Origin: Halobacteriovoraceae bacterium | Lineage (GTDB): Bacteria > Bdellovibrionota > Bacteriovoracia > Bacteriovoracales > Bacteriovoracaceae | DNA: 43,018 nucleotides | Reading direction: 5' to 3' | Assembly: GCA_002706205.1 (NCBI GenBank) | Contig: PAKC01000015.1 | Span: 1-43,018 of the forward strand | Position numbers and translations under genes: made by a program | Notes under the pieces: generated by a model | Databases searched by the model: none | What the model was told of the DNA's origin: nothing | Seen by the model: the letters and a program-made list of their open reading frames with translations, nothing else | Shown: positions 1 through 43,018 of the stretch, one piece after another | Layout of the letters: each line of letters begins with the position of its first letter | Numbering within the stretch: position 1 is the first letter of the stretch

Positions 1-2
1 AT

Positions 3-407
3 TTATCTTCTTCTATTTTTTTAGAGTTTTTTAATGAATCATCTTTGGAGTTTATGGAAAAGTTCGGGAAAAAGTATTTTTGGCATTATAACGATAAGGT
101 TAAAATTCGTGATATAAGCCAATGTCAGAATATAGATCGCATTATTTTTACCCATGAACATTTAGAGCTTTTACATCAGCAAGGTGAGCTTTTTGGTTTT
201 TTCCAACTCTTTTCTGATTATTTTCATAAAGTGATGATTGAAGTTCAATTGAATTGGAATACAGAGTTGATTTCTAGTTTAGTCGATATGTTTCAAATAC
301 CACTTTTTTCATTTGAAATTAGTCATGAAGTTGAAAAATCTTATCAGAATCCTGATTATGAGCTTATTTCTAATATATTAAATAATTTATCAGATCAATT
401 AAACTAA
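3..407 (+). CDS. hypothetical protein, 5' end outside the window
   Basis: The reading frame is open from base 3 to the TAA at 405-407, so the gene very probably begins before the window. A TTG at 45 is the first possible start inside, but it has no convincing ribosome binding site. The visible 134 residues are rich in Phe, Glu and Leu, with no signal peptide, membrane segment or motif that I recognise. It ends 16 bases before surE on the same strand and is probably co-transcribed with it. I cannot assign a function. Confidence 0.6.
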   Translation, partial: LSSSIFLEFFNESSLEFMEKFGKKYFWHYNDKVKIRDISQCQNIDRIIFTHEHLELLHQQGELFGFFQLFSDYFHKVMIEVQLNWNTELISSLVDMFQIPLFSFEISHEVEKSYQNPDYELISNILNNLSDQLN

Positions 408-423
408 AAATGAAGGAGAGTTT

Positions 424-1191
424 GTGAAAGTTCTTATTTCTAATGATGATGGAGTTAATGCTAATGGAATAGACTTTTTGAATAATGAGTTAAAAAAGTC
501 TCACGAGACTTTGATAATTGCTCCTCATAAAGAGCGTTCAAGTTGCGGCCATGGAATTTCCTTAGGTGAGCCTTTAAGAGTCAAAAAAATAAAAGAAAAT
601 ATTTATCAGTGTTCAGGTTATCCCGCTGATTGCATCTTAGTCGGTGTTGGTCATCTTTGTAAGCAAGATAAGCCAGACCTCGTGGTATCAGGGATTAATC
701 ATGGAGCTAACTTAGGTCAGGATAGATATTATTCTGGAACGATTGCGGCAGCACGAGAAGCTGCTTTTAGGGGGATCCCAAGTATTGCTGTCTCTTTAGT
801 GACCCAAAGTATTAAAGACGTTGAGCATTTTGAAGTGGCCGCTAAGTTTGTTAAAAGATTAGTAGATAAAAATATTCATCAACTCATTCCTGCTCAGTCT
901 TTGTTAAATATAAATGTTCCTAATGTTTCTGAGGAAAAAATTGCCGGTGCGATGATCACTTTTGCAGGGTTTCAAGAGTATTCCGAAGAGGTAGTACAGA
1001 GAAATGACACTAGAGGTGAAAAATATTATTGGGTTGGCGGCACATATAGTGGTCACAAAGATATAGAAGGAAGTGATGGTAATGCTGTTGCTCAAAATTA
1101 TATTTCAATAAACTTACAGGATCTTAGTGGTAAAACAATTACGAACTTAAAACCACTTGAGAGTTTGTTAAAAGATTTAAATGAAGATTAA
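424..1191 (+). CDS. surE: 5'/3'-nucleotidase SurE
   Basis: SurE is a metal-dependent phosphatase that removes phosphate from nucleoside 5'- and 3'-monophosphates and is linked to stationary-phase survival. The start is GTG at 424, preceded by AAGGAG. The N-terminal motif ISNDDG (residues 5-10) carries the two metal-binding aspartates. HKERSSCGHG (35-44) and GINHGANLGQD (90-100) supply the conserved Ser and Asn ligands, and YYSGTIAAAREA follows. At 255 residues the length is normal for the family. The last 11 bases overlap the start of the M23 lipoprotein gene, which suggests translational coupling. The family assignment is secure; the physiological substrate is not visible. Confidence 0.95.
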   Translation: MKVLISNDDGVNANGIDFLNNELKKSHETLIIAPHKERSSCGHGISLGEPLRVKKIKENIYQCSGYPADCILVGVGHLCKQDKPDLVVSGINHGANLGQDRYYSGTIAAAREAAFRGIPSIAVSLVTQSIKDVEHFEVAAKFVKRLVDKNIHQLIPAQSLLNINVPNVSEEKIAGAMITFAGFQEYSEEVVQRNDTRGEKYYWVGGTYSGHKDIEGSDGNAVAQNYISINLQDLSGKTITNLKPLESLLKDLNED

Positions 1192-1756
1192 GTTATTTGG
1201 TATTTATCTATTCATTATGTATTTTATTCTTTCGTGTGCACATCACAGAAGTGGACGTTACGTGTATAAGAATGGGAAGTGGATGTTTGAAAAGTCTAAT
1301 ATCGGCTTTGCACATAATGGAATTGACTTTGGTCGGGTTGATAATAAGCAATATGCAATGTTAGATGAGGGACGTTTTATTTGGCCAGTTCCTAGCTCTA
1401 AAAAAGTTTCCTCCTTTTTTGGTAAAAGAAGAGGACGACACCATGATGGGATAGATATTCCTGCAGTAAGTGGGACTCATATAGTCGCCAGTGCAAATGG
1501 TAAGGTTGTTGTCGCCGGAAGAATGCGTGGTTATGGAAGAGTTATAGTCATTAAGCATGATGATGGATATCATACAGTTTATGCTCATAATTCAAAGCAC
1601 TATGTGGCCAAAGGTCAAAGAGTTTCTCAAGGTGAGGTTATTGGAAAAGTAGGAAGTTCTGGTAGGTCGACCGGCCCACATTTACACTTCGAAATACGTC
1701 GAAAAAATAAAGTTCGAAACCCTGCTTTTTATTTGGCCAGATTGAAGAAAGATTAG
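1181..1756 (+). CDS. M23 (LytM) family metallopeptidase lipoprotein
   Basis: This is a predicted lipid-anchored peptidoglycan endopeptidase. A short hydrophobic leader ends in the lipobox FILSC, with the modified cysteine at residue 19. The catalytic LytM domain fills roughly 65-185. It keeps the zinc motif HxxxD in RHHDGID (H88, D92), the Y-A-H at 134-136 and the HLH motif in GPHLHFEIR (H167, H169), so it looks catalytically competent, unlike NlpD/EnvC-type activators. There is no LysM domain, so it is a minimal enzyme. It follows surE with an 11-base overlap and meets the minus-strand exonuclease with a 4-base overlap. Cross-link cleavage is the likely activity; the exact bond is inference. 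Confidence 0.9.
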   Translation: MKIKLFGIYLFIMYFILSCAHHRSGRYVYKNGKWMFEKSNIGFAHNGIDFGRVDNKQYAMLDEGRFIWPVPSSKKVSSFFGKRRGRHHDGIDIPAVSGTHIVASANGKVVVAGRMRGYGRVIVIKHDDGYHTVYAHNSKHYVAKGQRVSQGEVIGKVGSSGRSTGPHLHFEIRRKNKVRNPAFYLARLKKD

Positions 1757-2337
1757 TTTTCTAGTTTCTCTAAAAGTTTTAAGTACATTTTCGCCGTATT
1801 TTCTGCATCTTCTAAAGCTGTATGACAAACTTCTCCCATCTGGAGAAATTCCATCAATTTAGCTCCTGAATCGAGCCCAGGTTTTAGTTTGTTTAAATCA
1901 ATCAACCCAAGGCAAAAACATGAAAGGTCTAGGTTTCGATGATGAAAGTATTTATTCATCCACTCCCATCCAAGGTCTCGATTTAAAAATGGTAAATCAA
2001 TTGCAGAAAGTGATTTACCAAATAAGACTATTTTTTTATGTTCAAAGTATTCTTTTACTTCTTCTGAATTAAGATAGTTTTCAAGTTCTTGTTTAAAAAT
2101 TTTTAATGAAATTCCTTCCGAATGAGCTTTTTGAATAAGTTCTTTATTATGATCTTTGACCCATTGATTAAGTCCAGCTTCTAAATCATTATATGAAGGA
2201 CATTGAATATAAAAGTGACGTTTTAATTTATAATTGAGTTGTTGTGTTTGGGTGTCAAAAGGTATCATCCCAAACTCAATCATATAGGCATCTTCTTCTA
2301 ATCTGGTTGCTTCAATATCAAAACTTAAGTATCTCAT
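1753..2337 (-). CDS. DEDDh 3'-5' exonuclease (RNase T / DnaQ superfamily)
   Basis: A 194-residue stand-alone exonuclease domain of the DnaQ superfamily. Exo I is SFDIEAT with D7 and E9, Exo II is SAIDLPFLNRD with D114, and Exo III is HTALEDAENT with H172 and D177, which gives the complete DEDDh set. The C-terminal QMGEVCHTALEDA resembles the proofreading and RNase T type domains. There is no polymerase or other domain attached, so whether it degrades RNA or single-stranded DNA cannot be told. It lies 83 bases downstream of the secreted nuclease gene on the same strand, with a strong hairpin between them, so it may have its own promoter. Confidence 0.85.
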   Translation of the reverse strand: MRYLSFDIEATRLEEDAYMIEFGMIPFDTQTQQLNYKLKRHFYIQCPSYNDLEAGLNQWVKDHNKELIQKAHSEGISLKIFKQELENYLNSEEVKEYFEHKKIVLFGKSLSAIDLPFLNRDLGWEWMNKYFHHRNLDLSCFCLGLIDLNKLKPGLDSGAKLMEFLQMGEVCHTALEDAENTAKMYLKLLEKLEN

Positions 2338-2349
2338 AGTCTCAGTTTA

Positions 2350-2388
2350 AAACGAATTCTCTTTAATGTATAGTTAGAGAATTCGTTT
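2350..2388 (-). terminator. perfect 13-bp hairpin between two minus-strand genes
   Basis: AAACGAATTCTCT at 2350-2362 is the exact reverse complement of AGAGAATTCGTTT at 2376-2388, with a 13-base loop. On the minus strand the stem ends in only four T, so as a terminator it would be weak. It sits 33 bases after the stop of the secreted nuclease gene and 13 bases before the start of the exonuclease gene. It could be an attenuating terminator, an RNA stability element or an operator. Confidence 0.45.
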
Positions 2389-2420
2389 ATTAGAATTTAC
2401 TTCCAGTTAAGATATTAAGC

Positions 2421-3320
2421 TTATTTTATTTCTGTAAGAATTGGGCAGTGATCACTGACTTCGTCAAAGCTAATTCCCATTTCAGCTTCAGATGTCGGTG
2501 TGCACTTGAGCTTTTGACAATGGCCATAAGAATAGACATTCATTTGTTTTTGCTCAAGTAAGCTATGCGAAACTAAAATATGATCTAATAGTGATGGATA
2601 GTACGTGTAGTCATTTCTTCCTCCCCACCAGTATGAAGTACATTTTACTTTTTCCGCTGAGTCTTTCATCTGCATTTTTCTTACGATCTCTTTAAATTTT
2701 CTATAGTTCTTGCCTTTGGACTCATATTCCGTTGAGTTAAAATCACCCATGATGACAATATTATTTAATCCTTGCTCTTGATAGCTTTCAACTAAAGACT
2801 CAATAATTTGAAGTTGACGAAATCTTTTTGAAATATTTTTTCTTCCACCTCCTGCTTTTAGGTGGACTGCCATAGCAATAATTGTGCTTTTGTTTAGTTT
2901 TGATTGAAAACGAGCAATAGCAACAGGTCGTGAGCCTCGGTGACAGCCTTGAGTATGCCTTTGCAGTGAGGTTCTTACATCTTCTTTAAATTCAATAAGC
3001 TTAAGCTTTTCAGTATTATAAATAAAACCTAATCGTTGGTCGTGGCTTCCTCCACAATTAGAAAGAACGACTTTTAGTTGAGTTCCAAAGTTTTGTTCTA
3101 TAAGTCTTGAGAATTCGTGTTTGTCATTAATTTCTTGCACGGCCAAGAGGTCAGATTGCATATTTTTAATGAGATTAACTAATTGTCTTTTATTAGTAGG
3201 AGTATTTGAACGAGTATCGTAGTCAAAATTTCTTATATTATAGGAAGCCATTCTTAGTTTTGCATAGGCAGAATGAGAAAATAAAGCACAAAGTAAAATA
3301 AAGACTAAAGACTTAAACAT
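2421..3320 (-). CDS. secreted endonuclease/exonuclease/phosphatase (EEP, DNase I-like) protein
   Basis: A predicted exported nuclease or phosphodiesterase of the EEP fold. The signal peptide MFKSLVFILLCALFSHSAYA ends near residue 20. The mature part shows ASYNIRNFD (25-33), VQEIN (E63), a central GDFNST and the C-terminal SDHCPI, which are the catalytic Asn, Glu, Asp and Asp-His positions of the fold. TSYWWGGRNDYTYYPSLLDHI is typical of extracellular DNase-like members. The start is ATG at 3320, with AAGGAG eight bases upstream. At 299 residues it is a single-domain enzyme. Secretion suggests degradation of extracellular or prey nucleic acid, but the substrate is inferred. Confidence 0.85.
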   Translation of the reverse strand: MFKSLVFILLCALFSHSAYAKLRMASYNIRNFDYDTRSNTPTNKRQLVNLIKNMQSDLLAVQEINDKHEFSRLIEQNFGTQLKVVLSNCGGSHDQRLGFIYNTEKLKLIEFKEDVRTSLQRHTQGCHRGSRPVAIARFQSKLNKSTIIAMAVHLKAGGGRKNISKRFRQLQIIESLVESYQEQGLNNIVIMGDFNSTEYESKGKNYRKFKEIVRKMQMKDSAEKVKCTSYWWGGRNDYTYYPSLLDHILVSHSLLEQKQMNVYSYGHCQKLKCTPTSEAEMGISFDEVSDHCPILTEIK

Positions 3321-3398
3321 ACACGCTCCTTGTATAAGCTTTGTTTTGGTTTTCCATAAGTATTGCTAATGGTGCAAAGTAGATAATTTAACTAGCAA

Positions 3399-3414
3399 TT
3401 TGTCATTTGACAAA
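3399..3414. promoter_or_regulatory. perfect inverted repeat TTTGTCA-TT-TGACAAA
   Basis: The 16-base palindrome lies in the divergent region between the minus-strand nuclease gene and the plus-strand gene at 3579. On the minus strand its TTGTCA is followed after 17 bases by TAAATT, a plausible -35/-10 pair for the nuclease gene, so a protein binding here would control that promoter. A similar but less symmetrical element is at 13174-13189 in another divergent region. Confidence 0.4.
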
Positions 3415-3492
3415 GAAAAAAAACTTTTTTTTAGGAACTTAACGCACCTCTCAGTATGTAAGTATTAGTTAGTAATTTTTCTACTTTATTTC

Positions 3493-3520
3493 TTGACTAG
3501 TGAACTCGGATTAGGATAAG
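3493..3520 (+). promoter_or_regulatory. candidate promoter for the gene at 3579
   Basis: TTGACT at 3493-3498 and GATAAG at 3515-3520 are separated by 16 bases and match the vegetative consensus in five and four of six positions. This would give a leader of about 50 bases before the ATG at 3579. Confidence 0.4.
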
Positions 3521-3578
3521 ACTTCAGAGGTTATTCATAAAAAAGATGGAATAACTTAATTGGAGAGATGAGATCAAA

Positions 3579-4313
3579 ATGAATTTGAGAGTTTTAACAG
3601 CACTTTTCTTGATGGGAATAGTATTTAATACATATGCTGAAAATGTTTATGATGATCAATTTCAGGCCATTCGAACGATTGAACTCTATGAAGTATCTGA
3701 GGATAGTGAAGGTAACCAGGTTGAGACAATTGTTTCTAAAAAAAACAACCCTGATTTTTTAATGAGATTAGCAAAGTCACAGGGAGTTCAAAAAGTTGGT
3801 CTTGGCGAAATCATAATGGTAACAAAAGAGCTTATTGCACTAGGAAAACTTATCTATCCAATCGTTGAGGCCGGTAAGCCTGTTGTGACAATTAATTCTG
3901 TTCCTGTTGAAGTTCTTCCGCGAGATGAAAAGGGAGAGGCCATTACAGCAATGCAACTAAACGGTTGGCAAAACCCTAAAGTTGCCAGATATAAAGTAAA
4001 AGTTAAAAACTATTTGGGTGTTGTTCCTGCGAGTATAGAGTTTTTAATGATTTTTACCTATGGGGGCTCATATAATGGTGCCGGAAAATATATTACTGGA
4101 GCTCAGATTAAGCCTATCGATGTTATGGTAAAATGGGGTTATAAGCTTGATGCAGAGTTTAAGGTGCAAACAATTATGAATCAAGGGACTCAAGATAATC
4201 CTGTTGCAGGTGCTGTGTTGATGATTGATTATAATATTAAAACTATTATGCAAGAGATGAATAGTAGTAAGCTTTTCCATATTAATGGAAATGGTGAAGT
4301 TAATCATTATTAA
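3579..4313 (+). CDS. exported protein of unknown function
   Basis: I do not recognise this family. The 244-residue protein starts with a clear signal peptide, MNLRVLTALFLMGIVFNTYA, cleaved near residue 20. The mature part is soluble and mixed in composition, with a conserved-looking stretch GLGEIIMVTKELIALGK followed by IYPIVEAGKPVVTINSVPVE (around 75-110), then a Gly/Tyr-rich segment GGSYNGAGKY. There is no lipobox and no enzyme motif. The gene stands alone, with its own candidate promoter upstream and a strong terminator right after it, so it is probably monocistronic. A periplasmic or outer-surface role is inferred only from the signal peptide. Confidence 0.75.
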   Translation: MNLRVLTALFLMGIVFNTYAENVYDDQFQAIRTIELYEVSEDSEGNQVETIVSKKNNPDFLMRLAKSQGVQKVGLGEIIMVTKELIALGKLIYPIVEAGKPVVTINSVPVEVLPRDEKGEAITAMQLNGWQNPKVARYKVKVKNYLGVVPASIEFLMIFTYGGSYNGAGKYITGAQIKPIDVMVKWGYKLDAEFKVQTIMNQGTQDNPVAGAVLMIDYNIKTIMQEMNSSKLFHINGNGEVNHY

Positions 4314-4346
4314 TTAAATTTTTTAATAAAATTACATAAAACAATT

Positions 4347-4375
4347 GGGGCTTATTTTAATAGGCCCCTTTTTTT
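4347..4375 (+). terminator. rho-independent terminator
   Basis: GGGGCTTA at 4347-4354 pairs with TAGGCCCC at 4361-4368 (one G-T pair) around the loop TTTTAA, and seven T follow. It ends the plus-strand transcript of the exported protein gene. It touches the stop codon of the convergent ferredoxin gene. Confidence 0.85.
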
Positions 4376-4613
4376 ATAAATAATCTACTTGAACTTCTTT
4401 TTCTGTCATAAGGAATTCTTTAACTGATAAAGAACAGCTTAGTATATTAGTATTGACAACGCATTTTTGACAAATTTGTTCTCCCCGACAGCTTGAGGCA
4501 ATGGGAAAATTCTTTTTTAAGAGAAAATTTAATAAGCTTAGATTGAATTCATCTGGTCTTATTAGAACTTGTGAACTTGTTTGTGAGCTTCTCCCAGTTA
4601 TTTTGAGATACAC
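4374..4613 (-). CDS. very short [2Fe-2S] ferredoxin-like protein
   Basis: A 79-residue protein with the adrenodoxin-type cysteine spacing: C42-x5-C48-x2-C51 in SSCRGEQICQKC, and a fourth cysteine C60 in NILSC. In ordinary [2Fe-2S] ferredoxins the fourth cysteine lies some 30 or more residues after the third; here only eight intervene, as if the variable segment between the cluster loop and the last ligand were missing. The C-terminus VQVDYL resembles the usual final strand. The start is GTG at 4613 with AAGGTG upstream, overlapping the preceding lipoprotein gene by 16 bases. An electron-transfer role is inferred from the cysteines alone; the partner is unknown. Confidence 0.7.
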   Translation of the reverse strand: MYLKITGRSSQTSSQVLIRPDEFNLSLLNFLLKKNFPIASSCRGEQICQKCVVNTNILSCSLSVKEFLMTEKEVQVDYL

Positions 4614-5884
4614 GTTAAGGCACCTTGACGTCTTTCATCGAGCAAAAAACTTGGATTTTTACTATCGTCGTAGTAGGCCCAAATTTTTCCTAGGCGTTTA
4701 GCATTATAAATAGGGATATTCAGCTTTAATAATTCTTCTAGCTGTTCTTTTGAACTACGTCGAGATTCAATAACCAATCTGACAGGGTTTTGTAAAAATT
4801 GATGACGAGAAAACTTAAGCAATGAATCCAGCTCTTTAACACTTTTAGTCTGATTGAGTCCGTACTGATTGAGATGAAATATATGCTGTCCAGGGTCTCG
4901 ACTTTGAGTAGAGAATAACCATAAAGGAGAGCTCGTATGAAATTTGTTTTTAAAAAGACATATCGCACTTGATCTTACATGGGACTTCCCAGAAAAAAGA
5001 AAGCTATTTTTTATCGTTTGACCTAAATCAATTTCCTGAGAACTCATGGCCATAAAAACATTTTTTTTATCTTTAAGACCAAAAATATGGGATTCAATTT
5101 CATTTTTATGAATTAAAAAATTTGATTCCTTGTAAAGATTCATATCAAAATTACAGTAAGGTGTAAGACTCCCTTGCGTTTTATACTCAAAAAGAAAACT
5201 ATTGCGAGAGTACTGTGATGCTTTTTTTGTTTTTAAATAAAGAGAAACAATCTTTCTAAAATTAATCTTAGGTAAACTTTCATTTTCTTGAAGGGTTTCA
5301 TCACCTCTGAAAAATGTATTTTTAAGTTGTAGGTTTTGAGCAATTTTCTTTTTATTTTTCAATAAAAAAATCTCTAACTCTTTTGAAACAAGAAAAGGAT
5401 AGTGATAGTTTTGGTCAATCATTTTTGCCAAATCAAATAAAGAATATCGACTTTTATGCTCTTTTAATAATTGATCTAAGAGTTTTAAATAAGGAAAAAG
5501 ATTTTTTTCTTTAGAAAAAGAGTGATAATACTTTTCTTTTTTTATTTTTAGTAAAATTTGTAATTTAGCTGTTGGAGAGCTTAGGTCAGGTCTTAAGTTC
5601 ATTTGTATCAAAGACCATAAAACTGCTTTATCAATGAAGCGAAAACGTTTTGTTTTATTTAATTTTTCATAAAAAGTATGAAAAGTTTCTTGAGAATTTC
5701 TTTCTGGTGATAGCAATATTTGAGATGAAGGTTTTTTACATGTTGTTTGCTTTGTGACAGGCAAAGGGACGACATTGTTTTCTTCTAGTATATCTCCATT
5801 AAAATTATCAATAAATAATGAACAGGAAGTGATAGAAAATAAAAAGCTAATGAGAATTAATTTAATCATGAATAATGTCTGCAT
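4598..5884 (-). CDS. predicted lipoprotein of unknown function
   Basis: I do not recognise the family. The leader has the form MIKLILISFLFSITSC, a canonical lipoprotein signal with the cysteine following SITS. This favours the second ATG at 5869 over the one at 5884; neither has a clear Shine-Dalgarno. The roughly 400-residue mature part is rich in Lys, Leu, Phe and Ser, with no repeat or catalytic motif that I can name. It is the middle gene of a tight minus-strand operon: it overlaps the upstream 114-residue gene by 8-23 bases and the downstream ferredoxin gene by 16. Coupling with a redox protein is a hint, not proof, of shared function. Confidence 0.7.
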   Translation of the reverse strand: MQTLFMIKLILISFLFSITSCSLFIDNFNGDILEENNVVPLPVTKQTTCKKPSSQILLSPERNSQETFHTFYEKLNKTKRFRFIDKAVLWSLIQMNLRPDLSSPTAKLQILLKIKKEKYYHSFSKEKNLFPYLKLLDQLLKEHKSRYSLFDLAKMIDQNYHYPFLVSKELEIFLLKNKKKIAQNLQLKNTFFRGDETLQENESLPKINFRKIVSLYLKTKKASQYSRNSFLFEYKTQGSLTPYCNFDMNLYKESNFLIHKNEIESHIFGLKDKKNVFMAMSSQEIDLGQTIKNSFLFSGKSHVRSSAICLFKNKFHTSSPLWLFSTQSRDPGQHIFHLNQYGLNQTKSVKELDSLLKFSRHQFLQNPVRLVIESRRSSKEQLEELLKLNIPIYNAKRLGKIWAYYDDSKNPSFLLDERRQGALTCISK

Positions 5885-6206
5885 TTAAAGGAATATCATT
5901 ATCAGAATGAGAGTATGTTTTTTTATTAATCTGGTTTGAGTCATACAGAATAGGAGTTTTGTAAATATCTTCAGTCTTAGCACCAAGAAGACAAATAACC
6001 CACAGGCCACTTCGTTGTTCTCCAGAGTGGGATTCAATTTTAAGATCAATGAGTTCAAAACCAAGAGAGTTTATGTATTCAATAAGTCCATCAAACTCCT
6101 TTTCTTGATAACCTGTTTTGCGACTTGGTGGAGAAGGTATATAGTAGGTATAAGTTTTTACCTTGTAATAGGCATTTTTTTTAGTCTTAAAAAGAGAGTT
6201 AAACAC
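5862..6206 (-). CDS. hypothetical protein, first gene of a minus-strand operon
   Basis: A 114-residue cytoplasmic-looking protein that starts at GTG 6206 behind AAGGAG. The central part has a KEFDGLIEYINSLGFELIDL segment and SGLWVICLLGAKT, which read like a small alpha/beta domain with the pattern of a conserved hypothetical protein. I see no signal peptide or cysteine pair. It overlaps the start of the downstream lipoprotein gene, so the three genes at 4374-6206 are probably one transcript. Function unknown. Confidence 0.65.
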   Translation of the reverse strand: MFNSLFKTKKNAYYKVKTYTYYIPSPPSRKTGYQEKEFDGLIEYINSLGFELIDLKIESHSGEQRSGLWVICLLGAKTEDIYKTPILYDSNQINKKTYSHSDNDIPLNADIIHD

Positions 6207-6406
6207 TATGATACTCCTTTATACATCTGTATTTTTTCTTTCAGTTTAGCAAAGAATTAAGGATTATGTCATTGTAAAGTCTTTATTTGATTAAATATTC
6301 TTACATTAAACACAATTTATATGAATCGCCGAGCATGAGCATCAACAAATGGGAAGGAAATCTTTACCTCATAAAAATAATACTTTTTTTAAACTCAATG
6401 TCTGGT

Positions 6407-6412
6407 TATAAT
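6407..6412 (+). promoter_or_regulatory. -10 box of the candidate small RNA
   Basis: A perfect TATAAT at 6407-6412 places a start near 6418-6420, immediately before the first hairpin of the candidate RNA. The -35 region is only a T-rich stretch (around 6384-6389), so an activator may be required, as is usual for CsrB/RsmZ-type genes. Confidence 0.5.
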
Positions 6413-6418
6413 AAAAGT

Positions 6419-6498
6419 GTGGATGACAGGAAGTTATCCGAGATAGGCAAGGATGCCGAAAAGAAGAAGGGGGGTCAGTGCAGGAGGCCCCCTTTTTT
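6419..6498 (+). ncRNA. candidate CsrA-titrating small RNA (CsrB/RsmYZ-like)
   Basis: About 80 bases with three successive hairpins. Hairpin 1 is GGATGAC-AGGAA-GTTATCC (6421-6439). Hairpin 2 is GGC-AAGGAT-GCC (6446-6457), whose CAAGGATG core matches the CsrA/RsmA high-affinity consensus CARGGAUG exactly. Hairpin 3 is the terminator stem (6470-6492), and its loop ends in AGGA. GGA motifs exposed in loops are the hallmark of RNAs that sequester CsrA. A perfect -10 lies just upstream and a U-tract ends the transcript. No plausible protein is encoded. It is orphan, between the minus-strand operon ending upstream and the SIS gene downstream. The structure was read by eye, and a CsrA gene is not in the window. 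Confidence 0.55.
6470..6498 (+). terminator. rho-independent terminator of the candidate small RNA
   Basis: GGGGGTC at 6470-6476 pairs with GGCCCCC at 6486-6492 (one G-T pair) around a nine-base loop, followed by six T. No protein gene lies upstream on the plus strand within 1.8 kb, so the terminator itself argues for an independent short transcript. Confidence 0.85.
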
Positions 6499-6586
6499 AT
6501 TTAAGTCTTTATTGTTCATTCATCTTATATTTCTTTAGTCTTTACTGTTTTGTCATATACTTATATGAAAGAAGTATAAGGAAGTT

Positions 6587-8089
6587 ATGAAACTATCTAA
6601 AAAAGAATTTTTAAAACATCGTAGACAGTTTGGTCTAGGGCATTTGACGACGGAGTCTTTTCATCCCTTGTCAAAAGATCTGTCTGATATTGTTAAAGAA
6701 GATATAGAGCAAGCAATTGAAGTTCTCACTCAAATTGACACTCAAGCTTTAACATTACTCAAGGATAAATACTTTGAAGTTTTTAAACTTCAACAGCAAG
6801 TTCAAGCAGTTCTGAAAGAAGGGCATAAGGTTTTTCTTTGCGGCTGTGGAGCTACAGGACGTTTGGCCCTCAGTTTAGAGCGTTTATATAGAGATTTTTT
6901 TCAAAGTTCTCAGGTCTGTGCTTTTATGGCAGGGGGAGATTATGCCCTTATTAAGTCGGTGGAGAGTTTTGAAGATAGTTTTGAATATGGAAAAAGACAA
7001 CTTAAAGAATTAGGATTTTCAAAAAATGACCTTCTTATTAGTATTACCGAAGGTGGGGAAACTAGTTTTGTGATTGGGGCAGCGGAGTTTGCTGCCGATT
7101 ATTCACAAGAGCCGCCTTTTTTTCTTTATTGTAATCCAGACACTGAATTATCTTCGATTAATAGATCACAAAGAATTTTAAAAAATAATAAGATAAAAAA
7201 GATAAATTTAAGTGTCGGACCAATGGCAATATCTGGTAGTACTCGAATGCAAGCAACTACTGTGCAAATGATTGCTACTGGTTTTAGCCTTTTTTATCAA
7301 CACGTTAATCTTGAGGCATTTCAAAAAGCCTTTGTTCAATTTATCGAGCTCTTAGAACACAGCTCTTTTCATTTTATCAAAGACTTTATTAGGCACGAGT
7401 ATGCAGTCTATCAAAAAAATGAGATTGTGACCTATAGAAGCGATGAAAAAATTGCCATGGCCATTTTAACAGATACAACGGAAAGATCCCCCACATTTAA
7501 CTTGGTAGGCTTTGAGAGAGATAAAACTGATGAGCCCTCTTTAGTCTATTTGGCCGTCAAGGATGAGCAGGATCCTTTAAAGGCTTGGCAGAGACTTTTA
7601 GGTCGAAAACCGAGATGTCTTGATTGGCAGATTCCTGAAAGAATTAGTCTTAAGGATTTGTACCAGTTTGATATTTCTGAAAAAACAATTTTAAGAAGAA
7701 ATGAAATTAGAGAGAATCATGTTTTCGATATTTATCTAGAAAATGGTTTTCTTCTTTTTATGTTTGGAGACTTACAGAGAAGAATTAAAATACCCCAAGA
7801 AGCTGATCTGTTTTTTATCCATTTGTATTTGAAGTTGATTCTTAATATTCATTCAACTTTGCTTATGGGACTTTTGGAAAGATATCAAGGGAATATGATG
7901 ACTTATGTTTCTCCAAGTAATTTTAAATTAATCGATCGTTGTTTTCGTTATACGAAGGAAATTCTTAAGGGGCAAAGTATACATATTTCCGATGATGATT
8001 TAATCGATGAGATTTTTAAAAGAGTAGCGATTAAGAAAAACTCTATTGTTCTTGATGTTCTTAATAGCGTTAAATCACAAGAGCGTTGA
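6587..8089 (+). CDS. SIS-domain protein related to MurQ etherase / GCKR
   Basis: The N-terminal 250 residues follow the N-acetylmuramic acid 6-phosphate etherase pattern. LTTESFHP is near the start, FLCGCGATGRLAL replaces the usual YVGAGTSGRLG, then come MAGGDYAL, ITEGGETSFVIGAAEFA and GPMAISGSTRMQATTVQM. MurQ itself is about 300 residues; this protein has 500, with a second half whose features I cannot resolve, so it is closer in size to the two-SIS glucokinase regulatory protein family. MurQ cleaves the lactyl ether of MurNAc-6-phosphate during wall recycling. Several motif positions are altered, so a sugar-phosphate binding or regulatory role is equally possible. ATG at 6587 is preceded by AAGGAAG. 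Confidence 0.75.
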   Translation: MKLSKKEFLKHRRQFGLGHLTTESFHPLSKDLSDIVKEDIEQAIEVLTQIDTQALTLLKDKYFEVFKLQQQVQAVLKEGHKVFLCGCGATGRLALSLERLYRDFFQSSQVCAFMAGGDYALIKSVESFEDSFEYGKRQLKELGFSKNDLLISITEGGETSFVIGAAEFAADYSQEPPFFLYCNPDTELSSINRSQRILKNNKIKKINLSVGPMAISGSTRMQATTVQMIATGFSLFYQHVNLEAFQKAFVQFIELLEHSSFHFIKDFIRHEYAVYQKNEIVTYRSDEKIAMAILTDTTERSPTFNLVGFERDKTDEPSLVYLAVKDEQDPLKAWQRLLGRKPRCLDWQIPERISLKDLYQFDISEKTILRRNEIRENHVFDIYLENGFLLFMFGDLQRRIKIPQEADLFFIHLYLKLILNIHSTLLMGLLERYQGNMMTYVSPSNFKLIDRCFRYTKEILKGQSIHISDDDLIDEIFKRVAIKKNSIVLDVLNSVKSQER

Positions 8090-8091
8090 GT

Positions 8092-8271
8092 TTAGTCTTT
8101 TTTTGACTCTTCTTGCTCTGATTTTTCGTTGTTTGGGTCACTTAATCCTTTTTTAAAATTTGTAATAGCACTTCCCATAGACCTTCCTAATTGGGGTAGT
8201 TTTCTTCCACCAAAAAGAAGCACAATAACAAATGCAATAACGACGAGTTCTGTTGTACCTAAACCAAACAT
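8092..8271 (-). CDS. tatA: Sec-independent protein translocase subunit TatA (59 aa)
   Basis: Translating the minus strand from ATG at 8271 gives a 59-residue TatA: an N-terminal MFGLGTTELVVIAFVIVLLF transmembrane segment, the hinge GGRKLPQLGRSMGSA, the amphipathic segment ITNFKKGLSD and a charged tail. FG, the transmembrane Glu (T-T-E-L) and the glycine hinge are the family signature. AGAGG lies about eight bases before the start. TatA oligomers form the pore for export of folded proteins with twin-arginine signals. tatB and tatC are not in the window. It sits downstream of queF on the same strand and ends 2 bases from the SIS gene on the other strand. Confidence 0.93.
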   Translation of the reverse strand: MFGLGTTELVVIAFVIVLLFGGRKLPQLGRSMGSAITNFKKGLSDPNNEKSEQEESKKD

Positions 8272-8298
8272 ATTATTTCCTCTATCTCTCTATAGTTG

Positions 8299-8826
8299 CT
8301 AGTAAATTCTACCTAGATCCATTGTATACTTTCCTGGTGCATAATTCAAAAAACGCTGTTCTTTTAGTTTTTTAAATTGTGCTGAGCTATTTGAATAACT
8401 GGCATAAGGATATATCGTTATTCCTCCTCTAGGGGTAAATTCTCCAATGACTTCAATATACTTTGGTTTCATGATTTTTGCTAGATCATCACAGATTTTT
8501 TGGACGCAGTCTTCATGAAAATCACCATGATTTCGGAAGCTAAATAGGTAAATTTTTAGGGATTTACTCTCAACCATTTTTTTTCCAGCAATATAATTGA
8601 TATAAATACGAGCAAAATCTGGCTGCCCAGTTTTTGGGCATAAAGAGGTAAATTCTGTGCATATAAAGCTTGTCCAGGCCATAGAGTCTGGATTTTTATT
8701 AGGAAAAACTTCTAGGACTTCCGGGGCGTAGCTTGTAGGGTAATTTGTGTTGGTATTCCCTAGTAAAGAGACACCACTTAGCTCTTTGGAGCTTCGTTCA
8801 TGTAAAGTCTTAGTTTTTCGCGTCAT
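8299..8826 (-). CDS. queF: NADPH-dependent preQ0 reductase QueF
   Basis: QueF reduces 7-cyano-7-deazaguanine (preQ0) to preQ1 in queuosine biosynthesis. The 175-residue unimodular (YkvM-like) form is present. It shows EFTSLCPKTGQPDFA with the thioimide-forming cysteine, then the QueF motif region ESKSLKIYLFSFRNHGDFHED, and ends with EFTPRGGI. The start is ATG at 8826 with AAAGG upstream. No other que gene lies in the window. TatA follows 27 bases downstream on the same strand. The assignment is secure. Confidence 0.95.
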   Translation of the reverse strand: MTRKTKTLHERSSKELSGVSLLGNTNTNYPTSYAPEVLEVFPNKNPDSMAWTSFICTEFTSLCPKTGQPDFARIYINYIAGKKMVESKSLKIYLFSFRNHGDFHEDCVQKICDDLAKIMKPKYIEVIGEFTPRGGITIYPYASYSNSSAQFKKLKEQRFLNYAPGKYTMDLGRIY

Positions 8827-8910
8827 AGCAAACCTTTTTCATATAGTTTTTTGGTTTGTAATAATATAAATTGTTTAGAAAGAAAACTCAAATAAAGTAA
8901 AAAGTTAGGT

Positions 8911-11244
8911 ATGCAAAAAAAGTATAATATAGTGATTTGTCAGTTAGGCTCTCCCAAAACTTCTAAAACTTCAGATGTGAGAAGTTATTTAAGAGAGTTT
9001 CTTAGTGACCCTCGAGTTATTGATGTTTCAAGGGGATTATGGTTTTTTATATTAAATTTATTTATTTTGCCCTTTAGACCTAAAAAAAGTGCTGAGGCAT
9101 ATAAGCGTATTGAGTTTTGTGGAATGTTTCCCCTTATTGAACTTACCAAAGGGTTTTGCCGCCAATTAAGCGGATTAATGTCTTCTGAGTATAGAATATT
9201 GCCTTCTTTTTTATTATCTCAACCTAGACTGACTGAGGTTTTAAATAAGAGTGAAGAGTTTTACGTTTTTCCGCAATTTCCTCAGTTTTCAGATACAACA
9301 ACATCTTCGGTCATTGATAAAATCAAAGAAGTTTCTCCTCATTATGAACAAGAAGGTAAGATCCACATTCTTAAAGATTACCATCGTTTTCGTGGTTTTA
9401 TAGATTTGTCTGTTGAGCAGATAAAAAAACAACTAGAAAAATATCCCGTAGAGGATCTCGTTATTTCTTTTCACGGAATTCCTGTTCGCTACGTTACTGA
9501 AAAAAAAGATATTTACTACCAACATTGTTGTGAAACATTTACTCTTTTAAAGCAACAGTTAAATCTTAGTCATGTCAGATTACATATGAGCTTTCAAAGT
9601 CGACTAGGCTCTGAAGAGTGGTTATCACCCTATACAGATGAATATGTTGTTAATTTAGTAAAAACTGGGACAAAGTCGGTCGGAGTTTATTGTCCCAGCT
9701 TTGTCGTAGATTGTTTAGAAACAACAGATGAAATAGGAAATGAGTTACGAGAAGAAGTAGAGGAACATGGTGGAGAACTAGTCTTTATTCCTTGTTTAAA
9801 TGTAACTCCTAAATGGGTAAAAAGTTATGCTAAGTTGATAGAAGCTTTTTGTTCAGAAGGACAGCAAGGAGCTGAAAATTTGTTTTATACTGTTCCAGCT
9901 GATAAATTAAAGGAAAATATGCCAGAATTAACTTCAAAATCTACGCCTATGACTCCACAAGCTAAAAGAACAATTAAAATTGTTTTTTTGACTTTATTTT
10001 TGGATTTAATCGGTTTTTCGATCATTTTTCCTATGTTTCCAGCATTGGCAAAACATTATCTTGAAATTGACCCTGATAATTATTTTTTAAAACTCATTTT
10101 TGGCTCGATTGCTAGTTTCACCCAGGCAAGTGGTGCGGATATGAGCTCAATTGTTCTTTTTGGGGGGGCCTTGGGTGCCCTTTATTCACTTTTACAATTT
10201 TTTGCAGCTCCTTTATGGGGAGGGCTATCGGATCGCTTTGGAAGAAAACCTATTCTTTTGATTTCTCTCTTTGGGCTATTTATGAGTTATTTTTTGTGGG
10301 TATTTGCCGGCTCTTTTACTCTTTTAATTTTGGCCCGTTTTATAGGGGGAATTATGGGGGGAAATATATCCACGGCCACAGCGGCCATTGCCGATGTTAC
10401 TGATGAGTCAAATCGCTCTAAAGGCATGGCGTTTGTGGGCATTGCATTTGCTTTAGGTTTTATTGTAGGCCCTGCATTAGGAGGATTGTTAACAATTATT
10501 AATCCTGTAGAGCACTTTCCAAGTTTAGTTGTTTATGGACTGAACCCTTTTTCTTACCCAGCTTTACTAGCTGCAGTTTTAAGTTTGGTTAATATTTTTC
10601 TACTCTTTTTTAAATTCGAAGAGACTTTGAAAAAAGCTGATCAATCCCAAACAACTAGAAGTTTTAATGTCTTTAAAATCTTAGCTCCTTTAAAGAATAA
10701 AAATGTAAATTTAACGAACTATAGTTATTTTCTTTTTATTAGTGCCTTTAGTGGAATGGAATTTACTTTGACATTTTTAGCAGTTGAAAGGCTTGGTTAT
10801 TCTTCTTTAGATAACGCTTATATGTTTATTTTTATAGGCTTTATTTTAGCTTTTGTTCAAGGGGGATTTGTACGCAGAAAGGCTCACCAAATTGGTGAGA
10901 AAAAAGTTGCTTTATTAGGTCTGGCCCTTATCATTCCCGGTCTTTTGATTATTTCATTTGCTTATCAAGCTTGGGTTTTATATTTTGGTCTCTTCTTCTT
11001 AGCCTGTGGTTCTGCTATGGCGATACCAACTCTGACAGCTTTGGTTTCCTTATTTACTGTGGCAAGTGAACAAGGGAAAAATTTAGGTATTTTTCGCTCA
11101 TTAGGTGCCTTGGGAAGAATTGTCGGTCCCATCGTTGCCAGTTTAATCTATTGGAGATCTGGAGCGTTATATCCTTATTTATTTGGTGCTGTGTTTTTAT
11201 TGATACCTATTTTCATTTTAAAGCAAGTAAAACAACGGTCTTAA
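8911..11244 (+). CDS. hemH: ferrochelatase fused to an MFS transporter
   Basis: One uninterrupted 777-codon frame joins two normally separate proteins. Residues 1-320 are ferrochelatase, which inserts iron into protoporphyrin IX: VRSYLREFLSDPRVID (23-38), FPQFSDTTTSS, the catalytic histidine in SFHGIP (H188), FQSRLGSEEWLSPYTDE, and CPSFVVDCLETTDEIG with the conserved Glu (E270). Residues 353-777 are a 12-helix major facilitator of the drug:H+ antiporter type, with motif A as GGLSDRFGRKP and GFIVGPALGG later. A Ser/Thr/Pro linker lies between. An in-frame ATG at 9919 (codon 337) has AAAGGA just upstream and could also yield the transporter alone at about 441 residues. Heme or porphyrin transport coupled to synthesis is inference. 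No frameshift is seen. Confidence 0.9.
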   Translation: MQKKYNIVICQLGSPKTSKTSDVRSYLREFLSDPRVIDVSRGLWFFILNLFILPFRPKKSAEAYKRIEFCGMFPLIELTKGFCRQLSGLMSSEYRILPSFLLSQPRLTEVLNKSEEFYVFPQFPQFSDTTTSSVIDKIKEVSPHYEQEGKIHILKDYHRFRGFIDLSVEQIKKQLEKYPVEDLVISFHGIPVRYVTEKKDIYYQHCCETFTLLKQQLNLSHVRLHMSFQSRLGSEEWLSPYTDEYVVNLVKTGTKSVGVYCPSFVVDCLETTDEIGNELREEVEEHGGELVFIPCLNVTPKWVKSYAKLIEAFCSEGQQGAENLFYTVPADKLKENMPELTSKSTPMTPQAKRTIKIVFLTLFLDLIGFSIIFPMFPALAKHYLEIDPDNYFLKLIFGSIASFTQASGADMSSIVLFGGALGALYSLLQFFAAPLWGGLSDRFGRKPILLISLFGLFMSYFLWVFAGSFTLLILARFIGGIMGGNISTATAAIADVTDESNRSKGMAFVGIAFALGFIVGPALGGLLTIINPVEHFPSLVVYGLNPFSYPALLAAVLSLVNIFLLFFKFEETLKKADQSQTTRSFNVFKILAPLKNKNVNLTNYSYFLFISAFSGMEFTLTFLAVERLGYSSLDNAYMFIFIGFILAFVQGGFVRRKAHQIGEKKVALLGLALIIPGLLIISFAYQAWVLYFGLFFLACGSAMAIPTLTALVSLFTVASEQGKNLGIFRSLGALGRIVGPIVASLIYWRSGALYPYLFGAVFLLIPIFILKQVKQRS

Positions 11245-12039
11245 GAATAACAAGCCTTCAAATAGTGCGTAATAAGCCAATTTATTACTGGGTGGATAGA
11301 TAATTCCTAAACTATAAATAAGCCACGAAAAAATTGGAAAAAGTATTTGTTGTTGGGTGAACAGCGCACTAAGTGAATAAAGACCCATAGAAAAGATACA
11401 AAAATGAGTTGTATATCGGCCAAGAAGTTGAGGGAGAGTTTTTATCGAATTTTTAATATCTTCTTGGAGGTCTTTTATATCAAAAGGAAGGCTGAGTAAT
11501 AAAATAAAAACAAAGCAATCGATAAAGTCTAAAAAAATAAAATCCTTTATGAAGCTAAATATGAGTAGACTCCAAGCAAGACCAATAAAAGCCGGTTTGA
11601 ATAAAGGAAAATGACGTAGGGAAAATCCCGAAAAGATTATAGCTTCATACAGCACTACTATGAGTGTTGCAACTGACAAAAATAACCATTGATGTAAATC
11701 TAAAGTGGTTAAAATTATGAAAAGAAAAGTCGAAGTAAGGGCGATAGAGCTTGAAAAAAAAAGTTTATGTTGTAGGTAAAAGTCTTTAAACATTGGCGAA
11801 AGAGGAAGATTCTTTTTATAGGGAATATAGCGAAGAGCGTGGTGTGCAATATAGGTTGAGCAAAAAATAAAGATGAGGGGAATGACTTTAAGACTTTGCT
11901 CATTTTTGAGTGAGTAATAAAGATAAACTGAAACAACACCTAAAGAAATGTACAGATTTGAAACGACAAAAAACTTAAAGGACTTTATCAGAACTTTCTT
12001 GAGAGCGTTCATTTTCAGTAATCTTTTTATCATTATCAT
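11218..12039 (-). CDS. UbiA-like integral membrane protein, degenerate
   Basis: A 270-residue membrane protein with about eight hydrophobic segments. LPFDIKDLQEDIKNSIKTLP followed by QLLGR matches the second aspartate motif of UbiA prenyltransferases, where it binds the Mg-diphosphate of the prenyl donor. The first motif (NDxxDxxxD) is not evident; the equivalent region reads STYIAHHALRY. It may be an inactive or divergent member. The start is uncertain: ATG at 12039 or the in-frame ATG at 12012, both inside the 3' end of the upstream M14 gene. Its own 3' end overlaps the convergent ferrochelatase-MFS gene by 27 bases. Confidence 0.65.
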   Translation of the reverse strand: MIMIKRLLKMNALKKVLIKSFKFFVVSNLYISLGVVSVYLYYSLKNEQSLKVIPLIFIFCSTYIAHHALRYIPYKKNLPLSPMFKDFYLQHKLFFSSSIALTSTFLFIILTTLDLHQWLFLSVATLIVVLYEAIIFSGFSLRHFPLFKPAFIGLAWSLLIFSFIKDFIFLDFIDCFVFILLLSLPFDIKDLQEDIKNSIKTLPQLLGRYTTHFCIFSMGLYSLSALFTQQQILFPIFSWLIYSLGIIYPPSNKLAYYALFEGLLFLRPLFYLL

Positions 12040-13078
12040 TTAAAGTAAAATCTTTTTTGATCGCATGATGAATTGCCGTTCTAAAGGTATCAAAAAACTT
12101 ATTAGTTTTTGTCCAGTCAGAATTGGGAAGTTCGAGAGTGTAGGTGGGAATATTGCGTTCATTTCCGGCCCAGTTTCCAAGACTTCCTGTAAAAAACGGA
12201 TAATTATTGATCTTATACTTACCAGCTTTATTACTCATTTGAATAAGAAGTTGATGAGCTAGTGAGCCATGCTTATGTTTTGTGGCCGGGCCATCGTAGT
12301 CTAGGAGAGTGAGAGGAGCATGGACTGATATAATTTTATCTGGGTTATAACGTTTGATTAAGTTGACTTGAAATATCGTTTCTTGTTCACTTAAGGCTTT
12401 CTTTCCAGGGTATCTGCGCTTATCACTTCTGTAACGAGACTTCCATAAACGAATAGCATTTTTAGACCAATCTTTGGTGGGAAAGTTTCTATTAACATCA
12501 ACCCCGCGCCCATTATAACGAGTAGGGTATTTACGCATAAAAGAGTCAGGTGTGACTAAAGGGGCAATGACGACCATTTTGTCCTTGATAACTTCTGGAT
12601 GTTTTTTGAGATCTTTCAAAATATCAAAACAGAACTTTACTGGTGTAATTTCATCTCCATGGACACCACAGAGGATCAGTGTTGTATTTTTTGGATTAAT
12701 TTTATGTTCTTGTTCATCTCCATAGACATACCATATAATGGGATTCCCCCAATATGAACTTCGGACATGATGCCAGGAAAAGTCTTCACATTGAGATTTT
12801 CCCCATTTGTATTTTTTGAAGTAGCGATCAATTTTTTTACAATAATTTTTTACTTTTACCGTATTTTCCCAAGTAAGTGTTTGATAGGTCTTGGGCGCTG
12901 CTTTGACAGGAACCTCTTTAGTTGAAATTGCTGGAGATGCTTGTTCATGTTTCTGTTGCTTGTTTTGAGATGAGTTGTCTTGCTCGTTGGTGGAGGGCCT
13001 TTTGTAAAGAATGGGCTTGATGGCCGAACAGGCAATGGTAAAAGTTAAAATTGTAGTTAAAAGCAAACAGTTTTTCAT
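11975..13078 (-). CDS. M14-family murein peptide amidase-like lipoprotein (MpaA-like)
   Basis: The M14 zinc carboxypeptidase fold is seen in CGVHGDEITP (zinc-binding His and Glu), TPDSFMRKYPTRYNGRGVDVNRNFPTKDW (in parts: RYNGRGVDVNRNFP binds the substrate carboxylate), VHAPL (third zinc ligand) and TLELPN (catalytic Glu). This set resembles MpaA, which splits gamma-D-Glu-diaminopimelate in wall peptides. I start it at ATG 13078, because MKNCLLLTTILTFTIACS is a lipoprotein signal with the lipobox TIAC; the frame extends upstream to 13129. A Lys/Gln/Ser/Pro-rich linker follows the cysteine. It is probably periplasmic or outer-membrane anchored, and overlaps the UbiA-like gene. Confidence 0.82.
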   Translation of the reverse strand: MKNCLLLTTILTFTIACSAIKPILYKRPSTNEQDNSSQNKQQKHEQASPAISTKEVPVKAAPKTYQTLTWENTVKVKNYCKKIDRYFKKYKWGKSQCEDFSWHHVRSSYWGNPIIWYVYGDEQEHKINPKNTTLILCGVHGDEITPVKFCFDILKDLKKHPEVIKDKMVVIAPLVTPDSFMRKYPTRYNGRGVDVNRNFPTKDWSKNAIRLWKSRYRSDKRRYPGKKALSEQETIFQVNLIKRYNPDKIISVHAPLTLLDYDGPATKHKHGSLAHQLLIQMSNKAGKYKINNYPFFTGSLGNWAGNERNIPTYTLELPNSDWTKTNKFFDTFRTAIHHAIKKDFTLNDNDKKITENERSQESSDKVL

Positions 13079-13173
13079 AAGTTTATTATATAGATAGATA
13101 TGGAGTTTGTCGTTGGAAAAATATGCCAATAGCTGAGCCTTAAACTATGATTTTTAATGATTTGCCACAAAAA

Positions 13174-13189
13174 TTTGTCAAATGACTTA
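13174..13189. promoter_or_regulatory. imperfect inverted repeat TTTGTCA-AA-TGACTTA
   Basis: The core GTCA-AA-TGAC is symmetrical and resembles the perfect palindrome at 3399-3414. On the minus strand it contains TTGACA, the likely -35 of the M14 lipoprotein gene, with an A/T-rich -10 17-19 bases on. It lies in a divergent region, between that gene and the PilZ-GAF regulator gene. Confidence 0.35.
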
Positions 13190-13244
13190 AGTTCTCGATC
13201 TTTTTTGTCGATATGTCTTATAGAAATAGATGAGGAGTCATTTT

Positions 13245-15206
13245 ATGTTAACAAGCTTTAAAGAATTTAAGTTTTTTCAATCATTTCGAATTCCTGTTGA
13301 GTCAAAAGATGATGTGAGATGCATGTTTGAATACGAAGATGAGCTGGGCAAATATAAAAGTATTTTGGATGCAAAATTAGAAGATGTCTCTATTACTGGA
13401 CTAGGTTTTACAACCAAGGAAAGAATAAGTGTTAATAATAATATTCGAGTCTCTATTCAGTACAAAAGATTAAGAATCGATATTGAGGGACATATTGTCA
13501 GGTCATTTGGCTATCAACCAGATCAAGTAAATGAAACGATGATCTATGGTGTAGAGTTAGATGAAGATGATTATCCTCAAATGAAACGCTTTATTGAGCA
13601 ATATGTTTTTGGCTTCTCCCCTGAAAGAGCACGAGACTGTATAACCACAATGGCGATCTCTGAAAGATACAAAAAGGCGACAGAAGGGTTTGAAATCTTT
13701 TCTTTGATGTTGTCTTTATTCAAAGATATAACAGCTTTTGGTTCTCAGGAAACATTTTTAAAAAGTATGTTAGAAGAAATTTCGCGAATTTTAAATGCTC
13801 AGCGAGCTTCTATCTTTTTGATTAATCCTCAGACAAATGAGTTGGAAGCAGTTGCAGCTTTAGGGACTGATAAGACTCAGCTAAAGTTTGATTACCGTAA
13901 AGGAATAGCTGGTTCTGTTTTTACAACAGGGGTACCATTAAATATTGATGCGCAAACGGATAAGGTTCGTTTTTCACAAGATATGGATAGAAAAACAGGT
14001 TTTGAGACACGCTCCATCTTATGTAATCCTATTTCCAATAGAGATGATAAAGTGATTGGTGTTATTGAAGTCCTCAATAAAAGAAATCAAGATCGTTTCA
14101 CCGAAGAGGATGAAAAAACAATGAAGGTTTTGGCCTTAATTTTTTCATCTGTTTTTCATAATTATAATCCTATTTCTGAAAAATCACTTATAAGAAGATT
14201 TTCAACTCCATATGATAGAGAGTTCGCTTATATTGGTAAATCTTCTAGTACGAATGAAATAAGAAGGTCTATTGTAAAACTAAAAGATATTGATTCTCCT
14301 TTACTTATTAGTGGTGAATTTGGTGTCGGAAAAAAACTTCTTGCTAGAATTATACATAATGAAGGCAAGCGAGGTCTTAATAATTTTATTGTTGTTCCCT
14401 GCAAAGGAATTGATGAGCAGGAGGTTAACGCAAAAATTTTTGGTTCCCAAGATAAGCCAAGTGCTCTAGAAGAGTGTAAAGGCGGAACTGTTGTCTTTGA
14501 AGAAATTGGATTTTTAAGCTTAGATCAACAAGTTAAGTTATTAAAGGTTTTAAAAGAGAGAAGACACCCTCATAGTAATATTACACTAGATGTTAGAACT
14601 ATTTTTACGAGTTCACAAGATCTCAAAAAAATGTCTCAGACGGATGGTGAATTTAATTTCGAATTATATAATTATATTCAAGAGTCTATCCTTGTTGTTG
14701 ATCCTTTAAGAAAAAGGCCTGAGGATATTGAATCTTTAACTTCGTATTTTTTACGTAAGGAGTGTCGTAAACAAGGACTTCTTTTAAAAGAATTTTCCAG
14801 TGACGTGCTTAAACAATTAAAACAGTATGACTGGTCAGGAAATGTTATTGAACTGCAACAGGCCGTTCAAAAAGCAGTCTTGTATAATCCAAAAGCTCAT
14901 GTGATTAATAGTTTGAGCAAAACAGGCGCAACTCCCGTTGTTGACCTATCTCAGTCGAGTATGCATGGACTGGATAATATCCCACATGCCCGCGATTTTC
15001 ACCTCCCGCTTAAAGAGCGAGTTGCTTTAGTGGAAAGAGAAATGATTATAGCTGAAATCAGAAGAAATAAAGGCAATAAGTCTAAGGCGGCTAAAGAGAT
15101 GGGGATTTCAAGAGAGGCTTTAAGGAAAAAACTCTTGCAAAGTGATGAGATTTTAGAAGCTCTACAAAAAGAGCAAGATCAAAAAGATACTCCAAAAGCA
15201 GCTTAG
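13245..15206 (+). CDS. PilZ-GAF-AAA+-Fis regulator, degenerate sigma-54 activator type
   Basis: Domains in order (numbered from an upstream ATG at 13230): PilZ-like at about 15-125, with DVSITGLGF; GAF at about 165-310; AAA+ at about 335-560; Fis-type helix-turn-helix at the C-terminus (NKGNKSKAAKEMGISREALR). Walker A is GEFGVGKK (362-369) and Walker B is TVVFEEIG. The GAFTGA loop that contacts sigma-54 is absent and that region is shortened to KIFGSQDKPSALEECKGGT. The usual FRxDLYYRL with its arginine finger reads FNFELYNYI. It therefore probably does not activate sigma-54 promoters by ATP hydrolysis. I chose ATG 13245 because GAGGAG stands seven bases before it. Confidence 0.85.
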   Translation: MLTSFKEFKFFQSFRIPVESKDDVRCMFEYEDELGKYKSILDAKLEDVSITGLGFTTKERISVNNNIRVSIQYKRLRIDIEGHIVRSFGYQPDQVNETMIYGVELDEDDYPQMKRFIEQYVFGFSPERARDCITTMAISERYKKATEGFEIFSLMLSLFKDITAFGSQETFLKSMLEEISRILNAQRASIFLINPQTNELEAVAALGTDKTQLKFDYRKGIAGSVFTTGVPLNIDAQTDKVRFSQDMDRKTGFETRSILCNPISNRDDKVIGVIEVLNKRNQDRFTEEDEKTMKVLALIFSSVFHNYNPISEKSLIRRFSTPYDREFAYIGKSSSTNEIRRSIVKLKDIDSPLLISGEFGVGKKLLARIIHNEGKRGLNNFIVVPCKGIDEQEVNAKIFGSQDKPSALEECKGGTVVFEEIGFLSLDQQVKLLKVLKERRHPHSNITLDVRTIFTSSQDLKKMSQTDGEFNFELYNYIQESILVVDPLRKRPEDIESLTSYFLRKECRKQGLLLKEFSSDVLKQLKQYDWSGNVIELQQAVQKAVLYNPKAHVINSLSKTGATPVVDLSQSSMHGLDNIPHARDFHLPLKERVALVEREMIIAEIRRNKGNKSKAAKEMGISREALRKKLLQSDEILEALQKEQDQKDTPKAA

Positions 15207-15261
15207 TTTTTCTTATTTTTTTTTTTAATATTCCGATAGGTTAATTACAGAAGGACAGTAT

Positions 15262-16068
15262 GTGATTAACCTATTTAGTTTATTTGGAAATTTCAATTTT
15301 TCCGATTTTGTCGATATTTGTGTCGTCTCTTTTATTCTTTATCGTTTTTTTGCCATTATTCAAGGAACCAGATCTGTTCAAGTCTTGGTGGGAACAGCAG
15401 CGATTACCACTATGTATTGGTTTAGTTTAAGTTTTGAACTTTATTCGCTCAATTGGTTACTAAAGAACTTTTTTGATTATTTTTTTGTTATTCTTATTAT
15501 TCTCTTTCAAGAACAGATACGTTCCGCTTTGGCCATGTTTGGAAATGCTAGGGTTTTTGGAAGGAAAAAAGAAGATATTTATAATGAGCAAATAGAAGAA
15601 GTTGTTTCAGCATGTTCAGCTTTAAGTCGAGAAAAAACTGGTGCTCTTATTGTTTTTGAAAGATATCATGGACTTTTGAACTACTCATCTACGGGAACTA
15701 AAATAGATAGCAAAATTCACTCTGATATTCTTTATTCCATTTTTCAATTAAATTCTCCTTTGCATGATGGGGCGGCCATTATTTCACAGGATAGAATATT
15801 AGCAGTAGGGTGTTTTTTACCTTTATCTAAAAATGTAGATCTTGATAGGCATTTGGGAACAAGACATAGGGCCGCAGTAGGTATCTCTGAGGTTTCTGAT
15901 GCCTTAGTTGTAACTGTAAGTGAAGAGTCAGGAAAAATGAGTGTCTGTGTAAATGGGCAATTTTTAGAGTGTGAAGATGAAAAACAGCTTCGAAGGCAGT
16001 TGCGCCACAATCTTTATCATTCGCGGCGAGAAATAGATTCACTTCGAACTCGAGAGAGGGTGACATGA
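15262..16068 (+). CDS. cdaA: diadenylate cyclase CdaA
   Basis: CdaA makes the second messenger c-di-AMP from two ATP. Three hydrophobic segments occupy the first 80 residues, and the DAC domain follows. Its catalytic motifs are complete: LHDGAAII (DGA) and GTRHRAAVG (RHR). The length of 268 matches the family. The start is GTG at 15262 with AAGGA upstream. It overlaps cdaR by 4 bases and begins the cdaA-cdaR-glmM run, an arrangement conserved in Firmicutes and found elsewhere. c-di-AMP usually controls potassium and osmolyte transport and wall homeostasis; the receptors here are unknown. Confidence 0.96.
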   Translation: MINLFSLFGNFNFSDFVDICVVSFILYRFFAIIQGTRSVQVLVGTAAITTMYWFSLSFELYSLNWLLKNFFDYFFVILIILFQEQIRSALAMFGNARVFGRKKEDIYNEQIEEVVSACSALSREKTGALIVFERYHGLLNYSSTGTKIDSKIHSDILYSIFQLNSPLHDGAAIISQDRILAVGCFLPLSKNVDLDRHLGTRHRAAVGISEVSDALVVTVSEESGKMSVCVNGQFLECEDEKQLRRQLRHNLYHSRREIDSLRTRERVT

Positions 16069-16976
16069 AAAGGGCCATTTTAAGAAAAAATATTTGGCTT
16101 AAAGCCTTTTCAGTTTTTGCCAGTATTTTTATATGGATGTATGTTGTCAGTTCTGCAGAAATTGAAGTCAATAAGTCTATCCCTATAGCCATTGAACTTC
16201 CTCAAGAGCTTGCGATGAAAAATGAGATTATTAACCAAGTTAATTATCGTTTGAAAGGACCTGGCATTTTTGTACGCAAATTTGTGGATAAAAATTTAAA
16301 AATAAGAATTAAAAAAGAGAGTTATTTTAAGCGGGGAGTTCAAAAATACAGTATTGCCCTCGATAGTTATAAGTTTAAACTTCCTTTAGGGGTTGAATTA
16401 TTAAATATTGAACCACGTTATATTACTTTAGACTTAGAGAAAAAGATAAGTAAAAAAGTGAGAGTTGTCCCAAGTTTTTCTAATGAAATCCTTTCCTTAT
16501 ACAATATTAAAGATTTAAAAGTGACTCCCAAGAAGATAAAGGTATCAGGAGCTAGAAGTCTGGTGAATCGTCTTCAATTAATTGAAACTAAAACAATAAA
16601 TGAAATTCAAAATACCGCCCAAGGAAACCTTGTGGTAGGTTTACATAAAAACGATCCAAGATTAAGTTTTTTTACTGAAAGCGTTAATGTCAGTTATCAT
16701 ATACAATCCAAGACAATTTCAAAAAGTTTTTCTGAGATACCAATTATTTTTCAAAGTATGGAGTTGATCAAGCAAACCTCACATAAATTTGTGACTATTA
16801 CATTGGAAGGAGATGAGAAACTTATTAATGAGCTTGCACAAGACTCTATACAAGTTATTGCAAATATTCCCAAAGGAAGTCCTAAAAAATTAAAGCTGGA
16901 GTTGATTACTGATTTGCCAGAAGGTATAAAAGTAAGTGAAATAAATCCTAAGCTTATAGATATTGTATTGGAGTGA
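16065..16976 (+). CDS. cdaR: CdaR / YbbR-domain membrane-anchored regulator
   Basis: A 303-residue protein with one N-terminal transmembrane helix (about 10-30, WLKAFSVFASIFIWMYVVS) and a periplasmic part made of YbbR repeats. These show the pattern V..I.V...LP...., GP, and Y..DL...... KKV in successive strands, such as VNYRLKGPG, ITLDLEKKISKKVRVVP and KVSGARSLVNRL. In Gram-positive bacteria CdaR binds CdaA and modulates its activity. The start overlaps the cdaA stop by 4 bases, which supports stoichiometric production. Weak primary sequence conservation is normal for this family; the context makes the call firm. Confidence 0.9.
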   Translation: MKRAILRKNIWLKAFSVFASIFIWMYVVSSAEIEVNKSIPIAIELPQELAMKNEIINQVNYRLKGPGIFVRKFVDKNLKIRIKKESYFKRGVQKYSIALDSYKFKLPLGVELLNIEPRYITLDLEKKISKKVRVVPSFSNEILSLYNIKDLKVTPKKIKVSGARSLVNRLQLIETKTINEIQNTAQGNLVVGLHKNDPRLSFFTESVNVSYHIQSKTISKSFSEIPIIFQSMELIKQTSHKFVTITLEGDEKLINELAQDSIQVIANIPKGSPKKLKLELITDLPEGIKVSEINPKLIDIVLE

Positions 16977-16980
16977 TGAA

Positions 16981-18345
16981 ATGAATAAAAGAAAGTTATT
17001 TGGGACTGATGGGATAAGAGGACGGGCCAATGTCTATCCGATGACTGGCGAGGTCGCCTTTGCTTTAGGTCGCGCTGTAACTGCCCACTTTCAAAAATTT
17101 AGTAAAAATAAAACCCCTATTATCATTATTGGAAAAGATACCAGGTTGAGTTGTTATATGTTAGAGCAAGCTTTTTCAGCTGGTGTTTGTTCTCAGGGAG
17201 GAAGAGCAATATTGACAGGCCCTTTACCTACTCCAGGTGTCGCTTTTGTGACTCAATCTATGCGTGCAGATGCCGGTGTTATGATAAGTGCTTCTCATAA
17301 TGTTTTTTCTGATAATGGGATCAAAATTTTTGATCGAACCGGGCATAAACTTCCTGATGATGTTGAGTATGAACTTGAAAAAATGGTGCTTAATTCGGAA
17401 CTCGTTCCTAAAAAACTGGATGATGAGTTGGGAAATGCTAAAAGATTAGATGAGGTTGTTGGTAGATATATTGTTAAAGTTAAGCAAGCTCTTTCTGATG
17501 AGTATAGTTTAGAGGGAATGAGAATTGTCGTTGATGGGGCCAATGGTGCTGGGTATAAAGTTGCTCCCATGGCGTTTCAAGAACTAGGCGCAGAAGTTAT
17601 TGCTATTGGAAACCAACCTAATGGGACAAATATTAATGAAGGCGTTGGGGCTTTACATCCTGAGTTTTGTAGCGAAATGGTTCGCAAATATAGAGCAGAT
17701 TTAGGGATTTGTTTAGATGGTGATGGAGATCGAATTGTTATTATTGATAGTTCTGGGACCATTTTAGATGGAGATAAATTAATTGGTATCTTAGCAAAAT
17801 TTCTCATTGAAACGAAGCAACTTGGCACTCATAACGAAGTTGTCGGAACGGTAATGAGTAATTTTGGGCTAGAAAAATATGTTCAAACGCTTGGAGGAAA
17901 ATTTATTCGAACTAAAGTGGGTGATCGTTATATTGTAGAAAGAATGTTGGATCAAGAGTCTGTTTTTGGTGGAGAGCCTAGTGGGCATATCATTTTTAAG
18001 AATTTTTCGACAACAGGTGATGGAATTTTAGCGGCCCTAAAAGTTATTGAGTGTATGAAATATTATAATAAACCTCTAGTTGAGTTAAGTCATGAGATTC
18101 CATTGGTTCCGCAAAGTCTAATTAATGTAAAAGTTAAGGAGAAGAAAGACTTTGAGACTTTGTCTAAGTTACAAGTGGCGATTAAAGAAGTTGAGTCAGA
18201 CTTAAAAAACGCTGGAAGAATTCTTTTACGTTACTCAGGGACAGAAAACTTGGCCAGGGTTATGGTTGAAGGTGAAGATGCCAACTTAGTGCTTAAGAGT
18301 AGTCAAAAAATTGCAAATATTCTTAAACAAGAAATTGGGGCATAG
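16981..18345 (+). CDS. glmM: phosphoglucosamine mutase GlmM
   Basis: GlmM converts glucosamine-6-phosphate to glucosamine-1-phosphate for UDP-GlcNAc and thus peptidoglycan and LPS. It has the start LFGTDGIRGRAN, the phosphoserine loop MISASHNVFSDNGIK, the metal loop DGDGDR, the sugar loop GGEPSGH and the phosphate-binding RYSGTEN. I take ATG 16981 (GGAG about nine bases upstream, 454 codons) rather than an upstream in-frame start at 16963, which lies inside cdaR. It is the third gene of the c-di-AMP run; in Gram-positive species GlmM also binds and inhibits CdaA. Confidence 0.96.
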   Translation: MNKRKLFGTDGIRGRANVYPMTGEVAFALGRAVTAHFQKFSKNKTPIIIIGKDTRLSCYMLEQAFSAGVCSQGGRAILTGPLPTPGVAFVTQSMRADAGVMISASHNVFSDNGIKIFDRTGHKLPDDVEYELEKMVLNSELVPKKLDDELGNAKRLDEVVGRYIVKVKQALSDEYSLEGMRIVVDGANGAGYKVAPMAFQELGAEVIAIGNQPNGTNINEGVGALHPEFCSEMVRKYRADLGICLDGDGDRIVIIDSSGTILDGDKLIGILAKFLIETKQLGTHNEVVGTVMSNFGLEKYVQTLGGKFIRTKVGDRYIVERMLDQESVFGGEPSGHIIFKNFSTTGDGILAALKVIECMKYYNKPLVELSHEIPLVPQSLINVKVKEKKDFETLSKLQVAIKEVESDLKNAGRILLRYSGTENLARVMVEGEDANLVLKSSQKIANILKQEIGA

Positions 18346-18354
18346 GGGGAGCGC

Positions 18355-19104
18355 ATGCAAAAGCCTCGTCTAGGCGTTAATATTGATCATGTGGCGACAT
18401 TAAGACAGGCCCGTGGAGAAGTGTATCCTAGTGTGGTTAAAGCCGCTAAGGAAGTTATTGCCAGTGGCGCCGAGCAAATTACAATGCATTTGCGAGAGGA
18501 TCGACGTCATATCCAAGACCACGATATGTTTGAGGTCAAAAAAATTACTGATCAGGCGCAAATCCCTTTGAATTTTGAGATGGGGGCCAATGCTGATATT
18601 TTAGCTATCGCATGTGAAGTTAAACCTCAATGGGTTTGTTTGGTTCCTGAAAAAAGAGAAGAAAAAACAACAGAGGGGGGATTGGATTTATTGTCACAGG
18701 AAAACTTTTCTAAAATTAAGTTTGCTTGTGAGCAGCTTAAGGAGCATATTCCAAATCTTAAAATTTCTCTCTTTGTAGAGGCCAATATTGATATTCTTAA
18801 AAAATGTATTGAACTTGGTGTTGATGCTGTTGAAATTCACACCGGTGATTACGCAATTGCTTTTAACCAGCAAAAGGATATTCAAGATTATCTGACCCAG
18901 TTTGAGTGTGCCTATAATTTTTTAGCTGATACAGGCATTGGATTTCACGCAGGACATGGACTGACAGATGAAAGTTTAAGACCTTTAGTTGATCAAGGCC
19001 ATTTTAGTGAATACAATATTGGACATTGGATTATAAGTCAGAGTGTATTTGAGGGACTTAAAAGCGTAGTGAAGCGTTTAAATAGCATTTTAGAAAAAGG
19101 TTAA
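18355..19104 (+). CDS. pdxJ: pyridoxine 5'-phosphate synthase PdxJ
   Basis: PdxJ condenses 1-deoxyxylulose-5-phosphate with aminoacetone-phosphate to make pyridoxine 5'-phosphate. The family signature LGVNIDHVATLRQARG is at the N-terminus. HLREDRRHIQ, the glutamate of NFEMGAN, VCLVPEKREE, EIHTGDYA and GFHAGHGL follow, completing the TIM barrel. The length of 249 is slightly above usual. The start is ATG at 18355 behind GGGGGAG, 9 bases after glmM, and the stop is 2 bases before the nnr gene. Its place after glmM is probably transcriptional only. Confidence 0.96.
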   Translation: MQKPRLGVNIDHVATLRQARGEVYPSVVKAAKEVIASGAEQITMHLREDRRHIQDHDMFEVKKITDQAQIPLNFEMGANADILAIACEVKPQWVCLVPEKREEKTTEGGLDLLSQENFSKIKFACEQLKEHIPNLKISLFVEANIDILKKCIELGVDAVEIHTGDYAIAFNQQKDIQDYLTQFECAYNFLADTGIGFHAGHGLTDESLRPLVDQGHFSEYNIGHWIISQSVFEGLKSVVKRLNSILEKG

Positions 19105-19106
19105 AA

Positions 19107-20711
19107 ATGAGAATTGTTTCAAACCAAGAAATGGTAGAAATTGAAAAGATTACTAAAGATGAATATTTTTTAACAGAAGAGATCATTATTGAAAATGTTG
19201 GAGTTCAAGGGGCTAAAACTATCCTCAATACAGTTGATGAACATCTCTTACAAAGTGAAGTTATCTTTTTAGCAGGAAAAGGCAATAATGCTTCAGATGG
19301 TGTGGCCATCGCAAGACATCTAGCTAACTATGGGCTTAAGTGTCGCGTTTTTATTCTTTTCAGTGAAGGAGAATGTAAAGAAGCTTTAACAGCTCAATTG
19401 AAAATGGCCAAGGCTTATGGTGTTGCTGTTAATTATATTGATAGTGCTTTTCAATTATCTAGTTATTTTGAACAAGTTCAACCAAGCTTAGTTGTTGATT
19501 GTTTGTTTGGCACTGGTGTTCAACTTCCTTTAAGTAATTTTATGTATGAGGTTATTGATTATATTAACGGACATACGGAATATATTATCTCAGTTGATAT
19601 TCCTTCGGGAGTAGAGGGGGATACTGGCTTTATTCAAGGGAATGCTTTTAGAGCAGATATGACTTTAGCTGTTGGTTTTTCAAAGCTTGGTCATTATGTT
19701 GCAGATGGAGCCCGCTACACGGGAGAGCTCTTTGTTTTAGATGTAGGTTTTCCAAACTCTTTAGCCACAAAAGGCGATAAGTTTTTACTAAGACCTGAGC
19801 ATATGATCGACTTAGTTAATCATCGAGATAAATTTGGAGATAAAAAAGTTTTTGGCCATTCTTTGGTTATTGGTGGTTCCCATGGCCTTACTGGTGCGGC
19901 CTCACTTGCTGCACAAGCTTCATTGCGGGTTGGTTCAGGTTTAGTGACAGCGGCCACTTGGGAGCCACAGTATCAAGAAATGATTTCCAGACTTATTCCG
20001 GAAATTATGACAGGTTATATTCCATTAGAAGTCAATAAATGGGATCGCTTGATAAAAGATTTGAATAAGTATTCTTCAATAGTTATTGGCCCAGGCTTGG
20101 CCAGATCTAGCCGTGCAAGAAGACTGGTGTTAGAAGTTCTTAATAATTTTGATGGGCCAGTGATTATCGATGCAGATGCAATTCATGTTCTTAAACTCAA
20201 TGAAGATAAAAAAGTTTTTACAGTAAGAAATGCTCCTACCATTTTAACTCCACACTTTGGAGAGTTTGCCAAGTTTACTGGTATTAGTTATGAGGAACTC
20301 TTGCGGCGACCGGTTGATAGCCTTAAAGATTTAGTGGAGCAAATCAACTGCACTGTGGTTTTAAAAGGTCCCTGTACATTTTTAGGCTGTACCGATGGGA
20401 GTGTTTATTTTAATTATTCACCTAATGATGGAATGGCCACAGGTGGAGCAGGAGATGTTCTAGCAGGTATTTTAGGTGGACTTTTAGGACAGGATCCCCA
20501 TGTGAAAGATAAAGCTCCTTTAATTCAACGTTATGATGCTTTCAATAGAACAGTGGCAGTAGGTATTTACTTGCATTCATTGGCCGGTAAGTATGCAGCA
20601 GCAAATGATGGTGTAAGAGGAATGTCTGCCGTCTCATTAATTAATTCTCTACCTAAAGCTTTTAGTGCTTTAGATGCAGATATTGATGAAGTGATTAAAA
20701 AACCTCTCTAA
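19107..20711 (+). CDS. nnr: bifunctional NAD(P)H-hydrate epimerase/dehydratase (Nnr)
   Basis: This enzyme repairs hydrated NAD(P)H. The N-terminal domain (about 1-215, YjeF_N) is the epimerase, with AGKGNNASDGVAIARHL, DCLFGTGV and VDIPSGVEGDTG. The C-terminal domain (about 235-534, YjeF_C) is the ADP-dependent dehydratase of ribokinase fold, with GGSHGLTGAASLAAQASLR, DADAIHVL, TPHFGEFAKFTG and NDGMATGGAGDVLAG holding the catalytic aspartate. 534 residues is typical for the fused form. It begins two bases after pdxJ and precedes tsaE by 16 bases, so it is part of the same operon. Confidence 0.95.
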   Translation: MRIVSNQEMVEIEKITKDEYFLTEEIIIENVGVQGAKTILNTVDEHLLQSEVIFLAGKGNNASDGVAIARHLANYGLKCRVFILFSEGECKEALTAQLKMAKAYGVAVNYIDSAFQLSSYFEQVQPSLVVDCLFGTGVQLPLSNFMYEVIDYINGHTEYIISVDIPSGVEGDTGFIQGNAFRADMTLAVGFSKLGHYVADGARYTGELFVLDVGFPNSLATKGDKFLLRPEHMIDLVNHRDKFGDKKVFGHSLVIGGSHGLTGAASLAAQASLRVGSGLVTAATWEPQYQEMISRLIPEIMTGYIPLEVNKWDRLIKDLNKYSSIVIGPGLARSSRARRLVLEVLNNFDGPVIIDADAIHVLKLNEDKKVFTVRNAPTILTPHFGEFAKFTGISYEELLRRPVDSLKDLVEQINCTVVLKGPCTFLGCTDGSVYFNYSPNDGMATGGAGDVLAGILGGLLGQDPHVKDKAPLIQRYDAFNRTVAVGIYLHSLAGKYAAANDGVRGMSAVSLINSLPKAFSALDADIDEVIKKPL

Positions 20712-20727
20712 CAAAAGGTTTACGCAG

Positions 20728-21183
20728 ATGCGAGAAAAAGAAATTCGTGCTTGGAAAAAAGTGTATGAGGCCGACTTAGGCTATATTGCTTATGAGTTAA
20801 AAGAGCTGGTTGAGCCTCCGGCCATGATTCTTTTAGAGGGACCTTTAGGAGCAGGTAAAACGACTTTTTCTAAAATATTTATAGATAATGATGAAACGTT
20901 TTCACCTAGTTATTCTTTACTATCTGATACTAAAGATGTTTTGCATGGTGATTTTTACCGGCTTAAAACCCGTGAAGAAATCATTCATTTAGAACTTCCT
21001 TTGTATTTGGAAGATAAAAACTATTTTTTAGTGGAGTGGGGAAAGTCCTTATTACAAAGTATTGATAAAGAACTGCCAGAGGATTTTTCTCTTTATCTTT
21101 TAGAAATTTCTTTAAATGAACTCAAAGAATCTGAAGAAATTGAGTCTCGTAATTTTACTTTGTTTGAAATTTTAGAGGTCTAA
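20728..21183 (+). CDS. tsaE: tRNA t6A biosynthesis ATPase TsaE
   Basis: TsaE works with TsaB and TsaD to form threonylcarbamoyl-adenosine at position 37 of ANN-decoding tRNAs. The protein has the Walker A motif EGPLGAGKTTFSK, then SPSYSLL, HGDFYRL (the usual D.YRL) and VEWG, in the standard order. 151 residues is normal. The sequence begins MREKEIRAW after the 16-base gap from nnr. The pairing nnr-tsaE is common in bacteria (yjeF-yjeE). It appears to be the last gene of the operon that begins with cdaA; no clear terminator is visible after it. Confidence 0.93.
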   Translation: MREKEIRAWKKVYEADLGYIAYELKELVEPPAMILLEGPLGAGKTTFSKIFIDNDETFSPSYSLLSDTKDVLHGDFYRLKTREEIIHLELPLYLEDKNYFLVEWGKSLLQSIDKELPEDFSLYLLEISLNELKESEEIESRNFTLFEILEV

Positions 21184-21331
21184 GAAGCTTATATCTGAGT
21201 ATCTAGGTATATCTTTCCCTGTTGTGCACTGTATCTTGGAGTTTAGCCTTATATATAAAACCCTTTAATTTTAGTAGTTTAGCTTAGTTATTTGATGTAA
21301 GAAGTTTTTAAGGAATCTTTAGTAATAAACA

Positions 21332-21343
21332 GTTGACGTCAAC
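21332..21343. promoter_or_regulatory. perfect palindrome GTTGACGTCAAC
   Basis: The 12-base palindrome lies about 140 bases upstream of the Rrf2-family gene, within a 297-base gene-free stretch (21184-21480) after tsaE. Its TTGACG is followed after 18 bases by CATACT, so it could overlap a -35 box. It shares the TGACG half-site with the element at 21379-21397, consistent with an autoregulatory operator. Confidence 0.4.
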
Positions 21344-21378
21344 AACTAAAACAGGTCATACTTTATTAGAGATAAACT

Positions 21379-21397
21379 TGACGAACTGATTACGTCA
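21379..21397. promoter_or_regulatory. inverted repeat TGACG-N9-CGTCA
   Basis: The second TGACG/CGTCA arrangement is 36 bases downstream of the first. A further short palindrome, GGAAATTTCC, sits at 21421-21430 in the leader. The rest of the 21184-21480 stretch is AT-rich with no open frame that I trust. A good GGAGG ribosome site precedes the ATG at 21481. Confidence 0.35.
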
Positions 21398-21480
21398 GAT
21401 ATCTCATGGGATCAAAGGAAGGAAATTTCCCAAGTGTACAACAAATACAACTTGTTTAATTAGATTATGGAGGATGACAA

Positions 21481-22074
21481 ATGAGATTAACATCAAAAGG
21501 CCGTTACGCTGTTAGAGCAATGCTTGACCTTACATTTCACTCAAGTGGAAACCCAGTAAGACTTCAAGAAATTTCATCAAGACAAGCAATTTCGCTTCAC
21601 TATTTAGAGCAACTTTTTAGAAAGTTAAGAACTGGAAGAGTTGTTAAGTCGGTTAGAGGACCAGGTGGTGGATACGTTTTAGCTAGAAGCATGGATGAGA
21701 TTTCTGTAAAGGATATTCTTGAGTGTGTAGGTGAAAATATTAACCCTGCCAAAGATATTTCAGGACTACCTAGTTCAGGAGTAGAGGTTAAGGCCAATGA
21801 GGGTGAGACTACAAAAATTGATACGGTAGAGTTTCAATTAACTAGAGGTTTTTTTGAAAACCTTGGTATTTTAATGCAAGAATACCTTACAACAACAACA
21901 CTGGGTGACTTATCTAGAAAGTCTAGAGAAATGAACACATCAGCAATGAATAACTCTGCGACTAATATTGAAACAATTAACAATGCTGCTAATGGCGGAA
22001 CAAATACTGTCGAAACGGCTAATAATGAAACTGCTTCAGTCATTAGACCATCGCTAGGTGAAATGAACCAATAA
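21481..22074 (+). CDS. Rrf2-family transcription regulator without Fe-S cysteines
   Basis: The first 80 residues are an Rrf2/IscR winged helix: MRLTSKGRYAVRAMLDL, LQEISSRQAISLHYLEQLF (recognition helix) and VRGPGGGYVLAR. IscR holds its [2Fe-2S] cluster through three cysteines near residues 92-104; here the matching segment ECVGENINPAKDISGLPSSG has only one cysteine, so cluster binding of that type is unlikely. The C-terminal 45 residues form an Asn/Thr/Ala-rich low-complexity tail, unusual for the family. It stands just upstream of a cysteine desulfurase gene, as iscR does, but a separate -10 box lies between them. Confidence 0.88.
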   Translation: MRLTSKGRYAVRAMLDLTFHSSGNPVRLQEISSRQAISLHYLEQLFRKLRTGRVVKSVRGPGGGYVLARSMDEISVKDILECVGENINPAKDISGLPSSGVEVKANEGETTKIDTVEFQLTRGFFENLGILMQEYLTTTTLGDLSRKSREMNTSAMNNSATNIETINNAANGGTNTVETANNETASVIRPSLGEMNQ

Positions 22075-22115
22075 GTAATTATTGGAAAAGTGGTAATTGT
22101 TCCGTGTTTTTTTCT

Positions 22116-22121
22116 TATAAT
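22116..22121 (+). promoter_or_regulatory. -10 box before the cysteine desulfurase gene
   Basis: A perfect TATAAT would start transcription near 22128. That is downstream of the ATG at 22124 but before the ATG at 22139, so it supports 22139 as the real start with a leader of about 11 bases. The -35 is weak. Confidence 0.4.
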
Positions 22122-22138
22122 TTATGTATAAGAAGAGC

Positions 22139-23254
22139 ATGGATAAAATAAATCGCATATTTTTAGATTATAATTCAACATCCCCATTAGCAGAAAATAT
22201 CAAAAATTTTCTTGCTGATGGGGATTTTTTTAATGCTAATCCATCATCTCAGCATTTAGCTGGAAAAAAAGTGGCCAGGAAAATTAAAGAGGCAACTGAC
22301 TTTTTTTTTGATTATTTTGGCCTTTCACAAAAAGAATTTAATTTATTTTATCATTCGGGTGCATCAGAGGGAATTAATACCCTTTTAAATTTATCTAAAG
22401 AAGATGCCTTGATATATTTAACGACTGATCATGCTGTTTTACATGCCATTGCTGAGCACCTCAATAAAAGAGGAGTTAAAACGATTGCTTTACCAGTTAA
22501 TCACGCAGGTCAGTTTAGCTTAGAATCATTAGCTAATGCCTTAAAAGAAATCTCAGTCTCTGGAGATATTTGGTTCAATTTTACTTATATGAATAATGAG
22601 ACTGGTCTTATTTTAGATCTAGGTCTTATCCAAGAAATTAAAAAATTGGGCGCAATTAAAGTCCATGTCGATGCAGCGCAAATAGTTGGAAAGTTTAAGA
22701 ACTTTCAACAATTGGCCAATACGGCAGATGCCTATACTTTTTCTGGGCATAAGTTTGGCGCTTTAAAAGGCTGTGGATTGAGCTTTGTGAAAAAAAGCAT
22801 TTGCGTGAAACCTCTCATCCTAGGGGGAGGTCAACAGAATTCTATTCGCTCTGGAACTATGAATACGACAGGTATTTTATCGATGAAATTGGCCTTAGAA
22901 CAAATGGATAGCCGTGAACTTACTTTAGTGAAGGAACTTAAAGACAAAATAATCGATGAGTTAAAAACTAACTCACAAATTATGATCATCGAAAATAGTT
23001 CTTATAATACTCTTTGTCTTATGCATAAAACCTTAAAGTCTGACGTTTTATTGGTACATTTTGATATGGCCGGTTTAGATATTAGTATTGGCTCTGCTTG
23101 TGCCTCTGGAACAAAAGAACCAAGTTTTGTTTTACACGCCATGGGGTATACTGATTATGCAGACAAAACCGTTCGTCTCTCTCTAGGTCCAGGAAATTTA
23201 AAACAAGCTGATGTTATTTTAGAGCGGCTAAAAAGCATAAACTCTCATTTATGA
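22139..23254 (+). CDS. PLP-dependent cysteine desulfurase (NifS/IscS-like)
   Basis: The enzyme releases sulfur from cysteine as a persulfide for Fe-S cluster or tRNA thiolation. Visible features are FLDYNSTSP at the start, NANPSSQH, the substrate-side YHSGASEG, HVDAAQIVGK, the PLP lysine in SGHKFGALKGCG, IRSGTMN and the catalytic cysteine in GSACASGTKEPS. The short active-site loop is of the class I type. At about 371 residues it is a little shorter than IscS. No iscU follows; the next gene is MetE-like with a 4-base overlap, which argues against a standard isc operon and leaves the sulfur acceptor open. Confidence 0.9.
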   Translation: MDKINRIFLDYNSTSPLAENIKNFLADGDFFNANPSSQHLAGKKVARKIKEATDFFFDYFGLSQKEFNLFYHSGASEGINTLLNLSKEDALIYLTTDHAVLHAIAEHLNKRGVKTIALPVNHAGQFSLESLANALKEISVSGDIWFNFTYMNNETGLILDLGLIQEIKKLGAIKVHVDAAQIVGKFKNFQQLANTADAYTFSGHKFGALKGCGLSFVKKSICVKPLILGGGQQNSIRSGTMNTTGILSMKLALEQMDSRELTLVKELKDKIIDELKTNSQIMIIENSSYNTLCLMHKTLKSDVLLVHFDMAGLDISIGSACASGTKEPSFVLHAMGYTDYADKTVRLSLGPGNLKQADVILERLKSINSHL

Positions 23255-24081
23255 ACTCAGTCTTTACAACTCATATAGGCTCTTTACCTTTTAGATCACT
23301 TAGGGCTGCATTTGATTATACAATGAAATTTGATATCCCGGTTTTGTTTTCTTTACCTGCTTTGGGTAAAGAGCATTTTATGGGAAATGATTTATGTTGT
23401 GGTCTTGATCTTATTGAAGAAAAGCATTTTAATCAATTCGGTGCTTTAATTTTAAAGAAAAACTTTTGGCAAGAAACAAAAAAGTTTAATCCTCCTTTTT
23501 TAGAAGAATTTCTAAAGCATATAGAAAAAGAAAAAAAACCTTTATTTAAATATCAATTGATTGGCCCTTATACTCTATTTCAAATATTAGAGGCAAATGA
23601 GCTTTCCTTTAAAAATTTTTGCAGTTATTTATTTCCAATTTATGAGGAGATAATACAAAGACTTGCTCGTGAGGGGCTTGGATTTTTTATGTTTGATGAA
23701 CCTTCTTTGGCAACGGCTTCAAAAAATCAAATTTTATACTTAAAAAGCTATTATAATCATTTTAGTATTCAAGGTGTTAAAATAGGTATCCATACTTGCT
23801 CTAAGCTTACTCCTTTTACTTATAATCTACTTAATCAGACTTGTTATCTTCATGTGGACTATTCTTTATATTCGATTCATGAATTAAGACAGTTTAAAGC
23901 TATTGGAGCAATTGGTATTTCAAAGGGTTACGACTTAGTGTCAGTAATTGATGGCGGTTTTAGAGAGAAATTAAATGACACTTGTTTAATTGCACCTAGT
24001 TGTGGCCTTTATTTTGAAAAAATGAATGATCTTGATTGTGTTTTCAATCACTTAAATTTAACTAAAGAAAAAATGCTTTGA
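23251..24081 (+). CDS. MetE C-terminal domain-like (cobalamin-independent methionine synthase family)
   Basis: A 276-residue stand-alone barrel that resembles the catalytic domain of MetE. It shows TTHIGSLPF at the start, LIGPYTLF (104-111), MFDEPSLA (147-154), IHTCSK (H181, C183) and APSCGLYF (C251). The His, Cys and second Cys correspond to zinc ligands that activate the thiol substrate in MetE. It lacks the N-terminal half of MetE, so the methyl donor may differ from methyl-tetrahydrofolate polyglutamate. It overlaps the cysteine desulfurase gene by 4 bases (ATGA), so sulfur chemistry may be coupled. True substrates are unknown. Confidence 0.8.
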   Translation: MNSVFTTHIGSLPFRSLRAAFDYTMKFDIPVLFSLPALGKEHFMGNDLCCGLDLIEEKHFNQFGALILKKNFWQETKKFNPPFLEEFLKHIEKEKKPLFKYQLIGPYTLFQILEANELSFKNFCSYLFPIYEEIIQRLAREGLGFFMFDEPSLATASKNQILYLKSYYNHFSIQGVKIGIHTCSKLTPFTYNLLNQTCYLHVDYSLYSIHELRQFKAIGAIGISKGYDLVSVIDGGFREKLNDTCLIAPSCGLYFEKMNDLDCVFNHLNLTKEKML

Positions 24082-24105
24082 ATGCTGAGTTGAGTCATCT
24101 ATTCT
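24078..24105 (+). promoter_or_regulatory. candidate promoter giving a leaderless response-regulator mRNA
   Basis: TTGAAT at 24078-24083 and TATTCT at 24100-24105 are 16 bases apart. The ATG at 24112 lies exactly where transcription would start, and no Shine-Dalgarno is present in the 30-base gap. Confidence 0.4.
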
Positions 24106-24111
24106 GTTCTT

Positions 24112-24489
24112 ATGAAAAAAGTTCTTATTTGTGATGATGAACAAGATATTCGCGATGTTTTACAAATTCTGCTGGAAATTGAGTTTGAAGTTGAAATTAT
24201 TCAGGCCAGCGACGGGCGTGAAGGCATCGAATATCTTAAACAATATAATGATCTTTGTTTGATTGTCTGTGATATGAATATGCCTCACTCTAAGGGATCT
24301 GATGTCTATAATTTTAATCGTAAATACAAAGATTTACCTTTTATTTTACTAAGTGGAGATGGTGATCAAGATATTTTAGAATTAGAGGATTTTCAATCTA
24401 ATAAAAAATATCGTCACCTTAATAAGCCATGGCGAGACAATGAGCTCTATGAAACATTAGAAGGCTTTTTAAATAAAAAAGCAGCTTAA
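24112..24489 (+). CDS. single-domain response regulator
   Basis: A CheY-like receiver with no output domain. The acidic pocket is ICDDEQD, the phospho-acceptor aspartate is in IVCDMNMP, the switch Ser is in LLSGDG and the conserved lysine is in LNKPW. The 125-residue length is exactly one REC domain. No histidine kinase is adjacent, so the partner is unknown; it may work in a phosphorelay or in motility/signalling by protein interaction. The gene may be translated from a leaderless mRNA. It meets the minus-strand gene at 24486 with a 4-base overlap. Confidence 0.93.
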   Translation: MKKVLICDDEQDIRDVLQILLEIEFEVEIIQASDGREGIEYLKQYNDLCLIVCDMNMPHSKGSDVYNFNRKYKDLPFILLSGDGDQDILELEDFQSNKKYRHLNKPWRDNELYETLEGFLNKKAA

Positions 24490-25157
24490 ATTTCGTCTAT
24501 ATTAATGTCTGAAGCAATACTTACGCCTTTAACTGTTTTTTGAGAATCATCTTCTTTAATAAAGGGAAATTTGATTTTTTGAGATTTATCAAATTCTTCC
24601 TCAAAAGCAATAGCAATTGTTTTAGGGACAAACTCTTGCAAGGAGCTTAAATAATAATTGGCGGGAAGACTTTTGAGGGTTTCTAATACTGCTTCGTCTT
24701 CTATATCACTAAAGTCATGACCGATTGGAGATTTGTGAGCATTTTTGACAATGAGAGCCGCTTGGATTTTTTCTTTGGGAATTTCATTTGTGTTGGCCCA
24801 AGTTGATAAATTAAAAAAATCTAGATGAAAAATGGCATTGCCGTATTTAAACTTCCGGGGCAAAGAAAGTTTTTGTAAAAACTTGCGTGAGGTTTGATCT
24901 TTAGATTTTCTCATCAACTTTTCAAGTAGATAGCTGTCTTCTACTCTTATGATGTAGTGACCCGGTTTTTTACTCGACATAAACAATAAGTAGTTAAATG
25001 CCAGTGAAAATAGGGTATAGAGTTTTTGTTGGGGAAGGTGAATATGATCAGCTTCAGCTTCAACTAAAGTTTTTACACCTTCGTACATAACTTCTTTTGT
25101 AAGATCTCTTTGTGCCATTGATTGTTTATAATATAAATCCTTAATATTTTGCAACAA
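24486..25157 (-). CDS. hypothetical protein
   Basis: I do not recognise this 210-223-residue protein. It is soluble-looking, with an N-terminal helical part (VMYEGVKTLVEAEADHIHLP), a central mixed region with YHYIIRVEDSYL-like strands (GHYIIRVEDSYLLEKLMRK), and a C-terminal IAIAFEEEFDKSQK. No signal peptide or catalytic motif is visible. The start is doubtful: TTG at 25157 or ATG at 25118, neither with a good ribosome site. It is divergent from fusA, whose ATG lies 88-127 bases away. Confidence 0.65.
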   Translation of the reverse strand: MLQNIKDLYYKQSMAQRDLTKEVMYEGVKTLVEAEADHIHLPQQKLYTLFSLAFNYLLFMSSKKPGHYIIRVEDSYLLEKLMRKSKDQTSRKFLQKLSLPRKFKYGNAIFHLDFFNLSTWANTNEIPKEKIQAALIVKNAHKSPIGHDFSDIEDEAVLETLKSLPANYYLSSLQEFVPKTIAIAFEEEFDKSQKIKFPFIKEDDSQKTVKGVSIASDINIDEI

Positions 25158-25244
25158 AAAATTGACTCTTATGATTTTTTTCCCTAATATTCAGCATAAA
25201 AATAATCATAGTTTAAACTAGATATTAGAATCGTTGGAGTTAAA

Positions 25245-27407
25245 ATGAAACACTTACCTAAAACGAGAAATATCGGGATTTCAGCCCATATTGACTCGGG
25301 AAAAACGACCCTTACAGAAAGAATTCTTTTCTACTGTGATATGATCCACAAAATTGAAGATGTTCGTGGTGGCGGTGACGGCGCGAAAATGGATCATATG
25401 GAACTTGAAAAAGAAAAAGGGATTACTATTACTTCTGCTGCGACAACTGTTCATTGGCAGGGATTTGATAAGAAAGGAATCACTTTTGCTGAAGGTGATG
25501 GAAAGTCAATTAAGATTAATATTATTGATACTCCGGGCCACGTTGACTTTACAGTTGAGGTTGAAAGATCACTAAGAGTTCTTGATGGAGCGATTCTGGT
25601 TTTATGTTCTGTTTCAGGTGTTCAGGCGCAGTCGATTACAGTTGATAGACAAATGAAAAGATATAATGTTCCAAGACTAGCTTTCCTTAATAAAATGGAC
25701 AGAATGGGTGCTGGAGCAGAAAAAGGGGCAAGTGAATTAAGAGATAAATTAAATCACAATGCCGTTTTGATGCAAATACCAATTGGTGCAGAAGAAAACT
25801 TTGCGGGTATTGTTGACCTTATTACAAAACAGGCCATGTATTTTGATGGTGATAATGGGGAAAAAGTTAGAATTGAAGAATGTCCAGCTGAGCTCGTTGA
25901 TCTTATGGAAGAAAAAAGAGCTATAATGCTTGATGAAGTTTGTGCTTTTGATGATGAAGTTATGGAAAAATACTTGGAAGGTGAGGAGCCTTCTGAAGAA
26001 GAACTTCATAGATGTATCAGAAATGGTGTGAACTCATTAGAATTAACTCCTGTTTATATGGGTTCTGCTTTTAAGAATAAAGGTGTGCAGGCATTACTTA
26101 ACGCTGTTGCAAGATATTTACCTTCTCCACTTTCTTGTGCTAAACCAGTGGCGATTAAAGAAACAAAAGAAGGAACAGAGAAGTTTGAGCTTGAGCCAGA
26201 CTTTGAAAAGCCACTTGTGGCCATGGCATTTAAAATTACGGATGAGCAATTTGGACAACTGACTTATACCAGAATCTATCAAGGTGTTTTAAATAAAGGT
26301 GATACAGTTTATAACACTCGTGAAAAGAAAAAAGTTCGTGTTGGACGAATGGTACGAATGAATTCTAACGATAGAGAAAATATTGATTCAGCGGGTGCTG
26401 GTGATATTATTGCGATGGTTGGTATTGACTGTGCTTCTGGTGATACATTTGTAAAAGATGACTCTATGTTAGATATCTCTTGTGAAGGAATGCACGTGCC
26501 AATTCCAGTTATTGAGCTTTCTATCAAAGCTAAAGATAAAGATCAGCAAGCTAAAATGTCTAAAGGTCTTGCTAGATTTAGAAAAGAAGATCCGACTTTC
26601 CATGTTTTTACTGATGAAGAATCAGGAGAGACAAGAATTGCTGGTATGGGTGAACTTCATCTTGAAATTTATGTTGAAAGACTTAAAAGAGAGTATAAAG
26701 CAGAAGTAGAAGTTGGTGCTCCTCAAGTTAATTATAGAGAAACAATTAGACAAGAAGCAGCTTATGACTACACTCATAAGAAGCAAACTGGTGGTTCTGG
26801 TCAGTTTGGTCAAGTTGTTGGTGTGATTAGACCTCTTACAGCAGATAAAAAAGAAAGAGAAGATGATAACTTTAAATTTAATAATAATATTAAAGGTGGA
26901 TCTATCCCTTCTGAGTTTATTGGTGCTTGTGAAAAAGGTTTCCAAGATGTTATGGACAAAGGTCCTCTTGCGGCTTTCCCATTAATTGATGTTGAAGTTG
27001 ATTTAAATGATGGTAAATACCACGATGTTGACTCTTCTGATATGGCCTTTAGAATTGCTTCTAGACAAGCTATGAGACAAGGTATTTCTAAGGCAGATGC
27101 TGTTTTACTTGAGCCTTATATGCAAGTTCAAGTTGAGACACCGGATGAGTTCCAAGGTTTTGTTATTGGTGACCTTTCTTCCAGAAGAGGTCTTATCCAA
27201 GGTTCTGAAACAACTGATGGTGGAGAAACTATTGTTAATGCTCAGGTTCCTTTAGCTGAAATGTTTGGATACATGACTGACTTAAGATCAGGAACTGCGG
27301 GTAAAGCAACTTATTCAATGGAGTTTGCTGAATATAAAGAATGTCCGGCAAATATTCAAGCTGAAGTTATCGCAGCAAGAAAAGAGAAACTTGCTAACGA
27401 AGAATAA
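25245..27407 (+). CDS. fusA: elongation factor G
   Basis: EF-G is the ribosomal translocase GTPase. The G motifs are AHIDSGKTT (P-loop), the switch region with [18 protein letters not shown] and NKMD. Domains II-V follow, ending near residue 720, with the domain IV tip around [12 protein letters not shown]. The N-terminal block [20 protein letters not shown] and [14 protein letters not shown] resembles the mitochondrial/spirochaete/delta-proteobacterial EF-G clade more than the EF-G of E. coli. It stands alone, away from rpsL-rpsG-tuf. Codon use is more biased than in its neighbours, as expected for high expression. GGAG precedes ATG 25245, and a strong terminator follows. Confidence 0.96.
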
Positions 27408-27440
27408 GATTATAATTTAGATTTTTTCTTTTAAAGATAA

Positions 27441-27470
27441 AAAGCCTAGTCATCTGACTAGGCTTTTTTT
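27441..27470. terminator. bidirectional rho-independent terminator
   Basis: AAAGCCTAGTCA (27441-27452) and TGACTAGGCTTT (27455-27466) form a perfect 12-bp stem with a two-base apex, and T runs lie on both strands. It ends fusA on the plus strand and the small secreted-protein/glutaminase transcript on the minus strand. Confidence 0.9.
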
Positions 27471-27540
27471 TATTCAATTTGACATTGAGAAATAACAAGA
27501 CTTTTAGGATTAAAACTGATTAAAACTTCTTTTTGACTCT

Positions 27541-27741
27541 CTAATGACTTTTTAAGACAAGGAAGATGTTTTTTAGAGCTGTGATAAACTCCCGCACGGT
27601 ATTTAAAAAAGAGTGATAGATGTCATGACTAGGCTTATAGACGATCTTTTCTGTCTGTAACTTTTCATCGACTTCGATAGAATGGGCCACAGAAGCGCTT
27701 ATCATAAATATTAAAAAGAGAGAGTATCTAATCCATTTCAT
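27541..27741 (-). CDS. small exported protein, possibly frameshifted
   Basis: MKWIRYSLFLIFMISASVAHS is a clear signal peptide, and the annotated frame gives 66 residues. After codon 45, however, the frame shifted at a run of six T (27605-27610 as A on the plus strand) continues for about 45 codons, as KYRAGVYHSSKKHLPC and on, to a TAA at 27470-27472, right at the terminator. Which end is native cannot be decided by eye. The gene overlaps the glutaminase-like gene by 14 bases and is co-transcribed with it. Function unknown; an immunity or partner protein is conceivable but unsupported. Confidence 0.5.
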   Translation of the reverse strand: MKWIRYSLFLIFMISASVAHSIEVDEKLQTEKIVYKPSHDIYHSFLNTVREFITALKNIFLVLKSH

Positions 27742-28399
27742 CTAAGTATCCTTGGAACATATTCAAAATATCTTTGGCCATTTTTAATTTTTGCTCTTGT
27801 GTTGCTTTAGAAGCACTGGCATCAGGATAGTAAACTTCGGCATCTGAATAGGCCAGTGAAGCTCGCGCATATCTTTGTGAGTTTTTAGGGAAAGGAAAAG
27901 ACCTTTCATTAATTTCACTTTGAGATGATCGTGTCATTCTTTGGGCCCATTGCTGTGCTGTAAGAGGTTGGTCTGCCATCGATGGATCAATAACATAACG
28001 TTTGACTTCACCTTGTTCGTTGTAAGCATAAATAGCAGGGGCAACATGGTAACGCCATCTAATCTGTTGTTGATCGTCTTGAATACTGAGATCTCCATTA
28101 ATCCAAGCTTTATCAAAATCATGGCCAAGTTCTTTGAATTTAGCCGCCATTAAATGGGCCCTGGCATAACAGCCATCTTGTTTATACGCCCATGGCAGTT
28201 CCATATTTTTAGCAATATTAAAAAGCTCAGAGAGCTCGTCATGGGTGATGATATTGTCAGCCTGTGGACTTAGTGCACGGGTGGCCTGATAGGCTTTTTG
28301 ATTATAATAAGTTCCATCGTTAAAGCATAAATCGTTACGATAAGATATAAGTTCAGAGTCTAAGAGGACAGAGTCAAATATTCCATTGACAAGAGTCAC
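27728..28399 (-). CDS. protein-glutaminase-like enzyme (catalytic domain)
   Basis: The sequence carries the papain-like triad of the protein-glutaminase family: Cys in DGCYARAHLMA (C77), His in RWRYHVAPA (H118) and Asp in YVIDPSM (D138). Family members deamidate glutamine side chains in proteins. The visible frame starts at GTG 28399 without a good ribosome site, and the same frame continues upstream, broken only by one TAA (28466-28468). No signal peptide is present in the 223 residues. It overlaps a small exported-protein gene at its 3' end. An effector role against another cell is only speculation. Confidence 0.7.
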   Translation of the reverse strand: MTLVNGIFDSVLLDSELISYRNDLCFNDGTYYNQKAYQATRALSPQADNIITHDELSELFNIAKNMELPWAYKQDGCYARAHLMAAKFKELGHDFDKAWINGDLSIQDDQQQIRWRYHVAPAIYAYNEQGEVKRYVIDPSMADQPLTAQQWAQRMTRSSQSEINERSFPFPKNSQRYARASLAYSDAEVYYPDASASKATQEQKLKMAKDILNMFQGYLDEMD

Positions 28400-28606
28400 G
28401 ACTTGATAAAGCTTTTGTTGCTTAAGCAGATCAAAGTATTGATTGATAATTTTTTGGCCATCATGTTACTTTGAGAGCTGACATTGCTCAATTAAGCCTT
28501 TAATATTATGCATTTGATAAAAATAGGCATCACTCATTATATCTGTTTCATCTGATGAGTTTTCTTGAAAAGAACCCAAAATAGAAAAATTATTTACTTC
28601 CAACAT
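28400..28606 (-). pseudogene. interrupted N-terminal part of the glutaminase-like gene
   Basis: From ATG at 28606 the frame reads 46 codons (MLEVNNFSILGSFQENSS and on, ending in QLSK), meets TAA at 28466-28468, then continues for 22 further coding-like codons (HDGQKIINQYFDLLKQQ and on) straight into the glutaminase-like frame. The ATG is 207 bases, exactly 69 codons, upstream of the GTG at 28399. The simplest reading is one gene with a premature stop. Other readings are stop readthrough, two short proteins, or a sequencing error. Confidence 0.5.
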
Positions 28607-28633
28607 AATTGCTCACTAGCGCCTCAATGGAGC

Positions 28634-28694
28634 CCCTTTTTAAAAACACGACGGAGGTTCGTTACTTAGTTTGAGTTTTCTCTATCATCAATTT
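28634..28694 (+). repeat. 61-bp inverted repeat, left copy
   Basis: This copy matches the reverse complement of 31367-31427 without gaps in 55 of 61 positions, by my alignment. The inner 37 bases (from TTCGTTACT to ATCATCAATTT) differ at a single position. It lies in the divergent region between the glutaminase-like gene and the LysR gene. Confidence 0.9.
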
Positions 28695-28812
28695 GGTAGG
28701 TCAGTTTGAATACTTTATAAACCGAGTCACCAAACAGAGTAATTCTATAAGTTTTACTAATATTAAGTAGACATCTAGCTAAGAGTATGATTAATTGTGT
28801 CAAAGGACTTTT

Positions 28813-29718
28813 ATGATAGAAAATAGCCAAATTCAAGTTTTAGTAGCCTTAACTCAGGCCGAAAGCCTTTCTCAAGCCGCTGAAAATCTCAATATTACTC
28901 AATCCGCTGTTTCTCAACATATTAAGAACTTAGAGGCTAAGGTAGGGTTTAATATTGTCACCAGACAAGGAAAAAAACTTGTTTTAACTCCCGGCGGTAT
29001 TAAATTGGCCAAATTAGGCAAAAATTATTTTAAACGCTTTGATGATGTTATTTCAGAAATTCAACAAGATCATAATCGAATCCTTGGGACTTTAAGTTTA
29101 GGAACTCTTTTTGGGGTCGGAAAGTCATGGATAGCTCAAAGAATGGTAGAGTTTAGCTCGCATTTTCCTGAGCTTTCTATTAAAGTAGGCATGGACTATC
29201 CAGATCGTTTGATTACTGGTTTTGAAGCTCGAGAGTACGATTGTTTAATTCTTCCAAAAAAATTGACTCCTAATCATTGTGAAGCAAAACTTTTACACAG
29301 TGAAATGGCCACACTGGTTGTTCCTAATACTAAAGAATATGCGTCTATTGATACAAATATAAGTTTAAAAAAATTATCTGAATATCCTGTGATTTTCTTT
29401 GAAGAAAAAGATCCTTTATTTTATCAATGGTGTAAGTTCAAGTTTGGCAATATTCCCCGAAATATTAGTCCTAGGTTAGTCATTAATGCTTTCGGGCAAA
29501 TGCTTCAAGCGGTTAATCAAGGTTTGGGTATTGCTGTTATTCCCACTCATGTTTTAGATCGTTCTTTTTTTAAAGATAAAGTTAAAACTTTTGGTGAGGA
29601 CTTTACTTATAATAACTCTGATTTTGACTTTATTTACCATAGTGAAGTCAAAGATAGTTTAAAAGTAAGTACTCTTTTTAATTTTTTACATAAAGAAGTC
29701 AATAATCTTAAAGTATGA
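28813..29718 (+). CDS. LysR-family transcription regulator
   Basis: The N-terminal winged helix is canonical: FQVLVAL-type start (QIQVLVALTQAESLSQAAE), LNITQSAVSQHIKNLEAKVG (recognition helix) and LTPGGIKL. The C-terminal 200 residues form the co-inducer-binding domain (FPELSIKVG, QMLQAVNQGLGIAVIP). I start at ATG 28813 because AAAGGA lies six bases upstream; the frame also opens at a TTG at 28795. The stop overlaps the next gene's ATG by 4 bases (ATGA). LysR genes usually control a divergent neighbour, which here would be the broken glutaminase-like locus. The ligand is unknown. Confidence 0.92.
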   Translation: MIENSQIQVLVALTQAESLSQAAENLNITQSAVSQHIKNLEAKVGFNIVTRQGKKLVLTPGGIKLAKLGKNYFKRFDDVISEIQQDHNRILGTLSLGTLFGVGKSWIAQRMVEFSSHFPELSIKVGMDYPDRLITGFEAREYDCLILPKKLTPNHCEAKLLHSEMATLVVPNTKEYASIDTNISLKKLSEYPVIFFEEKDPLFYQWCKFKFGNIPRNISPRLVINAFGQMLQAVNQGLGIAVIPTHVLDRSFFKDKVKTFGEDFTYNNSDFDFIYHSEVKDSLKVSTLFNFLHKEVNNLKV

Positions 29719-30836
29719 AGACGGACTTTGAAGCTTATCTCCATCCTGAGTTTATACAATTAATTGAGAAACTTCATTTGCAAGGTTTTAAAATCGGCAT
29801 TGTAGGGGGAACAGTTAGGGACTTTTTTTTAGCAAAAAAGGCCAGTTATGATTATGATTGTGAACTTAGATCAGTGGCCCCTGTAGCACATTTTGAAGAC
29901 TTTTTTTTATCACTAAGTTTACCTATAGAGTATAAAGTTGAATATCTCCCTTATCATGTGATTCGAGTAAAGCATTCAGAGTTTGAATGTGAGCTTTCTA
30001 TGCCAAGGAAGGAAAGCTATAGGAGTGAATTTTCCCATTCAAATTTTAGCGCTCAATTTTTTAATGATACTGATTATACCGAAGCTTTTTATCGCAGAGA
30101 TTTTACGATTAATGCGATGATGTTTGAATTTAATGGGCATTGGAGTTTTCATGATCCTTTAGAGGGAAAAAAAGACTTAGAAAAAAAATTATTAAGAGCA
30201 TGTTCTGATAGCTTTTATCGTGATCCAGTTAGGTTCTTAAGAGCTATAAGGTTTCAGATGAAACTAGGTTTTTCTTTAAGTGAAGAGATTTTAGTCTATT
30301 TTAAAAAACTATCACTTGATGATTTTTCTTCTCATTATTTACGCCAAGAGGCAATGAAGTCTCAACGACCGGTTTGTTTTGTTTACAACTTATTCGAACA
30401 GTTAGAAGAGAATATTGATAAAAAATTTAAAACATTTTTGTTTGAAAATGAAATTTTTGAGACGGACTTAAAGACACATCTATCTTCTTTATTATTTCTT
30501 TCTGCAAAAACTCAGCAAAAAATTTTTGATTTGTTTGATTTTTCAATGAAACCGAAAAAAGTTTTCTTTCCTTTGAGTTTTTATAAATTGGCCAAAATGC
30601 AGTTAGATGATTTTATTCAATATGACTTAGAGTTTTCTTGCGTTCAGACTATTAAACAGCTTGAAAAAATACCACCACTTTATTTTAATTACCTCTACCA
30701 ATTAGATATGTTAGATATAACTTATGAAGAGTTTAGGCAAATGATGCAACAAAAAATTGAACTTGATGAGGTCGAACCACAATACAGAAGTAGCTATCAA
30801 GTTTATAAAAAAATTGAGTTTTATTTTGGAAGTTAA
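29715..30836 (+). CDS. tRNA CCA-adding enzyme / poly(A) polymerase family nucleotidyltransferase
   Basis: A class II nucleotidyltransferase that extends RNA 3' ends. The head domain shows IVGGTVRDFFL and the metal aspartates in YDYDCEL; the neck has FYRRDFTINAMMF and the motif RDPVRFLRAIRF. 373 residues is a compact size. The protein lacks an HD domain, so it is not the long CCA enzyme of gamma-proteobacteria. Whether it adds CCA or poly(A) cannot be read from sequence by eye. It overlaps the LysR gene by 4 bases and the acetyltransferase gene by 11 or more. Confidence 0.9.
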   Translation: MKTDFEAYLHPEFIQLIEKLHLQGFKIGIVGGTVRDFFLAKKASYDYDCELRSVAPVAHFEDFFLSLSLPIEYKVEYLPYHVIRVKHSEFECELSMPRKESYRSEFSHSNFSAQFFNDTDYTEAFYRRDFTINAMMFEFNGHWSFHDPLEGKKDLEKKLLRACSDSFYRDPVRFLRAIRFQMKLGFSLSEEILVYFKKLSLDDFSSHYLRQEAMKSQRPVCFVYNLFEQLEENIDKKFKTFLFENEIFETDLKTHLSSLLFLSAKTQQKIFDLFDFSMKPKKVFFPLSFYKLAKMQLDDFIQYDLEFSCVQTIKQLEKIPPLYFNYLYQLDMLDITYEEFRQMMQQKIELDEVEPQYRSSYQVYKKIEFYFGS

Positions 30837-31344
30837 AAGTTTTTTAGATATTTCGGATCAGGAGATTGATAGAGTCAATGAGATATTTTTTGAATCTTCT
30901 GCTAGAACTCATTTTTCATCTCAAAAAAAACGAGAACGTTTTCAGTATAAATATCTTGATTATTATAAAATTTATCACCCAGAATTATTTTTTGTGCTTT
31001 GTGATCCACGGCCAATAGGCTATATTTGTGGTGTTCCTCGTATACTTAAGGAAAAAAAATTGTTTGAACTTTTAGGGCATTTACATGCCTTTAAAGACTA
31101 TTATGAGGATTATCCTGCACATTTACATATAAATTTGGACCAAGAGTGTACAGGCAAAGGCTTTGGAAGCTATCTTTTGGGTTATTTTGAGGCCTATTTA
31201 CGGGAAAAAAAGCTTAAAGGAGTTCATTTAGTGACTTCGCCTGGCGCAAGAAATAATCATTTTTATTTAAAAAACGGTTATACATTTACAGTGGAAAAAA
31301 CTTACAAAGACGTTCCCTTGCTTTTTATGGGAAAAAGCTTGTAG
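30826..31344 (+). CDS. GNAT-family N-acetyltransferase
   Basis: The acetyl-CoA site is visible in LHINLDQECTGKGFGSYLLGYF (in parts: the Q/R-x-x-G-x-G/A type loop TGKGFGSYLL), followed by GVHLVTSPGARNNHFYLKNGY, the usual C-terminal GNAT strand-helix with the N...FY motif. The substrate is unknown. No ATG fits well. A TTG at 30826 gives 172 codons with an 11-base overlap; an earlier TTG at 30757 would overlap the nucleotidyltransferase by 80 bases. Third gene of a LysR-nucleotidyltransferase-GNAT run that lies between the inverted repeat copies. Confidence 0.8.
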   Translation: MEVKSFLDISDQEIDRVNEIFFESSARTHFSSQKKRERFQYKYLDYYKIYHPELFFVLCDPRPIGYICGVPRILKEKKLFELLGHLHAFKDYYEDYPAHLHINLDQECTGKGFGSYLLGYFEAYLREKKLKGVHLVTSPGARNNHFYLKNGYTFTVEKTYKDVPLLFMGKSL

Positions 31345-31366
31345 AAGACTTATTAATCGCCTTATT

Positions 31367-31427
31367 AAATTGATGATAGAGAAAACTCAAACTTAGTAAC
31401 GAACCTCTGGAGTGCTTTTTAAAAGGG
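31367..31427 (-). repeat. 61-bp inverted repeat, right copy
   Basis: Reverse-complement partner of 28634-28694, beginning 23 bases after the acetyltransferase stop. The two copies face each other across 2,672 bases that hold exactly three complete plus-strand genes. No target-site duplication is evident outside them. Confidence 0.9.
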
Positions 31428-31515
31428 ATATCCTTAATTAAAAATTTGAAATAAGCTTTTCTGTTCAGACATCTAGAAATTTAGAATAGTTACATCATAA
31501 TAGCTTCTGTCTGTG

Positions 31516-31531
31516 AGTTTGAGTTTTCTCT
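31516..31531 (+). repeat. third partial copy of the repeat core
   Basis: AGTTTGAGTTTTCTCT is identical to the core of both 61-bp copies (28668-28683 on plus, 31378-31393 on minus). The flanks differ, so this is a 16-base fragment or a shared functional core. Confidence 0.6.
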
Positions 31532-31553
31532 TCTATCCCCACCGTAGTCGGGC

Positions 31554-31583
31554 GGTTAAGAAGACTTATCATAGGACTTAACC
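31554..31583 (+). promoter_or_regulatory. inverted repeat upstream of mltA
   Basis: GGTTAAG at 31554-31560 and CTTAACC at 31577-31583 enclose 16 bases. Just before it, ACCG/CGGT at 31541-31557 forms another small symmetrical element in a locally GC-rich patch. Together with the repeat copies, these account for most of the 335-base gene-free stretch 31345-31679. Confidence 0.35.
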
Positions 31584-31591
31584 CCTCGATC

Positions 31592-31620
31592 TTGACATAA
31601 ATATCAGAGTTCACTAAGGT
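31592..31620 (+). promoter_or_regulatory. candidate promoter of mltA
   Basis: A consensus TTGACA at 31592-31597 and a weak TAAGGT at 31615-31620 are 17 bases apart. The leader to the ATG at 31680 would be about 55 bases. Confidence 0.45.
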
Positions 31621-31679
31621 AAATCATCTTTAAAAAATGTTTTTGTGCGACGTTTCTTTTTTCTTGTTTTAGGGTTAAG

Positions 31680-32828
31680 ATGAAGTATTTTATTTTTGTA
31701 TTTATGTTCTTTTTTGGTTTAGCAAGCAACTCTTTTGCTAAGAAAACTGTGCCGATGCAACGAGTTTTTTCATCTATTGAATTTAGTGATGATTTATTTT
31801 TTGAAAATATGTTATTGGCCATAAAAAGACAGAAGGAACATTTTGGACGTATAGACCTAAATGAAGCTTTAAACTTTGCAGGTCGTTCTATAACGAGACA
31901 TCATCTTTACGACTCTTTAGTTGAATTTGAAAAATATGTTATTGAAGCGCTTGATTGTAAAAACTTTTATCAAAAAAAGTTTTGTTTGAGAAAGTTTAAT
32001 CAAAAAATGAATCAAGCTTTTGAGGTGTATCAACCTTTACCTGAAAAATGGGAGCAAGGCTTTCAGACAACCCAAAGTTTTTTTACTGCATATTATTCTC
32101 CTGACTTTTCAGCTTCATTTCAAAAAGACGCTGTTTATAAAAATCCTATTTATGGGCTTCCTCAATCACTAAAACTTCGTCAATCAACCAGTGATGAAAT
32201 TAACTTTGAGGGGGTTTTGGCCAATAAGGGTTTAGAACTTTTATATGTTAAGGAGTCTTTATACGATATTTGGCTTTTACATGTCGAAGGGGGAGGACGT
32301 GCTAAGGTTAGGATGGCAGATGGATCTTTGAAAACCGTTTATCTTAGCTATGCAGCAAGTAATAAGCAAAGATTTCAAATGTTGTATAAATATATGCTTG
32401 CGCAAGGAATGTTAAAAAAAGGCGCGGCCAGTATTGCTAAACAAAGACACTATTTTGAAAATAACCCTCAAGATCAAAGAAGAATATTACGCTCTTGTCC
32501 TAGCTATATTTATTTTAAAATCACTGAATCAGAGCCTTTAGGTGTTCAAAATATTCCTTTAACACAAAATCGTTCATTAGCTACTGATTATCGGAGAATG
32601 AAAGAGTATGGTGTGATTAATTTTATTAAAGGAAAAAAACCTGTCATTCGAAATAATAGACAAGTTTCGAAAGTTGCCTTTAGTCGTTTTTTTCTTAATC
32701 AAGATACGGGGGGCGCGATTAAGGGAAATGCACGTTGTGATTTATATTTTGGCTATGGAAAAGATGCTGAATTAGCAGCAAACCATGTATACGGATTGGG
32801 AGAACAATATTTTCTCATATTAAAATAA
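31680..32828 (+). CDS. mltA: MltA-type lytic murein transglycosylase
   Basis: MltA cleaves the glycan strands of peptidoglycan with formation of 1,6-anhydro-MurNAc. The protein has a signal peptide (MKYFIFVFMFFFGLASNSFA), with no lipobox. The MltA domain is seen in FFTAYYSPDF, WLLHVEGGGRAKVRMADG, CPSYIYFK and RSLATDYR. The C-terminal 3D domain has QDTGGAIKGNARCDLYFGYG with the catalytic-type aspartates. At 382 residues it is close to the E. coli enzyme. Unlike that lipoprotein, it seems freely periplasmic. It is followed 10 bases later by hppD. Confidence 0.92.
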   Translation: MKYFIFVFMFFFGLASNSFAKKTVPMQRVFSSIEFSDDLFFENMLLAIKRQKEHFGRIDLNEALNFAGRSITRHHLYDSLVEFEKYVIEALDCKNFYQKKFCLRKFNQKMNQAFEVYQPLPEKWEQGFQTTQSFFTAYYSPDFSASFQKDAVYKNPIYGLPQSLKLRQSTSDEINFEGVLANKGLELLYVKESLYDIWLLHVEGGGRAKVRMADGSLKTVYLSYAASNKQRFQMLYKYMLAQGMLKKGAASIAKQRHYFENNPQDQRRILRSCPSYIYFKITESEPLGVQNIPLTQNRSLATDYRRMKEYGVINFIKGKKPVIRNNRQVSKVAFSRFFLNQDTGGAIKGNARCDLYFGYGKDAELAANHVYGLGEQYFLILK

Positions 32829-32838
32829 GGATGTGATT

Positions 32839-33885
32839 ATGGAAGTAACAAATCATTTAAATTTAGAAGGAATCGAGTTCACAGAATTTAGTTCGGCTAA
32901 GCCAGAGGCTTTGCATGAATTATTTTTGGCCTTTGGTTTTTCTCGAATCATGAGACATAAAGAAAAGAAAATTGATCTTTATCGTCAAAATCAAATTACT
33001 TTTTTGCTTAATTATGAAGCAACTTCTTTTGGTACAGACTTTTACGAAAAACACGGGCCTTGTGTTAGTTCGATGGGGTGGAGAGTAAAGGATGCAAAGT
33101 TTGCTCTTGAAAAAGCAGTAGAAAGAGGGGCCAGTGCTTCTGAACGTCAGGATTATACGCGAAATGATCAAGAAATTCCTACTATCTTAGGGATTGGAGA
33201 TTCAAATATTTATTTTATTGATAATTATAACTCAGGTGAGCTCTATGAAAGTATGGGGTTTGAGAAATTAGATAATCCTGATCTTGTAGATGATCTTGGT
33301 TTTGAGTTTATTGATCATTTAACGAATAATGTAGAACAAGGAACGATGCAGAAATGGTCTGACTTTTATAAAGATGTTTTTGGTTTTTATGAAGTTAGAT
33401 ACTTTGATATTAGAGGGGCAAAAACGGGGTTAACTTCTTATGCCTTAAGATCTCCTGATGGAAGTTTTTGCATTCCTATTAATGAAGGAACTGAGGCAAA
33501 GTCACAAATTAATGAATACCTTGAAGAGTATAAAGGTCCAGGTGTTCAACATATTGCCCTTCATACATCTGATATTATTAAATCGATTTCAAGCTTAAAC
33601 AAAACCCAAGTAGAAACACTTGATATTGATGATGAGTATTACGCTGAAGTTTTTGATCGTGTTCCCAACGTGACTGAGGATCATAAAAAATTACAAGACT
33701 TACAGATTCTTATTGATGGTGATAAAGAGGGATATCTTTTACAGATTTTTACTAAAAATATTATCGGGCCAATCTTTTTTGAAATTATTCAAAGAAAGAA
33801 TCATCTTGCTTTTGGAGAGGGAAATTTTGGTGCCTTATTTCGCTCTATTGAAAGAGACCAAGAAAAAAGAGGTTATCTTAAATAA
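32839..33885 (+). CDS. hppD: 4-hydroxyphenylpyruvate dioxygenase
   Basis: This non-heme Fe(II) enzyme turns 4-hydroxyphenylpyruvate into homogentisate in tyrosine degradation. The iron ligands are in IDHLTNNV (His), GVQHIALHT (His) and FFEIIQRK (Glu). The C-terminal block with FFEIIQR and GEGNFGALFRSIERDQ is diagnostic of HPPD rather than other VOC dioxygenases. I take ATG 32839 with AAGGA upstream; a GTG at 32833 is also in frame. Other homogentisate genes are not in the window. It ends in a strong terminator. Confidence 0.95.
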   Translation: MEVTNHLNLEGIEFTEFSSAKPEALHELFLAFGFSRIMRHKEKKIDLYRQNQITFLLNYEATSFGTDFYEKHGPCVSSMGWRVKDAKFALEKAVERGASASERQDYTRNDQEIPTILGIGDSNIYFIDNYNSGELYESMGFEKLDNPDLVDDLGFEFIDHLTNNVEQGTMQKWSDFYKDVFGFYEVRYFDIRGAKTGLTSYALRSPDGSFCIPINEGTEAKSQINEYLEEYKGPGVQHIALHTSDIIKSISSLNKTQVETLDIDDEYYAEVFDRVPNVTEDHKKLQDLQILIDGDKEGYLLQIFTKNIIGPIFFEIIQRKNHLAFGEGNFGALFRSIERDQEKRGYLK

Positions 33886-33892
33886 TTGCATC

Positions 33893-33918
33893 GCCCCAGG
33901 AAACTGGGGCTTTTTTTT
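33893..33918 (+). terminator. rho-independent terminator after hppD
   Basis: GCCCCAG, a GAAA tetraloop and CTGGGGC are followed by eight T. The T-run overlaps the stop codon region of the convergent Nif3-family gene. Confidence 0.93.
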
Positions 33919-34687
33919 AAGCGGGATTTTGGCTGGGAATATAAAAATATTCTAACTCATTATCTGTGTATTTTTCATGTAGGTGTTTCATAAGTTCTTG
34001 GACACCAAATTTTTCCGTGGCATGATGACCACCAGCAAAGTAATGAATATTGTCTTCTTGGGCTTCATTCCAGTCGTGTTCACTCATTTCTCCAGTAAGA
34101 TAGGAATCAAGGTTTTCACTTAGACAAAGTCGCCAATCAGAATTGGCCCCACCTGTAATGATACCCATCGACTTTATAATCTCATCGTTGGGAGCACTGT
34201 GCATGATGGGGTGTTCAAGTACTTCTGATAACCTTTTAATAAGTTCTTTGGGAGAAACACCTTGAGAAAACTTTCCTTTCACACCGGTGGGCATTCCTTT
34301 GTGATCCCCAAAAGGTAAAAGGCTGGTTAAGCCTATTTTTTTGGCCAAACTAGCAGCGTTCCCATATTCCATATGGCCGTCTAGAGGGAGATGATAACCT
34401 AGAAGATTTATATCGTGTTTAATCAAAGGGGCGACTCGGCGATAAAAAGAACCTTTTATGGCCCTCGGCCCGTGAAATTTCCAAAATAAACCATGATGAA
34501 CAATAAGCATATCTGCTTTAATTTCTACTGCTTTAGCAATAGAGTCCTTAGTGGCAGAGACTGCAAAAGCAATTTTTTTAATTTCACTTTTTCCCTGAAT
34601 TTGGAGGCCATTAGGGCCATAATCTTGGTAGTCATAGATATTGAGCAATTTATTGAGGTAGTCGACAAGATCTTTTGTATTAATCAT
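33917..34687 (-). CDS. Nif3-like dinuclear metal center protein
   Basis: A Nif3/YbgI family member of 256 residues. Metal-binding positions are visible in IVHHGLFW (two His), YHLPLDGH and the C-terminal GGHHATEKFG with His and Glu. The N-terminal DYGPNGLQIQG is a family marker. Some members have been called GTP cyclohydrolase 1 type 2 but the reaction is not settled. The start is ATG 34687 with AAGGA upstream. It is transcribed toward hppD and away from the MscS gene. Confidence 0.93.
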   Translation of the reverse strand: MINTKDLVDYLNKLLNIYDYQDYGPNGLQIQGKSEIKKIAFAVSATKDSIAKAVEIKADMLIVHHGLFWKFHGPRAIKGSFYRRVAPLIKHDINLLGYHLPLDGHMEYGNAASLAKKIGLTSLLPFGDHKGMPTGVKGKFSQGVSPKELIKRLSEVLEHPIMHSAPNDEIIKSMGIITGGANSDWRLCLSENLDSYLTGEMSEHDWNEAQEDNIHYFAGGHHATEKFGVQELMKHLHEKYTDNELEYFYIPSQNPA

Positions 34688-34768
34688 ATTTTTCCTTTTT
34701 GTTTATGTTCTCAAAATTTATCTCAGTTGCAAGGCCCTAAATATCCTAAAAGATTTCTCGAATATTAT

Positions 34769-34797
34769 TTAACTTTTTAAATGCTTATGGCTACAAT
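34769..34797 (+). promoter_or_regulatory. candidate promoter giving a leaderless MscS mRNA
   Basis: TTAACT at 34769-34774 and TACAAT at 34792-34797 are separated by 17 bases. The ATG at 34804 lies seven bases after the -10, where transcription would begin, and there is no ribosome binding site. Confidence 0.45.
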
Positions 34798-34803
34798 GAC
34801 ACT

Positions 34804-36501
34804 ATGAAGAATATATTTTTAAGTTTAATCCTTATTTTAAATAGTAGTTTTGTATTTGCCCAAAAACAGGCAGTAAATGATAATAAACCAGTTGAAGAAT
34901 ACTCTCAAGATGACTTTGAAACTATAAAGCTTGATCGGCTTCGTCGGTTAAGGCGAGAGTTAGTAAAGTTGAATAATGAAATGGGAGGGCTTAAAAAAGA
35001 ATTAAAACAAGACTTGGATATGGTCACACGTATTCAAACTGAATCTAAACTAGAAAACCTTAAAACTGAATACGAAAAAACTCGCTATTTATTCATTGAA
35101 ACCATAACTAATATTAACTTAAATTCAGTACAGCTTAAAAAAAGCAAAACGACTTTCGCTGAAGATATTAAACAGATTTTAGATCCGGCTTTAAATACTT
35201 TTAAAAAAATATCAGAAAAACCACGGCAAGTTCAAGAATATAATGAAATGATGGAGAAGCTGCAAGTTCAATATGCAGATTCAATTAAAGCGAAGGCCAG
35301 ACTGGAGCTTTTTTTAGATGAAAATAAAAAATCTCCTTTGCGTTGGAAAGTACGAGAGGCCATTAAAACCACTGAAAAACTCATCAATGAATTAAAAGTT
35401 AAGCGCGAAGATTTACAGTTTAAAATCTTAAAAATAGAAGAAAATGAAGAATCTATTGTTTCAACTTTTTCCACTATTATTTTTGATTTTATTAAAACGA
35501 AAGGAAAAAACTTAATTTTGGCCTTAATTGTTTTTCTCGCTTTTTTTTGGGCCTTTAAGATTGGGCAAGCTCGTTTTATTGATCTTGTTTTATACAAGGT
35601 CAGTCGCTCAGAATCTAAAGACATGTATAATTGGATTATTCGACCCACAAAGGTTATTTACAATGTGTGTTCGACTTTAATTGCTTTTTTTATGTCCATT
35701 CTGACATTGTATGTTTTAAATGATTGGGTCTTAGTTACAATCATTTTAATTGTTTTTGCTGCTTTGGTTTGGAGTTCTAAGCAACATCTTCCAATGTTTA
35801 TGGAGCAAAGTAAAATTATTTTAAATTTAGGTTCAGTCAGAGAGGGAGAGAGAGTGATGTTTAATGGACTCCCCTGGCAAATAGAGAGTTTGGGGTATCA
35901 TTGTAAATTAGTAAATCCTTATTTAAGTGGAGCAAGTCTACGTATAAATACTAAAGAATTACTTACAGCTCATTCCAGAAGAAATGAAGACCATGAACCT
36001 TGGTTTCCTACTCAGAAAAATGATTGGGTAGAAGTCGAAAATTATTTTGGAAAAGTTATTTTTCAATCACCGGAACAAGTTATCCTAGAAATGCTGGGTG
36101 GTGAGAAAAAGTATTATACCGCCACAAATTTTTATCAACTTTCTCCTAAAAATCATTCTAAAGGTTTTGCTATTGATTTTGTTTTTGGTGTCGATTATGT
36201 CCATCAAAAGATTCTTTTTGAAAAAGTTATTCCCTATTTTAGAGAAAGACTAAAACGTGATCTTTTTCAAAAACATCCTGAGATACAAGGTAAAGTTTCT
36301 GATTTTGAGATTGAGTTTTTACAAGCTGGATCAAGTTCGCTGGATTTACGCTTTTTTATGAAATGCTCAGGAGAAATTGCTGCGCTCAAACTAAGACTTA
36401 CTCGTAGTATTCAAGCTGAGTTTGTTCAGGTTTGTAATGAGCACGATATTATTATTCCATTTAATCAAGTTACAGTTCACATGAGTCAACCCCATGAGTA
36501 G
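34804..36501 (+). CDS. MscS-family mechanosensitive channel with periplasmic coiled coil
   Basis: A signal sequence (MKNIFLSLILILNSSFVFA) precedes about 200 residues of Lys/Glu-rich heptads that look like a periplasmic coiled coil. Three hydrophobic segments follow (about 233-255, 285-305 and 306-325). The beta domain motif SVREGERVMFNGLPWQIESL and HCKLVNPYLSG matches the MscS core; the C-terminal alpha/beta part ends in FNQVTVHMSQP. The channel would relieve turgor upon osmotic downshift; a long N-terminal part recalls the MscK/YbiO type. It heads a three-gene operon and may have a leaderless mRNA. Confidence 0.82.
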   Translation: MKNIFLSLILILNSSFVFAQKQAVNDNKPVEEYSQDDFETIKLDRLRRLRRELVKLNNEMGGLKKELKQDLDMVTRIQTESKLENLKTEYEKTRYLFIETITNINLNSVQLKKSKTTFAEDIKQILDPALNTFKKISEKPRQVQEYNEMMEKLQVQYADSIKAKARLELFLDENKKSPLRWKVREAIKTTEKLINELKVKREDLQFKILKIEENEESIVSTFSTIIFDFIKTKGKNLILALIVFLAFFWAFKIGQARFIDLVLYKVSRSESKDMYNWIIRPTKVIYNVCSTLIAFFMSILTLYVLNDWVLVTIILIVFAALVWSSKQHLPMFMEQSKIILNLGSVREGERVMFNGLPWQIESLGYHCKLVNPYLSGASLRINTKELLTAHSRRNEDHEPWFPTQKNDWVEVENYFGKVIFQSPEQVILEMLGGEKKYYTATNFYQLSPKNHSKGFAIDFVFGVDYVHQKILFEKVIPYFRERLKRDLFQKHPEIQGKVSDFEIEFLQAGSSSLDLRFFMKCSGEIAALKLRLTRSIQAEFVQVCNEHDIIIPFNQVTVHMSQPHE

Positions 36502-36811
36502 AGATAAAGAGCTTGTCCGTATTTTATCCCATAAGTTTGGATTGACTGAGAATCTTTCCCAGTTGGATACTGAAAGTGAATTTTTTAAAAGGTTGCAAAT
36601 TCTTTTGGCAGCTAAGATCGAGCGTCTTATTCAGACTGATGTGGAAAGACTTTTACAAATCTTATATCAAGTTGATATCGATCAAGCTCAAACGGATCAA
36701 GCCTTTGATTTAGGAGAAGTTAAGAAGATTTCTATGGATTTAGCTGAGAAAATAATCCGTAGGCAATTACAAAAAATCGATTACGCTCGAAAGTTTTATC
36801 AAGAGGACTAG
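36494..36811 (+). CDS. small helical hypothetical protein in the MscS operon
   Basis: The 105-residue protein is predicted almost wholly helical, rich in Leu, Gln, Asp and Glu, with no signal peptide or cysteine. It begins 8 bases before the MscS stop, so the two are translationally coupled, and ends 8 bases before the next gene. The central IERLIQTDVERLLQILYQVDID is heptad-like. I recognise no family. A cytoplasmic partner or regulator of the channel is possible, from context only. Confidence 0.65.
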   Translation: MSRDKELVRILSHKFGLTENLSQLDTESEFFKRLQILLAAKIERLIQTDVERLLQILYQVDIDQAQTDQAFDLGEVKKISMDLAEKIIRRQLQKIDYARKFYQED

Positions 36812-36819
36812 AGAATTAT

Positions 36820-37134
36820 ATGGTTTTTCATTTTACGACAAAAGATGAGCATCACAGTTTACATCCGAATATTAAGACCTATATGCAGGTATTTGTGAAA
36901 CATCGTTTTCTGGCCTTAGAGAAACTTAAGACTGCTGTGGCGAGCGAGGATATAGAAGGGATTAGAGATTTCTGTCATAAGCAAATTGGTGTTGCTGCGA
37001 GTTATAAATGTTATCGTTTGGAAGAAATTACTAAGTATATTCAAAAGCACGCCCGTAAAACTGAGCTTGAACCTATTAAAGAAATTTTACCTGTGTTTGA
37101 AGAATATCTAAAACAATTGCAAGCCGATCTCTAG
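36820..37134 (+). CDS. four-helix protein resembling a histidine phosphotransfer (HPt) domain
   Basis: The 104 residues are helical. IRDFCHKQIGVAASYKCYRL carries a His-Lys pair (H53) followed at the right distance by small residues, resembling the HxxKG.....G..L core of HPt domains. The family match is imperfect: the glycine after the Lys is shifted and the LE element reads RLEEI. It is the last gene of the MscS operon, starting 9 bases after the previous stop. If it is an HPt, a kinase and receiver should exist elsewhere, such as the single-domain regulator at 24112. Confidence 0.5.
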   Translation: MVFHFTTKDEHHSLHPNIKTYMQVFVKHRFLALEKLKTAVASEDIEGIRDFCHKQIGVAASYKCYRLEEITKYIQKHARKTELEPIKEILPVFEEYLKQLQADL

Positions 37135-37212
37135 TAAAATAAAGAGTCTATTCTATACAGTATCTTTTTGAAGTGCTAATATTCTTACAAAATTATAAGG
37201 TTAGGCATAGCT

Positions 37213-39039
37213 ATGAAAGATATTGATCAAGTTGTTATAAGATTTTCTGGAGATTCAGGGGATGGGATGCAACTGACTGGGAGTCAGTTTTCAAATACAT
37301 CAGCTCAGATGGGTAATGATCTTGCAACATTTCCCGATTTTCCCGCTGAAATACGGGCCCCGCAAGGTACAGTTGCTGGAGTTTCAGGTTTTCAGGTTCA
37401 TTTTGGCTCGATTCAGATTCATACTCCAGGAGATGAACCGGATGTTTTAGTGGCAATGAATCCTGCTGCTCTAAAGGCCAATCTTTTAGATGTCAAAAAG
37501 GGTGGAACTCTTATTATTAATGAAGATGCCTTTAATGAGTTAGGTTTTAAAAAAGCAGGTTATGAAGCGAATCCTTTAGAAGGGCTCGAAGAAGATCATA
37601 AAGTTATTAAGGCCAAAATTACTACTCAGACGAAAGAAGCGTTAAAAGATATTGAATTAGATGGAAAGTCAAAGGCCAGGTGTAAAAATTTTTATGCCTT
37701 AGGAATGACTTATTTTATGTATTCACGTAGCTTAGATCCCACATTGGAATGGATCAAAGAAAAGTTTGCTCAAAACGAACTTTTGCAATCAGCTAATACA
37801 ATGGCCTTAAAGGCCGGTTTTCATTATGCTGAAACGATACATGCCCAGGCCAATACGTATTCGGTTGCTTCGGCAGAAATTGAAAAAGGTGTTTATCGGC
37901 AGATATCAGGTAATACTGCTTTAGCTTGGGGCTTTATTTTTGCAGCTCAAAGGGCGGGGCTTGAGTTATTTTTAGGCTCATATCCCATTACACCTGCTTC
38001 GGATATTTTACATGAACTTTCTAAACACAAGCATTTTGGAGTTAAAACTTTCCAAGCAGAAGATGAAATAGCAGCGATATGTGCCGCCTTAGGTGCGAGT
38101 TTTGCTGGAGCTTTAAGTATGACCACCTCATCAGGGCCAGGTATTGCTTTAAAAAGTGAGGCGCTCAATCTGGCCATTATGCTAGAACTCCCTTTAGTGG
38201 TGGTTGATGTTCAGCGAGGGGGGCCATCAACAGGGCTTCCTACTAAGACAGAACAGTCAGATCTTAATATGGCGATGTTTGGGCGAAATGGTGATTCACC
38301 TGCCATTGTTTTAGCGGCCAAATCTCCTAGCGATTGTTTTCATATGGCCTTTGAAGCTTGTCGTTTGTCACTTGAACATATGACACCTGTTATTCTTCTA
38401 AGTGATGGATATATTGCTAACGGTTCTGCACCGTGGAAGATTCCAGATATTGAAAATGATTTTCCGTCTATCACTCCTCAGTTTGCTACTGATGAAGATA
38501 AAAAAGAGGGCTTTCTTCCCTATAAAAGAGATAATGAGAAGCTTTGTCGTAAATGGGCCATTCCCGGCCGAGAAGGTTTTATGCACCGTCTAGGTGGTTT
38601 AGAAAAAGAAAATGAAACAGGAAATGTTTCCTATGATTCTTATAATCATGAATTGATGGTTTGTTTGCGTGAAAAGAAAGTGGCCAAAGTTTGCGACTTT
38701 ATTCCCGAGCAAGTTATTGAGGGAGAAGTTGAGAGTGAGACACTTATTGTTTCTTGGGGGGGGACGTATGGTTCTGTTCATGAGGCTGTAAAAAAGTTTA
38801 ATCTAGAACATGATAAAACTGTGGCCCATGTTCATCTTCAATATTTAAATCCTTTACCTAAGAATTTTGAGTCCATTTTAAAACAATACCAAAAAATTAT
38901 TGTATGTGAGCTTAATCGAGGGCAGTTAAAAGAATACCTAAATGGAAAATTTTCTCTCAATGCTTTAGGTTATTCTAAGGTGCAAGGTAAACCATTTAAA
39001 GTAAGAGAATTGATTCAGTTTTTTGGAAAAGAAGTTTAA
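37213..39039 (+). CDS. korA: 2-oxoacid:ferredoxin oxidoreductase, fused gamma/alpha subunit (KorA-like)
   Basis: With its partner it oxidatively decarboxylates 2-oxoglutarate (or a similar 2-oxoacid) to the acyl-CoA, reducing ferredoxin. Residues 1-190 are the gamma domain (RFSGDSGDGMQLTGSQF, APQGTVAGVSGFQVHFG). Residues 230-608 are the alpha domain (GSYPITPASDILHEL, FQAEDEIAAICAALGASFAG, TTSSGPGIALKSEAL, QRGGPSTGLPTKTEQSDL). The typical length for the fused form is about 600. No ferredoxin-like delta subunit is fused or adjacent. AAGG stands 15 bases before the ATG, so the exact start is likely but not certain. Confidence 0.93.
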   Translation: MKDIDQVVIRFSGDSGDGMQLTGSQFSNTSAQMGNDLATFPDFPAEIRAPQGTVAGVSGFQVHFGSIQIHTPGDEPDVLVAMNPAALKANLLDVKKGGTLIINEDAFNELGFKKAGYEANPLEGLEEDHKVIKAKITTQTKEALKDIELDGKSKARCKNFYALGMTYFMYSRSLDPTLEWIKEKFAQNELLQSANTMALKAGFHYAETIHAQANTYSVASAEIEKGVYRQISGNTALAWGFIFAAQRAGLELFLGSYPITPASDILHELSKHKHFGVKTFQAEDEIAAICAALGASFAGALSMTTSSGPGIALKSEALNLAIMLELPLVVVDVQRGGPSTGLPTKTEQSDLNMAMFGRNGDSPAIVLAAKSPSDCFHMAFEACRLSLEHMTPVILLSDGYIANGSAPWKIPDIENDFPSITPQFATDEDKKEGFLPYKRDNEKLCRKWAIPGREGFMHRLGGLEKENETGNVSYDSYNHELMVCLREKKVAKVCDFIPEQVIEGEVESETLIVSWGGTYGSVHEAVKKFNLEHDKTVAHVHLQYLNPLPKNFESILKQYQKIIVCELNRGQLKEYLNGKFSLNALGYSKVQGKPFKVRELIQFFGKEV

Positions 39040-39051
39040 TTGGAAAATAAT

Positions 39052-40053
39052 ATGACAGAGAAACCTAAACTAACAAAAAAAGATTTTACCAGCGACCAAG
39101 AAGTTAAATGGTGTCCTGGCTGTGGAGATTACGCTATTTTATCTGCGACTCAAATGGCCATGAGTAAAATTGGAATTCCTCCTCACCAAGTCTGTGTTGT
39201 TTCTGGGATAGGGTGTTCTTCGCGCTTTCCTTATTATGTAAACACTTATGGAATGCACTCAATTCATGGGCGTGCTCCTGCTGTAGCCTCGGGAGTGAAA
39301 TTGCAAAATCCAGAGCTTTCAGTATGGATTATTACTGGGGATGGTGATGGCCTTTCTATTGGAGGAAATCATTTGGCCCATATTTTGCGTCGAAACTTAG
39401 ATGTGAATATCATTTTGTTTAATAATGAAATCTATGGACTGACAAAAGGGCAGTATTCACCAACTTCCAGTCCAGGGCTTAAAACAAAGTCTACTCCCTA
39501 TGGTTCTTTAGATAGAAGTTTTTCACCCGCCAAATTTGCTTTGGGTGCTGGAGCAAGTTTTTTTGCCCGTACTATTGATACTGATCCTAAGCATATGATT
39601 GAAGTTTTTCAAAAGGCGCATGCTCATAAGGGAACGAGCTTAATTGAAGTCTTCCAAAACTGTGTTATTTTTAATGATAAAGTTCACGATGAATATACTA
39701 ATAGAAAAACCCGTGATGACTACACAGTAAGACTCGAGGCCAATAAACCTATGCTTTATGGCAAGGATCAGGACAAAGCGCTCATTCAAGATGGCTTTGG
39801 CTTTCAAACGGTACCGGCAGCTGGTAATGAAGATAAATATTTTATTCATGATCCTAGTGATGCTAATTTGGCCCAAATTCTAACTCAGTTGGATGGAACT
39901 AACGGCCCCATTCCTTTAGGCGTTATCAAAGAAGATAAAGATCATGTGTATGATGAAGATTTTCATCAACAAATTACCGATCAAAAAAATAAAATGCCAC
40001 CAGCTGATATTAAGTCTTTACTTTTTTCAGGAACAACTTGGGAAGTTAATTAG
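39052..40053 (+). CDS. korB: 2-oxoacid:ferredoxin oxidoreductase beta subunit (KorB-like)
   Basis: The TPP-binding partner of KorA. It shows WCPGCGDYAIL near the N-terminus, the cluster-binding CPGC and SGIGCSSRFPYY, HGRAPAVASG, the TPP motif GDGDGLSIGGNH and NNEIYGLTKGQYSPTS. The beta subunit binds TPP and one [4Fe-4S]. 333 residues from ATG 39052; an in-frame TTG at 39040 abuts korA. It ends 1 base before the stop of the convergent PilZ gene, with no terminator between them. Confidence 0.94.
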   Translation: MTEKPKLTKKDFTSDQEVKWCPGCGDYAILSATQMAMSKIGIPPHQVCVVSGIGCSSRFPYYVNTYGMHSIHGRAPAVASGVKLQNPELSVWIITGDGDGLSIGGNHLAHILRRNLDVNIILFNNEIYGLTKGQYSPTSSPGLKTKSTPYGSLDRSFSPAKFALGAGASFFARTIDTDPKHMIEVFQKAHAHKGTSLIEVFQNCVIFNDKVHDEYTNRKTRDDYTVRLEANKPMLYGKDQDKALIQDGFGFQTVPAAGNEDKYFIHDPSDANLAQILTQLDGTNGPIPLGVIKEDKDHVYDEDFHQQITDQKNKMPPADIKSLLFSGTTWEVN

Positions 40054-40054
40054 C

Positions 40055-40756
40055 TTAAATTTCTGCTAGTTCAACTTCGACTTTTTGTACGATGGTATCA
40101 ATGTCTTGATAGCTTTTTTCAAATTCAACCCCAACCAAAAGGTATTGATGATTAAGAGCACTATTATCAGTGGCCACAGGGGTGACATGTCTTACTGTTC
40201 CTTTGATAGGAAATTCAAAGTCAACGCCCTCTAAAGAATTGAGAATAATGCTCGAGTCGGGTTGAAATAAGACGGCGCGATTAGGGCTAATAAAAAAACC
40301 ACAGCCACTATCACTGATATCTTTAACTTTGACTTGTTCGGACTTTAATATGTCTTTAAGTTCCATTTTTCTTTGAATATGGGCATTGATATTTTTTTCT
40401 TCTAAAAGAATACGAAAATTCTCTCTTTTCTCTTTAAGATAAAACTTTTTATCAACCAAAACTTTAATTTTCGTATGGCCAATAATTTTGACTTTGCCTT
40501 TAATTAAAACTCCTGATTCCAGATTAAGCATAAAGAGTTTGGATTTGGTATTAATCTTTCTGGAATCACTGACTTTAAACTCAAGGGTTAAACTGGTGGC
40601 ACTTATAAACTGAGACTCAATGACTCCTGGAATAATCACTTTCTCATCATCAATATTTTGCCAAATAGTAAAACCAGATTTGTTATAAATAATATTTTTA
40701 ACAATATTGGAGAGTTCTTTTAAATTTGTCGATACCCTAAGGTCTTGTTTATCCAT
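40055..40756 (-). CDS. PilZ-domain protein
   Basis: A 233-residue protein with a C-terminal PilZ domain, which usually binds c-di-GMP. KRENFRILLE gives the RxxxR motif, and KDISDSGCGFFIS gives the D/NxSxxG motif; both are in the right order and spacing. The N-terminal 110 residues look like a YcgR-N type beta domain (VIIPGVIES, LFMLNLESGVLIKGKV). It may adjust motility or secretion to c-di-GMP levels. The gene is isolated on the minus strand, with GGTGG before the ATG at 40756. Confidence 0.87.
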   Translation of the reverse strand: MDKQDLRVSTNLKELSNIVKNIIYNKSGFTIWQNIDDEKVIIPGVIESQFISATSLTLEFKVSDSRKINTKSKLFMLNLESGVLIKGKVKIIGHTKIKVLVDKKFYLKEKRENFRILLEEKNINAHIQRKMELKDILKSEQVKVKDISDSGCGFFISPNRAVLFQPDSSIILNSLEGVDFEFPIKGTVRHVTPVATDNSALNHQYLLVGVEFEKSYQDIDTIVQKVEVELAEI

Positions 40757-40782
40757 TACGTACCACCAACGTTCAACTAAGA

Positions 40783-40802
40783 TTAAGTTAAGTATAACTT
40801 AA
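40783..40802. promoter_or_regulatory. perfect inverted repeat upstream of the PilZ gene
   Basis: TTAAGTTA at 40783-40790 and TAACTTAA at 40795-40802 enclose AGTA, 27-46 bases before the PilZ ATG. It could be an operator or a leader hairpin. The remaining gene-free part to 40945 shows no clear signal. Confidence 0.35.
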
Positions 40803-40945
40803 ATTATATGAATAAACAGCTTGCTTTTCAAGGTATTGCTAGGTGTTATGTCTTTAAAAACAAGGCTTTAGTTATTTTTGTTCTTTTTAGTCTTAAGAAT
40901 CAGGCGAGAATAAAATCTGGCAAATGACTCTAAACTCCTGATATT

Positions 40946-42559
40946 TTAATGGTGATTTTCAATATAATCTGAGTTTTTATAGAACTTCACTTCAGGATTC
41001 TTTTCTTGGCAAAGTTTAAGATCCCAAGGAGATTTTATGCCATAACAAATACGATTCTTTCCATCTAAGAGCATATTACTGCCATAATCCGACTTAAACT
41101 TATCCTCTTGTTTTTTATTGCTAAATTTAAGCCATCTTACCCCACTAAAAGGTGTTCCTTCATAATCAGCATGGACATTATATTCATCTTCTAGACGAAA
41201 TTTTACGACTTCAAATTGCAGCGCCCCTACAGCACCTAACATTTTTTCTCCCGTTGCAGTCCGTACAAATAATTGAGTGGCCCCCTCTTCAGAAAGCTGA
41301 CGTAGCCCCTTGTCTAGATGTTTGGCCTTTAAAGGATCTTTAAGCGCCACTTTTTTAAAGAGCTCTGGAGCAAAAGCAGGAATTCCTGAATACATGATTT
41401 TTTTACCTTCAGTAAAAGTATCACCGATTTGTAACTTTCCTGTATCGTGTAAACCAATAATATCTCCAGGATAGGCTTCTTCGGCCATTTCTCTATCTCG
41501 GGCCTGAAAAATTTGAGGAGAAGTTATTTTCATTTCCTTTTCAGATCTTACATGAAAGAGCTTTTGGTTGCGCTCAAACTTGCCTGTACAGACTCGCATA
41601 AAAGCAATACGATCTCTATGTTTTTTATCCATATTGGCCTGAATTTTAAAAATGAAACCAGAGAATTTTTTTTCTTCATTCGGATCGACTATCACTTCAT
41701 CAGAGGAATGATCATAGGGAGCAAGCTTTGCTTTTCTGGCCCTAGGTCCGGGAGCATTATTAGTAATCATATCGAGCACTTCTTTGACTCCAAAATTATA
41801 TAAGGCAGAACCAAAAAAGACAGGAGTTTGGATACCGGCCAAATACTCTTCCATATTAAAAGCAGGAATAAGCTCTTGCACCATCATCAGATCTTCTTCT
41901 AATTTCTCTTTTAAGCTTTCCCCAATATATTCTACCAATTGAGGATTATTGAGATCACTGGCATCAATAATGGTTGGATTAAAAGGATCTTTTTTATCTC
42001 CAAAAACGCGAACTTTTTTCGTTTTAAGATCGTAGACACCTTTAAAATCGACTCCCATGCCAATTGGCCAGGTCATTGGAACACATTGAATACTGAGTTC
42101 TTTTTCAATATTATCTATGAGTTCAAAAGGATCAAGGGATTCACGATCAAACTTATTCATAAAAGTGGTAATAGGCGTGTCTCTAAGTCTACAAACTTCC
42201 ATGAGCTTTTGTGTCTGCTCTTCAACCCCTTTGGCCGAATCTATCATCATAAGGACAGACTCAACTGCAGTAAGAGTTCGATAGGTGTCCTCTGAGAAAT
42301 CCTTGTGTCCTGGTGTATCGAGTAAGTGAACATAACGTTGATTATAATGATAACTCATGACTGAAGAAGTTATTGAAATTCCTCTGTCTTGTTCCATTTG
42401 CATCCAGTCTGATTTGGCCGCTTCACCAGATTTGGCCTTAACCATCCCAGCTTCTCGCACAACACCACCAAACCAAATAAGTTTTTCAGTTACTGTTGTT
42501 TTCCCCGCATCCGGGTGAGAAATTATCGCAAATGTACAACGATCATTATATCTAGTCAT
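40946..42559 (-). CDS. prfC: peptide chain release factor 3
   Basis: RF3 is the GTPase that removes RF1 or RF2 from the ribosome after peptide release. G1 is AIISHPDAGKTT, the switch region has KSDWMQMEQDRGISITSSV, G3 is LLDTPGHKDFSED and G4 is MNKFDRE. The C-terminal part keeps the RF3-specific GALQFEVVKFRLEDEYNV and WLKFSNKKQEDKF. 537 residues is typical. The start is ATG 42559 with AAGGTG upstream. It is monocistronic on the minus strand as far as can be seen; no clear terminator follows its stop. Confidence 0.96.
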   Translation of the reverse strand: MTRYNDRCTFAIISHPDAGKTTVTEKLIWFGGVVREAGMVKAKSGEAAKSDWMQMEQDRGISITSSVMSYHYNQRYVHLLDTPGHKDFSEDTYRTLTAVESVLMMIDSAKGVEEQTQKLMEVCRLRDTPITTFMNKFDRESLDPFELIDNIEKELSIQCVPMTWPIGMGVDFKGVYDLKTKKVRVFGDKKDPFNPTIIDASDLNNPQLVEYIGESLKEKLEEDLMMVQELIPAFNMEEYLAGIQTPVFFGSALYNFGVKEVLDMITNNAPGPRARKAKLAPYDHSSDEVIVDPNEEKKFSGFIFKIQANMDKKHRDRIAFMRVCTGKFERNQKLFHVRSEKEMKITSPQIFQARDREMAEEAYPGDIIGLHDTGKLQIGDTFTEGKKIMYSGIPAFAPELFKKVALKDPLKAKHLDKGLRQLSEEGATQLFVRTATGEKMLGAVGALQFEVVKFRLEDEYNVHADYEGTPFSGVRWLKFSNKKQEDKFKSDYGSNMLLDGKNRICYGIKSPWDLKLCQEKNPEVKFYKNSDYIENHH

Positions 42560-42638
42560 TTTAACACCTTAATTTTATAGAGCTTATAACAGCAAAAGAG
42601 AGGATTTGTCTTTAGGAAACTCAAATTTTTGGCAAAAT

Positions 42639-42658
42639 AACTTATTTTTCCATAAGTT
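42639..42658. promoter_or_regulatory. inverted repeat upstream of prfC
   Basis: AACTTAT and ATAAGTT flank six bases, 80-100 bases ahead of the prfC start. It belongs to the 358-base gene-free stretch 42560-42917. Confidence 0.3.
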
Positions 42659-42804
42659 TTATTGTCATTTCTTTGTTTATACTATTCTTAAACCAGACTT
42701 AAGATTTGCTAAATTTTATCCACGCTAGAAACTTTTAAATATTTCCTTAAGAATGTTGTCTCCCAGTATTAACAGCTTTAAAAACTTTACCAAGTGTATC
42801 TTAA

Positions 42805-42824
42805 AAGCATTTTAAAATGTTTTT
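42805..42824. promoter_or_regulatory. AT-rich palindrome upstream of the last gene
   Basis: AAAGCATTTTAAAATGTTTT contains a perfect 12-base palindrome (42809-42820) extended by four more pairs, one of them G-T. It lies about 95 bases before the lipoprotein start and could be an operator. The remainder of 42560-42917 is AT-rich with no frame I trust. Confidence 0.3.
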
Positions 42825-42917
42825 AATAAATCTGACTAAAGAAGTTATCCGTTTTTATCGAAGTTAGATTATCATTCTAAAAGACATGAACTTTTGCACG
42901 TTGGTGAGGAAGAGATT

Positions 42918-43018
42918 ATGCGTTTTTTATTACTTGCGTTGCTGATCAGTTGCAATGAACAAACAAAAGTGAATCAAGACCCACTTTTATCACCAGAGGA
43001 TAAAGCGGTGATGGAAAA
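42918..43018 (+). CDS. lipoprotein, 3' end outside the window
   Basis: ATG at 42918 follows GAGGAAGAG and opens 33 codons to the window edge. MRFLLLALLISCNEQTKVNQ is a very short lipoprotein signal with the lipobox LISC at residues 9-12. The residue after the cysteine is Asn, so retention rules of the Lol system do not exclude outer-membrane sorting. Nothing can be said about the mature domain. Confidence 0.7.
   Translation, partial: MRFLLLALLISCNEQTKVNQDPLLSPEDKAVME

Follow-up and report, generated by a model that had tools for sequence, protein, structure and literature searches.

A predicted family-wide small RNA of the Bacteriovoracaceae with two conserved GGA loops as a probable minimal CsrA decoy

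Within the 43,018 nucleotides of Halobacteriovoraceae DNA analysed here (contig PAKC01000015.1; hereafter the window), one spacer holds a promoter-like box followed by hairpins that expose GGA in their loops. A preliminary description, made from the letters of the window, proposed that this spacer encodes a small RNA that sequesters CsrA. Is it a gene, and would its product act on CsrA? Comparison with related genomes supports the proposal in that csrA is present, the GGA loops are conserved and their stems change in a compensatory manner. We consider it probable that positions 6419-6498 form a free-standing small RNA (sRNA) of about 80 nt whose role is that of a minimal decoy for CsrA (Table 1).

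Table 1. Positions of the predicted RNA, its neighbours and a Spirochaetes element discussed in the text
Feature	Position	Strand	Remark
up2, uncharacterised 428-aa protein, lipoprotein-like N-terminus	4598-5884	-	same strand as up1
up1, uncharacterised small protein of about 110 aa	5862-6206	-	divergent, upstream
Upstream element GGAAATCTTTACC, probable activator site	6356-6368	+	38 nt 5' of the -10 box
-10 box TATAAT	6407-6412	+	read from the window sequence
Expected transcription start	near 6419	+	from the position of the -10 box
Predicted non-coding RNA, about 80 nt	6419-6498	+	fold z -3.73; match to model R1; ORFs nearly absent
Hairpin 1, GGATGAC-AGGAA-GTTATCC	6421-6439	+	7-bp stem, loop AGGAA
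Predicted CsrA site ACAGGAAGU in hairpin 1	GGA 6429-6431	+	loop GGA and stem covariation in members
Hairpin 2, GGCA-AGGA-TGCC (RNA: GGCA-AGGA-UGCC)	6446-6457	+	short stem, loop AGGA
Predicted CsrA site CAAGGAUG in hairpin 2	GGA 6451-6453	+	loop GGA kept; all stem cells paired
Purine linker	between hairpin 2 and terminator	+	window sequence
Intrinsic terminator hairpin, loop ...GCAGGA..., U6 tail	about 6467-6498	+	stem covariation
AGGA in terminator loop	6482-6485	+	window sequence
T6 run of terminator	6493-6498	+	window sequence
SIS-domain protein gene, downstream	6587-8089	+	not part of the sRNA unit
Spirochaetes element, copy 1	L113: 4287-4368	+	spacer
Spirochaetes element, copy 2	L099: 3784-3854	-	spacer
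Spirochaetes element, copy 3	L245		spacer
Spirochaetes element, copy 4	L246		spacer

The predicted fold has a free energy of -34.0 kcal/mol, equalled by none of 200 shuffled sequences, and its shape agrees with that read from the sequence. The TATAAT named in the preliminary description is present, its first hairpin does carry AC-AGGAA-GT at the top of the 7-bp stem, and the region of its second hairpin, CAAGGATG, is an exact CARGGAUG. It had counted three hairpins followed by a terminator; there are three GGA loops in all, but they belong to two hairpins and the terminator hairpin itself. We folded the 43 kb in 80-nt windows, moved in steps of 20 nt along both strands; only one of the 4294, at the sRNA locus, showed three GGA hairpin loops. 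The covariance model described below (R1) matches positions 6416-6497 with an E-value of 1.5e-11.

A simple consensus scan of the window flagged neither a promoter nor a terminator on the + strand at this locus, which would suit the view that the hairpins are chance structures in an untranscribed spacer. We attribute the omission to a weak -35 region and a terminator loop of 9 nt, and accept both signals because the -10 box and the terminator stem are conserved in comparison: of 99 members, 71 have TATAAT as the -10 box and 16 have TATACT. Further upstream, the element in Table 1 has a family consensus, GGNAANNNTTNCC, that is an imperfect palindrome. Its strict form occurs in 85 of 99 upstream regions, lying 36-37 nt before the -10 box in 67 of the 85, and in only 7 of 2000 shuffled upstream sequences. 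Since the weak -35 region is accompanied by an element fixed in position, the arrangement suggests an activator-driven promoter. In Gammaproteobacteria-type Csr systems one might look to the UvrY/GacA box, whose consensus is TGTAAG-N6-CTTACA; none of 98 upstream regions contains it within two mismatches, and 10 do at three. The conserved element is thus not a UvrY/GacA box.

How widely is the RNA distributed? A blastn search with the window sRNA matched about twenty relatives, and R1 was built from twelve of them. The search of related genomes that had been proposed as a check found matches to the model at E ≤ 7e-5 in 115 of 129 Bacteriovoracaceae genomes, as a rule in a single copy each; a raw tally of 124/129 includes nine genomes with weak matches only. 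The neighbouring gene up1 was likewise not found in the 14 family genomes lacking a strong match, in a single-sequence search that divergent copies can escape, and most of these absences are therefore probably assembly gaps. Second matches within the family (L188 at 6251, and L234) had little beyond the terminator in common with the sRNA and were rejected.

Where a contig with a true match carries a name, the label is in most cases Bacteriovoracaceae, Bacteriovorax or Halobacteriovorax. In a sample of 241 Bdellovibrionota genomes, 72 of them in the family, no convincing match was found among the 169 outside it, where only two matches reached E 3e-4. These two (G171, G238) combine a GC-rich terminator with a chance GCAAGAUGCC or GCAGGAUGCC and have no matching hairpin 1, and we regard them as fortuitous. 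Pattern-scan matches in Enterobacterial, Rubrivivax and most other sequences failed the covariance model and were also taken as chance. As csrA was found in 224 of the 241 genomes, the sRNA is a trait of the family and not of csrA carriers generally; by these searches, it is a feature of the Bacteriovoracaceae.

A separate element was seen in an uncultured Spirochaetes MAG (CALMRZ01), where four spacer copies have two CAGGAWG-type hairpins each (e.g. AAACAGGATGTTT, GCCGGCAGGATGCCG). In one copy a compensatory change gives GCGACAGGATGTCGC, and the most divergent copy has AAACTGGATGTCT and TGCAGGATGCC. The element may be a repeat family or else a multi-copy Csr-like RNA of independent origin.

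Conservation within the family was counted in 100 member sequences. That the GGA loops should recur in orthologous intergenic regions, as the preliminary description expected, was confirmed: loop 1 keeps its GGA in 99 members and loop 2 in 90, on stems with compensatory changes. In the ten members whose loop 2 has lost GGA (GGCAAGAUGCC, GGCACGAUGCC), mostly of one genus, a single full site remains; part of one genus has AAGA or ACGA in its place. The most frequent loop texts are ACAGGAUG, ACAGGAAG and GGCAGGAUGCC, and the distance from GGA to GGA is 20-25 nt in nearly all members. In the stems, 95.8% of cells are paired and double changes occur at 14 of 19 pairs; 251 double-changed cells were observed versus 71 ± 8 in shuffles, in an alignment that was fitted to the structure and so is biased in favour of covariation. 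Shifting the pairing partners abolishes the signal. The stem of hairpin 1 covaries across members. Hairpin 2, paired in 100% of cells, is near-invariant in close relatives, and in others GGC/GCC is replaced by GAC/GUC, AGC/GCU or AAC/GUU. The terminator stem likewise covaries, two of its pairs showing 35-37 double changes. Chance hairpins are opposed by the conservation of the unit, its covariation, its copy number and the uniqueness of the locus among the folded windows, and the matches of the model across the family and the compensatory stem changes refute that reading; we give it next to no probability.

A different possibility is that the element serves as the leader or attenuator of the downstream gene, which in the window begins 88 nt further on and is read from the same strand. 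This SIS-domain gene follows the sRNA in only 16 of 100 loci, versus 81 for up1 and 88 for up2, both divergent upstream. The terminator stem is moreover kept throughout by covariation. We reject a leader on synteny; it is largely refuted and very improbable. Because the downstream gene varies, the divergent upstream genes are kept and ORFs are nearly absent (a closed ORF of at least 15 codons in only 2 of 98 members), the locus is best read as a free-standing non-coding gene, a unit with its own promoter and terminator by the sequence alone, given its conserved -10 box, its terminator and its variable downstream gene. As for the neighbours, up1 bears the motif KTFTYYIPAPPxRKxGYREKEFDK and belongs to no family in Pfam or NCBIfam. 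Its predicted fold is a modest model (pLDDT 81, pTM 0.63) with a beta-alpha-beta-beta core, for which a structure search gave no significant relative. A plasmid search gave no match. Elsewhere in the window (8911-11244, + strand), a ferrochelatase domain and a major-facilitator transporter domain are encoded together in one ORF.

Which protein would read the loops? The CsrB repeat is CAGGA(U/A/C)G and the consensus from SELEX of CsrA sites is RUACARGGAUGU (PMC7652899). Loop 1 (ACAGGAUGU/ACAGGAAGU) and loop 2 (CAGGAUG) match the former, and both match the core of the latter, so that at least two hairpin-loop GGAs on covarying stems fit the CsrA site consensus. Some other RNA-binding protein or an RNase might use the same hairpins, as the degeneration of loop 2 in one genus could indicate; the loop motif is nevertheless that of CsrA and CsrB letter for letter, and CsrA, its known reader, is encoded in the genome, which makes such an alternative improbable. 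CsrA as the reader is also consistent with the spacing of the loops. Dual-site bridging by CsrA spans 10-63 nt with an optimum above 18 nt (PMC7652899), and the flaA leader of C. jejuni, which titrates CsrA, has two GGA loops 21 nt apart (PMC4894983). Because the 20-25 nt between the GGAs falls inside this range and near the flaA spacing, it would suit bridging by one dimer. Hairpin 1, with its 7-bp stem and mostly pentaloops across members, is unlike the SELEX winners, which favoured stems of at most 4 pairs and hexaloops (PMC7652899). A decoy with only two conserved sites has fewer than the well-studied decoys, and strong titration would need high abundance.

The AGGA that the preliminary description saw in the terminator loop is present in the window, and as a third site it did not hold up: GCAGG (window 6480-6484) is found in nearly all members, GGA in only about a quarter, and the third GGA is by this comparison not a conserved site. 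CsrA would not account for a GCAGG kept without GGA. The main rival to a decoy is a dual-function or antisense RNA that CsrA stabilises or delivers and whose main output is pairing of the terminator-loop (U)GCAGG with mRNAs. This would explain why GCAGG is kept, flanked by a covarying stem, where GGA is not. Other sRNAs both bind CsrA and base-pair with mRNAs. B. subtilis CsrA is known as a helper of sRNA-mRNA pairing (PMC7652899). The conserved stretch for pairing is only about 5-8 nt within a terminator loop, and we judge this rival unlikely, if less so than the other alternatives.

A CsrA decoy presupposes a CsrA able to bind RNA. The window genome has one csrA (E 2.9e-26), as the preliminary description required, directly before fliW, and the pair stands after genes of flgK/flgL type, named by sequence and place. 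Across the family, csrA occurs in 119 of the 129 genomes, and the count for fliW is also 119. The co-occurrence of csrA and the sRNA is weak evidence, because csrA is near-universal in the phylum. R44, an RNA-binding residue, is kept in the CsrA of the window genome and of five others examined, as are N55 and a C-terminal extension. The closest solved relative is chain D of 5dmb, which we take to be the Geobacillus CsrA-FliW complex, with an alignment of nearly full length through the C-terminal extension. N55 and the C-terminal extension are the reported FliW-binding features of CsrA (PMC13407953), and judged from the genes and proteins themselves, a FliW-type CsrA is encoded beside fliW. Four flagellin leaders of the window genome (L236, L237, L238, L239) contain at least two GGA each, one at the ribosome site, spaced 17-21 nt apart in three of the four; in L238, GTATCT-GGA-AGATAC lies 21 nt before the ribosome-site GGA. 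These leaders are possible CsrA targets, with weak support since Shine-Dalgarno sequences hold GGA anyway.

The known CsrA decoy sRNAs come mainly from Gammaproteobacteria, a group without FliW. Like CsrB/CsrC and RsmX/Y/Z, the RNA described here is a free-standing sRNA with GGA in its loops, the repeat CAGGA(U/A/C)G and its own terminator. Unlike them, it is about 80 nt long with two conserved sites, whereas CsrB binds some 18 CsrA subunits (PMC7652899); it has another conserved upstream element in place of the UvrY/GacA box; and it has no Rfam-level similarity to them, Rfam scans giving no match at the gathering score and none to CsrB, CsrC, RsmX, RsmY or RsmZ even up to E 5. It would thus work like CsrB or RsmY/Z from outside those sequence families. 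It also co-occurs with fliW, in contrast to gammaproteobacterial decoys, fliW being absent from Gammaproteobacteria (PMC7652899). The C. jejuni flaA leader resembles it in its two GGA loops, its similar spacing and its FliW-bearing host, and differs in being part of an mRNA, the Bacteriovoracaceae element being a separate non-coding gene. The genomic setting recalls the CsrA-FliW partner switching of B. subtilis, C. jejuni and Geobacter, with csrA-fliW beside flgK/flgL-type genes, N55 and the C-terminal extension, to which the Bacteriovoracaceae would add an RNA antagonist. In the same phylum, which includes predators, attack-phase sRNAs and merRNA have been reported from Bdellovibrio bacteriovorus, none described as a CsrA ligand, in a study that does not mention CsrA (PMC3627812); unlike these, the present RNA has no convincing match outside its family. 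That the preliminary description knew of no example in this lineage agrees with Rfam and with the open-access literature, in which we found no CsrA-linked sRNA for Bdellovibrio, Bacteriovorax or Halobacteriovorax.

How might such an RNA work? We infer that it is expressed, is bound by CsrA and titrates it, under an activator and with a link to motility or predation; the specific role in predation offered earlier is unsupported speculation. An upstream activator would switch the gene on and let the RNA accumulate, a single CsrA dimer would hold the two loops with its two RNA-binding sites, and the accumulated RNA would draw CsrA away from mRNA leaders by titration. Alongside the protein inhibitor FliW, which senses flagellin export, CsrA would then receive a second input, made of RNA and driven by a signal.

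FliW anticorrelates with the CsrB/C sRNAs (PMC4894983) and with BarA-UvrY, the activators of those sRNAs (PMC7652899), and whether FliW and sRNAs act jointly on CsrA in any species was a question posed by a 2020 review (PMC7652899). The presence of the sRNA and FliW in the same genomes bears on this question. On balance, we lean towards the view that this is the first family of CsrA-decoy sRNAs in a FliW lineage, with two antagonists, an RNA and a protein, on one CsrA, an activator of its own and an origin independent of CsrB and RsmY/Z. If true, this would suggest that decoy sRNAs have arisen repeatedly in evolution and need hold no more than one dimer's worth of sites, and in the Bacteriovoracaceae, a family that includes bacteria-hunting bacteria, such an RNA may help to switch between swimming and growth.
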